64,000 nt of DNA from Candidatus Saccharimonadota bacterium (lineage in GTDB: Bacteria > Patescibacteriota > Saccharimonadia > Saccharimonadales > Saccharimonadaceae). Location of the stretch: the NCBI GenBank assembly GCA_017404955.1, contig JAFRBH010000012.1:1-64000 (forward strand). The letters run 5' to 3'. The position numbers were made by a program, and so were the translations under genes. The notes under the pieces were generated by a model. It ran no database searches and was not told where the DNA came from. It worked only from the letters and a program-made list of their open reading frames with translations. This document shows, piece by piece, positions 1 to 64,000 of the stretch (positions are counted from its first letter, which is position 1; every line of letters starts with the position of its first letter).

Positions 1-110
1 TGAGAGAAGTGATAACGGTAGTAATGCCAAGAAGAGAAAGCACGGGTATAGCACTCAGTATGCTAAACCTCTTTAATAAGTACCCCCCCCCCATAACTAT
101 TTTTTGACAT
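1..110 (-). CDS. N-terminus of a putative phase-variable exported protein (partial, runs off the left edge)
   Basis: An ATG at 110-108 follows a strong AGGAGG Shine-Dalgarno (120-115). It opens a frame starting MSKNSY and entering a run of ten G. With G10 the frame stops after about 15 codons. With G9 or G12 it continues open to the window edge as a basic then hydrophobic stretch (YLLKRFSILSAIPVLSLL), which looks like a signal peptide or membrane anchor. The gene therefore reads as OFF in this sequence. The product's function cannot be seen because the rest lies outside the window. The tract length could also be a sequencing error. Confidence 0.5.
83..92. repeat. G10/C10 homopolymer tract inside a coding start
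   Basis: Ten consecutive C on the plus strand (G on the coding minus strand), seven codons after the start of the edge gene. Runs of this length slip readily during replication. Only G9 or G12 restores the long frame; G10 and G11 both lead to early stops. Confidence 0.6.
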
Positions 111-129
111 TATACCTCCTATTTCCAAT

Positions 130-159
130 ATTATAGCACAAGCTAAATAGAAAATACAA
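130..159 (-). promoter_or_regulatory. Sigma-70 promoter of the edge gene
   Basis: TTGTAT (-35, 159-154), an 18-bp spacer and TGCTATAAT (extended -10, hexamer 135-130). The predicted start near 123 gives a leader of about 13 nt that carries the AGGAGG. The upstream CTTGTGCTAT string recurs in the promoters of tmRNA and of the large RNA at 9915. Confidence 0.6.
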
Positions 160-189
160 TAATCTAAGTAGCAAAATAGACCAAAGTAC

Positions 190-317
190 CTAGAGTATTT
201 AGGAATGAACCCAACAAAAATTAGAGCTGTATTACCTTACGAGCACTGGCAGTAATGTCCAGGCGCAGTAAGGAATATACAGTTCTAATTTTTATTTGGC
301 GGGAATGACTATTCTAG
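190..317 (-). other. Long double-loop hairpin element, copy 1 (downstream of gyrA)
   Basis: The outer arms CTAGAGTA (190-197) and TATTCTAG (310-317) pair. An inner stem of about 24 bp joins 216-240 with 268-293. The internal loops contain GAACC (207-211) opposite GGCGGGAATGA (298-308), and GAGCAC (241-246) opposite GGCGCA (262-267) around a small apical hairpin. The same loop sequences occur in copies at 27004 and 57297 whose stems have different sequences. The element begins 11 bp after the gyrA stop. The sense strand is uncertain, but all three copies follow a minus-strand gene. Confidence 0.6.
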
Positions 318-327
318 ATGTCTCAGT

Positions 328-2940
328 CTATCTCTCAGTCTTTTTTGCTGCTTTTTCGATTGGCGTTTCAGCTTTTCCTTTATCGGCCCCCTCCGCTTCT
401 TCCTCTGGAAGTACAATTCCGATAGAAGCCACCGTGTCGCCCTCGCTCATACGCATGATACGTACACCTTGAGTAGCGCGACCAAGCGTTGGAATCTCTT
501 TCATCGCTACACGGATTGCTTGACCCTTAGTAGACATCATGATTACCTCTTTAGCTGCTGGATCCAATGTATGAACTGCTACAATTGGGCCAGTCTTTGC
601 GGTCACTGATGCCACTTTGATGCCAACTCCACCACGCTTGTGCACTGGAAAGTTAGCTACTGCAGTTGCTTTACCGTAACCGTTAGCAGAGATAGCGAGA
701 AGCTTCTGAGATGGATCAGTTACAATATCCATACCTACGATCTCGTCTTTAGGACGAAGTCTCATACCTCTGACACCTCTAGCTGCACGGCCCATAGCGC
801 GTACCTGATTCTCATTGAAGCGTACTGCCTGACCAGCCGAAGTAGAGATGATGATATCGTTAGAACCAGTAGTTCCCTTGACCCACTTAAGCTCGTCACC
901 TTCATCTAGCTTGATTGTAATCAAACCATTAGTACGAATATTCTCGTAATCCTTGATAGAGGTCTTCTTGATAGTACCCTTCTTGGTTGCCATAAAGAGG
1001 AAGCCGTCTGGGCCAAGTTCATCACCTTGTTTAATGATTGCGGTTACCTTCTCATCTGGGTGAAGATTGAGCATGTTTACAGCTGCAGTTCCCTTGGCGG
1101 CTAGAGATGCCTGCGGCACTTCGTAAGCCTTCAAACGGAATACTCTACCCTGAGAAGTGAAGAATAGTAAGAAATCGTGAGAGTTAGCAGTGATAATCTG
1201 AGCAATCACATCTTCTTCCTTGGTAGTCATACCGCGCTTGCCCTTACCACCTCTGTTCTGCTTACGGAAATCATTCTGAGACACACGCTTCATGTAATTC
1301 TCAGCGGTAAGCAAGATTACGCTTTCTTCCTCTGGAATTAGCTCTTCTTCAGAGAACTTGCCAGCTTCATGATTAATAATCTTGGAGCGGCGAGGATCAC
1401 CATATTTCTCTTTCATTGCGAGGAGTTCTTCCTTAATCACACGTAGGATTTCCTTCTCATCAGCGAGAATAGCTTCAAGTTTCTTGATAAGTTCGTGAAG
1501 TTCTTTGAGTTCTTCTTCAATTTTATCGCGTTCCAAACCTTGCAGTCTACGAAGTTGCATCGCGAGAATTGCAGCTGCCTGAATCTCAGAAAGACCGAAC
1601 TTCTTCATGAGTTGCTTATCAGCGTCATCATAGGATGCTCTAATTGTTGCAATCACCTCATCGATGTTATCAAGCGCAATCTTCAAACCTTCCAAGATGT
1701 GCGCACGTTCTTTCGCCTTTTTGAGATCGAACTCAGTTCTGCGACGAACCACTACCTGACGGTGCTTGATAAACTCTGCCAAAATCTCTTTAAGACCGAG
1801 AATTCTAGGCTGAATACCATCAACTAGTGCCAACATATTATAGTGGAACGAAGTCTGAAGACCAGTCATCTTGTAGAGCTGATTTAGAATCTTCTTTGGG
1901 AAAGCATCTTTCTTGAGCTCTACCACTACGCGTACCTTACCACGTGCTGATTCGTTTCTAGCGTCAGCGATATGATCAAGTTTTTTGTTCACCGCAAGTT
2001 CGCGTACTTTCTCAATAAATGCTTCCTTGCTCACGCCATAAGGCATCTCTGTAATAACGATGTTATAGCGACCATTTTTACGTTCTTCAATGTTGGTCAC
2101 AGCACGGATTGTCACAGAGCCTTTACCAGTAGCATAAGCCTGCTTCATCGGAGTGCCACCAAAGACTTCCGCCCCTGTTGGGAAATCTGGACCCTTAACA
2201 TACTTCATCAACTCATCTAGGGTAATATCTGGGTTGTCAATCTGGGCCACTGTTGCATCAACCAATTCACCAAGGTTATGTGGTGGAATATTGGTTGCCA
2301 TACCGACAGCGATACCCATCTGGCCATTAAGCAGAATATTAGGGAGCGCTGCAGGCAGAACCACTGGCTCTTGCTCAGTGCCATCGAAGTTATCTCTGAA
2401 ATCAACAGTTTCTTTCTCGATATCAGAGAGAAGCTCTGCACCCACCTTGTCCATTCTGGCCTCGGTGTAACGGGAAGCAGCTGGTTCATCACCATCAGCC
2501 GAACCGAAGTTACCTTGACCTTCTACGAGGGTATAGCGCATCTTCCAAGGCTGTGCCAAATTCACCATTGCATCGTAGATAGAAGAGTCACCGTGTGGGT
2601 GATATTTACCCATGACTTCACCGACGATACGTGCGGACTTTACAGTGGCATGTGGGGCTTTCCAGCCGTTTTTGTTCATCGCGTAGAGAATGCGCCTGTT
2701 CACAGGCTTCAAACCATCACGCACATCTGGGAGCGCACGATCGATAATCACCGACATCGAGTATTTCAAGAAATATTCTTCCATGGTGTTTTCTACCTGA
2801 CGCTTCTCAATACCATTTACCACTTCACCGACGGCCACTTCTGGCTCATCTACGTCTGGAGTGTTTTCAGTATCTGCAACTTCGCCATCAATTTTCATAT
2901 TTTTGATATCTTCTGGTAAGTTATTTTCATCTTTACTCAT
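328..2940 (-). CDS. gyrA: DNA gyrase subunit A
   Basis: This is the 870-aa breakage-reunion subunit of gyrase, which with GyrB introduces negative supercoils. The catalytic tyrosine is Tyr158 in [10 protein letters not shown]. The quinolone-region motif HGDSSIYD keeps Ser119 and Asp123, the usual sensitive residues. The GyrA-box is QNRGGKG at 561-567, a slight variant of QRRGGKG, and marks gyrase rather than topoisomerase IV. An acidic N-terminal extension of about 45 residues precedes the conserved core, and the C-terminal beta-pinwheel is present. AGGAG lies 7 nt before the ATG. The gene follows gyrB by 11 bp, so the pair is probably co-transcribed. A hairpin element follows the stop. Confidence 0.97.
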
Positions 2941-2951
2941 AATTTATCTCC

Positions 2952-4934
2952 TTAGAAATCAAGGTCATCCAGTTTAACACTTGCTGCCCCTGACTGAATA
3001 AAGTTCTTACGAAGATCGACCTGATCACCCATCAGCTTCGTAAATACCGCATCGGCTTTTTCCGCATCATCGATGTGGACCTGAACCAGGATACGGTTCT
3101 CTGGGTCCATCGTAGTCTCCCAAAGTTGCTTGGCATCCATTTCGCCAAGACCCTTAAACCTCTGCTGTGCAGTGTAGCCAGCTTGCTTGAATCTCTCTTG
3201 GGATTCGTCAATTTTCACACCCGCTTTCTTGCGTTCTTCAATCTTTTCGTTGATTTTCTTCTCTAGTGCTACTTCATCATAAACATAGTCAATCTTGCGG
3301 GTGTTTCCAGTACCCTTAATCAAACCAAACAGGGGTGGTTTTGCTAGATACACATGTCCCGTCTCAATCACCTGTGGCATGTAGCGGAAGAAGAAAGTCA
3401 TAAGTAGCGTTGCAATGTGTAAACCATCGACGTCAGCATCGGTCATGAACACAATCTTGTCATATCTGAGACCGTCGAGGTTAAATTGCTCACCAATACC
3501 CACACCAAGACCCTTAATTAGGGATACTAACTCTTGGTTAGCAAGCATCTTGTCAAGCCTTGCTCTCTCGGTGTTAAGCACCTTACCTCTTAGTGGTAAG
3601 ATTGCCTGAATCTGTGGGTTTCTACCTTCCTTTGCGGAACCTGCTGCAGAGTTACCCTCTACGATAAAGAGCTCACACTCTTCTCTAGATCTAGAAGAAC
3701 AATCGGCCAACTTCGATGGCAGATTAAGCCCCTCAAACGCGCCTTTACGAATAACGTTGTCACGTGCTGCACGAGCAGCCTTACGAGCTCTCGCTGCCAA
3801 TGTCGCCTTAGAGACAATCTTCTTTGCAATCTGTGGATTCTCTTCTAGGTAATAGCCAAAGTACTCGGACATCACCTTGTCGACGTAACCTCTAACCTCT
3901 GGATTACCCAGCTTGTTCTTGGTCTGACCTTCAAACTGTGGGTCTGGAAGCTTTACCAAGATTACTGCGGTGAGGCCTTCTTTAATATCATCACCAGTAA
4001 GGTTATCTTCCTTCTCCTTAAGGAGACCATTTTTACGAGCATAGTCATTGATTGTACGGTTAAGCGCAGTACGGAAACCAACCACGTGCATACCACCATC
4101 AGGGGTAAGAACGTTGTTTGCAAATGGTTTCATCGTCTCAGCAAAGCTATCATTATATTGGACAGCGATTTCCACCTCAGAATCTTCTATCTGTTTTTCT
4201 ACGTAGAAGATGTCATCAGAGAGCACTTCCTTGCCATTATTGAGGCGTTTTACATAAGACTTAATACCGCCTTCGAAGTAGAATGATTCTTTTTCACCCG
4301 TTCTCTCATCATTAACAGAGATCAAGATGCCTTTAGTAAGATAAGCCTGGTGTCTAGCATAGCTAGCAACCCATTTATAATCAAAAGTTGTGGTCTCTTT
4401 AAAGATCGTTGGATCTGGATAGAAAGTAATTGAGGTTCCCTGTTTGTCTGTTTTACCGATGACCTCTAGTGGCTTCTCTGTCTTACCAAGGTCAAACTCA
4501 ATATGATTAATCTTACCATCTCTATAAACTTCTGCCACCATGTGGGTGGAAAGTGCGTTCACTACTGATGAACCCACACCGTGAAGACCAGATGACACTT
4601 TGTAACCGCCATCACCGAACTTACCGCCAGCGTGGAGCACAGTGAGTACTGTTTCCAGAGTAGAAAGATGCGTCTTTGGATGGAGATCTACCGGAATACC
4701 ACGCCCGTTATCATCTACTCTTACTCCCCCATCATTCAAGATAGTAATTACTATCTTAGTAGCATAACCCGCAATTGCCTCATCGATAGAGTTGTCGGCA
4801 ATTTCCTTGATCAGGTGATGCAAACCGTCATAACCGGTCGATCCGATATACATACCAGGACGCTTACGAACCGGCTCTAGCCCTTCCAGAACTTGAATCT
4901 GAGAGCTATCGTAACTATTAGCCTTCTCAGCCAT
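2952..4934 (-). CDS. gyrB: DNA gyrase subunit B
   Basis: The 660-aa ATPase subunit of gyrase. The GHKL ATP site is seen in RKRPGMYIGST, EIADNSIDEA (catalytic Glu and Mg-binding Asn), VDDNGRGIPVD and GLHGVGSSVVNALS. The TOPRIM domain shows ELFIVEGNSAAGSAKEGR and MTDADVDGLHI, and the C-terminal tail has the usual RFKGLGEM. Length and motif order are normal. It leads a gyrB-gyrA operon transcribed leftward from a promoter at 4968-4996, leaving a leader of about 25 nt with GAGG before the ATG. Confidence 0.97.
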   Translation of the reverse strand: MAEKANSYDSSQIQVLEGLEPVRKRPGMYIGSTGYDGLHHLIKEIADNSIDEAIAGYATKIVITILNDGGVRVDDNGRGIPVDLHPKTHLSTLETVLTVLHAGGKFGDGGYKVSSGLHGVGSSVVNALSTHMVAEVYRDGKINHIEFDLGKTEKPLEVIGKTDKQGTSITFYPDPTIFKETTTFDYKWVASYARHQAYLTKGILISVNDERTGEKESFYFEGGIKSYVKRLNNGKEVLSDDIFYVEKQIEDSEVEIAVQYNDSFAETMKPFANNVLTPDGGMHVVGFRTALNRTINDYARKNGLLKEKEDNLTGDDIKEGLTAVILVKLPDPQFEGQTKNKLGNPEVRGYVDKVMSEYFGYYLEENPQIAKKIVSKATLAARARKAARAARDNVIRKGAFEGLNLPSKLADCSSRSREECELFIVEGNSAAGSAKEGRNPQIQAILPLRGKVLNTERARLDKMLANQELVSLIKGLGVGIGEQFNLDGLRYDKIVFMTDADVDGLHIATLLMTFFFRYMPQVIETGHVYLAKPPLFGLIKGTGNTRKIDYVYDEVALEKKINEKIEERKKAGVKIDESQERFKQAGYTAQQRFKGLGEMDAKQLWETTMDPENRILVQVHIDDAEKADAVFTKLMGDQVDLRKNFIQSGAASVKLDDLDF

Positions 4935-4967
4935 TTTTTACCTCAACTTTAATTATTATTTATAACT

Positions 4968-4996
4968 ATCATACACCTTGAGAGCTAAAAATTCAA
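4968..4996 (-). promoter_or_regulatory. gyrB-gyrA promoter
   Basis: TTGAAT (4996-4991), 17-bp spacer, TATGAT (4973-4968). The position gives a transcription start near 4961, about 27 nt before the gyrB ATG. Confidence 0.55.
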
Positions 4997-5194
4997 GAGG
5001 ACGTATCTCTTGCCCCGCCCCTGTTATTTTCAAGAAAATACAATTTTATATATAAATATAAGCCTTTTATAGGCGTTTTTAGGCGGTTCTAATTCCAAAA
5101 CGTAATCGAATACGTGTTTTTGTTACAATTGGCCTTACCGCGCCTCGTGTGGCCTCAAATTCCCAATTTTTATTTAAACATAAGCACTTTATAG
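4997..5194. other. AT-rich non-coding stretch upstream of gyrB
   Basis: About 200 bp with no gene I can support. Small local inverted repeats occur (GCCTTTTATAGGC near 5072; AACGTAATCGAATACGT near 5099). A minus-strand open frame crosses it but has no usable start codon, so it is not called. Confidence 0.4.
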
Positions 5195-5229
5195 CGAAAA
5201 AAGCTGGCCCCAGAATTCTTCTGGGGCCA
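5195..5229 (-). terminator. Intrinsic terminator of the 5310 minus-strand transcript
   Basis: An 11-bp perfect stem (TGGCCCCAGAA at 5205-5215 with TTCTGGGGCCA at 5219-5229), followed on the minus strand by GCTTTTTT. It ends leftward transcription from the small unit at 5275-5310 and any read-through from the ATPase gene. Confidence 0.75.
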
Positions 5230-5274
5230 CTGGCTTGATTTTTTGTATACCTAGTTAGCTGATCATCCTGCCCG

Positions 5275-5310
5275 TTATGATGTATTCATGAACACTACAA
5301 TGCAATTCAT
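5275..5310 (-). CDS. Possible 11-codon microprotein or leader peptide
   Basis: MNCIVVFMNTS, stop TAA. It is preceded by a strong GAGAGGGGGTG ribosome site 6 nt from the ATG. A -10-like TGGTAGAAT lies near 5387-5395 and a strong terminator at 5195-5229, so it sits alone on a transcript of about 180 nt. A hairpin TAGCGAAAATCGCTA (5359-5373) lies in its leader. No downstream gene is in the unit, so attenuation is not obvious. It may be a peptide, a dual-function sRNA, or chance. Confidence 0.3.
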   Translation of the reverse strand: MNCIVVFMNTS

Positions 5311-5423
5311 ATTTTTCACCCCCTCTCAAAATAAACAGTTTGATCACAAAAGTTCTATAGCGAAAATCGCTATCATATACATATTCTACCATACCTGGGT
5401 AAAAAAATCAAGCTTTTTCTCTA

Positions 5424-8270
5424 TTATCTAACCTTAAACACCTGATCTTCTGAGGCGTTATTTTGATCTGGCATCGCCATTTCTTCAGCTTTTTTGCCAC
5501 CTACCTGCTCTACGTCTTCATCTGGCACCACATTTTGGAAAACTGCATTAGCAGTCGTGGCGTTTTCTTGTTTGGCTGGGTCGCTTGAAAAGGTAGTCTC
5601 GCTATTAGCATTAGAGGAGATAGAAGGAACTGAAGATGGCGTCGCTTCCAGGGTACCCTTTTTCTTCATCCACCTATCTAGGAACGCTTCCGGCTTGCCG
5701 TCACCGCCAAACTCTAGTCCATCAGCAACACCAGAAGAAGAGGCATCCGAATTAACACTCTTCCCTAACCTTTCATTAATCTCCGCATCTACCTCAGCTC
5801 TAGTTCTACCGTATTTAGTGGCCGAATACATTTTCATCGAGTCTAATACTTCCGGATTTTCTTCTGACATTGGCGGAAGCAAAGACATTGTAAATGGCTT
5901 CGATGGCATATCAAACATCATCACCGTAGAAATCGCATGGAAATTCGGCTGGTTATGAAGGTCCTCTGCATTAAACGTCGGCGTAAACACCTTCTCCATA
6001 ATTTCCGCATCTGTGACACCAATACGCCCACAAATCACTGTGCCAACGTTACCAAGCAAGCCCTCGCGTATCTTATCGGTAAGCTGCGTCATAAATTGAT
6101 TTGCCACTATCAAATTCAGACGGAATTTACGAGCCTCAGATAGAATACTCTCAAAGCTCTCTGTTGCGAAATTCTGAAACTCATCAACGAACAGACAAAA
6201 ATCGTTACGCTGGTCCTCCGGCGTATCCACCCTTGACATTGCCGCTGTCTGAAACTTCATCACGAAAATCATACCTAGAAGTTTAGAGTTTATCTCTCCC
6301 ATCTTGCCTTTAGAGAGATTTACCAACAAAATCTTTTTGTTATCCATGATGTCACGAATATTAAACCCTGAATGTACCTGTCCTAAGATGTTTTTCATCA
6401 TAGTATTGGAAAGGAATGGCCCCCATTTTGAGGCAAACCAAGTAATCACTTCGCCTGCGTCATTTGATTTTTGAGAAGCTGGAAACTCCTTTGTCCAATA
6501 ATCGTAAACACTCTTATCTGTTACATACTGGAGCTTAGCTTTGACAAATTCTGGATCAATAAAACAACGTGGAATATCAATAAAGGTTGCCCCAGCAGGA
6601 TCAGACATCAGAAGAAGCGCGGCATTTCTAAACATGTGCTGGCCACGCGGACCAAAGAAACCTTGATTTCCTGGATCATACAATGACTGCAACATATTGA
6701 TCCCCTCTTGTACGATGAAATCTTTTTGATCCTCAGTCTCCCATTCAAACATATTCATACCAATCGGATGCTCAATGTCGCCAGGGTCGAAATAGATTAC
6801 ATCATCTATCCTATCCTTCGGTACCATTGAGAGTAGCTCCTCTGTTACGTCGCCGTGTGGATCAATAAAGGCAAAACCACGCCCAGCGAGCATATCTTGA
6901 TAAGCGATATTTTTCAGTAACACCGATTTTCCCATACCGGTAGCACCAATCACATAAGTGTGGCGCCTACGATCCTTTTCTGATAACCTAATTTCTTTCT
7001 TCTGACCTCTGAATTCATTTACGCCTAAAAGGATACCGTCAGTTACCAGTTTCGCCGGACCGTCAACCTGCTTAGTGAGCTGTCTTTCTACCTGAGAGTT
7101 CGGAATTGCATTCTGATCCGGCAAGTGAAACATTGTTGCAAGCTCCATCGAGTTTAAAATCAAACTATTATTTTTCTGTGGGAAGATACGGAAAATAAAA
7201 TCTTGCGCCAATTTCTTCTCATCTTTTAGCATATTGTATTCAAAACTGTTATAAAGCTGGGAGTTAAATAACGCAAATGCCGAGATCATTCCACCCACCA
7301 ACGCATCAGATCGAGCTTTAGACTTAGTGCTTGCCACCACCCTAATCAAGACCTCAAACCCAGGGTAGCGAGTCTTTTCATCAATCGCAGTCATTTCTTC
7401 CTGTTGAACATTGGTGATGGGTTCTTGCTCACTTGGATCCTTGGCGCGTTCTTTAATTGGTTCCACCGGCAAACGAATAATATCTGTGACTTTATCTATC
7501 ACCCAAATACCTGTACCACTTTTTGTGTTCCCATCCCGTATTTTTTTTATTCGGTCAGCCGATTTTTTTGTCCAACTCTGGTCAGTTGGGCGGAACATCA
7601 ACTGCAACGCCATACCCTCACCCTGTTTTACGGCAGACATCGCATTAAGTAACGCTCCTGAAGCGTCGCGTTTCATCTCTTCATAGGTAGCAATCGGATA
7701 GACAAACTCTTTCTTCAGGGAGAACTCGCCACCAGATACCCCGGCAATTCCCGCCTCTTTAGAGAAAATATTATCCTCATAGATCTCCTCTAATCTAGCG
7801 GTCGGATAAGCTGACACAATCGCCTGCTTCACTGTCTCTGTTATTACCGCTGGCACCACTGCATAATACTTGATCAGACCATCTGTGGCGATCATTTCAA
7901 AAGAGATATGTCTCTGACCATAAATCTTTGATTTTATACCTTTTTGCAGAGTGGAAGCAATAATCGAATACATAATCTGCGCTTGAGAAAGCGCCTCATT
8001 CGTCACGTCACGCTCGTCTCTACCGCCACCCTGAATGTCGTCTGTTTGCGGTGGCAAATGAATCAGCATTGGCACCATCTTGATACCACGTTCTAAGTTC
8101 TTAGCCTCGCGCCTCTTTTTTACGCCTCTAGCAAAGAATAATGCCCCCACGGCTAACGCCAGTAAAACCAGCGCCAAAATCACCAGCCACCCCAGTGTCC
8201 CAAGACCGCTCTGAGCTAATTCATTGGCTTCTGCTGCGCTGCTAAGCTCTGTTCCCACCGCAGATTCCAT
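5424..8270 (-). CDS. VirD4/TraG-like membrane ATPase (type IV coupling-protein family)
   Basis: A 948-aa protein with one transmembrane helix (about 25-47), a long mixed domain, then a RecA-like motor with Walker A GATGMGKS (442-449), an FIDPHGD strand (468-474) and Walker B FCLFVDEFQNF (691-701). The C-terminal ~100 residues are low complexity. This layout matches the DNA-pumping TraG/VirD4/TraD group widespread in CPR genomes, whose substrate in these organisms is not established. No VirB4, relaxase or other secretion genes are in the window. Its start overlaps the stop of the upstream 8270-8908 gene by one base, so the two are coupled. Confidence 0.8.
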   Translation of the reverse strand: MESAVGTELSSAAEANELAQSGLGTLGWLVILALVLLALAVGALFFARGVKKRREAKNLERGIKMVPMLIHLPPQTDDIQGGGRDERDVTNEALSQAQIMYSIIASTLQKGIKSKIYGQRHISFEMIATDGLIKYYAVVPAVITETVKQAIVSAYPTARLEEIYEDNIFSKEAGIAGVSGGEFSLKKEFVYPIATYEEMKRDASGALLNAMSAVKQGEGMALQLMFRPTDQSWTKKSADRIKKIRDGNTKSGTGIWVIDKVTDIIRLPVEPIKERAKDPSEQEPITNVQQEEMTAIDEKTRYPGFEVLIRVVASTKSKARSDALVGGMISAFALFNSQLYNSFEYNMLKDEKKLAQDFIFRIFPQKNNSLILNSMELATMFHLPDQNAIPNSQVERQLTKQVDGPAKLVTDGILLGVNEFRGQKKEIRLSEKDRRRHTYVIGATGMGKSVLLKNIAYQDMLAGRGFAFIDPHGDVTEELLSMVPKDRIDDVIYFDPGDIEHPIGMNMFEWETEDQKDFIVQEGINMLQSLYDPGNQGFFGPRGQHMFRNAALLLMSDPAGATFIDIPRCFIDPEFVKAKLQYVTDKSVYDYWTKEFPASQKSNDAGEVITWFASKWGPFLSNTMMKNILGQVHSGFNIRDIMDNKKILLVNLSKGKMGEINSKLLGMIFVMKFQTAAMSRVDTPEDQRNDFCLFVDEFQNFATESFESILSEARKFRLNLIVANQFMTQLTDKIREGLLGNVGTVICGRIGVTDAEIMEKVFTPTFNAEDLHNQPNFHAISTVMMFDMPSKPFTMSLLPPMSEENPEVLDSMKMYSATKYGRTRAEVDAEINERLGKSVNSDASSSGVADGLEFGGDGKPEAFLDRWMKKKGTLEATPSSVPSISSNANSETTFSSDPAKQENATTANAVFQNVVPDEDVEQVGGKKAEEMAMPDQNNASEDQVFKVR

Positions 8271-8908
8271 TACACTACCTTTCCTTCCGCCATATCAGAA
8301 AATTCAATTACTTCTGCCTGTTTCTTCCCTGGAAATTCTACAATTTTTGCCTGTTCGCCCTCTGGCGCCGCATCATCGGCTTCGTTGTTATTCCCGAAAA
8401 TTCGACCATAATTGTCTCTAAGGCCATCGGCCATCATCTCATTTCTCTTGTTATCAAGCTCAAACGGATCATTTTTATACTTAGAAATTACCTTTCTAAC
8501 TTGTTTCTGTGACTCCTTATCAATCAAGTCTCCACCAAAGGTCAAAATCTTATCTTTATCAATCTTCCCCTCTATTGAACCATCTTCGGCTAACGGCTTA
8601 TATTCGGTATCTATCTCTGGCGGAGTCATGCCTGGTGTCATTTCTGGAAAATCTGTTATCTGTTCCGAATCTCCTAATCCTTCTGGCATTTTCAAGCCCT
8701 CCGGCATATTTGAGCTTTCAAAGGCTTTAGGCGCCTCTGGAATACCAAACATTTCTGCAGCCTTACTACCTAATTCAGTCTTTGCTTTCCCACTTAAATC
8801 AAGTTTTTCTTTGACTAATTCCTGTGGTTTCTCAGTATTTCCACCAAAAATCCCTGGGCCTTTTTCACCCATATCAACCCTGTTACCTCCGGTTCCCAGG
8901 TTATCCAT
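8270..8908 (-). CDS. Hypothetical acidic soluble protein, partner of the VirD4-like ATPase
   Basis: A 212-aa protein I do not recognise, rich in Glu, Pro and Gly, with repeated MPEGLKMPEGLGD-type turns, no membrane helix, and an acidic, probably disordered middle. The ATG at 8908 is chosen because a TTTACT/TGCTACAAT promoter ends 6 nt upstream (hexamer 8920-8915), giving a leaderless message. A longer frame from 8959 would overlap the promoter. It is translationally coupled to the downstream ATPase and may be an adaptor, by position only. Confidence 0.6.
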   Translation of the reverse strand: MDNLGTGGNRVDMGEKGPGIFGGNTEKPQELVKEKLDLSGKAKTELGSKAAEMFGIPEAPKAFESSNMPEGLKMPEGLGDSEQITDFPEMTPGMTPPEIDTEYKPLAEDGSIEGKIDKDKILTFGGDLIDKESQKQVRKVISKYKNDPFELDNKRNEMMADGLRDNYGRIFGNNNEADDAAPEGEQAKIVEFPGKKQAEVIEFSDMAEGKVV

Positions 8909-8981
8909 AAGCACATTGTAGCAAGAAAAGCATAAAAAGTAAAGATAAAAAATGGTCAAAAATTAGATTTTTTGACCTCTG

Positions 8982-9329
8982 TTATAGGCGTTTAGAAATC
9001 ACAAAACAGCCCAGCATCACAAACGCCACCGCCATCGCCACAGTTGCAATATTCAACACCCCAAAAGATTGAATAAGAAGTAACATCACCGGTCCAAAAG
9101 CAATCATTGCCGCAAAGTAATTCTCTTTTCTAGTCCTTTCTTTATACCCCATCATACGCCTAAAGAAGATCACTAGTAAATTCACCACCCCCAGTACTAC
9201 CAGATATACCATGATGAAAAACACTAAAACCCCCAACGGACCGACTTCCGTAGGGGTTGTTAGATTTATCATCGCGAGAATAATAACGACGGCCACCAGA
9301 CTTGCAAACGATATCAGACGATTAAACAT
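8982..9329 (-). CDS. Small multi-pass membrane protein, unknown
   Basis: A 115-aa protein with about four hydrophobic helices (roughly 5-23, 29-56, 70-90, 92-112) and a basic cytoplasmic loop FFRRMMGYKERTRKEN. I recognise no family. TATAAT (9341-9336) ends exactly 6 nt before the ATG, so it is probably leaderless. It lies upstream of the VirD4-like pair in the same direction and may belong with it. Confidence 0.6.
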   Translation of the reverse strand: MFNRLISFASLVAVVIILAMINLTTPTEVGPLGVLVFFIMVYLVVLGVVNLLVIFFRRMMGYKERTRKENYFAAMIAFGPVMLLLIQSFGVLNIATVAMAVAFVMLGCFVISKRL

Positions 9330-9349
9330 AAGCCAATTATATCACACTA

Positions 9350-9915
9350 TTTCGGTTTTTATTATTCTCCCAAAGACAAGAAGTTGGTTCTCTCCCCAAG
9401 GTCTCTCCCTTGGTTTAAGATCGTGCTCATAGTCCTCTCGGACTAAAGTCACCCGTACTGCGAGAAACGGGTTCTATTCCCCCTTTTTTGACCCTTTTAC
9501 AAGGGCCAAAGAGTGGAAGTTATCCGGCACAAATAAACTTACTATAGGCCGCAACTTTTAATCCACTCTCTAGCTTTTTGACCGCCTCGCTGACGCGAGA
9601 CATAAGTCCTTACTGTTGTTTAGATCATTCATTTTTAGTAAAGTGCTAATGGTCATAAACTTCAGTGCGCTCTACGCTATTTCGCGGAGCTATAGGTAAT
9701 TCCTGTTGAGCCTTCGTCTTGAGATTTTACCCCAACTACTTAGACTCGGTGTAATTTATGGCTAGAAATTACCTATTTGCCCGCCAAATCAGCTATTTTT
9801 GGCTTTTCTAGATTTGGACTCATAGAAAATGCCAATGAGCCTTTTGGCTCTTTAAAGCTATTTGTATTTCATTTTTTCCTTTTAATTTGCAATTTTTGTT
9901 TTGGTCTTTCGACTT
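9350..9915 (-). ncRNA. Large structured non-coding RNA, family not recognised (approximate ends)
   Basis: No gene-like frame crosses this stretch, yet it has a dedicated promoter (TTGAAA 9950-9945, 17 bp, TATGCT 9927-9922) and many helices. Examples on the minus strand: GAGCC/GGCTC; TAGGTAATT paired 60-80 nt later with AATTACCTA; GAGTGG..AAGTT paired with AACTT-CCACTC around GGCC/GCCGG; GGCCCTT/AAGGGTC; ACCCG/CGGGT; TAGTCC-GAGA-GGACTA; CCAAGG-GAGA-CCTTGG. Several loops are GAGA- or GAAA-like. It is not RNase P (14590) or tmRNA (10978), and I see no SRP core. The 3' end is unclear; there is no T-tract before the next promoter at 9341. Confidence 0.55.
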
Positions 9916-9921
9916 ACCCCT

Positions 9922-9950
9922 AGCATAGCACAAGCAGTTTATTTTTTCAA
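9922..9950 (-). promoter_or_regulatory. Promoter of the large RNA
   Basis: TTGAAA, 17-bp spacer ending CTTGTGC, then TATGCT. The CTTGTGCTAT string is shared with the tmRNA promoter. The predicted start is near 9915-9917. Confidence 0.6.
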
Positions 9951-9969
9951 GAGTTTTGAACAAATATTT

Positions 9970-9988
9970 TGTTGTAATTTTTACAACA
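9970..9988. promoter_or_regulatory. 19-bp palindromic operator-like site, copy A
   Basis: TGTTGTAATTTTTACAACA, a perfect dyad TGTTGTAA-N3-TTACAACA. It is centred about 64 bp upstream of the predicted start of the large RNA and 20 bp upstream of its -35, an activator-like position. Confidence 0.55.
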
Positions 9989-10037
9989 TTCACATATTTT
10001 ATTCACTTCTACCTCTTGAATTCTGCCTTATTTCTGG

Positions 10038-10056
10038 TGTTGTAATTTTTACAACA
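10038..10056. promoter_or_regulatory. 19-bp palindromic operator-like site, copy B
   Basis: Identical to copy A (19 of 19 bases), centred 68 bp further upstream at about -132 relative to the large RNA. It abuts the stop codon of the 10058-10636 gene. Two identical dyads at this spacing are unlikely by chance. Confidence 0.55.
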
Positions 10057-10057
10057 T

Positions 10058-10636
10058 TCAGCAGTTTTTAGCCTCAATTTTTTGAATAATTCTTTTAATA
10101 TCCAGCCGTTTACCGCTTTCACAATGTTTGTAAAATTCATCCGGAGTCAGACCATTTGGCACTGCTGCATATTCATAGACTGCCAGCTGGTCGATATCCC
10201 ACTTTTGTTTCTCATCCATTTCGTGAAGCCATTCAGAAACTACAAATTGCATTGCCTCACTATAGTTATCAAAAACCCAAACTCCACGATGCGTACCCCA
10301 AGCATGCTCATAGTAATAAACCTTACCTTGCACCCCTAGCAGTATCACTGTATGAGATGGATAATTTTCATCCCCATGATAAACCAGGAGAAGTGCCCTG
10401 ACGGCCACGTTAGGCTCTTCCATAGCTATTTTTCGCTCAAGTTCAACTTGATCCCAGCACACACCCAAACGGCTTGCTAGTAGACTCTCCGGGCCTTGTA
10501 GCCTATATTTTAGAGCGTATTCATCCATGCTTGTATGTTTTTTGCCATCTACATCCAGCCAGCCGTAATCAACATTGTGCATTTTAGCATCAATTGCCTT
10601 CAATATACTTGGCCAATCATTTTTTTCCAATTTCAT
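10058..10636 (-). CDS. Putative transglutaminase-like / papain-fold cysteine hydrolase
   Basis: A 192-aa soluble protein. Candidate catalytic residues are the Cys in RLGVCWDQVELER, a His in YPSHTVIL and a second His with Trp in YYEHAWG; this Cys...His layout is typical of transglutaminase-like enzymes that act on peptides. The substrate is unknown and there is no signal peptide. The ATG at 10636 is chosen over 10666 because GGAG lies 6 nt upstream and a TTGTGA-18-TATGCT promoter puts the transcript start near 10656. It lies alone between RNA genes. Confidence 0.55.
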   Translation of the reverse strand: MKLEKNDWPSILKAIDAKMHNVDYGWLDVDGKKHTSMDEYALKYRLQGPESLLASRLGVCWDQVELERKIAMEEPNVAVRALLLVYHGDENYPSHTVILLGVQGKVYYYEHAWGTHRGVWVFDNYSEAMQFVVSEWLHEMDEKQKWDIDQLAVYEYAAVPNGLTPDEFYKHCESGKRLDIKRIIQKIEAKNC

Positions 10637-10790
10637 TTTTGACTCCAACATATTTTTTAATAGCATACCATAAATTATTTTTGGCTCACAATTTTTTACA
10701 AAATTTGTTCATGCCTTTTTGGCATTTTTTTGGTCATTTTTGCTTGTGGAAAACTTTGAAAAAATTGTCAAAAAATCTTTCAAAAAAGTA
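10637..10790. other. AT-rich divergent promoter region
   Basis: Contains the minus-strand promoter of the cysteine-hydrolase-like gene and, on the plus strand, a hairpin ATGCC-TTTTT-GGCAT followed by T7 near 10710-10730. That hairpin resembles a terminator, but no plus-strand gene precedes it. Nothing else supported. Confidence 0.35.
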
Positions 10791-10819
10791 TTGACATAAG
10801 CATTTTTTCGCGATATTAT
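10791..10819 (+). promoter_or_regulatory. Near-consensus promoter of a small RNA
   Basis: TTGACA (10791-10796), 17-bp spacer, TATTAT (10814-10819). No coding frame follows. Confidence 0.65.
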
Positions 10820-10825
10820 AGAGGT

Positions 10826-10931
10826 AGCTTTTGAATAAAAAAATTATTCAAAGCCAAAAACAAACAATCATAGCCAAAAAACTCCACACTCTACATAAAA
10901 GTCCGGTATCCTCGCAGTTCCGGACTTTTTC
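10826..10931 (+). ncRNA. Candidate small RNA (~106 nt), unassigned
   Basis: Bounded by a TTGACA-17-TATTAT promoter and an intrinsic terminator (AAGTCCGG at 10899-10906 paired with CCGGACTT at 10920-10927, then T-run). A 5' hairpin pairs GCTTTTGAAT with ATTCAAAGC. The middle is A-rich and single-stranded. There is no start codon with a ribosome site. It is too short for 6S and lacks the SRP signature. It lies tail to tail with tmRNA. Confidence 0.55.
10899..10930 (+). terminator. Terminator of the small RNA
   Basis: An 8-bp GC-rich stem AAGTCCGG/CCGGACTT, 13-nt loop, followed by TTT on the plus strand. Confidence 0.7.
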
Positions 10932-10937
10932 TTATAC

Positions 10938-10963
10938 AAAAAGCGCCCAAATTGGGCGTTTTT
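10938..10963. terminator. Bidirectional terminator of tmRNA
   Basis: CGCCCAA/TTGGGCG stem flanked by A5 and T5, immediately 3' of the tmRNA CCA end on the minus strand. Confidence 0.75.
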
Positions 10964-10977
10964 AATGCTAAATATGT

Positions 10978-11335
10978 TGGTGGAGCTGCCGGATACTGCC
11001 TCCGGGTCCGAAAAATTTCCATAATATCACTCTACACGCATAGTCTATCTGTTAATCTTGGCAAAAACTCGGTAGAACAGATATACGAACCTATCCAAGC
11101 GCCATGACAAAGATTTCAGACCTCTGTTAGTCAAGCAAAGATCCTATTCCCATGAGTATGATAACCCTTGCTATTATGGAAACTCATAACAGGGGTCAGC
11201 CTAGAATAACTTAGGCAAAAGCAGGCATGTAAGCTACATGCTTGCTGGAAGATTTTTCTTCACTTATTCAATACTTACGGTATCAATCGTCGTGCATGAT
11301 ATTTGTTAATAATCCGTCTAAGCTTTGTCAGCCCC
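10978..11335 (-). ncRNA. ssrA: Transfer-messenger RNA (tmRNA)
   Basis: The 358-nt RNA that rescues stalled ribosomes. The 5' GGGGCUG pairs fully with 3' CAGCUCC before A-CCA, forming the tRNA-like acceptor. The T-arm stem is CCGGA/UCCGG but its loop reads GGCAGUA rather than the usual UUCRANY. The likely tag frame ends AYMPAFA-stop, with the UAA inside the small hairpin GCCUAA...UUCUAGGC, as in other tmRNAs; the resume codon is not certain. Promoter TTGTAT-17-TATAAT lies at 11374-11346, and the 5' end would be trimmed by RNase P. A terminator follows. Confidence 0.85.
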
Positions 11336-11345
11336 AACTACCTAA

Positions 11346-11374
11346 ATTATAGCACAAGTGGGTTAAAAATACAA
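11346..11374 (-). promoter_or_regulatory. tmRNA promoter
   Basis: TTGTAT (11374-11369), 17-bp spacer, extended TGCTATAAT with hexamer 11351-11346. The start near 11339 is 4 nt before the mature 5' end. Confidence 0.7.
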
Positions 11375-11472
11375 TATTTTAGAACAAAACTCAAAAATCC
11401 GACCACCACCTCTGTTAGTATGAACCGCAAATTACGCTTATGCTTCCCCTATTAGCCAGAAAACCATAACCT

Positions 11473-11505
11473 GTTTATGTATTTTTTACAACATTTAGGC
11501 AAAAA
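11473..11505 (+). repeat. 33-bp direct repeat, copy 1, upstream of comM
   Basis: Identical to 11545-11577, period 72 bp. It contains TTACAACA (11486-11493), the half-site of the 19-bp palindromes near 10 kb. The centre lies about 138 bp upstream of the comM start. Confidence 0.75.
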
Positions 11506-11544
11506 CTAGTCCAAAATCACCTCCAAAAAACCCGCCATACCCCC

Positions 11545-11577
11545 GTTTATGTATTTTTTACAACATTTAGGCAAAAA
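11545..11577 (+). repeat. 33-bp direct repeat, copy 2, upstream of comM
   Basis: A perfect second copy ending 15 bp before the comM -35. Its TTACAACA half-site (11558-11565) is centred at about -66, matching the -64 position of the palindrome at the large RNA promoter. Confidence 0.75.
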
Positions 11578-11592
11578 ACTTAATTCTTACGC

Positions 11593-11621
11593 TTGCAAAG
11601 CCAAAAAACGTCTGATATTTT
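11593..11621 (+). promoter_or_regulatory. comM promoter (leaderless)
   Basis: TTGCAA (11593-11598), 17-bp spacer, TATTTT (11616-11621). The ATG follows after 6 nt, so transcription should start at or next to the start codon. Confidence 0.55.
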
Positions 11622-11627
11622 CGGCCT

Positions 11628-13136
11628 ATGATTGCAAAAACTATTTCATTTATGCCCTTTGGTTTTGGCGCCAAATTAATTGAAGTTGAGGGTGCCTCCA
11701 CTCAGGGTCTACCAAATTTTAATATTGTTGGCATGGGAGCTAGAACTGTTTCTGAAGCTAGAGATCGAGTCCGTTCAGCCCTCAAAAATTCCAATTTCCT
11801 ATTCCCCAATAATAAGCTCACTGTCAACCTCGCCCCAGCCGATTTAGAAAAAGAAGGGACCTTCTTTGACCTATCTATCGCTATCAATATCCTTGTACTT
11901 TCTAAGCAGCTTCAGCCGGAAGATATACAAGATGCCGCCTTTGTCGGCGAGCTCTCACTAGACGGTAGTTTGCGCCCTATCCGCGGTATTATAAACATTG
12001 TCGAAGCCGCCAAAGAACACCGTATTTCCACCCTATTTCTCCCCGAAAAGAACTTCCCACAAGCTAATATTATTGCTGGTATTAATCTCATCCCAATCAA
12101 AGATCTTGTTAGCATCTTTAAGCATCTCAAGGGTCAAAAGATTATAAGGCCAACTACGGTACGTATCGCTAAATCAGAACAAAGGTCTATCAATAACGCC
12201 CCCAGTTTTGATGATATCTGTGGCCAAGCTCTTGCCAAACGTGCTCTAGCTATCGCTGTGGCTGGTCATCACAATATCTTACTCTCTGGCCCACCAGGCA
12301 CTGGTAAAACCATGCTAGCAAAAGCCGCTATGAGCCTACTTCCAGAACTCTCCACCCCAGAAAAAATCGCGGTTACCAAGCTCCATTCTTTGACCTCTCC
12401 CACCGAAGATATTATTGAAAAACGCCCTTTCCGTACGCCACATCACACCAGTAGCCTTACCTCCTTGATTGGCGGTGGAGCCCACGCCGAGCCAGGCGAA
12501 ATCTCTTTAGCTCATCTTGGGGTACTATTCTTAGATGAACTCCCAGAATATCAACGATCCTATCTAGAAGCTTTGCGCCAACCTTTGGAGGACCGCAAAA
12601 TTACTATTTCTCGTGCTAAGCGCAAAGTTACTTACCCCGCCGATTTCACACTCATTGCCACCATGAACCCTTGTCCTTGTGGCTACCTTGGCGACAAAGC
12701 TCACCCCTGTTCCTGTACCGAAAATCAAATCAACAATTATAAAAAGAAACTCTCCGGCCCACTTCTTGATCGTATTGATCTTTTCACAGAAGTTTCTAGG
12801 CCAGATGTCTCTGAGCTAAATAAGACCCCTCCAGCACACGAAAGTGCCAACCTAAAGGTAAGTATTGAAAAAGCTATCTCCGCCCAGAGAAAACGTTACC
12901 AAAACCATACTACCTATAATTCCTCTGTTCCCCCTCATAATATAAAAGCTATCTTGCTCTTAAGCACTAGTGCTCAAACCCTCTTGAACGCCGCCGCAAA
13001 GAATCTCAGTCTCTCCGTCAGGAGTTATTATAAAGTCATTAAAGTCGCTCGTACCATTGCCGATTTAGAAGGTGAAAAAGAGATTCTGGAGCCACACCTT
13101 ACTGAAGCCCTAAATTTCCGAAGAAAAATCCGCTAA
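11628..13136 (+). CDS. comM: ComM / YifB-type Mg-chelatase-like AAA+ ATPase
   Basis: A 502-aa protein of the ComM/YifB family; characterised ComM is a hexameric helicase that promotes branch migration during natural transformation. The N-terminal Lon-like ChlI domain covers about 1-170. The AAA+ core has Walker A GPPGTGKT, Walker B LGVLFLDELPE, the sensor region ATMNPCPCGYLGD with its Cys cluster, and a C-terminal Mg-chelatase domain. There is no ribosome site; the promoter ends 6 nt from the ATG. With type IV pilus genes in the same window it supports a DNA-uptake capacity, by inference. Two 33-bp repeats lie upstream. Confidence 0.92.
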   Translation: MIAKTISFMPFGFGAKLIEVEGASTQGLPNFNIVGMGARTVSEARDRVRSALKNSNFLFPNNKLTVNLAPADLEKEGTFFDLSIAINILVLSKQLQPEDIQDAAFVGELSLDGSLRPIRGIINIVEAAKEHRISTLFLPEKNFPQANIIAGINLIPIKDLVSIFKHLKGQKIIRPTTVRIAKSEQRSINNAPSFDDICGQALAKRALAIAVAGHHNILLSGPPGTGKTMLAKAAMSLLPELSTPEKIAVTKLHSLTSPTEDIIEKRPFRTPHHTSSLTSLIGGGAHAEPGEISLAHLGVLFLDELPEYQRSYLEALRQPLEDRKITISRAKRKVTYPADFTLIATMNPCPCGYLGDKAHPCSCTENQINNYKKKLSGPLLDRIDLFTEVSRPDVSELNKTPPAHESANLKVSIEKAISAQRKRYQNHTTYNSSVPPHNIKAILLLSTSAQTLLNAAAKNLSLSVRSYYKVIKVARTIADLEGEKEILEPHLTEALNFRRKIR

Positions 13137-13142
13137 AACCCC

Positions 13143-13171
13143 TTGAAATCGTACCTAAAATTTGCTATAAT
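13143..13171 (+). promoter_or_regulatory. infC operon promoter
   Basis: TTGAAA (13143-13148), 17-bp spacer, TGCTATAAT with hexamer 13166-13171. The start near 13178 leaves about 27 nt of leader containing AAAGGA. Confidence 0.75.
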
Positions 13172-13204
13172 AGAACAGATTAAGGCTAAGAGAAAGGATA
13201 CCCC

Positions 13205-13726
13205 ATAGCAAACAATAATTTACGTACTCGTATTAACGGCGAAATTCGCCATGAAAAAGTTCGTGTAATTGGAGCTAGTGGGGAGCAACTCGGCATCATG
13301 AGTAGCCGAGAGGCTTATAACCTTGCTCAGGATCAAGGTGTAGATCTCGTTGAAATCGCACCAAATGCTGATCCACCAGTTGTTAAAGTCATCGACTGGG
13401 GTAAATACCAATACCAGAAGATGAAAGAAGAAGCCAAGAATCGCAAAAAAGCTCGCGAAAAACAATCCGAGCTCAAGACGATGAAAATCGGCCTCAAAAT
13501 CTCTGACAACGACCTTAACATTAAAATCCGTAAAATCAAAGGTTTCCTAGAAGATGGTGACCGCGTTAAGATTATGATTATCTTTCGTGGTCGCGAGATG
13601 GCTCACAAGGAGATTGGCCAAGAACTTCTTGACAAGGTCTTAGCTGAGCTTAGTGAAGTCGCAGTCGTCGATGGTAAATCTCAGTTTTCCGGGCGCAACC
13701 TCTCAATTGGAATTCGGAAGAAGTAA
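13205..13726 (+). CDS. infC: Translation initiation factor IF-3 with an AUA start codon
   Basis: A 173-aa IF-3 that binds the 30S subunit and polices start-codon choice. Both domains are complete only if translation begins at ATA (13205), giving ANNNLRTRINGEIRHEKVRVIG and so on. The in-frame stop TAA at 13187 is followed by no ATG, GTG or TTG before ATG 13298, which would cut off 31 conserved residues. AAGGA sits 6 nt before the ATA. E. coli infC uses AUU for autoregulation by IF-3, so AUA probably serves the same purpose here. It heads the infC-rpmI-rplT-rpmB operon. Confidence 0.9.
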   Translation: MANNNLRTRINGEIRHEKVRVIGASGEQLGIMSSREAYNLAQDQGVDLVEIAPNADPPVVKVIDWGKYQYQKMKEEAKNRKKAREKQSELKTMKIGLKISDNDLNIKIRKIKGFLEDGDRVKIMIIFRGREMAHKEIGQELLDKVLAELSEVAVVDGKSQFSGRNLSIGIRKK

Positions 13727-13807
13727 CTTTAGACTTCCACGGTTCCAGAGGTCGTACGTTCCAGGTCAAATGACCGCTAATATTAACTAAACTAAAGGAG
13801 AGTTTTT
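13727..13807 (+). promoter_or_regulatory. Possible L20-type leader between infC and rpmI
   Basis: An 81-nt spacer with a small GGTCAAATGACC dyad and repeated GTTCCA, ending in AAAGGAG before rpmI. In many bacteria L20 binds such a leader to repress rpmI-rplT. I see no clear mimic of its rRNA site, so this is a positional inference. Confidence 0.25.
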
Positions 13808-14002
13808 ATGCCAAAGCTAAAAACCCATAAAGGTACCGCCAAGCGTATCAAAATCACCGGTTCTGGCAAGCTCGTCAGAGAGCGCGCATACAAGAACCAC
13901 ATCCTAGCGAAAAAGTCGAAAGCTAGAAAACGCAATATGAAGACCGCCGCAACTATCGACGGCAAAATTGCTAAAAACATTAAGACCGCACTAGGAGTAT
14001 AA
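13808..14002 (+). CDS. rpmI: 50S ribosomal protein L35
   Basis: A 64-aa basic protein with the L35 pattern ([32 protein letters not shown]). Strong AAAGGAGAG precedes the ATG. It sits between infC and rplT as in most bacteria, one base from rplT. Confidence 0.95.
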
Positions 14003-14003
14003 G

Positions 14004-14351
14004 ATGAGAGTTAAAAGAGGCGTACCTGCACGCGCAAAGCACAAGAAAATTTTGAACAAAGCCAAGGGGATGCAACATTATCGCACCCGCAGTTTCCGCT
14101 TAGCTAAACAAGGTGTTATCAAATCCCTTCGTTACAGCTACCGCGATCGCCGCAACAAGAAACGCGATTTGAGAGCCCTTTGGATTACTCGTATCAACAA
14201 TGCCGCAAGAGTTGAAGGTCTTTCCTACTCTCAGCTCATCGCCGGTATGAAGAAAAAGAATATCACTGTTGATCGTAAGATCTTGTCTGATCTTGCCGTC
14301 AATCAACCTGAAGCATTTAAGGCAATTGTTGCCGCCGTGAAGGAGAAATAA
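14004..14351 (+). CDS. rplT: 50S ribosomal protein L20
   Basis: A 115-aa protein with typical L20 features: basic N-terminal helix ([21 protein letters not shown]), [24 protein letters not shown], and a globular C-terminal rRNA-binding domain. It assembles early into 23S rRNA. AGGAG overlaps the end of rpmI; rpmB follows after 1 base. Confidence 0.96.
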
Positions 14352-14352
14352 G

Positions 14353-14544
14353 ATGGCTATTTGTGAAATTTCCGGCAAAGGCAAAATGTACGGCCACAAC
14401 GTTTCTTTCTCCCAGAGAAAGACTCGCAAGGTCTTCAAGCCAAATGTTCAAAAGAAAACCTTAGTAGTAGATGGCAAAAAAGTCAAAGTTAATGTTGCCA
14501 CCTCTACTCTTAGAACTTTGAAGAAAAAAGGTTTGATTAAATAG
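14353..14544 (+). CDS. rpmB: 50S ribosomal protein L28
   Basis: A 63-aa protein with L28 motifs: CEISGKGKMYGHNVSFSQRKTRKVFKPN and a C-terminal STLRTLKKKG. Finding rpmB at the end of the infC-rpmI-rplT operon is not the usual E. coli order (rpmB-rpmG) and is probably a lineage trait. A strong terminator follows. Confidence 0.93.
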   Translation: MAICEISGKGKMYGHNVSFSQRKTRKVFKPNVQKKTLVVDGKKVKVNVATSTLRTLKKKGLIK

Positions 14545-14562
14545 GTTCACACCATCAAAAAG

Positions 14563-14585
14563 CCACGCTTTAGGCGTGGTTTTTT
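14563..14585. terminator. Terminator between rpmB and RNase P RNA
   Basis: CCACGC-TTTA-GGCGTGG followed by T6, with A5 on the other side. It ends the plus-strand ribosomal operon and can also stop the minus-strand RNase P transcript. Confidence 0.85.
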
Positions 14586-14589
14586 GATA

Positions 14590-14924
14590 GGCTAAATAGT
14601 AAGCCGGGTTCTGTCGCCAGATAAATCTGACGGGCAACCATCTATCTAGACACTAGATTGCTCCAGTGTTCGAGCGGTAAACGTGTATCCTCGGATCGAG
14701 GTGTCTAACACTCCTTGCAGCTGGTAGGGTTTGCCTCCGATAAATATTACTACCTATCGCTGTGAGCTCTTACCTCACTCTTTTCACCTTTTCCTCTGTA
14801 GGACAGAGGTAGTTTTGTTTCTGTGGTACTTTCCCTACGCTTTCACGCGGTCGCCGTTAGCGACTACCATATCCTGTGCTGCCCGGACTTTCCTCTGGTA
14901 AAACCAGCGGTTGCCTCTAAAGCC
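14590..14924 (-). ncRNA. rnpB: RNase P RNA (bacterial class A)
   Basis: The 335-nt catalytic RNA that matures tRNA 5' ends. The minus strand carries the 5' signature GAGGAAAGUCCGGGC and the 3' signature ACAGAACCCGGCUUA, which together form the conserved core. Terminal GGCU/AGCC pairs as P1. TATAAT at 14936-14931 puts the start exactly at the predicted 5' end. Confidence 0.95.
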
Positions 14925-14988
14925 ACTACCATTATACCACCTCTTATAGATTTCGTCCAGCCCCCTTAAAATCCCCCTGAAAATCACT

Positions 14989-15894
14989 CTAAAATGTTTG
15001 GTCTAATTCCTTAGACTTTCTCGAGAAATGTCCTAATAAGGCCTTATTGGCCTCAGCATCAGCCTGAGCATTCTGATCTCTCTTCACATGAACAAAAGCT
15101 ACCGCTTCAAACTCTTTGAGCAAGTTCTGAATGTCCATATAAATTGGCATCAGATCCATACTTTTAACCTGATAAACTCCCTTTAGTTGGTTAATCATCA
15201 TTAGATTATCACCAACAAAACGCACTCTCTTTAACCCCAGTTCTATCGCCTGCTCTATGCCTTCTTTCATCGCATAATACTCAGCTACCCTTGAGGTCGC
15301 AAAACCAATGAATTCCCCGCCACGCTTAATCTCCCTACCATCCTCACCGACGATATAATAACCAATTGCCGCAGGTCCTGGATTGCCCTTACTGCCACCA
15401 TCTACATACACTGTCGCACCATTTACCGCACTTCTAGCCGACACATCAGATAAGCTAGAGGGTAGCGGCACTCTGGCGCCTGCGCCATTCAGTTTAGAGC
15501 CCAAAACTTCCATTACTGAAATTGAAGCGTCATCGATTCTCACTGCCGCCATTTCTTCACTCTTGAGATATTTATAAGCACTATAAATATCTCTTGGCTC
15601 AATACGTTCATCAGCCAAAGTTACTTTATAGATGATAAACAAATTTCCAAGTTGCGAGGAATCGGCTAATCCCACAAAAGTCACTGCATCAAGTAGTTTA
15701 ATTTCAGAAACATTCACCCCTAGATATTCATAAATACTTCTGGTCATAGCCTCTTCGAGCTGCTCGCCGAATCTGATTTTCCCTGTTGGCAACTCCCAAG
15801 TCGGACCATCCTCAGTTCTCCCTCTGTTGCGCTTCAAAAAGAGCACCCCATCATCTGTTTTAACAATTCCGACTACTCTGATTCTTTGTTTCAT
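14989..15894 (-). CDS. Nudix-domain / RNase HI fusion protein
   Basis: About 301 aa. The N-terminal Nudix fold spans about 1-150, but its box reads GKIRFGEQLEEAMTRSIYEYLGV: the first Glu is kept, while RE is RS and EE is EY, so pyrophosphohydrolase activity is doubtful. The C-terminal RNase H domain has all four acidic residues: DGGSKGNPGP, AEYYAMKEG, GDN and the Asp in RDQNAQADAEA. It should cut RNA in RNA-DNA hybrids. ATG 15894 is preferred to 15927 because AAGGG lies 6 nt upstream; the outer ATG has only GAGAGG at 2 nt. It follows a structured leader. Confidence 0.8.
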   Translation of the reverse strand: MKQRIRVVGIVKTDDGVLFLKRNRGRTEDGPTWELPTGKIRFGEQLEEAMTRSIYEYLGVNVSEIKLLDAVTFVGLADSSQLGNLFIIYKVTLADERIEPRDIYSAYKYLKSEEMAAVRIDDASISVMEVLGSKLNGAGARVPLPSSLSDVSARSAVNGATVYVDGGSKGNPGPAAIGYYIVGEDGREIKRGGEFIGFATSRVAEYYAMKEGIEQAIELGLKRVRFVGDNLMMINQLKGVYQVKSMDLMPIYMDIQNLLKEFEAVAFVHVKRDQNAQADAEANKALLGHFSRKSKELDQTF

Positions 15895-16084
15895 TTTCCA
15901 CCCTTGGTCTTGCGCAAAAAGAGGCATTACCTCTCTTTCGCCATAAGGCGCCCTGCTGACCGTCTTTTTCCCCGTTATAAAAACAAGGTGGGTAAAATCT
16001 TATGCGTATTCCCACGGGAATAACGCCACGAAATCCCTTAAAATAGATTATTCAGGAAAATAACCTAAGCCAGAAGGGCTACTT
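15895..16084 (-). promoter_or_regulatory. Structured 5' leader or small RNA upstream of the Nudix-RNase H gene
   Basis: A TATAAT near 16091-16096 starts a transcript of about 190 nt before the ATG. Its 5' GCCCTTCTG pairs (one mismatch) with CAGCAGGGC about 120 nt later, enclosing a strong hairpin GCGTTATTCCC-GTG-GGGAATACGC. A closing stem, open centre and apical hairpin is reminiscent of 6S RNA, but I cannot assign it. There is no terminator before the gene, so a cis-acting leader is equally likely. Confidence 0.4.
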
Positions 16085-16111
16085 CTATTATATCAAGAAA
16101 ATCAAGAAATA

Positions 16112-16756
16112 TTAAGAAACCCCAACTAGCATATAGAAGAAGTCTAGGATCCCATTAATCATTGTGCCCATCACCCTAGATAGCACTGAACCGGCCACCA
16201 CAACTAAGATTAAGATCAACCAGAGTCCCGCTGTTTTTTCCAAACGTTCCATTACCTCTCTAGCCCCATCTGGTGCAATTGCATACAATACTCTCGAACC
16301 ATCAAGTGGTGGAATCGGTAAAATATTGAATACAAAGAACCCAAGATTTACCACTACCATCTGCCCAATAACCACCGAAAGCAACCCCATATTATGATAA
16401 ATTGCCCCTGTAAAATGCCCAATCATGAAGGCGATAAATGCTAGCAGAAAATTAGTCAAAGGCCCAGCAATCGCCACTAGCGCCATACCCCACGGACCAC
16501 CTTTTAGCTTGTGTGAATTCACCGGCACCGGCTTTGCCCCACCAAAAATTGGCCCACCAGAAATATACATAAGAAGTGGTACCAATATAGAGAAGATTGG
16601 ATCAATATGTTTTATTGGGTTAAGTGTTAACCTTCCCTCGTCTTTAGCGGTATTGTCACCCAAAAAATATGCAACTATTCCGTGCGCCAGCTCATGTAAG
16701 ATTACCGACACCAAAATAATAACGAATACTATTATGATTTGCCCGGGGTTATTCAT
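16112..16756 (-). CDS. Site-2 protease family (M50) intramembrane metalloprotease
   Basis: A 214-aa membrane protein with about six helices. The zinc site is HELAHG in helix 1 (about residue 22) with the second motif NILPIPPLDGSR near 155 (Asp ligand). This is the short SpoIVFB-like/YwhC-like form without a PDZ domain. Such proteases cleave membrane-embedded substrates; none is evident here. Its ATG overlaps the stop of the upstream MBL-fold gene (TAATG), so the two are coupled. Confidence 0.88.
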   Translation of the reverse strand: MNNPGQIIIVFVIILVSVILHELAHGIVAYFLGDNTAKDEGRLTLNPIKHIDPIFSILVPLLMYISGGPIFGGAKPVPVNSHKLKGGPWGMALVAIAGPLTNFLLAFIAFMIGHFTGAIYHNMGLLSVVIGQMVVVNLGFFVFNILPIPPLDGSRVLYAIAPDGAREVMERLEKTAGLWLILILVVVAGSVLSRVMGTMINGILDFFYMLVGVS

Positions 16757-17268
16757 TAGTTAAGTGCCACCACCTCAAGTGATACTGGAAGATCATCAGC
16801 TTTCTTAATCTTTAATTTTTTCTCTGTTCTAGCGGTTAGTTTTAACTCAGTCACCATGCCATCAATATTGCCGGTAGCAATCACAAGCTTTGGTTCAATC
16901 TCACGCACTGCCCTTACCGAAGAAGTACAAAGAATATCTGCCATACCGAGGTCATCTAGACCTTGCTCAATATCACCAATAATGCCAATATGTACACCGC
17001 CAATTTCTGCATCATAGATAGTCTTACCAGAGAGTTTAGGTCTCTTTCCATCTGCTTCGCCATCAGCGATATCCTCAGCGGAAGAACCAGCTAGAGGCAC
17101 AGGCAATGCTCTAATAGTTACATCGCCAATCTCAAACTCACCTGGACCATGAATCTTATCAACATTTAGCCCCGCGTCGATTGTAAAATCGACCATATTG
17201 AATGTCACTGCGGTTTTCTTAGTGGTGACAGTAATTTCTTCTGGTTTTTTGCTCTCTAACTCAAACAT
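16756..17268 (-). CDS. Metallo-beta-lactamase-fold protein lacking the metal ligands
   Basis: A 170-aa protein with the N-terminal beta strands and turn HGPGEFEIGDVTIRALP and later IGIIGDI and DILCTSSV segments seen in short MBL-fold proteins common in CPR. The HxHxDH signature is absent, so hydrolase activity is unlikely. It is coupled to the M50 protease at the stop codon and lies 10 bp after the wHTH gene. The fold call is an inference from pattern and length. Confidence 0.55.
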   Translation of the reverse strand: MFELESKKPEEITVTTKKTAVTFNMVDFTIDAGLNVDKIHGPGEFEIGDVTIRALPVPLAGSSAEDIADGEADGKRPKLSGKTIYDAEIGGVHIGIIGDIEQGLDDLGMADILCTSSVRAVREIEPKLVIATGNIDGMVTELKLTARTEKKLKIKKADDLPVSLEVVALN

Positions 17269-17277
17269 ACCTCTCCT

Positions 17278-17892
17278 TTATTTTTTACTAATACCAATGA
17301 TTTTCTCTGGATCATAGACATCTGCAATTTCCATTTCAAAGAGATCAAGAATAAATCTGTCTCTTACGCTCTTTCTATAAGAGAAGTCCTCTTCGCTCAT
17401 AATTGCATAATCTAGAGGCTTGCCCATTTTCTTCTCAATTACTTCGGCCCAGTGGGTTAACTTCTTGGTCTTGTCATCACCAATAATCAACATATCAAGA
17501 CCTTCCTGGCCTGGAACGCGATTAGTCATAATCACACCCTTGATATAATTTTTTACTGGCTTTGCATACTCTTCCCAAGTACTTTGTCTAACATCTTTGC
17601 CTCTACCATCTGCAAGATTTGCCGAGAATATCTCAGAAAGCGCATGCGATAAAGGGTGTTTAGTATTAGCTGAGTAATAAATTTTATTATCATAGGTTTC
17701 ATTTTTAATGACGCCTACACTGTCGAGGTTCAAAAGTTCACGCCTGACTGAATTAATTTGTTCATCAATCACTCTAGTAATTTCACGAACATAGAATGAC
17801 TGGTTTGGGTTACCGAAGAAAAGACCCAAAAGTTTAGTTCTAGTTTTAGAACCGAATAATTTTTCTAAAGGAGTTGCGTTATTTTTTACCAT
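17278..17892 (-). CDS. Winged-helix protein with nucleotidyltransferase-like C-terminal domain
   Basis: A 204-aa protein. Residues 10-75 form a winged helix (KTRTKLLGLFFGNPNQSFYVREITR, then VRRELLNLDSVGVIKN), similar to ArsR-like regulators. The rest (LDMLIIGDD, then DYAIMSEEDF) resembles a minimal nucleotidyltransferase fold without clear catalytic acids. Such pairs occur as regulators or antitoxin-like proteins. Its start overlaps the end of miaA by 14 bp; its own target is not evident. Confidence 0.6.
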   Translation of the reverse strand: MVKNNATPLEKLFGSKTRTKLLGLFFGNPNQSFYVREITRVIDEQINSVRRELLNLDSVGVIKNETYDNKIYYSANTKHPLSHALSEIFSANLADGRGKDVRQSTWEEYAKPVKNYIKGVIMTNRVPGQEGLDMLIIGDDKTKKLTHWAEVIEKKMGKPLDYAIMSEEDFSYRKSVRDRFILDLFEMEIADVYDPEKIIGISKK

Positions 17893-18715
17893 CTTGTATA
17901 CATTTTAGCACAGCAGGCTTAATTTTTTCAAGTGGCAGCCAAATAATTTTATCATTTCGCTTAAACCATGTGAGCTGTCTTTTGGCTAGATGCCAGTCAT
18001 CATAGAAATTCAGTTTCTTGGCCTCGTCCAAACTACATTCACCCTGCATGTATTTCCAAGCAAATTGGTAGATGTTGCTCTTCATCGCCTGCGAATCCCA
18101 ACCATACTTTTCTACTAAGAACTTAGTCTCAGCATAAAGCTTATCGTTAAATAAGTTATTCACACGTTTCATGAGCCTTTCACGTAATTTTTCGGCTGGC
18201 CATTTGATACCAAAAATAGCATAGTCGGACACCATTTTTTGGCGGTCTGAACAATTGATTTGTTCAGCTGTAGCCTCTGTTATATTCGCCTTCTCACCTG
18301 TCTTTCCGATAAATTGATAATTATAGATCAAAGCGTCAATATAGAGCCCAGTTCCGCCCGCAATTATTGGTACATGTCCGCGTGTTCGAATCTCGGAAAT
18401 CTTGTGTTCAGCATAAGCCTTAAAATCAGAAACCGTAAATCTTTCGCCCGGTTCAACTAGGTCAATGCCAAAATGTGGGACTTGTTTTTGCTCCTCAGTA
18501 GTCGGCTTGGCTGTGCCAATATCCATATATTTATAAATCGCACGTGAGTCGGCAGAAATTACTTCCCCACCAATTTCAGAATCAGAAAGTCCCAAAATCG
18601 AGCCAACTCCTTTAGCAATCTCAATCGCCGCTCCAGTCTTCCCTGACCCGGTTGGCCCTACGATAACAATTACTGGGCCATTATAGGTTTTGTAAATAGT
18701 TTGAGAGCTTTTCAA
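17879..18715 (-). CDS. miaA: tRNA dimethylallyltransferase
   Basis: Transfers dimethylallyl to A37 of tRNAs that read UNN codons. The P-loop is GPTGSGKT, followed by EVISADSRAIYKYMDIGTAKPT, PHFGIDLVEPGERFTVSDFK and IIAGGTGLYIDAL, all typical. I choose TTG at 18715: AAAAGG lies 6 nt upstream and it puts the P-loop near residue 19, as is usual. A longer frame from GTG 18772 overlaps thrS by 92 bp and adds a nonconserved tail. It overlaps the 3' end of thrS and is probably co-transcribed with it. Confidence 0.9.
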   Translation of the reverse strand: MKSSQTIYKTYNGPVIVIVGPTGSGKTGAAIEIAKGVGSILGLSDSEIGGEVISADSRAIYKYMDIGTAKPTTEEQKQVPHFGIDLVEPGERFTVSDFKAYAEHKISEIRTRGHVPIIAGGTGLYIDALIYNYQFIGKTGEKANITEATAEQINCSDRQKMVSDYAIFGIKWPAEKLRERLMKRVNNLFNDKLYAETKFLVEKYGWDSQAMKSNIYQFAWKYMQGECSLDEAKKLNFYDDWHLAKRQLTWFKRNDKIIWLPLEKIKPAVLKCIQDGKK

Positions 18716-20495
18716 GTTTAACCTTTTCTTCCCTACTACCGCCTTCAGCTTTCTCATCATGGATACGTACACTTACCTCTTTGGAAGCAGCATCTTTAGG
18801 ACCGACAATCAAGGCTACTGGGATTTTCATCTCAGTGGCGCGTCGAATCTTCTTGCCAAGAGAGTCTGCAGAATCATCAATGGTAAATCTCAATTCGTTA
18901 TATTTGAGTGGTTTATCAAGTACTACTCCAGACAAAACTTCAGAAATCTCAGAAACATAATCAGCAACCTGATCATTTACAGTCAAGATACGTACCTGTT
19001 CCGGTGCCGCCCAGAATGGGAACCAACCGGCAGTATGCTCAATAAACACTGATAAGAAACGTTCAATTGAACCAAGTGTAGCGTGATGAATCATCACTGG
19101 CTGCTCTTTTTCGCCCTTCTCGTTAGTAAATTCCAAGCCAAACCTATCTGGCTGAACAAAGTCTAATTGAACAGTTGCCACCTGATGTTCACGGCCAATC
19201 GCATCTTCAGCCATAAAGTCAATCTTTGGTCCATAGAACGCTGCTTCGCCTTCCGCTTCAAAGAAATCTAGGCCGTTTTCAATTGCTGCTTCCTTAATCT
19301 GTCCCTGTGCCATTTCCCAAAGTTTAGGATCGCCAAGATACTTATCTTCATCAGAACGGTAAGAAAGTCTAGCACGTAATTTGCTCATACCAACAGTCTC
19401 ATATAGCTCACGAATAATTGAAACGAGTTGTTGAATCTCACCCTTAATCTGATCCTTCCTACAAAATACATGTGAATCATCTTGAGTAAGCGAACGTACG
19501 CGGGAAAGCCCGCCTAATTCACCGGTTTTCTCATCACGATAATCGGTAGTTGCTTCCATATAACGCACTGGCATCTCTTTGTATGTGCGAGGTTTCGAAG
19601 CAAAAATCTGTGCATGATGTGGGCAGTTCATTGGCTTCATTGCAAACTCTTCCCCATTCACCTGGGAATGAACCATAAAGAGCTCATCGCCAAATTTAGC
19701 ATAATGGCCAGATGCTTTATAGAGGTCAACCTTGGTGATATGCGGCGTCCAAACGCGAGAGAATCCAGCTCTAGCACGTAACGACAGAGAGTAATTTGCC
19801 ATCACATCGCGAAGTACGGTCCCTCTAGGTGTAAATAGTGGCAAGCCAGCACCAACCAAGTCTGAGAAAGTAAATAGATCTAGTTCCTTGCCAAGCTTCC
19901 TATGATCCCTAGCTTTTGCCTCTTCCTGACGCTTCAGGAACGCGTCTAGCTCGTCTTCTGACTCAAATGCGACTCCATATAGCCTAGTTAGCATTTCGCG
20001 CTTCTCATCGCCTCTCCAGTAGGCTCCAGCCACACGAATCAACTTAAATGGACCAATCTCATCAGAATTCTCTACGTGGGGACCCTTGCAAAGATCAGTA
20101 AACACCTCTTTGCCGTCTTTAGTAGTCATTGTATAGAAAGAAATTGTCTCTGATGCCGGAAGTTCTTCAACAAGTTCTTTTTTAAGAGTCTGGCCGTCAG
20201 AAATCGCCCAGTTTAGAGCTTCTTCCCTGGTCTTCTCCGAGCGTACCATCTCAAATTTACGCTGAATAATCCCGCGCATTTTCTTCTCAATGCGTGGCAA
20301 ATCGGTGTCAGAAATTTTCGCATCACCGAAGTCAATATCATAATAAAAACCGTTATCGATAGCTGGGCCAATACCAAATTTAGCATCTGGATAAAGTTCT
20401 TTTACGGCCGCTGCCATTACATGAGAAAGTGTATGACGCATTCGCTCCACAAAGTTGATATCTAGTTCTGCTTCGTCAATTTGTTTCTTACTCAT
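18681..20495 (-). CDS. thrS: Threonyl-tRNA synthetase
   Basis: A class II synthetase of about 604 aa. The N-terminal editing (SAD) domain carries HTLSHVMAAAV and the Cys-His motif ...CKGPHV. The catalytic core has motif 1-3 elements (NCPHHAQIF; SRVRSLTQDDSHVFC; HHATLGSIERFL) and the anticodon-binding domain follows. The N-terminal TGS domain of longer ThrRS is absent. ATG 20495 has AAGGAAG 8 nt upstream and is preferred to GTG 20504. The promoter TGTGCTAAAAT (hexamer 20527-20522) is back to back with the tRNA-Val promoter. Confidence 0.95.
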   Translation of the reverse strand: MSKKQIDEAELDINFVERMRHTLSHVMAAAVKELYPDAKFGIGPAIDNGFYYDIDFGDAKISDTDLPRIEKKMRGIIQRKFEMVRSEKTREEALNWAISDGQTLKKELVEELPASETISFYTMTTKDGKEVFTDLCKGPHVENSDEIGPFKLIRVAGAYWRGDEKREMLTRLYGVAFESEDELDAFLKRQEEAKARDHRKLGKELDLFTFSDLVGAGLPLFTPRGTVLRDVMANYSLSLRARAGFSRVWTPHITKVDLYKASGHYAKFGDELFMVHSQVNGEEFAMKPMNCPHHAQIFASKPRTYKEMPVRYMEATTDYRDEKTGELGGLSRVRSLTQDDSHVFCRKDQIKGEIQQLVSIIRELYETVGMSKLRARLSYRSDEDKYLGDPKLWEMAQGQIKEAAIENGLDFFEAEGEAAFYGPKIDFMAEDAIGREHQVATVQLDFVQPDRFGLEFTNEKGEKEQPVMIHHATLGSIERFLSVFIEHTAGWFPFWAAPEQVRILTVNDQVADYVSEISEVLSGVVLDKPLKYNELRFTIDDSADSLGKKIRRATEMKIPVALIVGPKDAASKEVSVRIHDEKAEGGSREEKVKLEKLSNYLQNL

Positions 20496-20540
20496 TAAAA
20501 ACACTTCCTTTCTTGTCTTTTATTTTAGCACAGAATATGC

Positions 20541-20546
20541 TAAAAT
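20541..20546 (+). promoter_or_regulatory. -10 of the tRNA-Val promoter
   Basis: TATGCTAAAAT, an extended -10 placing the start about 4 nt before the mature tRNA. It overlaps the divergent thrS promoter, so the two units may compete. Confidence 0.5.
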
Positions 20547-20556
20547 AAAACAGTGG

Positions 20557-20633
20557 GGGTCGCTAGCTCAGTTGGCTAGAGCGTCTCGTTTACACCGAGA
20601 AGGTCGGGGGTTCGAGCCCCTCGCGACCCACCA
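20557..20633 (+). tRNA. tRNA-Val (anticodon TAC)
   Basis: A 77-nt cloverleaf. Acceptor GGGTCGC/GCGACCC with A discriminator and encoded CCA; D-arm GCTCAGTTGGCTAGAGC; anticodon loop TTTACAC; T-arm GGGGTTCGAGCCCC. Confidence 0.97.
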
Positions 20634-20675
20634 TAACGAAATAGTGTCTCGTCATGGAACGGCAGAACAAATAAC

Positions 20676-20696
20676 TCGGCAAAAGCCGATTTTTTG
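20676..20696 (+). terminator. Terminator after tRNA-Val
   Basis: TCGGC-AAAA-GCCGA followed by T6 and GTTGC. The tRNA-Thr unit has the same tail layout. Confidence 0.75.
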
Positions 20697-20703
20697 TTGC
20701 AAT

Positions 20704-20730
20704 AAAAAACCAGGCAATTCGCCTGGTTTT
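20704..20730. terminator. Bidirectional terminator downstream of the 20744 gene
   Basis: ACCAGGC-AATTC-GCCTGGT flanked by A6 and T4, 14 bp from the stop of the minus-strand gene. Confidence 0.75.
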
Positions 20731-20743
20731 AATCCGGAACTAT

Positions 20744-21175
20744 TTAGAACCATATTCGCTTCTCCTCGTCTACAGAAAACGGCTCCTCGGCAAGATTAAT
20801 TTTTGCACATCCCATAACACACATCTCATAGATTCCTGTCCATGGGAATATCTCGGTAAACGCACCCCACGTCGCATCTTTCTGCTCAGGGTCAGACAAG
20901 TCAGGAATAACATACATAAGCGGGCTCTGCCATCCCTCGTTAGACAACTTATAAAATGAGATGCCCTTATTAGTGCACGAATCATTTTGCGCGAATACAC
21001 CTATAAGATAACGGGTCCGATTAAGCTCTAACATTGTCTTCTCATAAAGCTCATCGCAATACCCATAAAACTTATCATTATCATCCACGACGATTTTCCC
21101 AGAGAACGAGGGGTCAGGAGTAGACCAAGCTCCATTTTGGATAAAATTTCCGGAAATACTAAAAATACGACTCAC
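20744..21175 (-). CDS. Hypothetical soluble protein
   Basis: A 143-aa protein with no signal peptide or membrane helix and a beta-rich, aromatic composition (GNFIQNGAWSTPDPSFSGKIVVD; WQSPLMYVIPDL; FPWTGIYEMCVMG). I do not recognise the family. The GTG start is preceded by GGGAGG at 8 nt. It is monocistronic, with its own terminator. It faces away from another orphan gene (21448-22218) across a 270-bp promoter region, which hints at an accessory insertion. Confidence 0.55.
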   Translation of the reverse strand: MSRIFSISGNFIQNGAWSTPDPSFSGKIVVDDNDKFYGYCDELYEKTMLELNRTRYLIGVFAQNDSCTNKGISFYKLSNEGWQSPLMYVIPDLSDPEQKDATWGAFTEIFPWTGIYEMCVMGCAKINLAEEPFSVDEEKRIWF

Positions 21176-21447
21176 GCATATCGCCTCCCTTCAAAGTGAG
21201 TATGGATGTTCATACTATGGCATAAATCTATGAAAAAGTTTGATAAGGCTTCTACCTCCCGAATTTCGGAAGGTGCCGTAACCTTCTTTCTTTGACCATG
21301 GGGATCAGTTTCTATGTTTTTGTTAGTTACGAGCTAAAGAACACCACGCTCTATTGACATATGCGCCAAATTATAGTAAAATATAATTGTTACTTGGTGG
21401 GTGCCTTAAAGGCGATATTGTACATTAAAAGTAAGGAGGTGTGATAC
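21176..21447. promoter_or_regulatory. Divergent promoter region of two orphan genes
   Basis: The plus strand has TTGACA-17-TAAAAT ending near 21382, then a leader of about 60 nt with TGGGTGCCTTAAAGGCG and a strong AAGGAGGTG. The minus strand has a weak TAGTAT -10. A dyad CCGAATTTCGG lies near 21269. Confidence 0.45.
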
Positions 21448-22218
21448 TTGTACACTATTACACATATTGTGACTTCAGCAAAAGACCCTATGGATAGAAA
21501 GCCAATCGTTATAGATGAAGCCGGCGCCGAATATACCGGCCCTATCATAGACGTCGGATTTCTTTGGAAAATTGGCGATCAATTCTTTAATCGCGAAGGC
21601 TTTGAAGTAAAAATACCAAAGAATATCGCATCGATTGATGAATTCATCCGTCACGATTATCATTCCGAAACACGAGATTTATTTTTTGCTACTCGCAGCG
21701 ACGGTAGCAAAACTGTCGTTAGGACCGAATTTTTCGACAAAAACGGAGGAAGTATGAGGGCCTTCAGAATCGAAGAGCGCCATCTTAGAGAATATCCAGA
21801 CACTCGTTTCGAGTTACTCAACGATAACCTCAAAATCGTCCCAATTGACCTAAAAGGGACTTTATTTGAAGAGTGGATAAACAAATACCAACCTGGCCAC
21901 GGAAGCACTCAGCTAGATAAGTGGCTTCTACTCAAGGACTCTATCGGTTACCAGTTTATGTATCTTCCCTGGGATAGTGCTTTGACTCTATGTTTTAGAT
22001 GGGGAGATAGGCAGAATGCCCTAAGAGAGCGGCCACAACCGGACGAATATGGCAACACGTACGGGTGCAGATATGAAACGTACTTTCACCATTTTCCGGA
22101 ATTCTATGACGACCCGATTCTCGGAAAGTGCATGAGGATCGATGACCACCAGGCGGACGAAGGCACAGTAAGCGCAAAATGTAATACCTGCTATAACTCA
22201 ATACTATTGTATTGTTGA
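21448..22218 (+). CDS. Hypothetical protein (256 aa)
   Basis: A soluble, cysteine-containing protein I do not recognise. Notable segments are AEYTGPIIDVGFLWKIGDQF, LFFATRSDGSKTVVRTEFF and a C-terminal CRYETYFHHFPEF...CNTCYNSILLYC with a CxxC that could bind metal. The start is TTG, with AAGGAGGTG 6-7 nt upstream and a consensus promoter. A strong terminator follows. No neighbour suggests a role. Confidence 0.55.
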   Translation: MYTITHIVTSAKDPMDRKPIVIDEAGAEYTGPIIDVGFLWKIGDQFFNREGFEVKIPKNIASIDEFIRHDYHSETRDLFFATRSDGSKTVVRTEFFDKNGGSMRAFRIEERHLREYPDTRFELLNDNLKIVPIDLKGTLFEEWINKYQPGHGSTQLDKWLLLKDSIGYQFMYLPWDSALTLCFRWGDRQNALRERPQPDEYGNTYGCRYETYFHHFPEFYDDPILGKCMRIDDHQADEGTVSAKCNTCYNSILLYC

Positions 22219-22229
22219 ACACTCCTCAC

Positions 22230-22382
22230 TTAGGCCCCTACTTGTATAGTAGGGGCCTTTTTATCCCTTTTACCGATTTTTATATTCTTGCATTCCAATG
22301 AGTAGTCCCCGCCAAATAGCGCCCACAACGAATAGGAAACCCCTATCTCTTCATCCTCCACTTTTTTTATTTTTTCAAACAA
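22230..22382 (-). pseudogene. Possible gene remnant (about 50 codons)
   Basis: A minus-strand open frame reading VEDEEIGVSYSLWALFGGD and SLECKNIKIGKR has protein-like composition. It runs through the terminator of the neighbouring gene, and its only starts are TTG or an internal GTG without a proper ribosome site. It looks like debris rather than a working gene. Confidence 0.25.
22232..22263 (+). terminator. Terminator of the 21448-22218 gene
   Basis: A 10-bp stem AGGCCCCTAC/GTAGGGGCCT with a 7-nt loop, then T5. Confidence 0.85.
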
Positions 22383-22467
22383 CGAACTGTATGACTAGTA
22401 TCTAACGAGTCACGACTCTGGCCAGTCGAAAATGGAGTATTGTAAAAATGCACTGAAAAGTAGCCAG

Positions 22468-22557
22468 CTACTCTTCGTATATGCGACGTTGGAGTTTTTC
22501 CTCTATGTCCTCTTTGTACGCTGTTAAAACCTGGTTAATTAAGCCCCACCAAACAGT
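22468..22557 (-). pseudogene. C-terminal gene fragment
   Basis: A short frame, TVWWGLINQVLTAYKEDIEE and then KLQRRIYEE before a stop, with an upstream stop and no start codon. The amphipathic helical ending looks like the C-terminus of a lost gene. It lies just downstream of the truncated phosphoesterase. Confidence 0.3.
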
Positions 22558-22575
22558 TTATAAAAAAGTTTCTAT

Positions 22576-22800
22576 CTATTCCATAACCTGTAAATATCTG
22601 TTAAACCCCTCGGAAGAATAGAGGGTTATTTTTATGCCATTTTTACGACGAAACACACAGGCATCTGGTTTTATCTTATCGTTTATCACCTTAGTAATTT
22701 CCTTCATCAAAGGCTCAGCAAATTGTGACAACTTTTTATTATGCGGATCAAAGTACTCAGGAGTAGTATAGTGTAAATCAGAAAAAATAATCAACTTCAT
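22576..22800 (-). pseudogene. Metallophosphoesterase remnant with internal deletion
   Basis: About 74 residues. It begins like a calcineurin-type phosphoesterase (MKLIIFSDLHYTTPEYFDP, with the DxH metal motif) up to IKPDAC, where the family normally continues with the GDxx motif. It then jumps to VFRRKNGIKITLYSSEGFNRY, which resembles a family C-terminus. The catalytic GDxxD and GNH(D/E) blocks are missing, so an in-frame deletion of over 100 residues is likely. TATAAT lies 8 nt before ATG 22800. Confidence 0.5.
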
Positions 22801-22829
22801 ATTCATAAATTATATGCTAAAATAAAATC

Positions 22830-22913
22830 ACGCACAACTACTGTCCAAAGTGCGGAAGACAACTGGAGGATGGCGAACTTGCTACAAGTGAGGGTTGCCA
22901 AATGTGTTCATGA
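22830..22913 (+). CDS. 27-residue zinc-ribbon peptide, apparent ACG start
   Basis: The frame reads HNYCPKCGRQLEDGELATSE then GCQMCS and stop: two CxxC knuckles of a classic zinc ribbon. The only start-like codon is ACG at 22830, exactly 6 nt after TGCTAAAAT, where other genes here have their leaderless ATG. Its TGA overlaps the next gene's ATG (ATGA). Zinc ribbons are often fused to membrane proteins of this type, so this may be a split or decayed N-terminal domain. Confidence 0.45.
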   Translation, partial: THNYCPKCGRQLEDGELATSEGCQMCS

Positions 22914-23692
22914 TAAAACAATCTAAATTTGCCGCTGGTCTTTGTTTCAAGAAACTCTTTTTTATCTTTGTAATCGGTAGTATTTTTGGTGATTATTACG
23001 AGCGCATCATTAATTTGGTTGGATATTCCTGGGGTGGCACCCATTGGTTTTGGGAAAGAAGAAGCGGTGTCATCTATGGGCCATTTAGTGTCATTTATGG
23101 AGCGGGCGCGGTACTCTTAATTTTGGCCTTCATCTGGCTACCGCGTAAAATTCTTGAAAAACGCGTCACAAAAACTAATGCTAAAGAAATTGCAGCCAAT
23201 ACAAAATCCACAAAAACCGCAGTCGAAAAAAACGCCGCAATTGACTTGGACACTACCCCTCTTAGTTGGTGGCAGTTACTCATCGCTGGCGGTCTTTTAG
23301 GTGGTCTCGCCGAATATATTTTTGGCGTTCTCCAAGAAGTATTCACTGGCACTGTCTCTTGGAATTACAGTGACCATTGGTTAAATATTGGCGCCAAAAC
23401 TTCCCCTTTTGTTATGCTAATTTGGGGTATCATTTGTTTACTCTTCGTTAAGTACGCTTATCCATTTTTAAGCCGTCTCATCGAAAAAATCCCTCAAAAA
23501 ATTGGTAACATCATTTTCTGGACTCTTTTCATATTCCTTATTATTGACATCTTTCTTTCATTTTCAGCTGTACTCAGAATGAATCTTCGTCGTCACAACG
23601 TACCAACCTTTACTCCTTACGGACAATTCTTAGACACAAAATATCCTGATGAACGCATCAAAAAAGCCTACCCTAACATGGTGAAAGTTTAG
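22910..23692 (+). CDS. Putative ABC-transporter type IV / CmpB-like membrane protein
   Basis: A 260-aa protein with about six hydrophobic segments. It shows the family's conserved GSIFGDYYERI, WERRSGVIYGPFSVIYG, GGLLGGLAEYIFGVLQE and NIGAKTSPFVMLIWG. This group (PF06541-like) is annotated as putative permease; no ATPase partner is nearby and transport has not been shown. ATG 22910 overlaps the zinc-ribbon stop. It converges on the carboxypeptidase gene with a 4-bp overlap of coding ends. Confidence 0.7.
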   Translation: MIKQSKFAAGLCFKKLFFIFVIGSIFGDYYERIINLVGYSWGGTHWFWERRSGVIYGPFSVIYGAGAVLLILAFIWLPRKILEKRVTKTNAKEIAANTKSTKTAVEKNAAIDLDTTPLSWWQLLIAGGLLGGLAEYIFGVLQEVFTGTVSWNYSDHWLNIGAKTSPFVMLIWGIICLLFVKYAYPFLSRLIEKIPQKIGNIIFWTLFIFLIIDIFLSFSAVLRMNLRRHNVPTFTPYGQFLDTKYPDERIKKAYPNMVKV

Positions 23693-24864
23693 TTCTCTTC
23701 TTGCCAGCCAAATACATGTAAAAATCTTTGCCACAAGTTTGGCTCTTTTGGAAAATCACCAGTCGCAACCGCTGCATCAAATTTAGCACCATTTATATCA
23801 AACACTAAATCATTCGCCCCATTTACCAATTCTGCTTTATTCGCATCTTCCTTATATCCTAATACACTCAAATTTTCTTTTACTTTTATAGGCTGCTTTT
23901 TCATCCACCAGGCATCATAATAACCTACTTCTTCGCCTTCATGAGCCAACTCTGTTTCTTTTAAATTATCCTGCATATATGAAACCAAATCCAAAGTTTC
24001 ATTAAACGACTGTTGTCTAGTGCTTGCCCCTAGCACTGTTATACTCACAATATTATCGCTCTGCTCATAACCACTCACTAGGCAATATCCAGACGCTGCG
24101 CCATTGTATCCAGTCTTCACACCAATAATACCTTGTTTACCTAAAACACCATTCGTATTCGAAATCTCCCCGGCTACTGGTACGCTATATTTCTTCATGC
24201 CCACAATTTCCTTTAGGACTGGGTTTCTTAAAACTCTTTCGCCAAGTATTGCCATCTCCTCTGGTGTACTTATTGTACTCTCACTATATCCACTTGCATC
24301 ATTTTTTACCACCGTATTTTTAAGTCCCCATTCCGTCAACTTTATATTTGCAAACTCCAGATAATCATCTATAGAAGAAAAGGCCCACTTGACTGTGATA
24401 TCCGCCATATTGTTACTAGATGCTAAAAGCATTGAAGCCAACGCATCATATTCGGAAATTTTCTCGCCAATTTCTATGTTGGTAACCGAACCATTATTAT
24501 TTACATACCAAGAATAAATATTGTAATCCTCCTGAGAAATTTGTATCTCTCCCCCTTTTTCACCCAAAGAAAAAGGCTTTTTCTCCATCACCATTAGAGC
24601 CGTAATAATCTTTGCAGTACTCGCAATTGAGCGTGTTTTACCACTGCCGCCCTCAATCACTCTCCCATTGACCGCCACTGCTCGTTCCCCTGAATACAAT
24701 TCAGGGATTGCAATTTCCGGCAAACTCGGCAAAGTGTACTCAGAAACAAATTCTAGATTCGCCTCCATTGTTGCCATTTTAATGCCAACCACAAACAAGA
24801 AAATAATAAAAGCCCCCGCTGGCAAAGCTATCCACAATTTATTTACTCTTTTTCTTCTCTGCAT
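23689..24864 (-). CDS. D-alanyl-D-alanine carboxypeptidase (S11, DacA-like)
   Basis: A 391-aa penicillin-binding protein that trims stem peptides of peptidoglycan. One N-terminal membrane anchor (about 9-29) precedes the serine peptidase domain with SxxK as STAK, SxN as SSNNMAD and KTG as VKTGYNGAASG. A short C-terminal beta domain follows. Its start overlaps by one base the stop of the upstream glycosyltransferase gene, suggesting co-translation. Confidence 0.9.
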   Translation of the reverse strand: MQRRKRVNKLWIALPAGAFIIFLFVVGIKMATMEANLEFVSEYTLPSLPEIAIPELYSGERAVAVNGRVIEGGSGKTRSIASTAKIITALMVMEKKPFSLGEKGGEIQISQEDYNIYSWYVNNNGSVTNIEIGEKISEYDALASMLLASSNNMADITVKWAFSSIDDYLEFANIKLTEWGLKNTVVKNDASGYSESTISTPEEMAILGERVLRNPVLKEIVGMKKYSVPVAGEISNTNGVLGKQGIIGVKTGYNGAASGYCLVSGYEQSDNIVSITVLGASTRQQSFNETLDLVSYMQDNLKETELAHEGEEVGYYDAWWMKKQPIKVKENLSVLGYKEDANKAELVNGANDLVFDINGAKFDAAVATGDFPKEPNLWQRFLHVFGWQEEN

Positions 24865-26525
24865 TATTTTTTCACTACTTTCCTAGTCACGTCAAAATTT
24901 TCCATATAGTGGCCAGTAAGCAGTCTAGTCTGTGCATAAAACGCCGCGAACGACTGATATAAAATTGCCACAATCGGAGACAGAATCCACTGGAGTATCA
25001 TACCCACAGACTTCATACGATTATATTTCTTTGGCCTTGGCGGCAGCATTCTTAGTGATACGAAAATTGTCACCATGAGACCAATCATCGCAAATAGCTG
25101 AATCCACGACACTGTCACTGGCAAATTGTAAGTGAGAAGTTCCCTACTCTGAAAGTTAAGCAATCTTGGTACCCAGCCACCAAACGCCACAATCGGGCTC
25201 ATCGCTGCAAGCGTCACGTGGCCATCAAGCAATCTCCAAAACTTCGGGAATAAAAGCCATAGCGGCATCTTACGGCGCTTTTTATCAAGCATACGAACGC
25301 CCACATAGGCTACATCTGAGGCTCCATAGTCCCAACGACGGAGCTGCACAAACTGCGCTTTTACCGTACGCCAAAAAGTCTCTTCAATCACCGCATCCTG
25401 ATAAATTGGCACTTTGATAGAAATTACTTCATACTTTCCGCGAAAATGGAATAAACTACGCCAATATTGGTGCCCATCCTCCACAATTGTGCGCTTACTC
25501 CAAAAGTCCATCTCATAGAGCGCATCTAGAGGCTGTGAGTGCGAAGCGAAATTACGTAAAAGATGCGGTCTTTTCACGTTAATCACGTTAAAGAATGAGT
25601 TTGACACTGCAATCACCCTCATTGGCGCACTCGCATCCCAAATATTATTCATAAAGAGAGATACTGGCTGAAAGGCTGTGCGCTTACGATCAGGATTTAC
25701 TACGTATTCATATGCTACATAATCAAGGTATTTTTCGCTCATACGGTTATCCGAGTCAAGCGAGGTTACAATTACACGCTCCATTGGAATCTTTTTCTTA
25801 GCCACATATTCAGCCAAATGATGGCCAGCATAGGTCAAGTTTGGACCTTTACCCTTAATCTCTTGTGGCAGACCATCAGGGTGTTCCACTAAAATAAAAT
25901 CATAAAATGTCCCTTTAAATTTCTGTCGCAAAATCTCTGCATTTTTAGCCATTTCTTCCCCACCACGCGCTTCGTAACCTAGCACGAAAATAATGCGTTC
26001 ATTTGGAAAACTTGTATCTCTCACTGCTTCCACGGTTGGGATCATAGTCTCAAGCCCCTCATTGTAAGCCACCATAATCACCGCATGATAAATCTTATCT
26101 GGATCTGGGTAATCTTTTGGTGCTACTGATAGCATACGCAGATTGTCTAAGTGTTCATCAAAATTAAAGGCATCCGAGGAAGAGCCTCTGAGAGCCTCAA
26201 ATTTCTCGTGTGGGGTCTTAAGATCAGCATATCTTTGATGCCAATCTACGCGCATCGCACGTTCGATTTCGTTATAGCCTTGGACTGTACGCACCGCCAC
26301 ACCCACGGCTTTTACCAATGTAATTGTGATAATGATCAAAAGATAAATCGCCCCAAGAGTTGGTGAAATCAGAGAAAGAATAAATAACGCCGCAATCATC
26401 GCATAAGAAAGTGCGCCCGGTAAAATCTCTAAGAAACGATACAGAGGAGTTCTTTTCCCTAACGGGATCTCAAGATCATCCGTTAAGATTCTTCGTCCTT
26501 CTAAACCGTTAATTTCTCGCGCCAT
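24864..26525 (-). CDS. Membrane glycosyltransferase, family 2
   Basis: A 553-aa protein with two N-terminal helices (about 34-75), a cytoplasmic GT-A domain and further C-terminal helices. Visible motifs are VIMVAYNEGLETMIPTVEAV, SLDSDNRM (DxD), EDGHQYWR (ED) and QLRRWDYG (QxxRW), the set expected of processive or lipid-linked transferases. Donor and acceptor cannot be told. It precedes the carboxypeptidase with a 1-base overlap, consistent with cell-wall or surface-glycan work. Confidence 0.85.
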   Translation of the reverse strand: MAREINGLEGRRILTDDLEIPLGKRTPLYRFLEILPGALSYAMIAALFILSLISPTLGAIYLLIIITITLVKAVGVAVRTVQGYNEIERAMRVDWHQRYADLKTPHEKFEALRGSSSDAFNFDEHLDNLRMLSVAPKDYPDPDKIYHAVIMVAYNEGLETMIPTVEAVRDTSFPNERIIFVLGYEARGGEEMAKNAEILRQKFKGTFYDFILVEHPDGLPQEIKGKGPNLTYAGHHLAEYVAKKKIPMERVIVTSLDSDNRMSEKYLDYVAYEYVVNPDRKRTAFQPVSLFMNNIWDASAPMRVIAVSNSFFNVINVKRPHLLRNFASHSQPLDALYEMDFWSKRTIVEDGHQYWRSLFHFRGKYEVISIKVPIYQDAVIEETFWRTVKAQFVQLRRWDYGASDVAYVGVRMLDKKRRKMPLWLLFPKFWRLLDGHVTLAAMSPIVAFGGWVPRLLNFQSRELLTYNLPVTVSWIQLFAMIGLMVTIFVSLRMLPPRPKKYNRMKSVGMILQWILSPIVAILYQSFAAFYAQTRLLTGHYMENFDVTRKVVKK

Positions 26526-26575
26526 TTTTGCCTTCTTCTCCTAGAACCTTGCGCCACCTCAGAATACTCTGGAAT

Positions 26576-26980
26576 TTAACCCTCTCCAAGCAGTCTAAAT
26601 AATACTAAAATCGCGCCTAATGCTACACCAATAGAAATCAAAACAAAAGCTTTCGCCGCGCTATCGCCACGTTTCACACATATTCTAATTGCGATAAAAT
26701 TATGTATCACACCAAGTACCACCGCAAGAATTGGAAACGCTAGCATATCTACCCAGCTGCCATCACGATAACCACCAGCAGTGCGCATCTCCACTAAATC
26801 TTCACCAGCAAAACTACCAATATCACCATAGCCAACTTTCACTACGGCGGTGGATGGCTTCAAAGTAACCACAGAAATAATAAAAAGCACTAGGCAGACT
26901 AGTGCCAAAAACGCCATCAAAGAAAACAAGCCTTTCTTCTCTCTTGCAATTTCCCCAAAATGCTGCCCATAGTTCTTCAT
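26576..26980 (-). CDS. Small membrane protein, unknown
   Basis: A 134-aa protein with three hydrophobic helices (about 18-40, 78-100, 110-130) and an external loop containing GYGDIGSFAGEDLVEMR. No family recognised. A TATAAT sits 10 nt before the ATG with AGGG between. It lies just after hairpin element copy 2 and upstream of the glycosyltransferase, in the same direction. Confidence 0.6.
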   Translation of the reverse strand: MKNYGQHFGEIAREKKGLFSLMAFLALVCLVLFIISVVTLKPSTAVVKVGYGDIGSFAGEDLVEMRTAGGYRDGSWVDMLAFPILAVVLGVIHNFIAIRICVKRGDSAAKAFVLISIGVALGAILVLFRLLGEG

Positions 26981-27003
26981 AGATATCCCTATTATATCAT
27001 ATT

Positions 27004-27157
27004 AGGGGAATAGTATTAGGAATTTAAGCATTTCGACGAACCAAACCAAAACAAAACCCTCACCTTATGAGCACCGTTTAGTCGGGCGCAAAGAGGCTGA
27101 GAGTTTTGTTTTGTTTTGACGTGAGGAGAACGCTTAAATTCCTAACACTATTCCCCT
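27004..27157 (-). other. Long double-loop hairpin element, copy 2 (downstream of capC)
   Basis: Outer arms 27004-27029 and 27132-27157 pair over 26 bp with one G.U-type mismatch. The right arm contains the capC stop codon. GACGAACC (27035-27042) faces GACGTGAGGA (27118-27127). An inner 20-bp stem follows, then GAGCAC (27069-27074) opposite GGCGCA (27085-27090). The loops match copies 1 and 3; the stems do not match in sequence. There is no T-tract, so it is not an ordinary terminator. Confidence 0.7.
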
Positions 27158-27918
27158 AGCAAGATTTTCTTAGGGTTATCTTCAAACAGTTCTTTCAGCT
27201 TAGCACCTGGAGTCATCCCCGCCTTTACTCCATCGCTAGCCTTCAAGATTTTATACATCTTAGCCTTAGTTTCATTAAACTTATATTCATCAGTAGCTTT
27301 ATGTATGTCAGAGGCCAAGCAGAAAATCTTATCGTGAATAAGAAGTTCTCTCAAAGTTTTTTCTGCGCGACGGCCATAACGACCAAGCACCGCTAGATAG
27401 TCACCCTGCAACACACAGCCCATACCAATTAATTCATCAACAGCGGTTAGGTTATTTTGAATATACACATACCTTTCTGGGTGGGCAATTACTGGCACAA
27501 AACCATGTTGCACTAGACTAAACAACGTCTCACGCGCAGTCTTATCCTCTACCTGTACTGGAAACTCTACCAAAATATATTTTGTAGAATTGAGTGTAGC
27601 AATCTCATACATCAACTCTGATTTTTCATTTTCATAAGCCGCCACCATTTTTGGTAGCTCAGTGTCAATATAAACTTCATTTCCAAGATAAAGATTCACA
27701 GAAATTCCCTCGCTAGCAGCCCTTTCCCGAAGCTCAGAAAGCAGTTTCCACTTCTTGGCATTATCAGCATTATAAATGCTACCCCTAATATAATGTGGGG
27801 TCAAAATGATGTCAGAAACACCAGACTTCTCAGCAACCCTGAGCATTTCAATACTAGAATCAAAGTCCAGTGCGCCATCATCAATACCTGGCAAGATGTG
27901 ACTGTGAATATCAATCAT
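27148..27918 (-). CDS. PHP-family tyrosine-protein phosphatase (CpsB/CapC/YwqE type)
   Basis: A 256-aa metal-dependent phosphatase that reverses the BY-kinase encoded next to it. The PHP metal sites are MIDIHSHILPGIDDGA, LTPHY, FPV, AHPERY and ASDIHK. It overlaps the kinase stop by one base; this phosphatase-kinase-Wzz set is the standard control module for exopolysaccharide chain length. Its stop lies within an arm of hairpin element copy 2. Confidence 0.92.
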   Translation of the reverse strand: MIDIHSHILPGIDDGALDFDSSIEMLRVAEKSGVSDIILTPHYIRGSIYNADNAKKWKLLSELRERAASEGISVNLYLGNEVYIDTELPKMVAAYENEKSELMYEIATLNSTKYILVEFPVQVEDKTARETLFSLVQHGFVPVIAHPERYVYIQNNLTAVDELIGMGCVLQGDYLAVLGRYGRRAEKTLRELLIHDKIFCLASDIHKATDEYKFNETKAKMYKILKASDGVKAGMTPGAKLKELFEDNPKKILLGE

Positions 27919-28721
27919 TATTTAATTTTCGAATAGTACGCGTCTGCATAGTAGGACGAGTAGTATCCGCCTCCTACTTTAGCTTTGTTGATCACCACGC
28001 CAGCAATCTTTGAATTAACCTTCTCGAAGTTTTTCTTTACATCTTCAAGTTGATCAATTTTAGTCTTCGCATTAGAAATCGTAACAATGTTAACATCAGC
28101 ATATTTAGACATTACTAGCGCATCGGAAAGACCAAGTGCTGGCGGACAGTCAATGATAACAATATCGTACTGTTCACGAAAACTTTCAAGCAATTTCTTG
28201 TTATTTTCGGAAGAAATTAGCTCAAGTGGGTTTGGTGGAGTTGGGCCTGCTGGAAGCAAATACACACCTGGTACCTGAGTAGGCTTAACATAAATCTCAG
28301 GTTTGATAAATGCCATCATACCCATATCTTCAGTGCTCTTGTAGCGTAAAATGTAGTTAGAATAACCAGCCATTTTATCATTTGGAATACCAAAGATTTC
28401 ATGTTGGCGACCTTTTCTCATGTCACCATCGACAATGAGAACTCTCTTACCATCCTGAGCAAAAGCGGTTGCAAGGTTAGCAACCAAGAAGCTCTTACCA
28501 TCGCCAGATTCCGGAGAAGTGACAAGAATAGTCTTAAGTTCTTTTTCTACAGAGGAGAAAGTCACATTGGTTTTAATAGATTTCACAGCTTCAGCGAAAG
28601 AAGACTTTGGGTTAGTTGCAACTACAAGATCTTCTACGCCACCACGGCGAGTGCCATCTTTGTGCAATTTATGAGTCTTAGAAGTTAACACTTTTAGACT
28701 AAATTTTTTCTTCTCAATCAT
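27918..28721 (-). CDS. Bacterial tyrosine kinase (CpsD/CapB-type BY-kinase)
   Basis: A 267-aa cytoplasmic kinase partner of the Wzz-like protein. Walker A is TSPESGDGKS, Walker A' VLIVDGDMRKG and Walker B VIIDCPP. The C-terminal tyrosine cluster GGGYYSSYYADAYYSKIK is the autophosphorylation tail. Its 1-bp spacing from the Wzz gene supports one operon. It controls polymer length through phosphorylation cycles with the PHP phosphatase. Confidence 0.92.
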   Translation of the reverse strand: MIEKKKFSLKVLTSKTHKLHKDGTRRGGVEDLVVATNPKSSFAEAVKSIKTNVTFSSVEKELKTILVTSPESGDGKSFLVANLATAFAQDGKRVLIVDGDMRKGRQHEIFGIPNDKMAGYSNYILRYKSTEDMGMMAFIKPEIYVKPTQVPGVYLLPAGPTPPNPLELISSENNKKLLESFREQYDIVIIDCPPALGLSDALVMSKYADVNIVTISNAKTKIDQLEDVKKNFEKVNSKIAGVVINKAKVGGGYYSSYYADAYYSKIK

Positions 28722-28722
28722 C

Positions 28723-29391
28723 TTATTTCCTCCCTGCGCTTGGCACTACACCTAGCACCACTAGACCAACTTTATCTTCCACAGTTTGGCTGTTTTTAAT
28801 AGTATTATCAAGATAGAACATCACCAAAACCACACCAATACCAGCAGCGAGACCGGCAAGCAAATACTCAATAGTCTGTTTTGCCACATTAATATTGTAT
28901 GGTGCAGTAGCGGCAGTAGCCTTATCAACAATTTGTACGTTGTCAATCTTGTAAAGAGATACGATTTCTGCCTTAAAAACTTTGGCTATATCATTAGCAA
29001 TCTTTTGTGCAACTTCCGGATCTTTATCAGAGACTGTTACGTTAATCAATTGCGTATTAGAAATTGAGCTAACAGATATTTTAGAGGCTAGCTGGTCAAC
29101 AGTCATACCCAATTTTAGATCATCAATCACCTTGGTTAGCACATCACGGCTCTTGATAATTTCGGAATAAGTTTTAACCAGGTTATTAGAAAGTGTCACA
29201 TCAGAGGTAGTGATTGTAGTATTTTGTTTCTGTTCTGTAAGCACTAGTTTTGCTGTAGAGTTATACATCGGTGTTTTGAGGTAAACTGAATAGATCTCAC
29301 CCGCAGAAAACACTGCTAGTAAAACTAGCAACACAACATAGAACTTAGATAAGACATATCTGAATAGTTCCTTAATATTGATTTCATCCAT
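28723..29391 (-). CDS. Wzz/CpsC-type polysaccharide chain-length determinant
   Basis: About 222 aa with two membrane helices (about 17-37 and 180-200) bracketing an extracytoplasmic domain. It starts with the typical MDEINIKELFRYV and ends near the second helix with the usual short cytoplasmic tail. It activates the adjacent BY-kinase and sets chain length. ATG 29391 is chosen; a frame from TTG 29406 would start almost on the -10 (TTGTAA-17-TATAAA). Confidence 0.88.
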   Translation of the reverse strand: MDEINIKELFRYVLSKFYVVLLVLLAVFSAGEIYSVYLKTPMYNSTAKLVLTEQKQNTTITTSDVTLSNNLVKTYSEIIKSRDVLTKVIDDLKLGMTVDQLASKISVSSISNTQLINVTVSDKDPEVAQKIANDIAKVFKAEIVSLYKIDNVQIVDKATAATAPYNINVAKQTIEYLLAGLAAGIGVVLVMFYLDNTIKNSQTVEDKVGLVVLGVVPSAGRK

Positions 29392-29480
29392 CTTATGTTT
29401 TCCCAATTAATTTATAACACCGATTTTACGGTATTACAATAATTGTATCACACTTATGGAAAAAAGTCAATACCTTTATG

Positions 29481-31538
29481 CTAAATCGTCACCTTAAAGT
29501 ATGTGTACATATCTTGCTTAATATTCTGATTCTGCTCTGTCGCCGCACGTTTCATCAAATTTACCCAATCTTGCCACTCTCCGTAACCATCTCTACCATA
29601 ATAAAGTCTCATCGCTGGCGCAATTTTATTTGCCTCCTCATCAATGACGCTCAGGACATTCTCTGTTACAAACGGACCGTTCATAAGTTCCTGCATTATC
29701 TGGATAAATTTATTACGATAATAGGTTGATTCCATTACTCGTGGGAAAGTGGAATCTTCACCCAAATATTTGTCTTCCATTATAGCTTCGAATTGGTCAC
29801 TAATCACTCCGCTAAAGAAATTTGAGTTCTCACCACGAGCATAAATTAGATCCAAATCATAGCTCAAAAAGCGCCATCTGCCATCGCTGTATTTATTGTC
29901 GCTAACTTCCTTACCACTGTATTTCCAGATTTCATAGTTATTTTGTGGCCAATCCACATTGTTCCAAAGCAAATTTAGTGCATAATACATGAGGTAATCA
30001 TCCATATCCACCATTAGCTCCAGCATCTCTCTGTTCTCCTCGACGTCCAAGTCATTTTCAAACAGCCCCTTTAACCCCATCTCTAAGAAAACATCTTTTT
30101 CCTTCCCTTTTATCTTCACAATATCATCTGAATTAGCAAGTCCAAAACGTTTCTTCAAGAAAGAATTTGAATAATTTTGTTGTACATCAGCTATGCCATA
30201 GAATTTCCCATTAAGATACACTATTGCACGCTTAGTTGCAGAATAACTATCAAATCCACTTTCCTCGGCCAATCTGCTGGCTACGCTCGAACGAATATTC
30301 CCACTCTTTCTATCTTGACCACCCATTCTCAACCTTAAAGAGTTATATTTTTTTGGAACTACCAATCCTTTGGTACTGTCACCTGAAGGACTGAAACTAT
30401 ATGCCAGCTTTTCATAACCATATTTTTCATTGGCTACTAGTTTTAATGATTTTACACTGCTAGTAGCTGAAGCTCCACCAGATACTTGAATACCAATTTT
30501 CTGATTCCACAAAATACCTTTGTTGGTATTAGCTTCCATTTGCCCTGGACTAAGCAGGACAACGTTGGCATCTCTAATCCATTCATCATCACGATTATCA
30601 TAATTGCCGGCTGTATACTCCCCATTTTGCTCTGTCCCTCTGATAATATTTTCATCATAAGTCTTTCCCGGCACGAAAATTCCGGTTTCATAATCATACA
30701 AACTCTTGTGATCAACGGTTATACTGACAACATCTAAGGTAATATCTTTCTCTGGCTCAGCCGCCAGAATATAGGTAGACTCATAGACTTCACCGCATTT
30801 TCCGCCAACATAGCAATAAGTCGCTCTGATTGGGATAACATTTATCAACTCGCTCATACCTAATTTAATCGAGTCGGTATAAACTTTGCCATTTATAATT
30901 GGATCATCGCCATTAAGCGTATATCTTATCTCTGTTGCCGGCGACAAGATCGCACCATTAGAGCTAAGTTCTACCTCTATATCGGTGTCATAAAGCCCAG
31001 TTCCCTTACTAAATTCAACCTTGATATCTTCCGCCGGGCCGATATTCCAAAGCACAAACAAAACTGCAAAAATTATCGCTAGCACCGCTACAATTGCCAT
31101 CAGAACAACTGGCCATTTGCGATAGCGTTTCTTTGGCCTCACTGGCTTGATTGTCTCATTTGGATGAGGCGATTGCGTTTTTAGCTTTTCTGGATTCTGC
31201 TTCTCTGTTCTCCATATTGGAACTGTCGCCATCGTCTCTGTCTGCGGCTCTAAGACCTCAACTTTTGACTCTGGTTTCTTTGGTACCGCCACTTTCACTT
31301 CTGACTTTTCAGAAGTTTTGTCGCTGACACTGATTTTCTTCTTTGATGTAGATTTCTTTACTGCACCTTTCTTTAAAATAGCCTTCTCAGTAATAACTTT
31401 CTTAGGTGAAGTCTTTTTAGTACTCTTTTTCTTAGAAGTAGACTTTTTTGTACTAGCCTTTTTTGGGGCAGACTTCTTAGCACTGCTCTTTTTTGGTGCA
31501 GCTTTCTTTTTTTCTTCTTCCACCCGTTCTTCGTCCAT
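29481..31538 (-). CDS. CotH-kinase-domain protein with Lys/Ser/Thr-rich cytoplasmic tail
   Basis: A 685-aa protein. Residues 10-75 are tandem KKST/KKSA-type repeats, 142-166 is one membrane helix, about 172-260 is a chitobiase-C-like beta domain (FSKGTGLYDTDIEVELSS; IRYTLNGDDPI), and about 330-660 is a CotH domain (LRMGGQDRKSGNIRSSVA; YLNGKFYGIADVQQNY; LSYDLDLIYARGE). In Bacillus CotH phosphorylates spore-coat proteins; here a surface role is likely since the kinase lies outside. The basic tail is predicted inside, so it is not an obvious cis substrate. It lies between Ugd and Wzz genes. Confidence 0.8.
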   Translation of the reverse strand: MDEERVEEEKKKAAPKKSSAKKSAPKKASTKKSTSKKKSTKKTSPKKVITEKAILKKGAVKKSTSKKKISVSDKTSEKSEVKVAVPKKPESKVEVLEPQTETMATVPIWRTEKQNPEKLKTQSPHPNETIKPVRPKKRYRKWPVVLMAIVAVLAIIFAVLFVLWNIGPAEDIKVEFSKGTGLYDTDIEVELSSNGAILSPATEIRYTLNGDDPIINGKVYTDSIKLGMSELINVIPIRATYCYVGGKCGEVYESTYILAAEPEKDITLDVVSITVDHKSLYDYETGIFVPGKTYDENIIRGTEQNGEYTAGNYDNRDDEWIRDANVVLLSPGQMEANTNKGILWNQKIGIQVSGGASATSSVKSLKLVANEKYGYEKLAYSFSPSGDSTKGLVVPKKYNSLRLRMGGQDRKSGNIRSSVASRLAEESGFDSYSATKRAIVYLNGKFYGIADVQQNYSNSFLKKRFGLANSDDIVKIKGKEKDVFLEMGLKGLFENDLDVEENREMLELMVDMDDYLMYYALNLLWNNVDWPQNNYEIWKYSGKEVSDNKYSDGRWRFLSYDLDLIYARGENSNFFSGVISDQFEAIMEDKYLGEDSTFPRVMESTYYRNKFIQIMQELMNGPFVTENVLSVIDEEANKIAPAMRLYYGRDGYGEWQDWVNLMKRAATEQNQNIKQDMYTYFKVTI

Positions 31539-31543
31539 AGAAG

Positions 31544-32710
31544 CTAATCTCTTCCCCAGAGATCTCTGGTATAAACCTTGTCAGATATATCTAAAATCTC
31601 GTCTTCCATACGATTAGCTAAGATTATCGAAGAAATTTCTTTAAATTTACCGAGGTCGTTTATTAACTCGATTCCCTCAAACTCGGTGCCATCGAGTGTT
31701 GGTTCATATATCACCACTTTCTTACCGTTATCCTGTAGCTTACGAATAATATCCTGAATCGCCGAAGAACGGAAATTGTCCGAACCACTCTTCATGGTTA
31801 AGCGATAAATACCAACTACCTCTGGATGCATCTCCAAAATCTCATCCACAATGAATTGTTTCCTGGTTTCATTAGCTTTCACAATCGCTTCAATCAAATT
31901 CTGTGGCACATTCTCATAGTTAGCAAGCAGCTGCTTGGTATCTTTTGGTAAACAATAGCCGCCATAACCAAACGAAGGATTATTATAGAAATCACCAATT
32001 CTTGGGTCGAGACATACGCCTTTGATGATCTCCTTGGCATTCAAACCCTTTACGTCAGCATAGGTATCAAGTTCGTTAAAATAGGAAACACGAAGTGCTA
32101 AGTAGGTATTAGCAAAGAGCTTAACCGCCTCGGCCTCAGTACTACCCATATAAAGCACTGGCACATCATCTTTCAAAGCCGCTTCTAGCAGTAGCTCGGC
32201 GAATTTATGACCAGCTTCTTCTCTAGAGCCAACAATAATACGTGATGGGTAAAGATTGTCATAGAGCGCTTTGCCCTCTCTTAAAAACTCTGGCGAGAAG
32301 AAAATGTCAAGCTTTGGATATTTCTCCTTCATACGCTTCACAAAACCCACTGGAATTGTCGATTTAATCACAACTGAGCCCTGATAATTTAGAGCATCCG
32401 CCTTCTCCAAAATATCTTCCACCGAAGAAGTGTCAAAGTAATTCTGCTCTGGGTCATAATTGGTCGGCGTAGAGACAATGATGAACTCTGCCCCATAAAA
32501 CGCCTCTTTATAATCCAAAGTTGCGGTAAGATTTAATTCCTTTTCAGCAAAATATTTCTCGATATATTCATCTTGGATTGGTGACTTACGCGCATTGATC
32601 TGCTCAACTTTCTCTGGAATAATATCGAGCGCCATTACCTCATGCCTCTGAGAAAGAAGGGTCGCAAGTGACAACCCAACGTAACCCGTCCCAGCAACTG
32701 CTATTTTCAT
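31544..32710 (-). CDS. ugd: UDP-glucose/UDP-sugar 6-dehydrogenase
   Basis: A 388-aa enzyme oxidising UDP-glucose (or a related nucleotide sugar) to the uronic acid. The Rossmann motif is VAGTGYVGLSLA. The catalytic cysteine is in FGYGGYCLPKDTKQL, and the C-terminal UDP-binding part has RLTMKSGSDNFRSSA. The short length matches the streptococcal HasB/Cap3A group. A -10 TAAAAT ends 7 nt before the ATG, so it is probably leaderless. It supplies acidic sugar to the surface glycan operon. Confidence 0.92.
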   Translation of the reverse strand: MKIAVAGTGYVGLSLATLLSQRHEVMALDIIPEKVEQINARKSPIQDEYIEKYFAEKELNLTATLDYKEAFYGAEFIIVSTPTNYDPEQNYFDTSSVEDILEKADALNYQGSVVIKSTIPVGFVKRMKEKYPKLDIFFSPEFLREGKALYDNLYPSRIIVGSREEAGHKFAELLLEAALKDDVPVLYMGSTEAEAVKLFANTYLALRVSYFNELDTYADVKGLNAKEIIKGVCLDPRIGDFYNNPSFGYGGYCLPKDTKQLLANYENVPQNLIEAIVKANETRKQFIVDEILEMHPEVVGIYRLTMKSGSDNFRSSAIQDIIRKLQDNGKKVVIYEPTLDGTEFEGIELINDLGKFKEISSIILANRMEDEILDISDKVYTRDLWGRD

Positions 32711-32839
32711 ACTGTTTATTTTACCATAAAACTAGAGATTTTTTAAGATTTTGCTCAAGGTTATCAACTCTATTTTAATTTCACTTTTGCGCAAGTTTTT
32801 ATCGTTCTATTCTCGAAATTAGCGTGTTATAATTACCTT

Positions 32840-33625
32840 ATGAAAATCATTTTTCCGGAATTAGAAAACCCTATTATAAAAGAAGCTGTTTCGGATTTTA
32901 ATGCCAAAAATCCGGAGAATCCAATCGAAACTATTCCAGCTGGATCTCTAGAAGAGGCCTGTACCCTCTGTAAAAATAGCGCTGCCGATGCTCTAATCGC
33001 CGGCATTGATTACACTACTCGTGACATGGTTCTAGCTTGCAAGGATCATCTTGGCGCCACCGGCAAGACTTTCTCAAGTTGTTTCGTAATGAAACGCACT
33101 TCCCCGCTCGCCGACTTGCCAAGCACCCTCATTCTTGCTGATGCTGGAGTCACCAAAAACCCTACCACTGAGCAACTCACCGACATCGTCCTTCAAACTT
33201 ATGAAACTGCTCTCAAAGTTCTAGATGACGAGCCACGCATTGCCATGCTTTCATTCTCCACTTTCGGCAGCGCAAAAGACGAATCAATTGACAAAATCAC
33301 CTCCGTTATTTCTACTATCAAATCCACACGTCCAGAAATCAAAATCGAAGGCGAAATGCAGCTAGACTGCGCTATCAATCCTCGCGTTGCTGAGAAAAAG
33401 TTAGCCGGTCGCTCTTCCAATGTTGCCGGTCACGCCAATGTTTTAATCGTTCCAGACCTCAATTCTGGGAACATCTTGTATAAATCTCTTGAACAATTCG
33501 GCGGCTACGTCGCCGCTGGCCCAATCTTGCAAGGTTTCGTCAAGCCATGCAGCGACCTCTCTCGCGGCAGCACCAAAGAAGATGTTGAACTGGTGATTGA
33601 GACTGTGAAGAAGCTCGCAAGCTAA
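32840..33625 (+). CDS. Phosphate acetyltransferase-like protein (PTA_PTB family)
   Basis: A 261-aa protein matching the catalytic part of phosphotransacetylase: ADALIAGIDYTTRD, MLSFSTFGSAK, EMQLDCAINPRVA, NVLIVPDLNSGNILYK, GPILQGFVKPCSDLSRGS. It is shorter than full Pta (about 330 aa) because the first segment is compact. It interconverts acetyl-CoA and acetyl phosphate if active. TGTTATAAT ends 6 nt before the ATG: leaderless. Confidence 0.88.
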   Translation: MKIIFPELENPIIKEAVSDFNAKNPENPIETIPAGSLEEACTLCKNSAADALIAGIDYTTRDMVLACKDHLGATGKTFSSCFVMKRTSPLADLPSTLILADAGVTKNPTTEQLTDIVLQTYETALKVLDDEPRIAMLSFSTFGSAKDESIDKITSVISTIKSTRPEIKIEGEMQLDCAINPRVAEKKLAGRSSNVAGHANVLIVPDLNSGNILYKSLEQFGGYVAAGPILQGFVKPCSDLSRGSTKEDVELVIETVKKLAS

Positions 33626-33664
33626 TTATTTGACAACGGCCCTTCCCTTCATTATCATAAGCTT

Positions 33665-33901
33665 ATGACACACTTTTTTGAACAAATCAACAACATTATA
33701 AAAGACGCCGAGCTTACAGGCATTCTAATCATTCTTCTAATCATCACGCTAATTGTCCTCAATATCACTGCGTGCGTTTGCGTTATTTCTATGCGAAAAT
33801 CGCTCAAAGAAATCGCAAAGCACCATCAAGAAAAGAGCGAGAAACTTGAAAATAAGGCTGAAGAAGCCGATAAGAAAACTGAAAAGTCAGCAGAAAAGTA
33901 A
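33665..33901 (+). CDS. Small single-pass membrane protein with coiled-coil tail
   Basis: 78 aa. One hydrophobic helix (about 19-42) is followed by a charged, Lys/Glu-rich tail that should form a helix. Function unknown. A consensus promoter TTGACA (33630-33635)-17-TATCAT (33653-33658) ends 6 nt before the ATG, so this is a strong leaderless gene. Confidence 0.6.
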   Translation: MTHFFEQINNIIKDAELTGILIILLIITLIVLNITACVCVISMRKSLKEIAKHHQEKSEKLENKAEEADKKTEKSAEK

Positions 33902-33916
33902 AAATCCCACCCCTAT

Positions 33917-33960
33917 TTTACCGTTTAAAATGCCCAAAAATCTTGATTTTAAACGGTAAA
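33917..33960. repeat. 15-bp perfect inverted repeat between convergent genes
   Basis: TTTACCGTTTAAAAT (33917-33931) and its exact complement (33946-33960), 14-nt loop. It lies between convergent stops and probably works as a weak bidirectional terminator. Confidence 0.6.
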
Positions 33961-33961
33961 T

Positions 33962-34537
33962 TTATAACCATTGCGCTACGCCACCATGGTGTGAGCAAGT
34001 ACCACGTCTTGATTGGCTAGAGCTATAAGTTCCATCGCGGCATACCGCTGTGGCGCCGCTAGAATAAGTGGTGGACGGCCTACAAACCTGATTGCCATAT
34101 GCATTAGTATAGGAGCCATTTGGACAATACTGGGCTGGTGCAACATACGTCCCATGGGCAATGACTTCCGTCACTGGCTCTTTAGTGACTTTCGTAGAAA
34201 TTAATTCCCTAGATGTCTCTACACCATCGGTGTAGGTGACAGAATAAGTCTCTACCTTTTCCCCATTCGCACCAGCTGTTACAGTCTCATAAGTATCTTT
34301 AGCAAGACTATTATCATCAACAGTTCTAGAATCATATGGGATAGCGATAGTCTTGGTCTCAGTCGTAGTAACAACCTCCGGTTTTTTGATCGATTCTTTC
34401 GGCTGCTCACTAGAACCATTAGTTCGATTGGTCAATGTGATATCTCTATTAATCACCGAGCTAGTCGCACCACCTAGCACAACAGCTCCTAGAACTCCAA
34501 TACCAACCCAACCTAAAACAATAGACGGCTTAACCAT
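33962..34537 (-). CDS. Membrane-anchored G5 and DUF3761-domain surface protein
   Basis: 191 aa. A signal anchor (about 5-25) is followed by a linker, a G5 domain (about 85-130, YSVTYTDGVETSRELISTKV, TEVIAHGT) and a C-terminal Cys-rich DUF3761-like module (CPNGSYTNAYGNQVC, CRDGTYSSSQSRRGTCSHHGG). G5 domains often bind cell-wall or sugar polymers. TATAAT ends 6 nt before the ATG: leaderless. It is exported and likely wall-associated. Confidence 0.75.
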   Translation of the reverse strand: MVKPSIVLGWVGIGVLGAVVLGGATSSVINRDITLTNRTNGSSEQPKESIKKPEVVTTTETKTIAIPYDSRTVDDNSLAKDTYETVTAGANGEKVETYSVTYTDGVETSRELISTKVTKEPVTEVIAHGTYVAPAQYCPNGSYTNAYGNQVCRPSTTYSSGATAVCRDGTYSSSQSRRGTCSHHGGVAQWL

Positions 34538-34689
34538 AATTATATTATAACACTTTTTTGGTAATTTTACAATTTACAGGCCTTTTATCCCTAGTCCATA
34601 CTCTTGTTTAGCCAAAATATAGAAGTTTCAGATGTTTTTGTCGTATAATAGTCAATGTAAATAGTAAACTTATTAATATCGGAAATTTT

Positions 34690-35094
34690 ATGAATAATGA
34701 TTTTGAAGACTGTCATCTTGAGGACACGGAAAGATTCGTGAAAAAAAGTAGCTTAGTGTCATTTACAATTTCTGTGTGCGTCCAAAATTTGCAGAGTGAC
34801 AATAATCCTCCAAAAGAATACCATGACCTAGCCGAAAAGATACTAGCTCTTTCAAACCACCAATGCCTAGGACCCGAAATCAAATTCGAAATAAAGCTAT
34901 CCCCAGACAATTCATATACGGCAACAGTTATAACGCCAACGGAAAAATATCCATTTCCAGATAGGCAATCGTATAAATTTAAAGGCCAAGACTACTATAA
35001 ATGTCTAGAAAACCAATGTTTTGAAAAGATCGTCCTGGATATGTTCAATCTCAGTAGAGATATCCTCAATAGAGAATACATAGACATTTTATGA
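34690..35094 (+). CDS. Hypothetical soluble protein (134 aa)
   Basis: Acidic, no membrane helix, with several Cys (EDCHLED, ISVCVQ, NHQCLG, KCLENQC). I recognise no family. A TATAAT about 40 nt upstream and CGGAAA 8 nt before the ATG support expression. It converges on the membrane gene at 35112. Confidence 0.5.
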   Translation: MNNDFEDCHLEDTERFVKKSSLVSFTISVCVQNLQSDNNPPKEYHDLAEKILALSNHQCLGPEIKFEIKLSPDNSYTATVITPTEKYPFPDRQSYKFKGQDYYKCLENQCFEKIVLDMFNLSRDILNREYIDIL

Positions 35095-35111
35095 TTACCC
35101 AATCACGATCG

Positions 35112-35507
35112 CTAAATTACTTCTAGTATATTTTTTGAAATATCCCAAAATTTCATCACATTGCCAACCAATGCTGGAATTATTATTGCAATTCCATAGT
35201 AACCAAGCCATACATAAGCAATCATAATTATAGAATTTGTCAAAAATAGAATAGTACTATTTCTAGCAATTCTTTTCATGTTTCGATCTTTATACTTAAA
35301 TGCTTTTCCAATTATTAATGATATCAAAAAGGCTACAACTAAAGATAGGTTTAGTTCAAAACATTTATCGTTAATCTTGTTAATAAAAGATAATACTTCT
35401 ACAGTGTCAGTGGGACTCTGGATAGTTATTTTTAGTACCGTAATCATTACAGATAATACTATTGCAATCGCCAGCTCTGCTGAAAATAGTTTCTTATTAC
35501 TCCTCAT
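35112..35507 (-). CDS. Four-helix membrane protein, partner of the 35497 gene
   Basis: 131 aa with helices at about 7-27, 49-68, 82-104 and 106-123 and a short basic loop (GKAFKYKDRNMKRIARNS). No family recognised. The first 11 bases overlap the upstream 282-aa gene, so the two are co-translated. A soluble protein coupled to a small membrane protein in an accessory region could be a sensor-effector pair, but nothing in the residues proves it. Confidence 0.5.
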   Translation of the reverse strand: MRSNKKLFSAELAIAIVLSVMITVLKITIQSPTDTVEVLSFINKINDKCFELNLSLVVAFLISLIIGKAFKYKDRNMKRIARNSTILFLTNSIIMIAYVWLGYYGIAIIIPALVGNVMKFWDISKNILEVI

Positions 35508-36345
35508 CTTCTTTATACTCTCCTACTATCTTTTTTAGCTTAGTCAACAAATCATCATAATCGACATGCTTGCTGCTTTGATTATCCATGGCTACTTGTA
35601 TACGCCTAACCTTATAATACCTCTGGAAATCAACTGGCTCATTGTCTATGTCCATCTTTATAGCCACCGGCAAAGCGCCGTCCTCATGCGATATAAAATC
35701 ATCAATGACTGGTTGAAGTACACCTTTTATATTTGCACCATTCTTGCCTTTTATCGTAGTAATTTTAGAATAATCTTTTCCGCCGATATAATCTTTATAC
35801 TTACTAAATCTATCCTCACTTATACTACTTCCATCGTAGTCTAAAGAACTGAACTCAGCAACGGATATGACCTCAGCATTCCGTATTTTTTCAACAAGAC
35901 CTTTTTCAAAAATAATGGAAAATCTTACAGTCACTTTTTCAAGTATGCCTATTTCTTTAGTTATACTTTCGATGCATCTTTTGAGCCTACCATTCTGCGG
36001 GCAACCACTAATCTTTACAGAAGCTATTATATTCTTCGCTTCATCATATGCGAAAACATTTCTATACGACAGGCCCTTGCCATCTGGTAGATCAAGATTC
36101 TTTTCGTTGGCCCCATTTTCAAAATCGGCAATTTTTGGCAGTTCATCAGCCTTCAGTTCCTGTAATCTAATAAACCATACAGAATCCTCCTTTGACAAAC
36201 GAAATACCAGCTTCACCTCACCAACATCTACAACTTTCTCACTGCCAATTTCTAGACATATAGCATCAAGCAAATCGCCAAAATTACCATCCATATGGTT
36301 CACATGCGGATGATAAAGCAACACTTTCTTCTCTTTAGTAGCCAT
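35497..36345 (-). CDS. Hypothetical 282-aa protein, first gene of a coupled pair
   Basis: A soluble protein beginning MATKEKKVLLYHPHVNHMDG, with mixed alpha/beta content, SVWFIRLQELKADELPK, IIASVKISGCPQNGRLK and GANIKGVLQPVIDDFISHEDG, and an acidic C-terminus. It may belong to a phage- or defence-linked hypothetical family, but I cannot name it safely. AAGGG lies 8 nt before the ATG and TATAAT lies further upstream. It is co-translated with the membrane gene downstream. Confidence 0.5.
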   Translation of the reverse strand: MATKEKKVLLYHPHVNHMDGNFGDLLDAICLEIGSEKVVDVGEVKLVFRLSKEDSVWFIRLQELKADELPKIADFENGANEKNLDLPDGKGLSYRNVFAYDEAKNIIASVKISGCPQNGRLKRCIESITKEIGILEKVTVRFSIIFEKGLVEKIRNAEVISVAEFSSLDYDGSSISEDRFSKYKDYIGGKDYSKITTIKGKNGANIKGVLQPVIDDFISHEDGALPVAIKMDIDNEPVDFQRYYKVRRIQVAMDNQSSKHVDYDDLLTKLKKIVGEYKEDEE

Positions 36346-36418
36346 ACAGTAAACCCTTCATGGAAAAATTATATACCTTTTTTGCCACATTGTATAGACG
36401 GGCATTCAGATATGCTGG

Positions 36419-37196
36419 TTATCCCCTCTTCGGCGCGCCAATTACTCCATATTCATCCGCCCTGTAATGCGCTCTGCCACTATCGCTAATCCCTCCAACT
36501 AATCCACATTTGCACTTCACCGTCTGATAATACCTATTACCATAGCAATCCTTAAAATGCACTTTAAACTTCAAATTCATCGTTCCAGATTGAACCAACC
36601 GATTAACCTGTAGCATATAGTCTTTACCAGCCCAGTCATCTTTATAAATAATTTCAGCTATATCAACTCGCTTCCTTTTCCTCTTAACATCGCCACAAAA
36701 ATCGTCACACCAAACATCATACATCTCTCTCAGGCCCACATTCTGTATAGCAAAAATAGCCCTATAGACGTATTTTCCCTTTATCAAAATCAAAATCAAT
36801 CTTCTCTAAAATTGGATCCCCCAGCAAGCTAGGCTGCCAAGTGTCTATCTTCACCAATGGCAATACCCTCTTGGCGTTGTCCTCTTTTCTTACTTCTTCC
36901 TGTCGTTCCAATGTTATTTTAACTGGGATCATAGCGCTAAAGAATCCGATGAACGCTCCCGCTATGATACCAAAATACCCTACTATATTATCTAACCATT
37001 CCCGCGAATTTTCTGGAGAAATTAGCCCCATTCTTGTGGGCACGTCAAGCACGTCAAAAGTATAAATTGCGATAATAGTTAGAGCCGCTACAGCAAATGC
37101 CCATTTTACAATATTCACATATTCATCGGCATTCTGTTTCTTTGTTTCTACAACCTGATATAAGTTTTCTACCTTAAACTTATTTTTCTTTTTCAT
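36419..37196 (-). pseudogene. Two-helix membrane protein broken by a frameshift
   Basis: The first frame (37196 to 36762) encodes two membrane helices (about 27-48, 72-90) and runs to KIDFDFDKGK. The reading then makes sense only in the +1 frame (YVYRAIFAIQNVGLREMYDVW and on, to 36419). The join lies near 36778-36788 in AAAGGGAAAATACG. Together they would give about 258 aa with a beta-rich soluble tail. Either an inserted base inactivated the gene or the assembly has an error. Function unknown. Confidence 0.6.
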
Positions 37197-37309
37197 CTCA
37201 ACAAAATCATATCATATATGATTGACGAAAACAATATAATATGTTATAAAACTTATGGCTATTTATGTCAAAAACTTTCGCGACCTCTATTACCACACCC
37301 CCACTTTCA

Positions 37310-37474
37310 CTAGCCCACTGACTCCCCATTGATATACGAAAACGCCCAACGGTAATTCTGGCCCTTAACCCTGTGCTCAAGTAGTGCCGATAAATGCGCC
37401 TGCGGGACAATATAGTATTTAGCGCCGTATTTCTTTTCAAGACTTCGAAAGCATCTTTCCTCTGCGCGCGTCAT
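37310..37474 (-). pseudogene. Truncated DUF2726/nuclease-like gene fragment
   Basis: A 54-codon frame: MTRAEERCFRSLEKKYGAKY, then YIVPQAHLSALLE, ending FSYINGESVG-stop. The AE-x-x-F-x-x-L ... V-x-P-Q-x-x-L ... I-x-x-x-S-V layout is that of DUF2726-type endonuclease-fold domains, which normally continue with DFV. It stops just before the catalytic part. There is no ribosome site, so it is a remnant. Confidence 0.45.
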
Positions 37475-37555
37475 TATGTAAGGAATAAATCAACCATTCA
37501 TGCTCAATATATTGAATTAAAAGATCGTCTCAGAATCTAAAATTTTAATAGATGT

Positions 37556-38662
37556 TTATTTCATGAGTGCTAACTCGCAAATACTCCCCGCATATCTCTC
37601 AACAAACAATGCCAACACAGTATCAGGGCCGTATTGTTCTAGCATATTAGGTTTATACTTGCGCCTATCAATAAAAACCGTTCTTTTAAATGTTTTGGCA
37701 AAAAACTGTGGTAAATTCTGTCTATAAGAATCGCCAACAACCATCAAAGTCTTTTCGATTGGAGCATTCTCATTTTTCGTGACAATAACAGCATCATTTT
37801 TTTCTACGACCTCATAATTTTGCTCGGGTAAATATTCCACTGTTGGAATATTATCTACAAAATAGTCATATAACCCCATTGGTCCAACTAGGTCTCTATT
37901 AATCTGTTTTTTGTTAAAACTAACTTTTGCTTCTGCCATCTTATAGCTCGGCTCAATCTGTGCGAGAACTTCCTTAAATCCAACGTACGCACCATAGTCA
38001 TTCCAATGAGTATCCTGCGCATAGTACAATTGCCCAGTCTCCTTCTTATCATTCAGTACGCTCTTGAGATAAATAACATTTGCCCCCTTGGCAATTTTTT
38101 CAATAACTTTATCCACACGACTACTTACGTCATATATCTTAATACTGTCTGGGAGCATCTCTCTATACGTATTTTCCTTATTTGGTATCACCAAATAATA
38201 CAAATCTATTCCCTTTTGTTCTAGAAGCTCCGTATATTTCGTAGCATTATGCGCCATACAATTCTGCAATGAATCACGAAAAGCTGAGACGCCTTGAGCA
38301 TCTTTAATCGGGTTTTGGTCGGTGTCATCACTATAAAACAACCAGGTTTCTTCATCTGCACCATTACTCCTGCCGACTACTACTCCAGAAGAACCACTCT
38401 CCTTAAAGACACCAAAGTTAAACTTTGCCCAAAAAGTTTTTAGATCATCATGAAATGGATGATTATTATCTAACCAGTTTTCATACTCTCCTGGAAATTT
38501 TCCTATATTATTCATACTCAGCGCAGGCGGAGTCACAACTTTATGTCTATTTTTACCTATTTCCAAATTAAAGAGACTATTCACACACATTAACACACTA
38601 GGCAAAAATAGCATCAAAAGAACTGTTATTATCATTATTATTTGTGAAATTTTTCTACGCAT
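37556..38662 (-). CDS. AlgJ/AlgX/DHHW-like SGNH acyl-transfer protein
   Basis: A 368-aa extracytoplasmic protein with an N-terminal signal anchor (about 8-30). The SGNH-type motifs are MVVGDSYRQN (Ser nucleophile block) and DTHWNDYGAY (Asp-x-His). It is paired with the MBOAT gene just downstream (12 bp), the arrangement of alginate O-acetylation systems, so it should place acetyl groups on the surface polymer outside the membrane. Confidence 0.85.
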   Translation of the reverse strand: MRRKISQIIMIITVLLMLFLPSVLMCVNSLFNLEIGKNRHKVVTPPALSMNNIGKFPGEYENWLDNNHPFHDDLKTFWAKFNFGVFKESGSSGVVVGRSNGADEETWLFYSDDTDQNPIKDAQGVSAFRDSLQNCMAHNATKYTELLEQKGIDLYYLVIPNKENTYREMLPDSIKIYDVSSRVDKVIEKIAKGANVIYLKSVLNDKKETGQLYYAQDTHWNDYGAYVGFKEVLAQIEPSYKMAEAKVSFNKKQINRDLVGPMGLYDYFVDNIPTVEYLPEQNYEVVEKNDAVIVTKNENAPIEKTLMVVGDSYRQNLPQFFAKTFKRTVFIDRRKYKPNMLEQYGPDTVLALFVERYAGSICELALMK

Positions 38663-38673
38663 GCTTTCCCTCT

Positions 38674-40101
38674 CTAGAACCTAAAATAAATAAATGTACT
38701 GTAAGTATTGTTGACTAAATACAATATGCAAATAAGTAGTAGTGTTATCACTATTAGTGGTTCAACATAAGTCTTAAATATATTCGCACTCTTCTTGCTA
38801 ATATTAATTTTACTGAGCATTGCCTGAATTGGACCAGCCAATGCAATAGCGAAAATAAATGCTATAAGCGTCCTTTTATTCACTACGTTATAAAGCTGGA
38901 TCGGAGCTACTGCAGTTTGGCCTAAAAACATTACTTTCAAATATTGAATAGCATCTCCTAGATAGGACGCACGAAATATTACCCACCCTGTCAACACGAC
39001 TAAAATAAGATATACATGGCCAATAATGTGATATTTGTCCAATATCTTTTTTAGCCCTAATCGCTCAATAAATATGAAAAATCCATGGAACAGTCCCCAT
39101 GCTACAAAAGTCCACGCTGCACCGTGCCAAATACCAGTAGCAATAAAAACAATCCAAAGATTAATGTACGTACGAAATCTTCCCTTTCTATTCCCACCGA
39201 GTGGAATGTATAAATATTCTTTGAACCATGTCGACAAAGAAATATGCCATCTTCTCCAAAATTCAGTAATGCTTGTAGATAAATACGGTAAGTTAAAATT
39301 CTCCGGAAATTTAAATCCAAACATAGAACCTAACCCAATAGCCATATCGGAGTAACCAGAGAAATCGAAGAAAATTTGCAACGCATAACATATAGCACCA
39401 ATCCACGCAGTATGCATTTCCAAGCTCCCTATCCCTGCTCCAAAAATTGTATCTACAATTGCTGCCATTGAATCCGCTATTAAGACTTTCTTAGCTAGCC
39501 CATATATAAACCTTTTTACACCATAGGAGAACTTCTCTACAGTTGTCTTCCTATTATCTAGTTGTGAATCTATATCCCTGTATTTCACTATAGGACCGGC
39601 GATGAGTTGTGGGAAAAAGGAAATATATAGTGCTAGCTTTGGCAAATTCTTCTGAACCTTAATGTCTCCCCTATAAAGATCGATCACGTATGACATCACC
39701 TGGAACGTGTAAAAAGAAATGCCAATTGGCAAGGCAATCTCCCCAATGGTAAGTGTCCCTGCTCCAAATACATTATTCACATTTGCCACTAAAAAGTTGA
39801 AGTACTTGAAATGCCCCAGCAGCCCAATATTAAACAAAATGTCTAGAACCAGCCATAAAACTTTTTGTTTCTTTTTCTTTTTATGACCAGCCCTATCTAT
39901 CAGTAATCCAAATGTATAGTTTACAATAATCGAAGCAACCATTAAAAGTACATACTTTGGCTCCCCCCAAGCGTAGAACAATAAGCTAAAAATGAGCAAG
40001 ATATAATTCTTAGTATGCGGCCATATCTTACCAATAGTAAAATATAGCAACATCAATATCGGCAAAAACACCCAGAGAAAAGAAAGCGAGTTGAATAACA
40101 T
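38674..40101 (-). CDS. AlgI-like MBOAT O-acyltransferase
   Basis: A 475-aa protein with about ten membrane helices. The MBOAT hallmarks are FFDFSGYSDMAIGLG, FPENFNLPYLSTSITEFWRRWHISLSTW and the catalytic His in ATGIWHGAAWTF. It moves acetyl groups across the membrane to its SGNH partner encoded 12 bp downstream. It begins the minus-strand O-acetylation pair after the methyltransferase. Confidence 0.93.
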   Translation of the reverse strand: MLFNSLSFLWVFLPILMLLYFTIGKIWPHTKNYILLIFSLLFYAWGEPKYVLLMVASIIVNYTFGLLIDRAGHKKKKKQKVLWLVLDILFNIGLLGHFKYFNFLVANVNNVFGAGTLTIGEIALPIGISFYTFQVMSYVIDLYRGDIKVQKNLPKLALYISFFPQLIAGPIVKYRDIDSQLDNRKTTVEKFSYGVKRFIYGLAKKVLIADSMAAIVDTIFGAGIGSLEMHTAWIGAICYALQIFFDFSGYSDMAIGLGSMFGFKFPENFNLPYLSTSITEFWRRWHISLSTWFKEYLYIPLGGNRKGRFRTYINLWIVFIATGIWHGAAWTFVAWGLFHGFFIFIERLGLKKILDKYHIIGHVYLILVVLTGWVIFRASYLGDAIQYLKVMFLGQTAVAPIQLYNVVNKRTLIAFIFAIALAGPIQAMLSKINISKKSANIFKTYVEPLIVITLLLICILYLVNNTYSTFIYFRF

Positions 40102-40134
40102 ATATGATATATTATATCATACTAGTTGGTCGAT

Positions 40135-40779
40135 TTATTTTTTCCTCAACACAAAGAATATATGATACATATTGCCGTCCGGCAAATATTCTTTTTCAAT
40201 CTTAAAATATTTTTTCAATATATTCTTGACTAGTTTTTTACTAGAGCCCTTTGCACCAATTTCCCAATAATGCTCACCATTTCCATCCCTATCGATATCC
40301 CAACTACACTGGAATAATCTAGGGCTCAACATCTGGATATTAGCTTCTGGGATTTTCGGAATGTTAATTCGGAGATTCCATCTAAGATAATGGTCAGGCA
40401 AAGATAAGATAAATCTCCCTCCATCATTAACACAGTCGCATATTCTTTTTATAGTCTCAGCAAATATGTCAAATGGTATGTGCTCCAACACCTGGCAACA
40501 TAAAATTACGTCATACTTGCTTTTTAAGATTTTATCTATATCAGTAACCGACCCAACTATATCTGGGTTTAATTCTTTATCAAAATCAAACGTAGTAACG
40601 TTACAACCAAATTTCGTTAATAAATCAGAAACAATCCCATCTCCAACACCAATCAGCAAAATTCTTTTATTCCCAGAAGCCATAGCTTCTGTCAATTGAT
40701 AATAATAGCTATTCCATCTATCCACACTAACATATTTACTAAAATTATAGTGTTCTTTATTTACTTGAACTTTGGTCAT
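40135..40779 (-). CDS. Class I SAM-dependent methyltransferase
   Basis: About 214 aa. Motif I is RILLIGVGDGIVSDLL, the acidic residue follows in VTTFDFD, motif IV is YDVILCCQVLEHIPFD, and GGRFILSLPDHYLRW comes later. The Methyltransf_11/23-like pattern suits sugar or lipid methylation in glycan loci. ATG 40779 has GAAGG 7 nt upstream and overlaps the flippase gene by 23 bp; the longer TTG start at 40797 is less likely. Confidence 0.8.
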   Translation of the reverse strand: MTKVQVNKEHYNFSKYVSVDRWNSYYYQLTEAMASGNKRILLIGVGDGIVSDLLTKFGCNVTTFDFDKELNPDIVGSVTDIDKILKSKYDVILCCQVLEHIPFDIFAETIKRICDCVNDGGRFILSLPDHYLRWNLRINIPKIPEANIQMLSPRLFQCSWDIDRDGNGEHYWEIGAKGSSKKLVKNILKKYFKIEKEYLPDGNMYHIFFVLRKK

Positions 40780-42205
40780 TAATATGCCTTCTTCCAAACC
40801 CAGTTGGAATAATTAAATATTTTATGTAATTATAGTTCAGAATCGCATATACAGCAACTCCAATTACGATTTGCGCAATAACCGTCTGAATGTCCGAAAG
40901 ATTCATCCACCTTATTGGCCAAACAATTACAAACATTACTAAACCCTTCAGCAAAAATTTTGCGGTGGACTTGATATATCTAATAACTGGCAAATCCTTC
41001 CGTACATAGTAGAATTGCATTACCATTACTACGAATTCGGCGATAATCGTCCCTATACATGCACCAATAGACTGCAGTCCCGGTATTAGCAGCAAATTAA
41101 TTACTAAATTTACTACCGCCCCAACAATTGTGAGTGTTGCATAGGCTTTATCCATTTCTTTCGGTAGCATAAAACCAGTTTTTACGGCATTTGCAAAAGA
41201 TATAAACAAAATCGTTACAGAAAGCAGCGACAGCAATATACTCGATTTCATAAAACCGTCCCCCATATACAATGGTACAAAATTATCAGATATAGCAATT
41301 AGCCCAAACGCTATTGGATATGCAAGAAACATCATAAAATCTGTTGCCTTCCCTATAGCGAGTTTAATCTCTTGCATTTTATCCATCGCCATTAAATTAG
41401 ACATTCTCGGCAGCATCACCACCCCTACTGCAGTAATAAAGGCTATCGGAAAAGTAGTCAATTTTTCAGCTTGTTCATAATACCCCAACTCAGATATATC
41501 AGCCATAATTCCAAGCATCATCTTATCCATAACTTTATATAAGCTAACCGCAATCACCGGTATAAATAACACCAAACATGGTTTTATATGTGGTCTCATC
41601 ATCACTTTTCCATATTGTGGAAGAGAAATTTCTTTTATCAAAAATGGCCATAATACTAATTGGGAAAGGAAAGTCCCGCCAGCCATAATCAAAGTATACA
41701 ACCATAAATCATCAGCTGAATCAACAAATATGAAAATACAGAAAATAGATAAAATTTTTATGACTATATTCCTCATTACCGTAATCTTGAATTTTTCCAT
41801 ACCAAAGAAAAACCAATTAATATCAAAAACTACAGATACGACGTAGACAAGTTGTATAATTGTCACTAAAGGGTACCCATTGCCAATCATAAAAGTATAT
41901 AGGACATATAATATGATCATCATTATTGACATGGTTAATTGTATAAAATATATACTCCAGAAAGTATTTGACAGTTTTTCCTTATTCTGCCTGCTTTTCG
42001 CTATAGCTCTATTCCCATAGTTATTTATGCCCAACATAGCAACTAGCACAAAGTAGTACGCTATAGAATATGTATAAGAATAGATACCTACGCCATCTGC
42101 TCCCAAAATCCTAGAGACATATGGTATAGTGACCAATGGCATAACTAGAATCAACATCTGATACAAAACATTGTATAAATAATTTTTCCTCATCTGGCTG
42201 ACCAT
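40757..42205 (-). CDS. Wzx-type polysaccharide flippase (MATE/MOP superfamily)
   Basis: A 482-aa protein with about 14 helices. The N-terminus RKNYLYNVLYQMLILVMPLVTIPYVSRILGADGVGIYSYTYS is diagnostic for Wzx/RfbX. It moves lipid-linked repeat units to the outer face. It starts 2 nt after the stop of the Wzy/GT fusion gene and overlaps the methyltransferase. Confidence 0.93.
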   Translation of the reverse strand: MVSQMRKNYLYNVLYQMLILVMPLVTIPYVSRILGADGVGIYSYTYSIAYYFVLVAMLGINNYGNRAIAKSRQNKEKLSNTFWSIYFIQLTMSIMMIILYVLYTFMIGNGYPLVTIIQLVYVVSVVFDINWFFFGMEKFKITVMRNIVIKILSIFCIFIFVDSADDLWLYTLIMAGGTFLSQLVLWPFLIKEISLPQYGKVMMRPHIKPCLVLFIPVIAVSLYKVMDKMMLGIMADISELGYYEQAEKLTTFPIAFITAVGVVMLPRMSNLMAMDKMQEIKLAIGKATDFMMFLAYPIAFGLIAISDNFVPLYMGDGFMKSSILLSLLSVTILFISFANAVKTGFMLPKEMDKAYATLTIVGAVVNLVINLLLIPGLQSIGACIGTIIAEFVVMVMQFYYVRKDLPVIRYIKSTAKFLLKGLVMFVIVWPIRWMNLSDIQTVIAQIVIGVAVYAILNYNYIKYLIIPTGFGRRHINDQSSSK

Positions 42206-42207
42206 AC

Positions 42208-44637
42208 TTATAAATTCTCCTTCGCTCTAAACACACTATTATATGCCACAATTAAGTTTTTTGTCATATTACCAGCTGTATATTTTCGTTTCACCAAATT
42301 AAGGAAATACTGTTTTTCCCTATTCGCCAATGTGCTATTTTCATAATAAGCTAATATTTTATTAACTGCTCCCTGGTAGTCGCCCACATCATACAAAAAC
42401 TTTTTTTCTAAAATATCCGGTACACCACCAGAATCAGTTCCTAAAACTATATTGTTCTTAGTCATCGCCTCAATCAGAACTCTTCCAAATGATTCATTAC
42501 GAGAAGTTAGCACAAATATATCCAACATATAGTAAAATGAGCCCATGTTTTCTTTCGGCATATCAATAAAAAGTTTTAATTTCTTTCTCAGGAGTCTTTT
42601 TAAATCACTCACAAATTTTTTCATCTCGTCCCTGTAGGCCTCATCGGCAGTAATCGCTACGGTAAATTGAATATCTGGATACTTTTTTAGCGCGTTACAT
42701 ATCTCCAAAACAACATCCCACCTTTTATATTCTTCATACCTACCAGAAAAACCAATATTAAACCCTTTCACTCCATTTTCTCGCTTTATTCTCTTCTCGT
42801 CTTCTTCGTCATATTTGAACCAATAGTCATCTAGGGCGTTCGTTACAACCATCACTTTTTCATTTCCAACCACTTTAGCCCATTCCAATTGGTTTTTACT
42901 AGTTGTCGTGATAATCAAGTCAAATCCAGAGGATAAAAAAGTCAGAAGCTTTTTTGTTCTTGGTCGATATTCGTTAAGGAACATTCTATCAGTCATAATA
43001 TAGTTAACATTATCGATCCGTTGAGTCTTACCCATAATCCCAGCTGCAATAATTACTTTTGTGTTTTGTGCATGCACTATATCTGGCTCAAACTCTCTTA
43101 TTGCATCCAGCAAACTACCATACATAAAGATAAAATTCACAATTTTATTCTTGTATTTCCTATATGTAAAAATCCTAGCCTCATTTTCTCCGCAAGAATT
43201 ATCTTTACCGTCTGCCATAAACACCCCAACACAATATCCAGAAGCCACCAACTCCTTTGTCATTGTTGTAATTGATTGCTGCGAACCACCGAGCGTATTT
43301 AAATTATTATCGGATAAAATTAGGATTTTTTTTTGAGTATTCTTGGTACTATCACTATCAATATAAATATAATATCCTACGATAAACCAGAAAGCCATCA
43401 TCACCTTAGAAGCATCGAATATATCTATAAATATAGCATTTATAAATAGTACAGCTATCATGGATAAAACAACAAAACTGATTTTTTTATTATTTCTAGC
43501 CTGCTTCCATACAGTTACCATTAATATAATCCATAAAATTAATCCAATCATACCGGTTTCACAGAAAAGCTTTACAATTCCACCGTCCATTGCTTCTCCA
43601 GAAATAGACATACCTAGTCCAAAAAGCGGTGCCACCTCAACTGCTTGTTTTATTAATACTGTCCACTTAGTAATCCTTAAGGCAAAACTTCTATCATCCG
43701 TTTGGCTGAATACAAGCGGACTATAATATGGCTGCTTATTCCATCTATAATAATCGTAATCAGAGTGTTCCCATGCGCTTATTGTAGTATTTACATAGTC
43801 ACCGAAATCTACTCCCGCAAAGCGTGACGATTGTAATCCTTTGACTACTCCAATTGCGACAACCGCTAAGACTAGCGCTGATGCCAGGACCTTCAAAGGC
43901 GAGAGTCCCTTTCCTCTCTCTCTGGCGCCAAAGACGGCCTTTAAAACCCACATAATCGTAACTACCGTAATCGCTACAAGAGCGATTCTCGATTCTGATA
44001 AAATTACACTAGTAAAAATTAGCACTGCAAACAATACATTTGTATATTTTTTATTCACAAAAATTTCATTTAATATCAACGGCAAACAAATTGCTAAGTA
44101 GCCAGCAAGCTCATATGGACCACTAAATGTTGTAAACACCCTACCACTTGTTGGGCGATTAATTAATGCTGATATATCTGGGGTAAGCGAAAAATATTCC
44201 AATATCGCATATATACCATGAAAAACAACTGTCGCTTTTATGAGATTCAGCAACAGCCTCTTTCCGCCAGGTATTGAGATTAAATCTCTACCGGCAAATA
44301 TGAGCACAAAATACTCAAACACTCTTACTAGATAAAAAATAGCAAGATATGGAGTGACATTTCCAGAAATACAACCAACTATATTAGATATAGCAAAAGC
44401 TGCCAAACATAGACAAAGAGCCCTAACGATCTTTGACAACTTTTTATACTCACCAAATCCATTTTTAAAACCATTTATGAAAAAGAATATCAAATACCCA
44501 GCTATCATCAAATCTTCTAATCTAATCCCTGCGTGGCTACCGGGAATTGCAATCAAAGTGACCTTTGGAAATATAGTAATCGCCAAAAATAAAACAACGA
44601 GATAAAACTTCAAAAATTTCTTTCCACCTAATTTCAT
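42208..44637 (-). CDS. Fusion of an O-antigen ligase/polymerase (Wzy/WaaL) with a family 4 glycosyltransferase
   Basis: About 809 aa. Residues 1-430 are polytopic with about 11 helices and a large external loop near 270-320 (SRFAGVDFGDYVNTTISAWE), then GLGMSISG, as in PF04932 ligases/polymerases. After KILILSDNNLNTLGGSQQS comes a cytoplasmic GT-B domain of GT4 type (NIGFSGRYEEYKRWDVVLE; TSRNESFGRVLIEAM; GTDSGGVPDILE). Fusing polymerase and transferase in one chain is unusual. It starts at ATG 44637, overlapping the upstream stop as ATGA, with GGAG 5 nt before. Confidence 0.85.
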   Translation of the reverse strand: MKLGGKKFLKFYLVVLFLAITIFPKVTLIAIPGSHAGIRLEDLMIAGYLIFFFINGFKNGFGEYKKLSKIVRALCLCLAAFAISNIVGCISGNVTPYLAIFYLVRVFEYFVLIFAGRDLISIPGGKRLLLNLIKATVVFHGIYAILEYFSLTPDISALINRPTSGRVFTTFSGPYELAGYLAICLPLILNEIFVNKKYTNVLFAVLIFTSVILSESRIALVAITVVTIMWVLKAVFGARERGKGLSPLKVLASALVLAVVAIGVVKGLQSSRFAGVDFGDYVNTTISAWEHSDYDYYRWNKQPYYSPLVFSQTDDRSFALRITKWTVLIKQAVEVAPLFGLGMSISGEAMDGGIVKLFCETGMIGLILWIILMVTVWKQARNNKKISFVVLSMIAVLFINAIFIDIFDASKVMMAFWFIVGYYIYIDSDSTKNTQKKILILSDNNLNTLGGSQQSITTMTKELVASGYCVGVFMADGKDNSCGENEARIFTYRKYKNKIVNFIFMYGSLLDAIREFEPDIVHAQNTKVIIAAGIMGKTQRIDNVNYIMTDRMFLNEYRPRTKKLLTFLSSGFDLIITTTSKNQLEWAKVVGNEKVMVVTNALDDYWFKYDEEDEKRIKRENGVKGFNIGFSGRYEEYKRWDVVLEICNALKKYPDIQFTVAITADEAYRDEMKKFVSDLKRLLRKKLKLFIDMPKENMGSFYYMLDIFVLTSRNESFGRVLIEAMTKNNIVLGTDSGGVPDILEKKFLYDVGDYQGAVNKILAYYENSTLANREKQYFLNLVKRKYTAGNMTKNLIVAYNSVFRAKENL

Positions 44638-45827
44638 TTTCTCTCCATACATAGCGCATAGAAGCTTAGTACTTCTTCGCCATATTGATTTTGTATATTC
44701 CCAGGTTCTATCCTGATCCTATTATAACAGAAATTAAACCTCTCTACCATCCCCTTCAAACTTTCCACGCTGCCTCCGTCATAAACAAAATCTTTGTTCT
44801 TCACGAACTCTTTGGCCGAGCTCTTATCAGATACAATACACGCGATGCCTAAACTCTCTGCTTCCATAGGTACAAGTGGCTGTCCTTCGTACCAAAGAGA
44901 TGGGAATACTAATGCTTTTGCACCTTGCATATATTTTTTCACATCTTCACTATCTTTCCAACCAACAAATTTTATTGTGCTATATTCATTTGATAATTCG
45001 TCAAACAATGGTCCATCTCCTACGACAATTGCTGGATAGCCGACTTGTGAAAGTGCTTCACAAAAAATCTTAATGCCCTTTTCTTGGCTTAATCTACCTA
45101 CGTAGAGATAATATCCGTCCTTATTTTTTTTGCCAGTCTTACTCACTTTAAAATCCATCGGATTTAAAATCTTCTTTTTGTACTTTAAGTTTTCAAAATT
45201 GCCCTTAAGTACATCCCACTGCAGATCTGATAGATAGATAATATACTCCAACTTTTTTGGCAAACCCACTACTTTATTTTGCACAAACTGCCTTATTACT
45301 CTATAGATTTTGAATCCATAATTTCTTGAATCGCAATTTGTTTTAATACACTTTGCCGACATCGGACATAATGTACAAATTTGGTTTTTTTTGTAATTAA
45401 AAAAACCGCCGTTTGGACATGAGGTAAAATAATCATGTAAAGTTAAAACTAATTTAAAATTACGTTTGAAAATTGGTCTAAAAATACTTGCCGAAAGACA
45501 CTTAGTCCAACCGTGTACATGAACAATAGTTTCACCCGAGTTTAGTGACTTCAATAACTCTGCTAGTTTTCTATTTGCTTTGCGATTATAGATACCGTTC
45601 TTGATTCCGCGAAGCCTATTCCGATCTAGCATTGCTTCACCTTGTTCCGTAGAAATAATTTTCACCTTCTTATTAAGACTTTTTTTCGTCGTGGTGTCAG
45701 TCGCGCCAGTAAAAAACCAAACATTGTATTTTTTTTCTGCTAAAATATTCGCCGTATCAATTGCCACTTTGCTAGCCCCACCCTGGACGTAAGCAAAATC
45801 ATTAATGATAATAACGTTTCTAAGCAT
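44634..45827 (-). CDS. Family 4 glycosyltransferase
   Basis: A 397-aa GT-B enzyme. N-terminal VQGGASKVAIDTA and HVHGWTKCLS, a Cys cluster CTLCPMSAKC-(x)3-C typical of a GT4 subgroup, then LYVGRLSQEKGI, PAIVVGDGPLFDEL, FVGW and a nucleotide-binding FPSLWYEGQPLVPMEAESLG. It adds a sugar to the lipid-linked repeat unit. Its stop overlaps the start of the fusion gene (ATGA) and its start lies 1 bp after the GT2 gene. Confidence 0.92.
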   Translation of the reverse strand: MLRNVIIINDFAYVQGGASKVAIDTANILAEKKYNVWFFTGATDTTTKKSLNKKVKIISTEQGEAMLDRNRLRGIKNGIYNRKANRKLAELLKSLNSGETIVHVHGWTKCLSASIFRPIFKRNFKLVLTLHDYFTSCPNGGFFNYKKNQICTLCPMSAKCIKTNCDSRNYGFKIYRVIRQFVQNKVVGLPKKLEYIIYLSDLQWDVLKGNFENLKYKKKILNPMDFKVSKTGKKNKDGYYLYVGRLSQEKGIKIFCEALSQVGYPAIVVGDGPLFDELSNEYSTIKFVGWKDSEDVKKYMQGAKALVFPSLWYEGQPLVPMEAESLGIACIVSDKSSAKEFVKNKDFVYDGGSVESLKGMVERFNFCYNRIRIEPGNIQNQYGEEVLSFYALCMERK

Positions 45828-45828
45828 A

Positions 45829-46782
45829 TCACCTCTCCCCCTTCCTCATCAACGCATAATTCTTCTGCAACTTTGGATTACGTGGCAAATCGCCCTTCGT
45901 ACTCAGCATCTTCACACCAGACATCTTCCCTCTCGTCATACCAACATACCTTGCTGCCATATTTGGAATATAACCACCAATTACACGTAAATTTTTATCA
46001 TGCACAGCATCCTTCAAAATCGATTTCGCCATTCCACCACCAGCAGAATTAACTCCATGTTTTGCGATTTCTGGATTCTGTTTCATAAACTCGCCAGTCA
46101 ATCTATACCTATCATATAGTTCGGAAAGTTTAAACTTATGTGAATGATAGCAAACTGCATCTGCTACATATTTTATCTTTCCGCCTAGAGTAATGATCTT
46201 GTGTGCTAGATACATATCTTCAGAAATCGGCAAATCTTTTCCGTCATACCCATTCAATCCTCTAAATACACTTGCGTCTATTGCACCTGCAGCATCAGAA
46301 AAGAAGAATGTCTTAAGACCTTTTTTAGGAATATCTTTTTTCGTTACCGTAAAAGATCGCGTAGGATAGTTATGCGCCCTAGTATATTTCTCTATATTGT
46401 TGTATTTAGTTTTCTGTCTAGCATACGCCGCGTGCGCCTCTCCGCTCACTATTGGAGCAACGAGTTTTGCCAAAAACTCATCGTCACGAATCACTACATC
46501 CTGAGTCAAAAACACGATTACTTGCCCTTTAGCCTTCATCGCCGCTTGCTCTCTCACTAAGCTATGTGAGAAAGCTTCTTTTTTTATCTTCTGAAATGGA
46601 ATTTCTGCCGCTTTCAAAATATCTTCCGTGTGATCATCACTCTCGGTCAGAACATAACGAACCTCAACTAGCTTTATCCCCTTTTGCATCCTTAGCGAGC
46701 GATCAAAATCAAGTACCTCTTCTTCGGCATTATAAAGTGGACATACAACAGATACAGTTGATACTCTCACACTCTTTCCCAT
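45829..46782 (-). CDS. Family 2 glycosyltransferase (rhamnosyltransferase-like)
   Basis: A 317-aa GT-A enzyme: VSVVCPLYNAEEEVLDFDRSL, KAKGQVIVFLTQDVVIRDD (DxD-like), FFFSDAAGAIDASVFRGLNGYD and ISEDMYLAHKI. The layout resembles rhamnosyltransferases of capsule loci. The acceptor is unknown. It is part of the leftward glycan operon behind the initiating transferase. Confidence 0.88.
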   Translation of the reverse strand: MGKSVRVSTVSVVCPLYNAEEEVLDFDRSLRMQKGIKLVEVRYVLTESDDHTEDILKAAEIPFQKIKKEAFSHSLVREQAAMKAKGQVIVFLTQDVVIRDDEFLAKLVAPIVSGEAHAAYARQKTKYNNIEKYTRAHNYPTRSFTVTKKDIPKKGLKTFFFSDAAGAIDASVFRGLNGYDGKDLPISEDMYLAHKIITLGGKIKYVADAVCYHSHKFKLSELYDRYRLTGEFMKQNPEIAKHGVNSAGGGMAKSILKDAVHDKNLRVIGGYIPNMAARYVGMTRGKMSGVKMLSTKGDLPRNPKLQKNYALMRKGER

Positions 46783-46846
46783 AACTTTCTCTATTATACC
46801 ACAAAAACCAGGAAAGTTAAAAGCTTATGCTAATTTATTTAATATT

Positions 46847-47461
46847 CTATTTCGAGCCACTTTTTCTAAATACTGCAGCAATCGTCCTGAAAAAAATCTT
46901 CACATCTAGCCAAAAACTTTGGTTATCAATGTAATAATATTCCATTTTGAGACGCTCTTCATAGTCCACATCACTTCTTCCACGTGTTGCCCAATAGCCA
47001 GTCATGCCAGGCTTTACCGAATAATATTTTTTCACATCACCTTTATGCTCTTTTAATTCTCCAGGCACCAATGGCCTTGGCCCAATTAACGACATCTGCC
47101 CGAAAACTATATTGATAAATTGCGGAATCTCATCTATCGAACCACGACGGATGATCTTTCCAATTTTAGTAATTCTTGGGTCATCATCCAGTTTTTGATA
47201 TTCTTCCCATTGTTTTTTATATTTAGGCTGCTTCAAAAGTTCTTCCAACTGAGCGTCAGCATCCCAAACCATTGAACGAAATTTATAAAGCCTAAACTCT
47301 TTTCCATTTTTTCCTACACGCGTCTGTCCATAAATTATTTTATGGAAATCCCCAGTACACATATATGCAATCTTCAGAATCACAGTTAACGGAATCAAAA
47401 AAACTAGGCCAATCAACCCAAAGATGATATCAAACAGTCTCTTAAAAAATTTATACACCAT
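46847..47461 (-). CDS. Initiating sugar-phosphate transferase (bacterial PGT, WcaJ/PglC-like)
   Basis: About 204 aa. It starts the repeat unit by moving a sugar phosphate to undecaprenyl phosphate. It has one N-terminal membrane helix, RVGKNGKEFRLYKFRSM, then DDPRITKIGKIIRRGSIDEIPQFINIVFGQMSLIGPRPLVP (catalytic Asp-Glu) and GMTGYWATRGRSDVDYEERL. This is the short form without the upstream sensor domain. ATG 47461 is chosen; the longer frame overlaps the TGTTATAAT -10. Divergent from the LCP gene. Confidence 0.93.
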   Translation of the reverse strand: MVYKFFKRLFDIIFGLIGLVFLIPLTVILKIAYMCTGDFHKIIYGQTRVGKNGKEFRLYKFRSMVWDADAQLEELLKQPKYKKQWEEYQKLDDDPRITKIGKIIRRGSIDEIPQFINIVFGQMSLIGPRPLVPGELKEHKGDVKKYYSVKPGMTGYWATRGRSDVDYEERLKMEYYYIDNQSFWLDVKIFFRTIAAVFRKSGSK

Positions 47462-47518
47462 TTTATCTTCTTCTATTATAACATAATCTATTATTTTATG
47501 CACCTAACCATAAAAATT

Positions 47519-47547
47519 TTGCAACTTTAATATGTCCGTGCTATAAT
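47519..47547 (+). promoter_or_regulatory. LCP gene promoter
   Basis: TTGCAA (47519-47524), 17-bp spacer, TGCTATAAT with hexamer 47542-47547. Transcription should start about 18 nt before the ATG. Confidence 0.7.
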
Positions 47548-47571
47548 AAATTAAACAAATTGGAGATTTTT

Positions 47572-49503
47572 ATGGCAGAAAAAAAGAGTGGGTCAAAAAG
47601 GCCAAGAAATATTGATGGGGTTAAACGAGTAAAGAAAACCCCTAAGGTAGAAATCCCAATGGACGCGCAAGAGGATCTTGCCGCAGCCATTGATGGTTTT
47701 GCTAATGCTGAATACGATGATGCTCCGGAAAATCCTGAAAACTATCCTGAAAGCGTCAAAATTAGCCCATCGGAAACTGCCGAACCTACGCCAATCATTA
47801 CTGAGTCTGTCACCATCGCCGAAGTCACCAAAGATCCAGAGGAAATCGAAGATGAAGATATTGAAGCTCTCATTAATGACACCGTCGATGAGCCCATAAC
47901 AAATCCTACCGATGGTTTCAAAGCTGAAGAAACCACCAGCGAAGAAGACCGCGCTTTGGATAGCATTAAAAAGTCCGACAAAAAGGAACAAGCCATGAAA
48001 AAAACTACCACAAAGAAACCATACCGCATTATCAGCCGCATTCTTGCAGTGCTCACGACTATCTTACTTGGAACTTTCATTACTTACGTTTCCCTTTCCG
48101 GCGCTCTCCCGGCCAAATACATCATTCCAGCTTACGCTATAGCCGTCATTTTCTCCGCCCTCTATCTATTTAAATCTTTCCGCAAGAAAACCAGGATCGT
48201 CCCACTTACCATTTTTAACATTTTTGGTCTTATCTTAGCTGTTGGTAGCGTTTTTGGCTTCCTTAAATACAATGAGCTTATGAGCTTTTTAGACAAGAAT
48301 CTACAATCCGACGTTTCTTACGATATCTATAATGTCATTGTTAGCAAAAAATCTGAATACACTAATCTCGATAGCGTCAAAGGCAAAGAATTCCATAGTA
48401 TTTCCGATTTCATTGACACCAAAAAATTAGAAGAAGCTGTCAAGGAACAAGCAGATGGTACCGTTGTTTACGCCGACGGCATTACTTCTATGCTCAAAGA
48501 AACCATCAATACCCCTAATTATATCTCTTTATTGAACGCCGGTACTTGGGATGCAACCACAGATACAGACGAAGGTAAATCTTATAAAGATACCCTCAAA
48601 ATTATTGGTGAAATCAAAGTCAAAGCTGACGAAAGAGAACTTAAAAATACTGGCAACATTACCGATGAGAGTTGGGTTATGTTCATCTCTGGCATCGATA
48701 CTCGCTCTGGTCAGATGCTAGAAAGAAGCCTTTCTGATGTTAATATTGTTATGATTGTCAACCCAAAAACTAAGAATATTCTTCTTACCGCTATCCCTCG
48801 TGATTACTACGTTCAACTCCATGGTACTACTGGCCTCCCAGACAAACTCACTCATGCCGGTTCTCTTGGCGGCTTAAACCTTTCCATGTCCACTATTGAA
48901 GACTTGCTTGGTATCAAATTCGATCAGTACCTCCGCGTTAATTTCAATGCTGTCGTTGGTCTTGTTGACGCTATTGGTGGCATTACTGTCAACTCTGACG
49001 TTGACTATTCCTTCCAATGTCATACAGATCACTCCTGTACAATTAATCCAGGTCTCAACGATTTAAATGGCAAATGTGCCCTCGCTTTCGCTCGCGAACG
49101 TATGGCTTACAGCTCTGGTGATCGTCATCGCGGTGAAAACCAAGAACAGGTTATCGAAAAAATCATCAACAAAATTACCAGTAGTAGCACTCTTATTGGT
49201 AAGTATTCCGACATTCTAAACGCTCTAAACGGTTCTTTTGAAACTAGCCTCTCTACTAGCGATATCACCAGTCTCGTCAATATGGAGCTAAGCGAGAATA
49301 TGCCAAAATGGAACATCGAAACCTACAACCTAAACGGTACTACCGGTGGGGCTTACACTTACAGTTACCCAAATCAAACTCTTTCCGTCATGTTCCCAGA
49401 CCAATCTACTATTGACAATGCCAAGGCTAAAATCAAGGCTGTCATGGAAGGCAGGAAAGCTAGTGATGCCAATTCTAGCATCTCCGAACCATCTGCCGAA
49501 TAA
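47572..49503 (+). CDS. LytR-CpsA-Psr (LCP) family glycopolymer ligase
   Basis: A 643-aa protein. It has an acidic, disordered cytoplasmic N-terminus (about 1-145), three membrane helices (about 150-225) and an extracytoplasmic LCP domain (about 360-560) with VMFISGIDTRSG, DVNIVMIVNPKTKNILLTAIPRDYYVQL (catalytic Arg), GLPDKLTHAG and LAFARERMAYSSGDRHRGENQEQVI. LCP enzymes transfer lipid-linked glycopolymers to peptidoglycan, which fits the neighbouring locus. ATG 47572 has TTGGAG 6 nt upstream. Confidence 0.93.
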   Translation: MAEKKSGSKRPRNIDGVKRVKKTPKVEIPMDAQEDLAAAIDGFANAEYDDAPENPENYPESVKISPSETAEPTPIITESVTIAEVTKDPEEIEDEDIEALINDTVDEPITNPTDGFKAEETTSEEDRALDSIKKSDKKEQAMKKTTTKKPYRIISRILAVLTTILLGTFITYVSLSGALPAKYIIPAYAIAVIFSALYLFKSFRKKTRIVPLTIFNIFGLILAVGSVFGFLKYNELMSFLDKNLQSDVSYDIYNVIVSKKSEYTNLDSVKGKEFHSISDFIDTKKLEEAVKEQADGTVVYADGITSMLKETINTPNYISLLNAGTWDATTDTDEGKSYKDTLKIIGEIKVKADERELKNTGNITDESWVMFISGIDTRSGQMLERSLSDVNIVMIVNPKTKNILLTAIPRDYYVQLHGTTGLPDKLTHAGSLGGLNLSMSTIEDLLGIKFDQYLRVNFNAVVGLVDAIGGITVNSDVDYSFQCHTDHSCTINPGLNDLNGKCALAFARERMAYSSGDRHRGENQEQVIEKIINKITSSSTLIGKYSDILNALNGSFETSLSTSDITSLVNMELSENMPKWNIETYNLNGTTGGAYTYSYPNQTLSVMFPDQSTIDNAKAKIKAVMEGRKASDANSSISEPSAE

Positions 49504-49553
49504 AGTTACAGCCCTCATAGCACACTACCAAATAATATGCTAAAATAATCACT

Positions 49554-50036
49554 ATGAATATTGTTCTAAGTTGTTTAATTACTTTTCTAGTCTCCATGGT
49601 ACCAATCATTGAGCTCCGTGGCGCTATTCCTATTGGTGTCGGCCTTGGAGTGCCAGAGCCGCTTGCTCTTTTGATTGCTATCGTTGGCAACATGCTACCT
49701 GTTCCCTTCATCTACAAATTCTCTCGTAAAATCCTTGAGTGGGGTGCTAAGAAAAACTGGAAACCGTTCAAGAAATTCTGCAACTTCTGTCTTAAAAAAG
49801 GTGAAAAAGCCGGCAAGAAAATCCAGAAAAAGGCTGGCAACAGCATCTTCTTAGCATTACTCCTCTTCGTCGGTATTCCTCTTCCTGGTACTGGCGCTTG
49901 GACCGGTACGCTTGCTGCTTCCCTACTTGACCTAGATTATAAAAAGACTATTATTGGTGTCATGGCAGGCGTTCTCCTCGCCGGCCTTATCATGCTTGCT
50001 ATCTCCTTTGGCCTATTTAGTATTGTATTCAAGTAG
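49554..50036 (+). CDS. Small multidrug-export-like membrane protein (COG2426)
   Basis: A 160-aa protein with about four helices and the family signature SMVPIIELRGAIPIGVGLG near the N-terminus, a central basic loop rich in Lys (FKKFCNFCLKKGEKAGKK) and GIPLPGTGAWTGTLAASLL. Despite the name, drug export is not well shown for this family. TGCTAAAAT ends 7 nt before the ATG, so it is probably leaderless. Confidence 0.85.
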   Translation: MNIVLSCLITFLVSMVPIIELRGAIPIGVGLGVPEPLALLIAIVGNMLPVPFIYKFSRKILEWGAKKNWKPFKKFCNFCLKKGEKAGKKIQKKAGNSIFLALLLFVGIPLPGTGAWTGTLAASLLDLDYKKTIIGVMAGVLLAGLIMLAISFGLFSIVFK

Positions 50037-50093
50037 ACATCTTCCCTCGCAAAATGATCCTACGTGAATTCCTATGCTATAATATACAGAGAC

Positions 50094-50169
50094 GCCGCTG
50101 TAGCTCAGTTGGTAGAGCAGCTCATTCGTAACGAGCAGGTCACAGGTTCGATCCCTGCCAGCGGCTCCA
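50094..50169 (+). tRNA. tRNA-Thr (anticodon CGT)
   Basis: A 76-nt cloverleaf: acceptor GCCGCTG/CAGCGGC, U discriminator, encoded CCA; D-arm GCTCAGTTGGTAGAGC; anticodon loop TTCGTAA; T-loop TTCGATC. An A-C apposition closes the anticodon stem. Promoter TATGCTATAAT ends about 10 nt upstream. Confidence 0.95.
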
Positions 50170-50207
50170 AAAGATAAAATCGTCGCACCGAGCGATGTTA
50201 ATGATCA

Positions 50208-50230
50208 AATCAACGCAAGTTGATTTTTTT
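50208..50230 (+). terminator. Terminator after tRNA-Thr
   Basis: AATCAAC-GCAA-GTTGATT running into T7 and then GTTGC, the same layout as after tRNA-Val. Confidence 0.7.
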
Positions 50231-50312
50231 GTTGCCATCGCAAAAGAAAGGAGAAGCTTTGCTGACATTTTCTTTTGTAAAAACTCCTATACTTCTTCTT
50301 TCTTCTATTGTT

Positions 50313-51020
50313 TTATTTAATTCTATATTTCCTCTTGTTTTTACAACTTTCAATAAAGCTTTTAAATATACTATTCATATTTTCATCTATCTTATATAAA
50401 CTTTCTGGATGAAATCTTACCCCTATATAAAATGTTTTGTCTTTTGATTCTACAATGTCTGCATATCCATCCTCGCAAAATCCAACTTTATCCAATAGTG
50501 GGCAATCTTCGACAGTTCTTTTATGTCTTGAATTAACCATAATTTTTTCTGATTTGACTATATCATAAAATCTTGATGAGGTATCAATACGCACACTATG
50601 AACGTACTTTTTGTTAGGCTGGTTATGTTTTTCCGGATTAGGTATTTTATATGTAGCACCACCTAACCCCCTAACAACACTATTTTGTCCTGCACATATC
50701 CCCAAACAAGGTATATCATTATCATAGCAATATTTTGCAATCCAATTTTCAAATGCCTCATTTGTAGCACCGCCCTGCAAAATAATCCCATCACATAATT
50801 CTATTTGTTTTATAATATCTTCTTTTTTTATTTTATCTTCTAAACTTTTCCAATCTTCAACAGTATATAAGATTTCATCATTTGGAGATAATATTCCAAT
50901 GCCAATGGCACCATTATCAAAAACTGCTTGTTTTACTTCATCTCTAATTAAAGTATCAGTCCTGATTTTTTCATCTTTTATGTGTTTCCCTACTATTCCA
51001 ATTATAACTTTATTCATCAA
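50313..51020 (-). CDS. Class I glutamine amidotransferase-like hydrolase (peptidase C26, gamma-Glu-GABA hydrolase type)
   Basis: A 235-aa protein. The nucleophile elbow is CLGICAGQNSV (Cys), the other triad members lie in VRFHPESLY (His, Glu), and LCDGIILQGGATNEAFE is the typical early loop. Family members cleave gamma-glutamyl bonds. The DNA is clearly more AT-rich than the neighbours and overlaps the GNAT gene by 11 bp, suggesting a transferred two-gene unit. It may modify or detoxify a small glutamyl compound, by inference. Confidence 0.8.
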   Translation of the reverse strand: MMNKVIIGIVGKHIKDEKIRTDTLIRDEVKQAVFDNGAIGIGILSPNDEILYTVEDWKSLEDKIKKEDIIKQIELCDGIILQGGATNEAFENWIAKYCYDNDIPCLGICAGQNSVVRGLGGATYKIPNPEKHNQPNKKYVHSVRIDTSSRFYDIVKSEKIMVNSRHKRTVEDCPLLDKVGFCEDGYADIVESKDKTFYIGVRFHPESLYKIDENMNSIFKSFIESCKNKRKYRIK

Positions 51021-51498
51021 CTTTCATCTCCCTTAATGAATAACTATATTTGTCGTTCTTGCCATATCTTACAAGTTTAAAATTATGTTCTTCATATATT
51101 TTATTTAATTTTTCATTTGATTTTAGACAATCTAATCTTAAATATTTTTTGCCATCTCTTTTTGCTAATTCTTTACATTTATCAAAAATAATCTGTCCTA
51201 AATCTTTATGTCCTACTTTTGTGACAACTTTATATATGTAATATGCCGGTGTAGTATCATCATTCCAATCTTTACTATTAGTAGATATTTCAAATCCTGC
51301 AACCAATTCATTATTTACCTTAATAATATAAAAATTTTTATTTTCTATTGCTTCTAAAAATTCTTCCTTTGGGTGATTTTGAAGATATTTACTCCATTGT
51401 TTTATTTCATTATCCTTAAACCATTCCATTCTTTCTGAATATAGCTCTAGTATGGAATCTATATCTGTTATTTCGGCTAATTCTATTGTGTAACTCGT
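51010..51498 (-). CDS. GNAT-family N-acetyltransferase, apparent ACG start
   Basis: About 162 aa if started at ACG 51498, which restores the usual GNAT opening (SYTIELAEITDIDSILELYS) and has GGAGG 7 nt upstream. The first ATG (51429) would remove 23 conserved residues. The acetyl-CoA region is YKVVTKVGHKDLGQIIFDK, followed by GKKYLRLDCLKSNEKLNKIYEEHNF. It is AT-rich like its partner GATase gene and co-translated with it. The substrate is unknown. Confidence 0.75.
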   Translation of the reverse strand, partial: TSYTIELAEITDIDSILELYSERMEWFKDNEIKQWSKYLQNHPKEEFLEAIENKNFYIIKVNNELVAGFEISTNSKDWNDDTTPAYYIYKVVTKVGHKDLGQIIFDKCKELAKRDGKKYLRLDCLKSNEKLNKIYEEHNFKLVRYGKNDKYSYSLREMKVDE

Positions 51499-51577
51499 AT
51501 TAACTCCTCCATGGTAAGATGACTTCTAATAAAATCATACAATAATTTAGTTGAATTTTCCATACAACCATCATTTT

Positions 51578-52219
51578 TTATAGCAAATACATGTACACGC
51601 ACCAGAAGTGGAAGAATGACCCCGCAAGACAGAACAGATGGAAAATACAGTGCATATATTTTTTCTTAGCACCAATCATATAAAGCAAAGCTCCAATAGA
51701 ATACATTGCTCCACCTAAAATTAAGAATATCACACCACCTATCCCCATTCCCTGAAGCAAAATTGGCAAGAAAATTAAACTCCCCCATCCAGATATTAGA
51801 TGGCAGGCTACTTCAAGTTTTTGATACTTATCAACGTTAATCGCGGAAAAGACCACACCTGTCGCCACCACAGCGCCAATCACACCAAACATCACCCAGC
51901 CAAGCGCCCCACCAACGGCCAGCCACGCGACTGGAATATAGGTCATAAAGACTAATAGATACACGTTGCAGTGATCGATGACTCTCAGTACCTTTTTGCC
52001 TTTCAAATTGCGTGAGAGCGCGTGATAGACGCAAGAAACGGTATATAAAACAATTAACATAGAGCCAAAAAGCGAAACTGCCACATCAGCCGCTCCAGTC
52101 TTTGCTTTCACCACCATCAAAACCAGCGCTGCTATAGACAAGCCTGCCCCAATGCCGTGAGATATTGAGTTAAAAATCTCCTCTCCCAGCGTATATTTTG
52201 GAATAGAAATTTTTGCCAT
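51578..52219 (-). CDS. Hemolysin III / PAQR-family membrane protein
   Basis: 213 aa with seven helices and the YqfA/HlyIII signatures YTLGEEIFNSISHGIGAG (N-terminal Glu and His), YHALS, IDHCNVYLLVFMTYIPV and a C-terminal HCIFHLFCLAGSFFHFW with the metal-binding His set. Its function in bacteria is uncertain despite the name. ATG 52219 is used because TATATAAT ends 7 nt upstream; the longer frame covers the promoter. Confidence 0.9.
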   Translation of the reverse strand: MAKISIPKYTLGEEIFNSISHGIGAGLSIAALVLMVVKAKTGAADVAVSLFGSMLIVLYTVSCVYHALSRNLKGKKVLRVIDHCNVYLLVFMTYIPVAWLAVGGALGWVMFGVIGAVVATGVVFSAINVDKYQKLEVACHLISGWGSLIFLPILLQGMGIGGVIFLILGGAMYSIGALLYMIGAKKKYMHCIFHLFCLAGSFFHFWCVYMYLL

Positions 52220-52265
52220 ACAATCTATTATATACCAAAATCGACCGCGTTTTGCGAAGCAAAAC

Positions 52266-52290
52266 AAAAAATCTCTGAAAGAGATTTTTT
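52266..52290. terminator. Terminator of tRNA-Asp
   Basis: AAAAAATCTC-TGAAA-GAGATTTTTT, symmetric and active in both directions, 20 bp after the tRNA 3' end. Confidence 0.7.
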
Positions 52291-52310
52291 ACAAAGTACC
52301 TTCGGTATTT

Positions 52311-52387
52311 TGGCGGATCCGACGAGACTCGAACTCGCGACCTCCGCCGTGACAGGGCGGCGCTCTAACCAACTGAGCTACGAATCC
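52311..52387 (-). tRNA. tRNA-Asp (anticodon GTC)
   Basis: A 77-nt cloverleaf: acceptor GGATTCG/CGGATCC, G discriminator, encoded CCA; D-arm GCTCAGTTGGTTAGAGC; anticodon loop CTGTCAC; T-arm GCGAGTTCGAGTCTCGT. Confidence 0.96.
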
Positions 52388-52405
52388 ACTCTCTAGAATT
52401 ATACA

Positions 52406-52852
52406 CTACTCTGTAGTTTTTTTCAATATCTTTTTAAGCACTCTTAGCAGCTGTGCCGCTTCTAGTGGGCTCAACTTTAAACAATCTCCCATTTCTTTAG
52501 GAACCTTTCTAGCTATAACTTTTAATCCTATACCTTTTGGAGTAATTGCAATATCCATCACGCGCTCATCATCTTTCCCCCGCTCACGAACAATTAAACC
52601 CTTTTTCTCCATTTTTAGAAGCACTGGCGAAAGCGTCCCAGAGTCGAGATATAGCCTCTCCCCCAATTTACGCATGGATATTCTTTCATCTTCCCAAAGT
52701 ACCAACATTACAATGTACTGAGTATAAGTAAGATCGAGCTCCTTTAAAAGTGGTGTGTATTTTCTAATAATCTCTTTAGATGCTACATACATCGGAAAGC
52801 AAATCTGCCTGTCAAGTTCCAAACATCTATCGATTTTATCCGACGAGCTCAT
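52406..52852 (-). CDS. OhrR-like MarR-family peroxide-sensing repressor
   Basis: A 148-aa winged-helix regulator. RQICFPMYVASKEIIRKYTPLLKELDLTYTQYIVMLVLWEDE and LYLDSGTLSPVLLKMEKKGLI follow the OhrR pattern, with the reactive cysteine at about residue 18. Oxidation of this Cys by organic peroxides releases OhrR from DNA. It ends an operon with gpx, trxB and trxA, so it probably represses its own unit through the dyad at the gpx promoter. Confidence 0.82.
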   Translation of the reverse strand: MSSSDKIDRCLELDRQICFPMYVASKEIIRKYTPLLKELDLTYTQYIVMLVLWEDERISMRKLGERLYLDSGTLSPVLLKMEKKGLIVRERGKDDERVMDIAITPKGIGLKVIARKVPKEMGDCLKLSPLEAAQLLRVLKKILKKTTE

Positions 52853-53164
52853 TTATTTCCCTTCTATCAAAATCTTTTTAAGTTCATCTTTTGCTTTTAA
52901 TCCCACCAATGTATCTTTCAGCTCTCCGTCTTCAAAAAGAAGAAGGGTTGGAATAGACATGACCTCGTATTTCTCTGCAATTTCTGGCTCCTCATCAATA
53001 TCCAATTTATAAAATTTCCAGTCTGTCACTTCTTCAGCGAGCTCCTCAATAATTGGCGAAAGCATTTGGCAAGGTCCGCACCAATCTGCAAAGCAATCAA
53101 CCAGTACTTTTCCCTCTGTTATGCTTGAATAAAAATTTTGTTCATTTAAGGCTTTTACACTCAT
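52853..53164 (-). CDS. trxA: Thioredoxin
   Basis: A 103-aa protein with active site WCGPC (about residue 28) and the conserved cis-Pro in MSIPTLLLFEDGE. It passes electrons from thioredoxin reductase to peroxidase and other targets. It overlaps the trxB stop by 4 bp and abuts the regulator gene. Confidence 0.95.
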   Translation of the reverse strand: MSVKALNEQNFYSSITEGKVLVDCFADWCGPCQMLSPIIEELAEEVTDWKFYKLDIDEEPEIAEKYEVMSIPTLLLFEDGELKDTLVGLKAKDELKKILIEGK

Positions 53165-54081
53165 TTTATCTCCTTTATCATTGCGTCTGCCGCTAGCGCT
53201 CCATCCGCCGCAGCTGTTACTAATTGTTTTAATTCTTTTGCTCTTGCATCACCTGCAACGTATATTCCAGGTACGTTCGTATGTATTCCATCAGACGTTG
53301 CAATATAACCTTTATCGTCCAGTTCGATTATGTCAGAAAAAGCCTGGTTTTGTGGAATATATCCCACCGCCATAAATACACCAGAAACTGGTATTTCGCG
53401 CATTTCTCCAGCTTTGTTCTCTACTTTAATTCCAGACACCTTTGCATCTCCCAAAAGTTCTTTTAGATTAGACGAAAGCACAAACTCAATGTTTGGTTTC
53501 TCCTTAGCTTCTTCAACATAAATATGCTCTGCTCGAAACTCGTCACGACGATGTATTAAATATACTTTATTTGCCACATTAGAAAGATACAATGCATCCT
53601 GAAGTGCAGTATTGCCACCGCCAACCACCGCTACATCTTTCCCTTTGAAAAAATTACCATCACAAGTCGCGCAGTAAGATACTCCTTTGCCTGTGAGCTC
53701 CTCTTCATGAGCAAGACCGAGTTTTGCATTAGCCGCTCCAGTAGCGATAATAATTGCTTTGGCGCTATATTTATTTTCTGAAGTTAAAACTTCTTTCCAA
53801 GAATCGGAAATTACCTTAATTCCCGTAGCTTTTTCGTATTTAATCTCCCCACCAAAGTCCTTGACCTGCTCATACATGTTTGTTGCAAGCTGCAAACCAG
53901 AAATTTCTGAAAATCCAGGGTAATTCTTCACTTTTTCAGCATTAATAATTTGCCCACCATAGGCCTTCTCCTCCAGTATCAGCACCTTTTTCCCTGCCCT
54001 TAGAGCATAGATTGCTGCAGTTAGCCCCGCCGTGCCTGCTCCGATGATTATTGCATCGTACATCGTATTAGTATCGTTCAT
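53161..54081 (-). CDS. trxB: Thioredoxin reductase
   Basis: About 306 aa. FAD-binding IIGAGTAGLTAAIYALRAGKK, redox CATCDG, NADPH-binding VVGGGNTALQDALYLS and the C-terminal GIYVAGDAR. ATG 54081 has AAGGA 5 nt upstream; the longer frame from 54129 would overlap the gpx end. Part of the gpx-trxB-trxA-ohrR unit. Confidence 0.94.
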   Translation of the reverse strand: MNDTNTMYDAIIIGAGTAGLTAAIYALRAGKKVLILEEKAYGGQIINAEKVKNYPGFSEISGLQLATNMYEQVKDFGGEIKYEKATGIKVISDSWKEVLTSENKYSAKAIIIATGAANAKLGLAHEEELTGKGVSYCATCDGNFFKGKDVAVVGGGNTALQDALYLSNVANKVYLIHRRDEFRAEHIYVEEAKEKPNIEFVLSSNLKELLGDAKVSGIKVENKAGEMREIPVSGVFMAVGYIPQNQAFSDIIELDDKGYIATSDGIHTNVPGIYVAGDARAKELKQLVTAAADGALAADAMIKEIK

Positions 54082-54118
54082 CTCTTTCCTTTCACTCTGC
54101 CGTATCGTCTCAGCAAGT

Positions 54119-54664
54119 TTATCCTTCAATCAATTGTTTTACCTTATCTTCAAATTCTTCTGGTTTCGTAGTTGGAGCAAATCGTCCTACCACTTTACCA
54201 TCGCGATCAATTAGAAACTTCGTAAAATTCCAACGAATAAACCCTTTGTCGCCCGCAACCTTACTAATTTTAGACACTGCAGCCATAGCAGCCTTATTTT
54301 TAAGCCCCCTGACCTCTTCATTCGGCATTTGCTCTTTTAGCCACGCAAAAAGTGGCTCTGCTTTATCTCCATTCACTTCCACCTTTTTAAACTGATCGAA
54401 CGAAGTGTCATATTTCGCCGTACAGAATTCATGAATTTCCGCGTCTGTACCAGGCGCCTGATGTCCAAATTGGTTACACGGAAAATCCAATATCTCTAAG
54501 CCCTTATCATGATACTTCTTATATAGCATCTCTAAACCTTCATATTGTGGTGTAAATCCACAACCAGTAGCCGTATTCACAATTAGCAATACTTTTCCCT
54601 TAAAATCGCCCAAAGAAACATCCTTCCCTTCGCGACTTTTTACCTTAAAATCATAAATATTCAT
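54119..54664 (-). CDS. Thiol (glutathione) peroxidase
   Basis: A 181-aa member of the GPx family. The peroxidatic residue is Cys in VNTATGCGFTPQYEGLEMLY, with the catalytic Gln in FPCNQFGHQ and Trp in RWNFTKFLIDRDG. As no glutathione genes are seen, thioredoxin encoded downstream is the likely reductant. It is the first gene of the oxidative-stress operon; the promoter and MarR-type dyad lie directly upstream. Confidence 0.92.
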   Translation of the reverse strand: MNIYDFKVKSREGKDVSLGDFKGKVLLIVNTATGCGFTPQYEGLEMLYKKYHDKGLEILDFPCNQFGHQAPGTDAEIHEFCTAKYDTSFDQFKKVEVNGDKAEPLFAWLKEQMPNEEVRGLKNKAAMAAVSKISKVAGDKGFIRWNFTKFLIDRDGKVVGRFAPTTKPEEFEDKVKQLIEG

Positions 54665-54691
54665 GCTTATTCTCCATTATTTGATAATTCA

Positions 54692-54720
54692 ATTGTACAC
54701 AATTAAATTTATATTGTCAA
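54692..54720 (-). promoter_or_regulatory. gpx operon promoter with OhrR-type operator
   Basis: TTGACA (54720-54715), 17-bp spacer, TACAAT (54697-54692). The -10 lies inside AATTGTGTACAATT, a dyad of AATTGT half-sites like OhrR/MarR boxes, placed to block RNA polymerase. Confidence 0.65.
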
Positions 54721-54766
54721 TAATTTTGTCTGACAAAAACGACTAATTAGAAATAGTTTGTTATAT

Positions 54767-55972
54767 TTATCCAACACTATTAACAAGGCTATAAATTGGG
54801 AACAGCACGGCAAGCACGATACCGCCGATGAGGAGTGCCATAATCACCATTAAGATTGGCTCAATCATTGTCGAGATCGCTGCAATTTGCTCGTCAAGCT
54901 CATCTTCATAGACCTGCGCAGCCTTGCCTAGCATTTCATCAATCTTACCAGATTCCTCACCAATGGAAGACATCTGTGGCACCAGCGGCATCATATATTT
55001 TTTATCTCTGAGTGCTTCAGAAAGTGGTTTACCACCTTGAACCTTTTCCATCGCTAAGGTAATCTGCTCTTCATATACTACGTTATTGGTTGCCTCAGCC
55101 GACATTCTCATAGAATCCAAAAGTGCCACGCCGGTAGAAAGCAACATTTGCATAGTACGTGCAAACCTTGCGTTATAAAGACGCAAAAACAATTTGTTAA
55201 AAATCGGCACATTCAGTTTGACTATTGCCGCCCATCTTTTACCTGTATCGGTCTTTCTAAATTGCATAAACAGCCAGCCAAATAGCACTAAGATAATCAA
55301 CACCACATACCATTCATTCACTACAAAGTTAGAGATGCTCACCAGAATTTGTGTTGCAACCGGCAACTCTTGGCCAAGGTCAGCATACAAGTTTTCAACC
55401 TGTGGTACCACCATTACCATCATGAATACCACTACTGCAACAATCACAAAAAGCACGATCGCTGGGTATGTCATTGCCCCGCGAATCTTCGACATCATGT
55501 TTTCATCTTTTTCTTTCTGGTCTGCCAAACGCTTCAAAGCGAGATCGAGGGTACCAGAAGCTTCACCTGCCTGAATCAAAGACAAATAAACTTGGTCAAA
55601 CACATCAGGATGTTTAGAACAAGCCTCCATCAAAGATTTACCAGCTTCCACCTGAGAAAGAATGTCCTCAATCACCTTGCGCATTGGCTTACTTTCAGTC
55701 TGCTCTACAAGTGTGCGTAAAGCATTAGAAAGTGGTAACCCTGCACCAATCAAAGTTGCAAACTGTCTAGTGAAAATGATTTTATCTTTATTGGAAACCT
55801 TGGAAGATAATTTCGCTAAAAGTCCGCTGGTATCTTCCTCTTCCACGGAATCTGGCACATAGCCTTGGTCAATCAAAAGTTTACCTGCCGCGCGTTCGTT
55901 TTCTGCCTGAATAACACCTTTTACGGTCTTCCCGGTTTTACTATCTTTCGCCTTGTAGATAAACCTTCGCAT
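54767..55972 (-). CDS. pilC: Type IV pilus inner-membrane platform protein PilC
   Basis: A 401-aa GspF/PilC protein with the duplicated T2SSF domain (FTRQFATLIGAGLPLSNALRTL; ARTMQMLLSTGVALLDSM) and three membrane helices. It anchors the PilB and PilT motors. It follows pilT by 17 bp as the last gene of the pilus cluster. Confidence 0.94.
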   Translation of the reverse strand: MRRFIYKAKDSKTGKTVKGVIQAENERAAGKLLIDQGYVPDSVEEEDTSGLLAKLSSKVSNKDKIIFTRQFATLIGAGLPLSNALRTLVEQTESKPMRKVIEDILSQVEAGKSLMEACSKHPDVFDQVYLSLIQAGEASGTLDLALKRLADQKEKDENMMSKIRGAMTYPAIVLFVIVAVVVFMMVMVVPQVENLYADLGQELPVATQILVSISNFVVNEWYVVLIILVLFGWLFMQFRKTDTGKRWAAIVKLNVPIFNKLFLRLYNARFARTMQMLLSTGVALLDSMRMSAEATNNVVYEEQITLAMEKVQGGKPLSEALRDKKYMMPLVPQMSSIGEESGKIDEMLGKAAQVYEDELDEQIAAISTMIEPILMVIMALLIGGIVLAVLFPIYSLVNSVG

Positions 55973-55989
55973 TTTACTCTGGCCTCAAT

Positions 55990-57264
55990 CTAACCCTGTG
56001 CTAATCTCTTAAATTCTACTGGATCAACCGCATATTCTAGCGCATTGTCGAAAGTAATTGTGCCTTGCTGGACAAGTTTTGCGAGCGTTCTGTCCATAGT
56101 CTGCATTCCCTCGTTAATACCTGTCTGAATTGCAGTGTCTAACTGATGCGTTTTACCTTCACGAATAATTGATCTCACCGCAGTATTTGCCACCAAAATC
56201 TCACAAGCAGCGATACGCCCGCCACCAATTGCCGGCACCAAACGCTGCGAACATACTGCCATCAAGATGGAAGAAAGTTGTGAACGAATCTGTGGCTGCT
56301 GTTCTGCTGGGAACACGTCAATCATACGGTCAATTGACTGTGCAGCGGAGTTGGTGTGAAGTGTTGCAAACACCAAGTGGCCAGTTTCTGCGATGGTAAT
56401 CGCCGAAGACATCGTCTCAAGATCACGCATCTCACCAAGTAGTACCACATCAGGGTCTTGGCGAAGTACTGACTTCAAAGCTCTCGAGAATGAGAAAGTA
56501 TCATAATGAACTTCCCTCTGCACAATCACTGACTTCTTTGATTTGTGAGCAAACTCGATAGGATCCTCAATCGTGATAATGTGAACTGCTTTTTCCTGAT
56601 TAATTTTATCAATCAAAGCTGCAAGTGTAGTAGATTTACCAGAACCAGTAGGACCAGTCACTAATACTAACCCTCTTGGATAATCGGCAAAAGTAGAAAT
56701 TACTTGCGGGAGCCCCAAGTCAGCCAAGGTTGGCATCTTATTTGGAATTAAACGAAAAGCTGCTGCAAGATTACCTCTCTCCTGGAAGGCGTTGACACGA
56801 AATCTCGCAATATCACCAAACGCAAATGAATAGTCAAATTCTTTGTCTTTAGAAAGCACTTCCCTCTGCTCAGAATCAAGAGTAGAAAATACTAACTTTT
56901 GAATTACATCTTCTGTCAAGACTGACATACCAGCAATCGGAATCAATGCGCCATCCACACGTAAAATCGGAGGAAGGCCAGTCTGAATGTGAAGATCAGA
57001 TGCATTACGCTTAACACATTCTTCCAGTAAAGTTTCAATCCTCACATTTTTTGCCGGTGTCGTTGCCGAAGATGCTTCAGCAGGTGCTGCTGGAGTAGTC
57101 GTTGCAGGTGCCGCTATCTCTGGCGCAACAGTCGATTCAACTGTTGGCATTACCACCTCTGGCATCGCTGCCACTGGTTGTGCACCCATAGCAGGTGCTG
57201 CTGGCGCCGCTGCCGGAGCTGCCGGTTGCGCGCCCATCAAAGTATTTTGCCCACTATTATCCAT
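55990..57264 (-). CDS. pilT: Type IV pilus retraction ATPase PilT with Ala/Pro-rich extension
   Basis: 424 aa. The first ~75 residues are Ala/Pro-rich and low complexity, not part of the fold. Then come the PilT domain with ASDLHIQTGLPPILRVDG, Walker A GPTGSGKSTT, ITIEDPIEF, the Asp/His boxes VLLGEMRDLET and ATLHTNSA, and VRSIIREGKTHQLDT near the retraction-specific AIRNLIRE. It powers pilus withdrawal, and so DNA uptake or twitching. Hairpin element copy 3 separates it from pilB. Confidence 0.93.
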   Translation of the reverse strand: MDNSGQNTLMGAQPAAPAAAPAAPAMGAQPVAAMPEVVMPTVESTVAPEIAAPATTTPAAPAEASSATTPAKNVRIETLLEECVKRNASDLHIQTGLPPILRVDGALIPIAGMSVLTEDVIQKLVFSTLDSEQREVLSKDKEFDYSFAFGDIARFRVNAFQERGNLAAAFRLIPNKMPTLADLGLPQVISTFADYPRGLVLVTGPTGSGKSTTLAALIDKINQEKAVHIITIEDPIEFAHKSKKSVIVQREVHYDTFSFSRALKSVLRQDPDVVLLGEMRDLETMSSAITIAETGHLVFATLHTNSAAQSIDRMIDVFPAEQQPQIRSQLSSILMAVCSQRLVPAIGGGRIAACEILVANTAVRSIIREGKTHQLDTAIQTGINEGMQTMDRTLAKLVQQGTITFDNALEYAVDPVEFKRLAQG

Positions 57265-57296
57265 AGTCCCATTTTATCATAAGCGACATGTTTTGT

Positions 57297-57470
57297 ATAG
57301 GGAAATTCTTACAAATATAAATTCTATAACATGCTGACGAACCAAATAAATATAAGTTTTCTACAAGTCGAGCACGGAACTGGTAATTCCGGCACAGACT
57401 TGCCTAGAAAACTTATTTTTATTGGACGTGAGGAAGCCGTTATAGAATTTATATTTGTGAATTACTCTAT
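57297..57470 (-). other. Long double-loop hairpin element, copy 3 (downstream of pilB)
   Basis: The outer arms pair over about 33 bp, 20 bp of it perfect (left 57297-57330, right 57438-57470). The pilB stop lies in the right arm. GACGAACC (57336-57343) faces GGACGTGAGGA (57424-57434). An inner stem of about 20 bp follows, then GAGCAC (57370-57375) opposite GGCACA (57391-57396) around a GGAA/TTCC hairpin. The loops match copy 2 almost exactly; the stems are unrelated in sequence. Confidence 0.7.
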
Positions 57471-59227
57471 GCCAGATCTGACGCCACACGATTCACTTCA
57501 GTCATCGTAGTAATTCCAGAAAGTGCTTTGAGCATACCATCTTGGCGCATTGTTACAGTGCCCTTTTGTTTAGCTACATTCATGATGTCTGCCGACGTAG
57601 CATGCGCCACAATCAACTTCTGGATATCTTCGTCTACTGTAATTGTCTCATAGAGACCAGCACGACCCTTATAGCCGCCAGGAGAATCTTTATCGTCAAA
57701 ACCCTTTACTAGGGTATAGCCTTTATTGTTCACTACTGGCAAACCGGAATAGCCTAAGCTCTCTGATACGGTTGCTACTTGCGATTGTTCCTTCGGCAAG
57801 AGATCACCTACTACTTCATTTAATTCTTTAGTCTCCAAATCAGAAGAGGTATAAGAAGTCCTCTTTTCCGTCACACGACGTACCAGCCTCTGGCCAATTA
57901 CTGTATTAAGCGTTGAGGCCAAAAGGAATGGCTCAATTTCCATCTCAAGAAGACGCGGCAAAATACCTGCCGCCGAGTTAGTGTGCAGTGTCGAAAACAC
58001 CAAGTGACCAGTAAGTGCCGCTTGCACGGCCAGATTAGCTGTTTCCGAGTCACGAATCTCACCTACCATAATCACATCTGGGTCCTGACGCAAAATCGAG
58101 CGAAGCCCACTCGCAAAGGTCAAACCAGCATCAGTATTCACCTGAATCTGATTCACGCCATCCATCTTATATTCTACTGGGTCTTCCAGTGTCACAATAT
58201 TAATCTTTACATCTTTAATCTTTTTAATCAAAGCATATAACGTAGTAGATTTACCAGAACCAGTAGGACCAGAAGTTAGAATCATGCCGTTTGGCTTAGA
58301 AATACCTTCCATCACCATCCTGAGTGCACGTCCAGTCATACCCATCTGTTCAATGTCCATAGTCGTGCCAGTCTTATCAAGAAGCCTAATTACTACCTGC
58401 TCACCCCACACTACTGGCGCAATTGCGATACGAAGATCCACTTCTTTATCACCAATTTTCACCGCAAACTGACCATCTTGCGGCACACGGTGCTCATCAA
58501 TTTTCAGATCGGATAAAATTTTTATACGCGAAACTAATGCCGGCTCAATTGATTTTGGTAGTTCCATCACTTGTCTTAATACGCCATCAATTCTGCATCT
58601 GATAACCAGCGAATCTTCAAGCGGCTCGATATGAATATCAGAAGCCTTAGACTTAATTGCAAAGTCCAGAATCGAGGTGAGTGCTTTAGAAATCGGCGAG
58701 TCCTGAGTAATTGTTTTAACATCTTGTGATTGCTGTTGCATTTCTTCATTGGTAGATCTCACCGCCTGTTTCACCGACGAGAAATCGCCCACATACTGTG
58801 CAAGCGCCTGTTTAATGCCTTCTTCCGAAGACATCACCGCCTTAATTGATTTACCAGTATAGGTAGAAAGATAGTCTGTTGCCTGAACGTTGGTAACATC
58901 AATCATCGCCACGATTAGCTGATTGTTCATTTCTCCTACTGGCACCACCATGCTTCTTGTTGCTACTTCCTGAGGAAGATTAAGAAGCATTTCCCTATCC
59001 ATTGTCACATTTTTAAGATCAACATATTGAACACCAATCGCTACCGCCGTTGCATGAGCTACCATTTCAGTATTGATAATACCTTTAGAAGTAAGATAGG
59101 CAATCAGGGGCTGTTTATTCTTTGCCGCTTCTTCCGTGGCGGTTTTCACAGCAGCAGCATCCGCTAAGCCTTCATCGATTAGCAGTTTAATAACTTTATC
59201 TTGCGTCTCTTTAGTTAGGAGTGCCAC
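57467..59227 (-). CDS. pilB: Type IV pilus extension ATPase PilB
   Basis: 586 aa. The N-terminal GspE_N/MshEN domain spans about 1-150. The motor has KASDIHIEP, Walker A GPTGSGKSTTLY, VTLEDPVEYKMDGVNQIQ, GEIRDSETANLAVQAALTGHLVFSTLHTNSA. The four-Cys zinc motif usual before the C-terminus is missing and is replaced by a Ser/Thr-rich stretch. It polymerises pilin. It overlaps the upstream EF-hand gene by one base. Confidence 0.94.
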   Translation of the reverse strand: MALLTKETQDKVIKLLIDEGLADAAAVKTATEEAAKNKQPLIAYLTSKGIINTEMVAHATAVAIGVQYVDLKNVTMDREMLLNLPQEVATRSMVVPVGEMNNQLIVAMIDVTNVQATDYLSTYTGKSIKAVMSSEEGIKQALAQYVGDFSSVKQAVRSTNEEMQQQSQDVKTITQDSPISKALTSILDFAIKSKASDIHIEPLEDSLVIRCRIDGVLRQVMELPKSIEPALVSRIKILSDLKIDEHRVPQDGQFAVKIGDKEVDLRIAIAPVVWGEQVVIRLLDKTGTTMDIEQMGMTGRALRMVMEGISKPNGMILTSGPTGSGKSTTLYALIKKIKDVKINIVTLEDPVEYKMDGVNQIQVNTDAGLTFASGLRSILRQDPDVIMVGEIRDSETANLAVQAALTGHLVFSTLHTNSAAGILPRLLEMEIEPFLLASTLNTVIGQRLVRRVTEKRTSYTSSDLETKELNEVVGDLLPKEQSQVATVSESLGYSGLPVVNNKGYTLVKGFDDKDSPGGYKGRAGLYETITVDEDIQKLIVAHATSADIMNVAKQKGTVTMRQDGMLKALSGITTMTEVNRVASDLA

Positions 59228-59535
59228 TATTGCCCTCCAGTCCTCGTCGTCACCGCATCAGAACGCCCACAGGCAATTAATTCTGCTTCAGACAATTCAC
59301 CATTTTGATCAATGTCTTCACATTCACCCACAAAGACTTCTACGGTTGGGTTAATCGCATCAAGATTAAATACTTCTGGGTCTGGCTGCGCAAGGGTAGG
59401 TTGTATTACGCTAACAGTCTTGAAAGTTACAAACTTATCATTTGGATCACCTAAGAGTACATTGCAAAGAATAGCCGCTACTACAGTTCCTACTGTTGCT
59501 ACAATTATTACTGTGAAAATGTCAGATTGTCTCAT
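59227..59535 (-). CDS. Small membrane-anchored EF-hand protein of the pilus operon
   Basis: 102 aa. One N-terminal helix (about 6-27), a linker, then a canonical calcium loop D-I-D-Q-N-G-E-L-S-E-A-E bracketed by cysteines (GEC...IAC). It sits where pilP often lies and may be a divergent periplasmic subunit. It overlaps pilB by 1 bp and the PilO-like gene by 4 bp. Function inferred from position only. Confidence 0.6.
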   Translation of the reverse strand: MRQSDIFTVIIVATVGTVVAAILCNVLLGDPNDKFVTFKTVSVIQPTLAQPDPEVFNLDAINPTVEVFVGECEDIDQNGELSEAELIACGRSDAVTTRTGGQ

Positions 59536-60449
59536 TTTTTACTCCCTGAGTTAGAACCACTAGTTGATTTCTTTTTAGCGTTATTTGATGCATAAACTGT
59601 CTTATTGCTCTCCACTACATCTGCATCTTCAGTGTAATATGCTACACCTTGAGATTGCAAGGCTAAGTAGTTTTGACCACTCCAAGACACGGTCGCAGTT
59701 TGAAGATCAAATGTCCTAATTGAACGTTCAATATTATTTAGCACTGTCATAGTTTTAGCACTATCAGCTTCTACTGAAAGTGAAACTGGAATAGTCGAAA
59801 GTCCTTCCGTACTACTTACTACATTACCAGATGGCGAAAGCGCCTCTGGATCCCAAGCTGAGATATTGAAAATCTGATTGAGTGATGACATCAAAGCTTC
59901 CTCATTGGCCTGTGCTGGTAAAGCATCTGGAATTACACGAAGCGCTGAACACATTTTTAGCATTGACATGTATCTGGATTTTTCCTCATCATTTTCGGTT
60001 TCATCAAATTTCTTCTGCCAGTCAATTTTATCGCCATTGGCATCAAAGCAATCTTTCTGGCTTTCTCTTGCCACACTTTCTAGATCGGTATTGTTAGCCA
60101 TATTCATCATTACGTTGTAGCGCAAAGAACCTGGCATCGTACTACTATCTAGCGTATCGGGGTTACACTTTCTAATTTCTTCATCAGAGAACTTACCATC
60201 TTTATTAGTATCACGACAAAGCCCAACATTCGTAATAGTCTTTTCGTAATCAGAAATTGCCTGATCCTTGGCCTCGATTACTTTAGAATTAAAACCAATA
60301 TATTTGCCAAAATAGACCATTAGGACGCCGCAAATGCCTAAAACCACCGCCGCGACTAATACGATAAGGAGCGTCTGTTGCTGAGTCTTAGAAATTTTAA
60401 TCCTTTTAGAAATTGCTGGTCCATTCGGATTTTTATCAGTTTCCGCCAT
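59532..60449 (-). CDS. PilO-like alignment subunit with EF-hand loop
   Basis: A 305-aa bitopic protein: cytoplasmic start, helix at about 26-48, coiled coil, then an external domain. An inserted EF-hand loop, D-T-N-K-D-G-K-F-S-D-E-E, is flanked by cysteines (GLC...RKC). The C-terminal half (IPVSLSVEADSAKTMTVLNNIERSIRTFDL) matches the PilO ferredoxin-like part. The Ser/Lys-rich tail is disordered. Its place after pilM and pilN supports PilO. Confidence 0.7.
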   Translation of the reverse strand: MAETDKNPNGPAISKRIKISKTQQQTLLIVLVAAVVLGICGVLMVYFGKYIGFNSKVIEAKDQAISDYEKTITNVGLCRDTNKDGKFSDEEIRKCNPDTLDSSTMPGSLRYNVMMNMANNTDLESVARESQKDCFDANGDKIDWQKKFDETENDEEKSRYMSMLKMCSALRVIPDALPAQANEEALMSSLNQIFNISAWDPEALSPSGNVVSSTEGLSTIPVSLSVEADSAKTMTVLNNIERSIRTFDLQTATVSWSGQNYLALQSQGVAYYTEDADVVESNKTVYASNNAKKKSTSGSNSGSKK

Positions 60450-61939
60450 TAATCTCCACTCCCTCCTGTACTATCTGCCTTATTTAATTCTGATGTTGCC
60501 GATGTACAAACAACATCAGAGTCGGAACAATCTGCTGCTCTCTCTGCAAACATACCTTGAATCTGGACATATGAATCAGTCACGTTCTGACCAGTTGGTG
60601 AAATCGCCATTACATGCTTGTTTGTAAACTTAAACACTGCCTCATCGAGTGTTACCGTAGCAGAAAATCTTAACACTAGATCGCCAGAAGAGTTACGACC
60701 GTTAGAAGAATCTCTCACTACTACATCATCAGTAGCTAACTTACAATCATTAGTAGAAGTCCATTTCATACCGGTACCAATATCTGAGCCGCTGTAAGCA
60801 ATACATTCACTATTGAAATGTGGGATACCAGAGATGCTACCAGATTCATCCATATAGCCCTCTTTATACCAATCTTGGAATTTCGGGCTACGATAGACTT
60901 TCACTACTTCAGCAGTCTTCATGTCAACGCCACCACTCACCTGTTGTTCTAATAAGCTCTTGCCATAGTCGTCTAAACTTTCTAGTTTCTTATTGTAAGC
61001 ATCAGTAATCAGCTGAGCCAATTCTTCTGCTGTTTGTTCAGTAGTTGCAGGCGATGCTGTATTATTATCTTGTCCAGTTACCGCAAATTCATTTAACATG
61101 TTGTTCACAGCATTACTGGCGCTATTAGTATTTTGCTCAACATAAACTTCCCCCTGTGGCTCATCATCTTCTAATGCACTATCCTTGGTTGGATCGCAGC
61201 CTTTTTTACCTTTCAGCCAATAAGCATACACATATTTGTTCACTACATCACCAACTTTTTCTTCTTCCATTAGTAGATTTCCGTCCGCGTCAGTTTCTAC
61301 CATACAACGGGTTGGAATCTCATTATCCTGTGCATCGACATAACGACCATAATCATACTTCATTAATCCTACGCCTTTCTTGAAAGACTCAAGTACACGG
61401 TAATCAATATATGGTGACACCTTTGCATCAGCCTGTGCATCAAACCTAATCTGGTTAATTGGCAGATCTACTGAAAGTTCAGAGATATTAATTGTATCTG
61501 GCCCAGCTGGAAGAATAGTTCTAAGAATCGAAAAAGTACGTGATAGGACTTTCTTATTAGAATTAATCTCATCAATGTTGCTAAGCTGATTTTGAATTGT
61601 CAAAAACTCACCCAAGCTATCATAAGATTTGAGTTTATCAGACATCATCTTAAGTCTAGTATCCTGACCGCTCATCGCAATATTCTGACCTTCCCAAACA
61701 GTAGCCATAATCATCACAGTACCACCAGCGAGCGCAGCAAGAATAATTGATACAAAGAGCGCAATATTTCTAAACCTCATCGCCTTAATCATCTGTCTCT
61801 TAACTTCTGGGACTAAGTTGATTTCATAACTCTTGCTCTGCTCAGTTATCATGGTTGGCGCTTCTTTTGGCTTGATACCAAACTGTTTTAGCGTCGCCTT
61901 CCATTCTTTCTTAAACCAATCTAACACATTCTGGAACAT
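60449..61939 (-). CDS. PilN-like alignment subunit, enlarged
   Basis: 496 aa, against about 200 for typical PilN. The N-terminal INLVPEVKRQM motif (binds PilM) is followed by a membrane helix (about 60-80) and coiled coil, then a large external domain with many Asp/Asn-rich stretches and cysteines. The extra ~300 residues are lineage-specific. It overlaps pilM and the PilO-like gene by one base each. Confidence 0.75.
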   Translation of the reverse strand: MFQNVLDWFKKEWKATLKQFGIKPKEAPTMITEQSKSYEINLVPEVKRQMIKAMRFRNIALFVSIILAALAGGTVMIMATVWEGQNIAMSGQDTRLKMMSDKLKSYDSLGEFLTIQNQLSNIDEINSNKKVLSRTFSILRTILPAGPDTINISELSVDLPINQIRFDAQADAKVSPYIDYRVLESFKKGVGLMKYDYGRYVDAQDNEIPTRCMVETDADGNLLMEEEKVGDVVNKYVYAYWLKGKKGCDPTKDSALEDDEPQGEVYVEQNTNSASNAVNNMLNEFAVTGQDNNTASPATTEQTAEELAQLITDAYNKKLESLDDYGKSLLEQQVSGGVDMKTAEVVKVYRSPKFQDWYKEGYMDESGSISGIPHFNSECIAYSGSDIGTGMKWTSTNDCKLATDDVVVRDSSNGRNSSGDLVLRFSATVTLDEAVFKFTNKHVMAISPTGQNVTDSYVQIQGMFAERAADCSDSDVVCTSATSELNKADSTGGSGD

Positions 61940-62985
61940 TAGGTATTATTCCTTTCTGCTAGGCCAATTGCCACCGCAAATTCGCTTGCCACGCCAACCA
62001 ATGCTTGCTGCTGATCCGGTGTTACCTGAACTAGCTGCCATGGGTTACCCTGAATAGTCTGTATATTAGTTTTCACTTCAATATATTCTGCAATAAATGG
62101 AATTACACCGGCAAAACCAGAAAGGACGATACCAAGTACTGGTGCGCCTACATATTTGTTCTGGAAGAATCGCACAGATTTCATTAACTCCTGAGCAAAA
62201 TTCTCAAGATTACTATCAAGTGCTTTGAAAACCTGGCCTTCAAGTTTATCTTGTGCTAAACCAAATTTCAAAATAAATCTTCTCGCCTGATCTTCGCGTA
62301 CGTTAAGCGTAGTAGAAACCGTTTTTACTAACGCAGAAAGACCACCTGGGATCGAGCGTACAAGTCGCGGTGCACCTTTGTAGACAACTACAAGATCAGT
62401 AGAATTCTCACCAAGGTCAACAATAATTCTAGCGTCAAGTGAGCCAACTGGTGCTAGGCTTCTTGCCATTGCGATTGGTTCTGGCTCTTGAGCAATCACA
62501 TTAAGGCCAATCTTTTCAATCATTTCCATCCTACCTTCCACATAATCTTCTGATGCAGAGGAAAGTAACACTTCTGCCTTGGTTGGGTCATTGGGGCTAG
62601 GACCAAGCACTGTATAATCTACTTCGGCCTCATCTACCGCCATTGGAATGTACTGATCAAGTTCGTATTTAATAGTTTTCTTGAGTTCTTTTTCAGTCTG
62701 ATTCGGCACCTCAATTACCGCAGTATAAGTCTTCCCTGCTGGCAGACCAATTGCTACATTTTTAGTCTTAATACCAGCCTGTCTCATGGCACCCAAAATC
62801 AATTCCCCCATCCTCCTTTGACCAGCTTCACTTGTATCCTGAGAAACTGCTGGGTCAATCGGAACATATGCATATCTTATGAGCTGAAATCCATGTCCAG
62901 CATCGCCATCGAGTTGCACCAAACGCATCGCGCTTGTCCCAATATCCAATGCGAAGAATTCGCCCACTCCTTGCAACAGGTTCAT
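61939..62985 (-). CDS. pilM: Type IV pilus assembly protein PilM
   Basis: About 348 aa, actin-like. FFALDIGTSAMRLVQLDG is phosphate loop 1, IIVDLGENSTDLVVVYKGAP is phosphate loop 2 and VLGIVLSGFAGVIPFI the adenosine region. It links PilN to the cytoplasmic motors. ATG 62985 is chosen: a perfect TTGACA-17-TATAAT promoter ends 7 nt upstream, so the message is leaderless, and the longer frame lies in the promoter. Confidence 0.9.
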   Translation of the reverse strand: MNLLQGVGEFFALDIGTSAMRLVQLDGDAGHGFQLIRYAYVPIDPAVSQDTSEAGQRRMGELILGAMRQAGIKTKNVAIGLPAGKTYTAVIEVPNQTEKELKKTIKYELDQYIPMAVDEAEVDYTVLGPSPNDPTKAEVLLSSASEDYVEGRMEMIEKIGLNVIAQEPEPIAMARSLAPVGSLDARIIVDLGENSTDLVVVYKGAPRLVRSIPGGLSALVKTVSTTLNVREDQARRFILKFGLAQDKLEGQVFKALDSNLENFAQELMKSVRFFQNKYVGAPVLGIVLSGFAGVIPFIAEYIEVKTNIQTIQGNPWQLVQVTPDQQQALVGVASEFAVAIGLAERNNT

Positions 62986-62992
62986 ACACTTA

Positions 62993-63021
62993 ATTATAAG
63001 CGTAAGCTCTTCTAGTGTCAA
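62993..63021 (-). promoter_or_regulatory. Consensus promoter of the pilus operon
   Basis: TTGACA (63021-63016), 17-bp spacer, TATAAT (62998-62993), matching the sigma-70 consensus at all 12 positions. It drives pilM-pilN-pilO-like-EF-hand-pilB and possibly pilT-pilC. Confidence 0.8.
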
Positions 63022-63041
63022 GGGAAATTCTAGAGAAAAAC

Positions 63042-63620
63042 TCAGTTTTTGCTAAGTCTTAAAAAATAAAATCTTTCCCTGTTTCCAGTCTTTCCAGTTA
63101 GCTCATTGTCATGCTTTTTCAAAATCAAAAAGCCATTTTGCTTCAAAAACTGTTCAAAATCTTTGACAATTTCGCGACGCATTTTTTCATTTTTCACTAC
63201 ACCGTTCCAGAGTTGATTTGGCTTTGCTTCAAACTGCGGTTTTAGCATCACCAAAAACTCTGTTTCTGGCCCTGCGATTTTATCTCTTGCGTGAAGCAAA
63301 ATCTTCTTCAAACTCACAAAAGAGACATCGGCCAAAATTACATCTGGCTCCCCAACCGTCAAAGCGCCATTTCGTCCCAACGATACCACATCAAAAATAT
63401 CAGTTTTTTCATGCAGTTCCACTTTTGGATTAAACTTTAGTGGTGCCACCATTTGGTTGGTCCCCTTTTCAACGGCAATTACCTTTTCTGCTCCTCGTTC
63501 CAAAGCATATTCAGTAAAACCGCCTGTTGAAGAGCCGATATCTAACACCGTCTTTCCGCGAAAATCAAAATTAAACGCTCCTACAGCTTGCTTAATTTTG
63601 GTTCTGCCCCTAGTGTCCAT
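63042..63620 (-). CDS. TlyA-like rRNA 2'-O-methyltransferase lacking the S4 domain
   Basis: 192 aa. FtsJ/RrmJ fold with the TlyA pattern SRGGxKL-like RGRTKIKQAVGAF, SAM motif VLDIGSSTGGFTEYALERGA, VIAVEKGTNQ and DVSFVSLKKIL; the Lys-Asp-Lys-Glu set is compatible with 2'-O transfer. Typical TlyA (about 270 aa) begins with an S4 RNA-binding domain that is missing here. It overlaps the efp stop (TAATG), so it is coupled to translation factor EF-P. Confidence 0.82.
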   Translation of the reverse strand: MDTRGRTKIKQAVGAFNFDFRGKTVLDIGSSTGGFTEYALERGAEKVIAVEKGTNQMVAPLKFNPKVELHEKTDIFDVVSLGRNGALTVGEPDVILADVSFVSLKKILLHARDKIAGPETEFLVMLKPQFEAKPNQLWNGVVKNEKMRREIVKDFEQFLKQNGFLILKKHDNELTGKTGNRERFYFLRLSKN

Positions 63621-64000
63621 TATTTGCTTTTGCGTTCGCGATATTCACGAGTTTCAGTATCAACGGAAACTACATCACCTTCTTTAATAAAGGCTGGTAC
63701 TTTAATTACAACACCGGTTTCAAGAGTCGCATCTTTAGTAATAGAAGTAGAAGTATCACCTTTAACTGCATTTTCAGTATAAGTTACAGTAAGCCACAGG
63801 TTCTTTGGCAATACTAAGTTAATCGGTGTGCCATTATAGAACTGGATTTCCATTTCATCGCCATCACGCATAAAATCAGCCATTTCGCCAACCATATCCG
63901 CAAGTAATTCATATTGTTCAAAAGACTCTGGATCCATAAAGTAGAATTTTTCATCATCTTTATAGAGATACTGAACTTTACGGGTGGTTACTTCTGCTGG
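63620..64000 (-). CDS. efp: Elongation factor P (partial, C-terminal part; cut by the right edge)
   Basis: The frame is open to the window end, so the true start lies outside. The visible 126 residues include AEVTTRKVQYLYKDDEKFYF, then domain II and III (MDPESFEQYEL; FYNGTPINLVLPKNLWLTVTYTE; ATLETGVVIKVPAFIKEGD; VDTETREYRER). EF-P rescues ribosomes stalled on polyproline. The modified Lys loop of domain I is beyond the edge. Confidence 0.93.
   Translation of the reverse strand, partial: PAEVTTRKVQYLYKDDEKFYFMDPESFEQYELLADMVGEMADFMRDGDEMEIQFYNGTPINLVLPKNLWLTVTYTENAVKGDTSTSITKDATLETGVVIKVPAFIKEGDVVSVDTETREYRERKSK

Follow-up and report, generated by a model that had tools for sequence, protein, structure and literature searches.

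A predicted structured RNA gene tied to a small membrane protein gene in Saccharibacteria

In the closest described system, the ole gene is followed by oapA, and OapA, which has four helices and is basic on the side facing the cytoplasm, binds OLE RNA and brings it to the membrane (PMC12265935; PMC11332333). A similar layout is found in the window (the whole 64,000-nucleotide stretch of Candidatus Saccharimonadota DNA that we analysed), where the gene for a large and ornate RNA likewise lies directly upstream of, and is linked to, a gene (mem115) for a predicted four-helix membrane protein with a putative basic cytoplasmic side. We take this as a shared arrangement and not as homology; the two systems belong to different phyla, the core of the RNA described here spans only ~170-190 nt and no shared motif was noted. 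The OLE RNA model, which we take to be RF01071 in Rfam, had no match in positions 8900-11700 (E <= 10), in 20 relatives (E <= 0.5) or in 20 compact relatives (E <= 0.1).

Other known RNAs are more distant. ROOL, whose name recalls a ruminant origin, and GOLLD are also large structured bacterial RNAs of unknown function, and many homologues of the present RNA come from the ruminant gut, but the locus of this RNA is chromosomal and conserved, and its protein neighbour is obligatory. Riboswitch and attenuator leaders share with it a structured RNA directly upstream of one conserved operon on the same strand and a terminator-like hairpin next to the gene; they differ in size, and the downstream mem115 has its own, apparently leaderless promoter. 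Neither the ROOL and GOLLD models of Rfam nor those of known riboswitch and aptamer classes matched the window or its long and compact relatives. SRP RNA is a conserved RNA that is expected in such a genome, and 4.5S SRP RNA resembles the present RNA in its conservation and possible membrane link. This identity was rejected, as the RNA holds no SRP domain or motif and matches no SRP model. RF00169 was itself absent from G000 and from all 60 relatives searched, which cover 25 families of the order (11 of 14 controls matched), and the Ffh M domain (PF02978) from all 60 (14 of 14 controls matched); loss of SRP has already been reported for other CPR bacteria (PMC4508563, PMC8080830). The RNA is also neither tmRNA nor RNase P RNA, whose models it does not match and whose own genes, as annotated before, are elsewhere in the window; model matches place them at 10978-11335 (-) and 14584-14926 (-), respectively. 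The tmRNA has a modest score (70.5 bits) and is not called by ARAGORN; many relatives also have it close to the RNA, though not always in the same orientation.

A first-pass annotation had placed in 9350-9915 a large structured RNA of no recognised family, with a good promoter and without a gene-like frame over ~565 nt, and had given no strand. No conserved coding frame was found in this region, and the promoter is real and lies on the minus strand. Since promoter, covariance model matches (R1, R2 and R3, below), z-scores and consensus fold all favour this strand, we assign the RNA gene to it, running from ~9915 to ~9350, and infer its transcription from the promoter. The gene and its upstream sites are as follows.

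9346..9915 (-): predicted structured RNA; 5' end predicted at ~9915, 3' end not fixed in the window and presumably before the mem115 promoter
9922..9950 (-): RNA promoter, with -35 TTGAAA at 9945-9950 and extended -10 TGCTATGCT at 9922-9930
9971..9987 (no strand): palindrome GTTGTAATTTTTACAAC upstream of the RNA promoter, likely regulator site
10039..10055 (no strand): second, identical palindrome GTTGTAATTTTTACAAC, 68 bp upstream of the first

The same -35/extended -10 combination precedes 116 of 119 loci in the window's genus, compared to 1.25 expected in shuffled sequence. The palindrome has only these two exact copies within the 64 kb, similar ones occur at 82 of the 119 loci (<=2 in shuffles), and the pair is, judging from this recurrence, likely a regulator site. 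At the other end of the gene, the window's own genus shows no evident true terminator. The element CTTGGGGG at the RNA 3' end was rejected as a -35 of mem115: many loci have 17 nt between it and the -10 and others far more, an inconsistency that makes it more likely an element of the RNA. Between RNA and tmRNA lies a gene for a 202-aa protein (10058-10666 (-)) whose Pfam matches all fall below threshold.

The 568-nt minus strand folds far better than dinucleotide shuffles (MFE z = -8.65, versus -5.34 for the plus strand), its MFE fold includes the conserved helices, and the consensus fold of the genus alignment is better in the minus than in the plus sense. This alignment contains helices P1, P2, P3, P4/P4b, P5 and P6; the elements of the RNA are listed here from the 5' end.

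9904..9913 (-): 5' hairpin GUCGAAAGAC, with A-rich ACAAAAACAAAAA after it; such a combination of 5' hairpin and A-rich stretch is recurrent in the order
9779..9790 (-), 3' strand 9679-9690: helix P1, from MFE pairs and genus alignment
9764..9776 (-), 3' strand 9692-9704: helix P2, TAGGTAATT/AATTACCTA
9750..9773 (-): near-invariant 24-nt motif GGTAATTTCTAGCCATAAATTACA, exact pattern in at least 115 genome stretches
9669..9690 (-): P3 hairpin GCUC...GAGC, 5' strand common to P1, covariation from GCUC/GAGC to GCUU/AAGC
9608..9667 (-): P4/P4b stem, with four of the five significant covarying pairs
9580..9609 (-): P5 hairpin and GCGGUCA junction, order-wide core
9510..9571 (-): P6 with invariant G-U and GA bulge (CCGGAUAA), order-wide core, with one significant covarying pair
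9451..9472 (-): P7 hairpin with conserved UCGCAG loop, seen by eye in some subclades only, stem sequences differing between relatives

The long-range pairing that had been noticed in the letters is P2, in which 99.5% of cells are paired in 101 sequences and positions are invariant or compensated (U-A to C-G). The strand that P3 and P1 have in common makes a switch possible. In P6, the G-U next to the GA bulge is embedded in UUG-CGGC / GCCG-GA-UAA in the window and in AAG-CGCU / AGCG-GA-UUU in other families. A home-made, R-scape-like covariation test with a tree-based null model, applied to 100 genus homologues, yielded five significant pairs after correction for phylogeny (E <= 0.05 per alignment). 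All five are Watson-Crick pairs in P4, P4b or P6 and fall in predicted helices, the one in P4 being absent from the structure of the covariance model; with 20 or 31 sequences the same test has too little power. Among 101 genus rows, 97.2% of cells pair, with 330 double-change cells compared to 80 in shuffles and pairing down to 41-53% in slid versions of the alignment, figures that are inflated by the fitting of these rows to the model. The 20 compact homologues show 91.7% pairing and 71 double changes (24 in shuffles). The compensatory covariation goes beyond phylogeny, and the RNA is a conserved structured RNA.

Conservation in relatives was then evident at several depths. By blastn the region matched 32 of 60 relatives, all of one genus. 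Among the matches of the 24-nt motif that were listed with a title shown, all were Ca. Saccharibacteria, many of them from ruminant gut, and viral contigs gave no match to the motif; one of the 80 matches examined (L132) looks like a chance match in coding sequence. Covariance model R1, seeded with 31 homologues and with the window left out, recovered the RNA in 41 of the 43 genomes of the genus and matched the window itself with E = 9.6e-51 (9503-9787 (-)). Three genomes or loci (L201, G220 and G180) have two R1 matches each, some on different contigs, which are either true second copies or come from mixed MAGs. Model R2 covers the P5-P6 domain and was seeded exclusively with sequences from other genera (32 in number). 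Of the order's 292 near-complete genomes it matched 143, which represent 70 of 123 genera and include members of the window's genus, with the match where R1 had placed it. It also matched the window, at 9502-9612 (-), with E = 0.0018 when 300 kb were searched. Model R3, from the 20 compact homologues, added further families and one clear locus in another order of the class (G492, E = 7e-7), likewise upstream of a mem115 homologue. As R3 had no significant match in the window (E 0.73), homology of the window RNA to the core rests on R2, the overlap of R1 and R2, and synteny. Across the genomes compared, mostly MAGs, the RNA thus appears to be spread class-wide in Saccharibacteria, which are very small, parasitic bacteria, throughout one order and at one locus of another.

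Six weak R3 matches beyond the class, with per-genome E values from 3e-4 to 8e-3, do not lead us to claim a phylum-wide spread; ~4 such matches are expected by chance in 381 genomes, and of the two that we examined, one (L277) falls within a protein-coding gene, and the other (L278) is intergenic and has no mem115 beside it. The latter (1501-1549 (-), in another class of the phylum) is a P6-like terminator hairpin with GCGCC...GGCGGAU that could be due to chance (E = 3e-4 per genome).

Rfam gave no match for the long, intermediate or compact forms in the window and its relatives, in agreement with the first reading of the sequence, and we found no description of the RNA in the open-access literature. 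Two outcomes that the first-pass annotation had named as refuting, an Rfam hit and a lack of conservation among relatives, thus did not occur. We rate it as a new family, of the kind in which a large RNA gene is tied to a membrane protein gene.

Comparison of the homologues points to an ancestral core of ~170-190 nt that comprises hairpins P5 and P6. The compact form found in other families consists of a TTGAC-TAnnnT promoter, a 5' hairpin with A-rich loop, P5 and P6, and in many other genera terminator-like U-runs follow directly after P6. In family f1 a P1-P4 domain of ~250 nt is added, and in the window's genus this domain is joined by a 3' extension, in some clades by the UCGCAG-loop hairpin P7, and often by a mini-ORF:

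9858..9883 (-): AAAAGGAAAA and mini-ORF ATGAAATACAAATAG (MKYK*)

An ATG mini-ORF is present in 104 of 118 genus loci, 68 of which have at least 4 nt of Shine-Dalgarno sequence, and its stop lies most often 17 nt ahead of the invariant GGTAATTT; since it is missing from 14 loci, it is not part of the core. In eight loci (L030, L035, L038, L039, L057, L126, L128 and L140), inserts that can reach several hundred nt separate P1/P2 from the next helices, often with hairpins of their own.

The conserved core, like the strand and the obligatory neighbour gene, had been missing from the first-pass annotation, which expected homologues between a 115-aa membrane gene and comM. The membrane gene indeed proved to be the fixed downstream partner; on the other side of the RNA, comM and tmRNA vary in order and orientation between genomes. 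The downstream operon is headed by mem115.

8982..9329 (-): mem115, 115-aa membrane protein with four helices, directly downstream of the RNA on the same strand
9336..9344 (-): extended -10 of mem115, TGATATAAT, 6 nt before the ATG; transcript predicted to be leaderless
8270..8959 (-): p229, second gene of the operon, with a homologue at the same place in relatives
5424..8270 (-): 948-aa VirD4/TraG-like ATPase of the operon, TrwB_AAD_bind at the cut-off (20.5 of 20.5 bits) and TraG-D_C just below

The AlphaFold2 model of mem115 is a confident one (pLDDT 95.3) and shows four helices; the loop that joins the second to the third is basic, as is the C-terminus. The protein has no Pfam match above cut-off, no significant sequence match and no fold match at E <= 0.001 in the PDB, no CNNM-like fold among the PDB matches listed, and no likeness to any RNA-binding protein by sequence or fold. 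As neither the RNA nor mem115 belongs to a known family, the pair looks like an undescribed RNA-plus-membrane-protein system.

The RNA lies directly upstream of mem115, on the same strand, at every validated site inspected, including G492 and a divergent copy in G226, and in family f1 this order holds wherever R1 or R2 and mem115 coordinates are comparable. Because synteny in f1 was partly sampled through mem115 itself, the unbiased support comes from the R1, R2 and R3 matches. A direct search found mem115 in 48 of the 60 genera of the family, a lower bound, as it missed the G226 copy that directly follows the RNA; in other families a mem115-like gene, judged by size, helices and a TNP...LQSxGQL signature, follows the RNA in 20 of 20 R2 loci examined. 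Two genomes of the window's genus (G207 and G035, both 99% complete) lack the RNA, a detectable mem115 and the orthologous ATPase together, an absence that could stem from assembly gaps and, for mem115, from a search that also missed the divergent G226 protein. They retain only an ATPase paralogue (35-36% identity), such that of the two paralogues just the RNA-linked one is missing. In G000 the two VirD4/TraG-like paralogues are 35% identical and are encoded at 5424-8270 (-) and on contig C9:18532-20790.

RNA and mem115 appear to be transcribed separately. Of 120 genus loci, 112 have the extended -10 close to the mem115 ATG; among 65 loci from other genera or families, 48 have a TAnnnT near the ATG, compared to 17.4 in shuffles. 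U-rich termination signals lie between the two genes in many relatives, and in other families a second hairpin with a U-run is seen by eye in this interval. Two separately transcribed yet genomically inseparable genes, one for a small, multi-helix membrane protein, in the layout that led to OapA for OLE RNA, are the reasons why we favour, at somewhat less than even confidence and by analogy, a membrane-tethered ribonucleoprotein (RNP) of RNA and mem115 that would resemble OLE RNA-OapA in layout and not in descent. The RNA would be made from its own regulated promoter and end before mem115; the P5-P6 core, with its GGUCA junction and the G-U/GA-bulge loop, could serve as a protein-binding platform; mem115 would hold the RNA at the inner face of the membrane; and the RNP may act with the VirD4/TraG-type ATPase of the same operon, that is, with an apparatus for transfer or attachment. 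The P1-P4 domain, the 3' extension and often the mini-ORF are gains of the RNA in the window's genus.

Against the RNP count the missing likeness of mem115 to RNA-binding proteins, the lack of an evident true terminator in the window's genus and the possible assembly gaps in G207 and G035. The fixed site directly upstream on the same strand also counts against it, since this is equally the signature of a cis-regulatory leader, which is for this reason a serious rival and, in our estimate, a real though lesser possibility. In that case the mem115-p229-ATPase transcript would begin with the RNA, and P6 would be a conditional attenuator under the control of a ligand or protein or, for the window's genus, of mini-ORF translation. 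P6 as a terminator in many genera, where U-runs follow it, and the strand common to P3 and P1, as well as the Shine-Dalgarno-preceded mini-ORF just ahead of the structure, would suit such control; yet a leader of up to ~565 nt would be very long, no competing anti-terminator fold was found, the second hairpin and U-run of other families intervene before the gene, and mem115 need not depend on a leader, as it has an extended -10 of its own a few nt ahead of its ATG.

An RNA that acts independently in trans, as a regulator or scaffold together with other proteins or mRNAs, and whose place beside mem115 reflects no more than the promoter-proximal position of both in one conserved locus, seems unlikely to us: its own regulated promoter with the palindrome pair, the nearby tmRNA and RNase P in the same window would fit, but the RNA-mem115 order is invariant while that of tmRNA and comM is not. 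It is very improbable that the transcript is a small mRNA for a short basic peptide (MKYK, MKKKRFKARNKP and similar) with the structure as untranslated stabiliser, since the frequent mini-ORFs and Shine-Dalgarno matches of the genus are offset by the 14 loci that lack the ORF, by the lack of a consistent one upstream of the core in other genera and families, by a Lys-rich composition that A-rich DNA would yield anyway, and by peptides that vary freely in length and sequence. An RNA on the plus strand, to which we give practically no credence, would fit the unstated strand of the earlier annotation and a fold still better than shuffles (z -5.3), and was rejected on promoter, model matches, fold and z-scores.

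Returning to the membrane-tethered RNP, a stronger version would have RNA and mem115 form an obligate complex that is part of, or directly controls, the VirD4/TraG-type ATPase apparatus of Saccharibacteria, in a cassette gained and lost as one and in bacteria that lack SRP; we consider this conceivable and rather doubtful. With a new RNA family and an unclassified membrane protein strictly tied to it, the OLE RNA/OapA layout would have a second, independent example. The system sits in a CPR class with cultivated epibiotic members, for which TM7x-host cocultures exist that would allow testing, and an RNA whose core appears to have grown from ~180 to ~560 nt within one order may provide a natural series in which core can be told from ornament.
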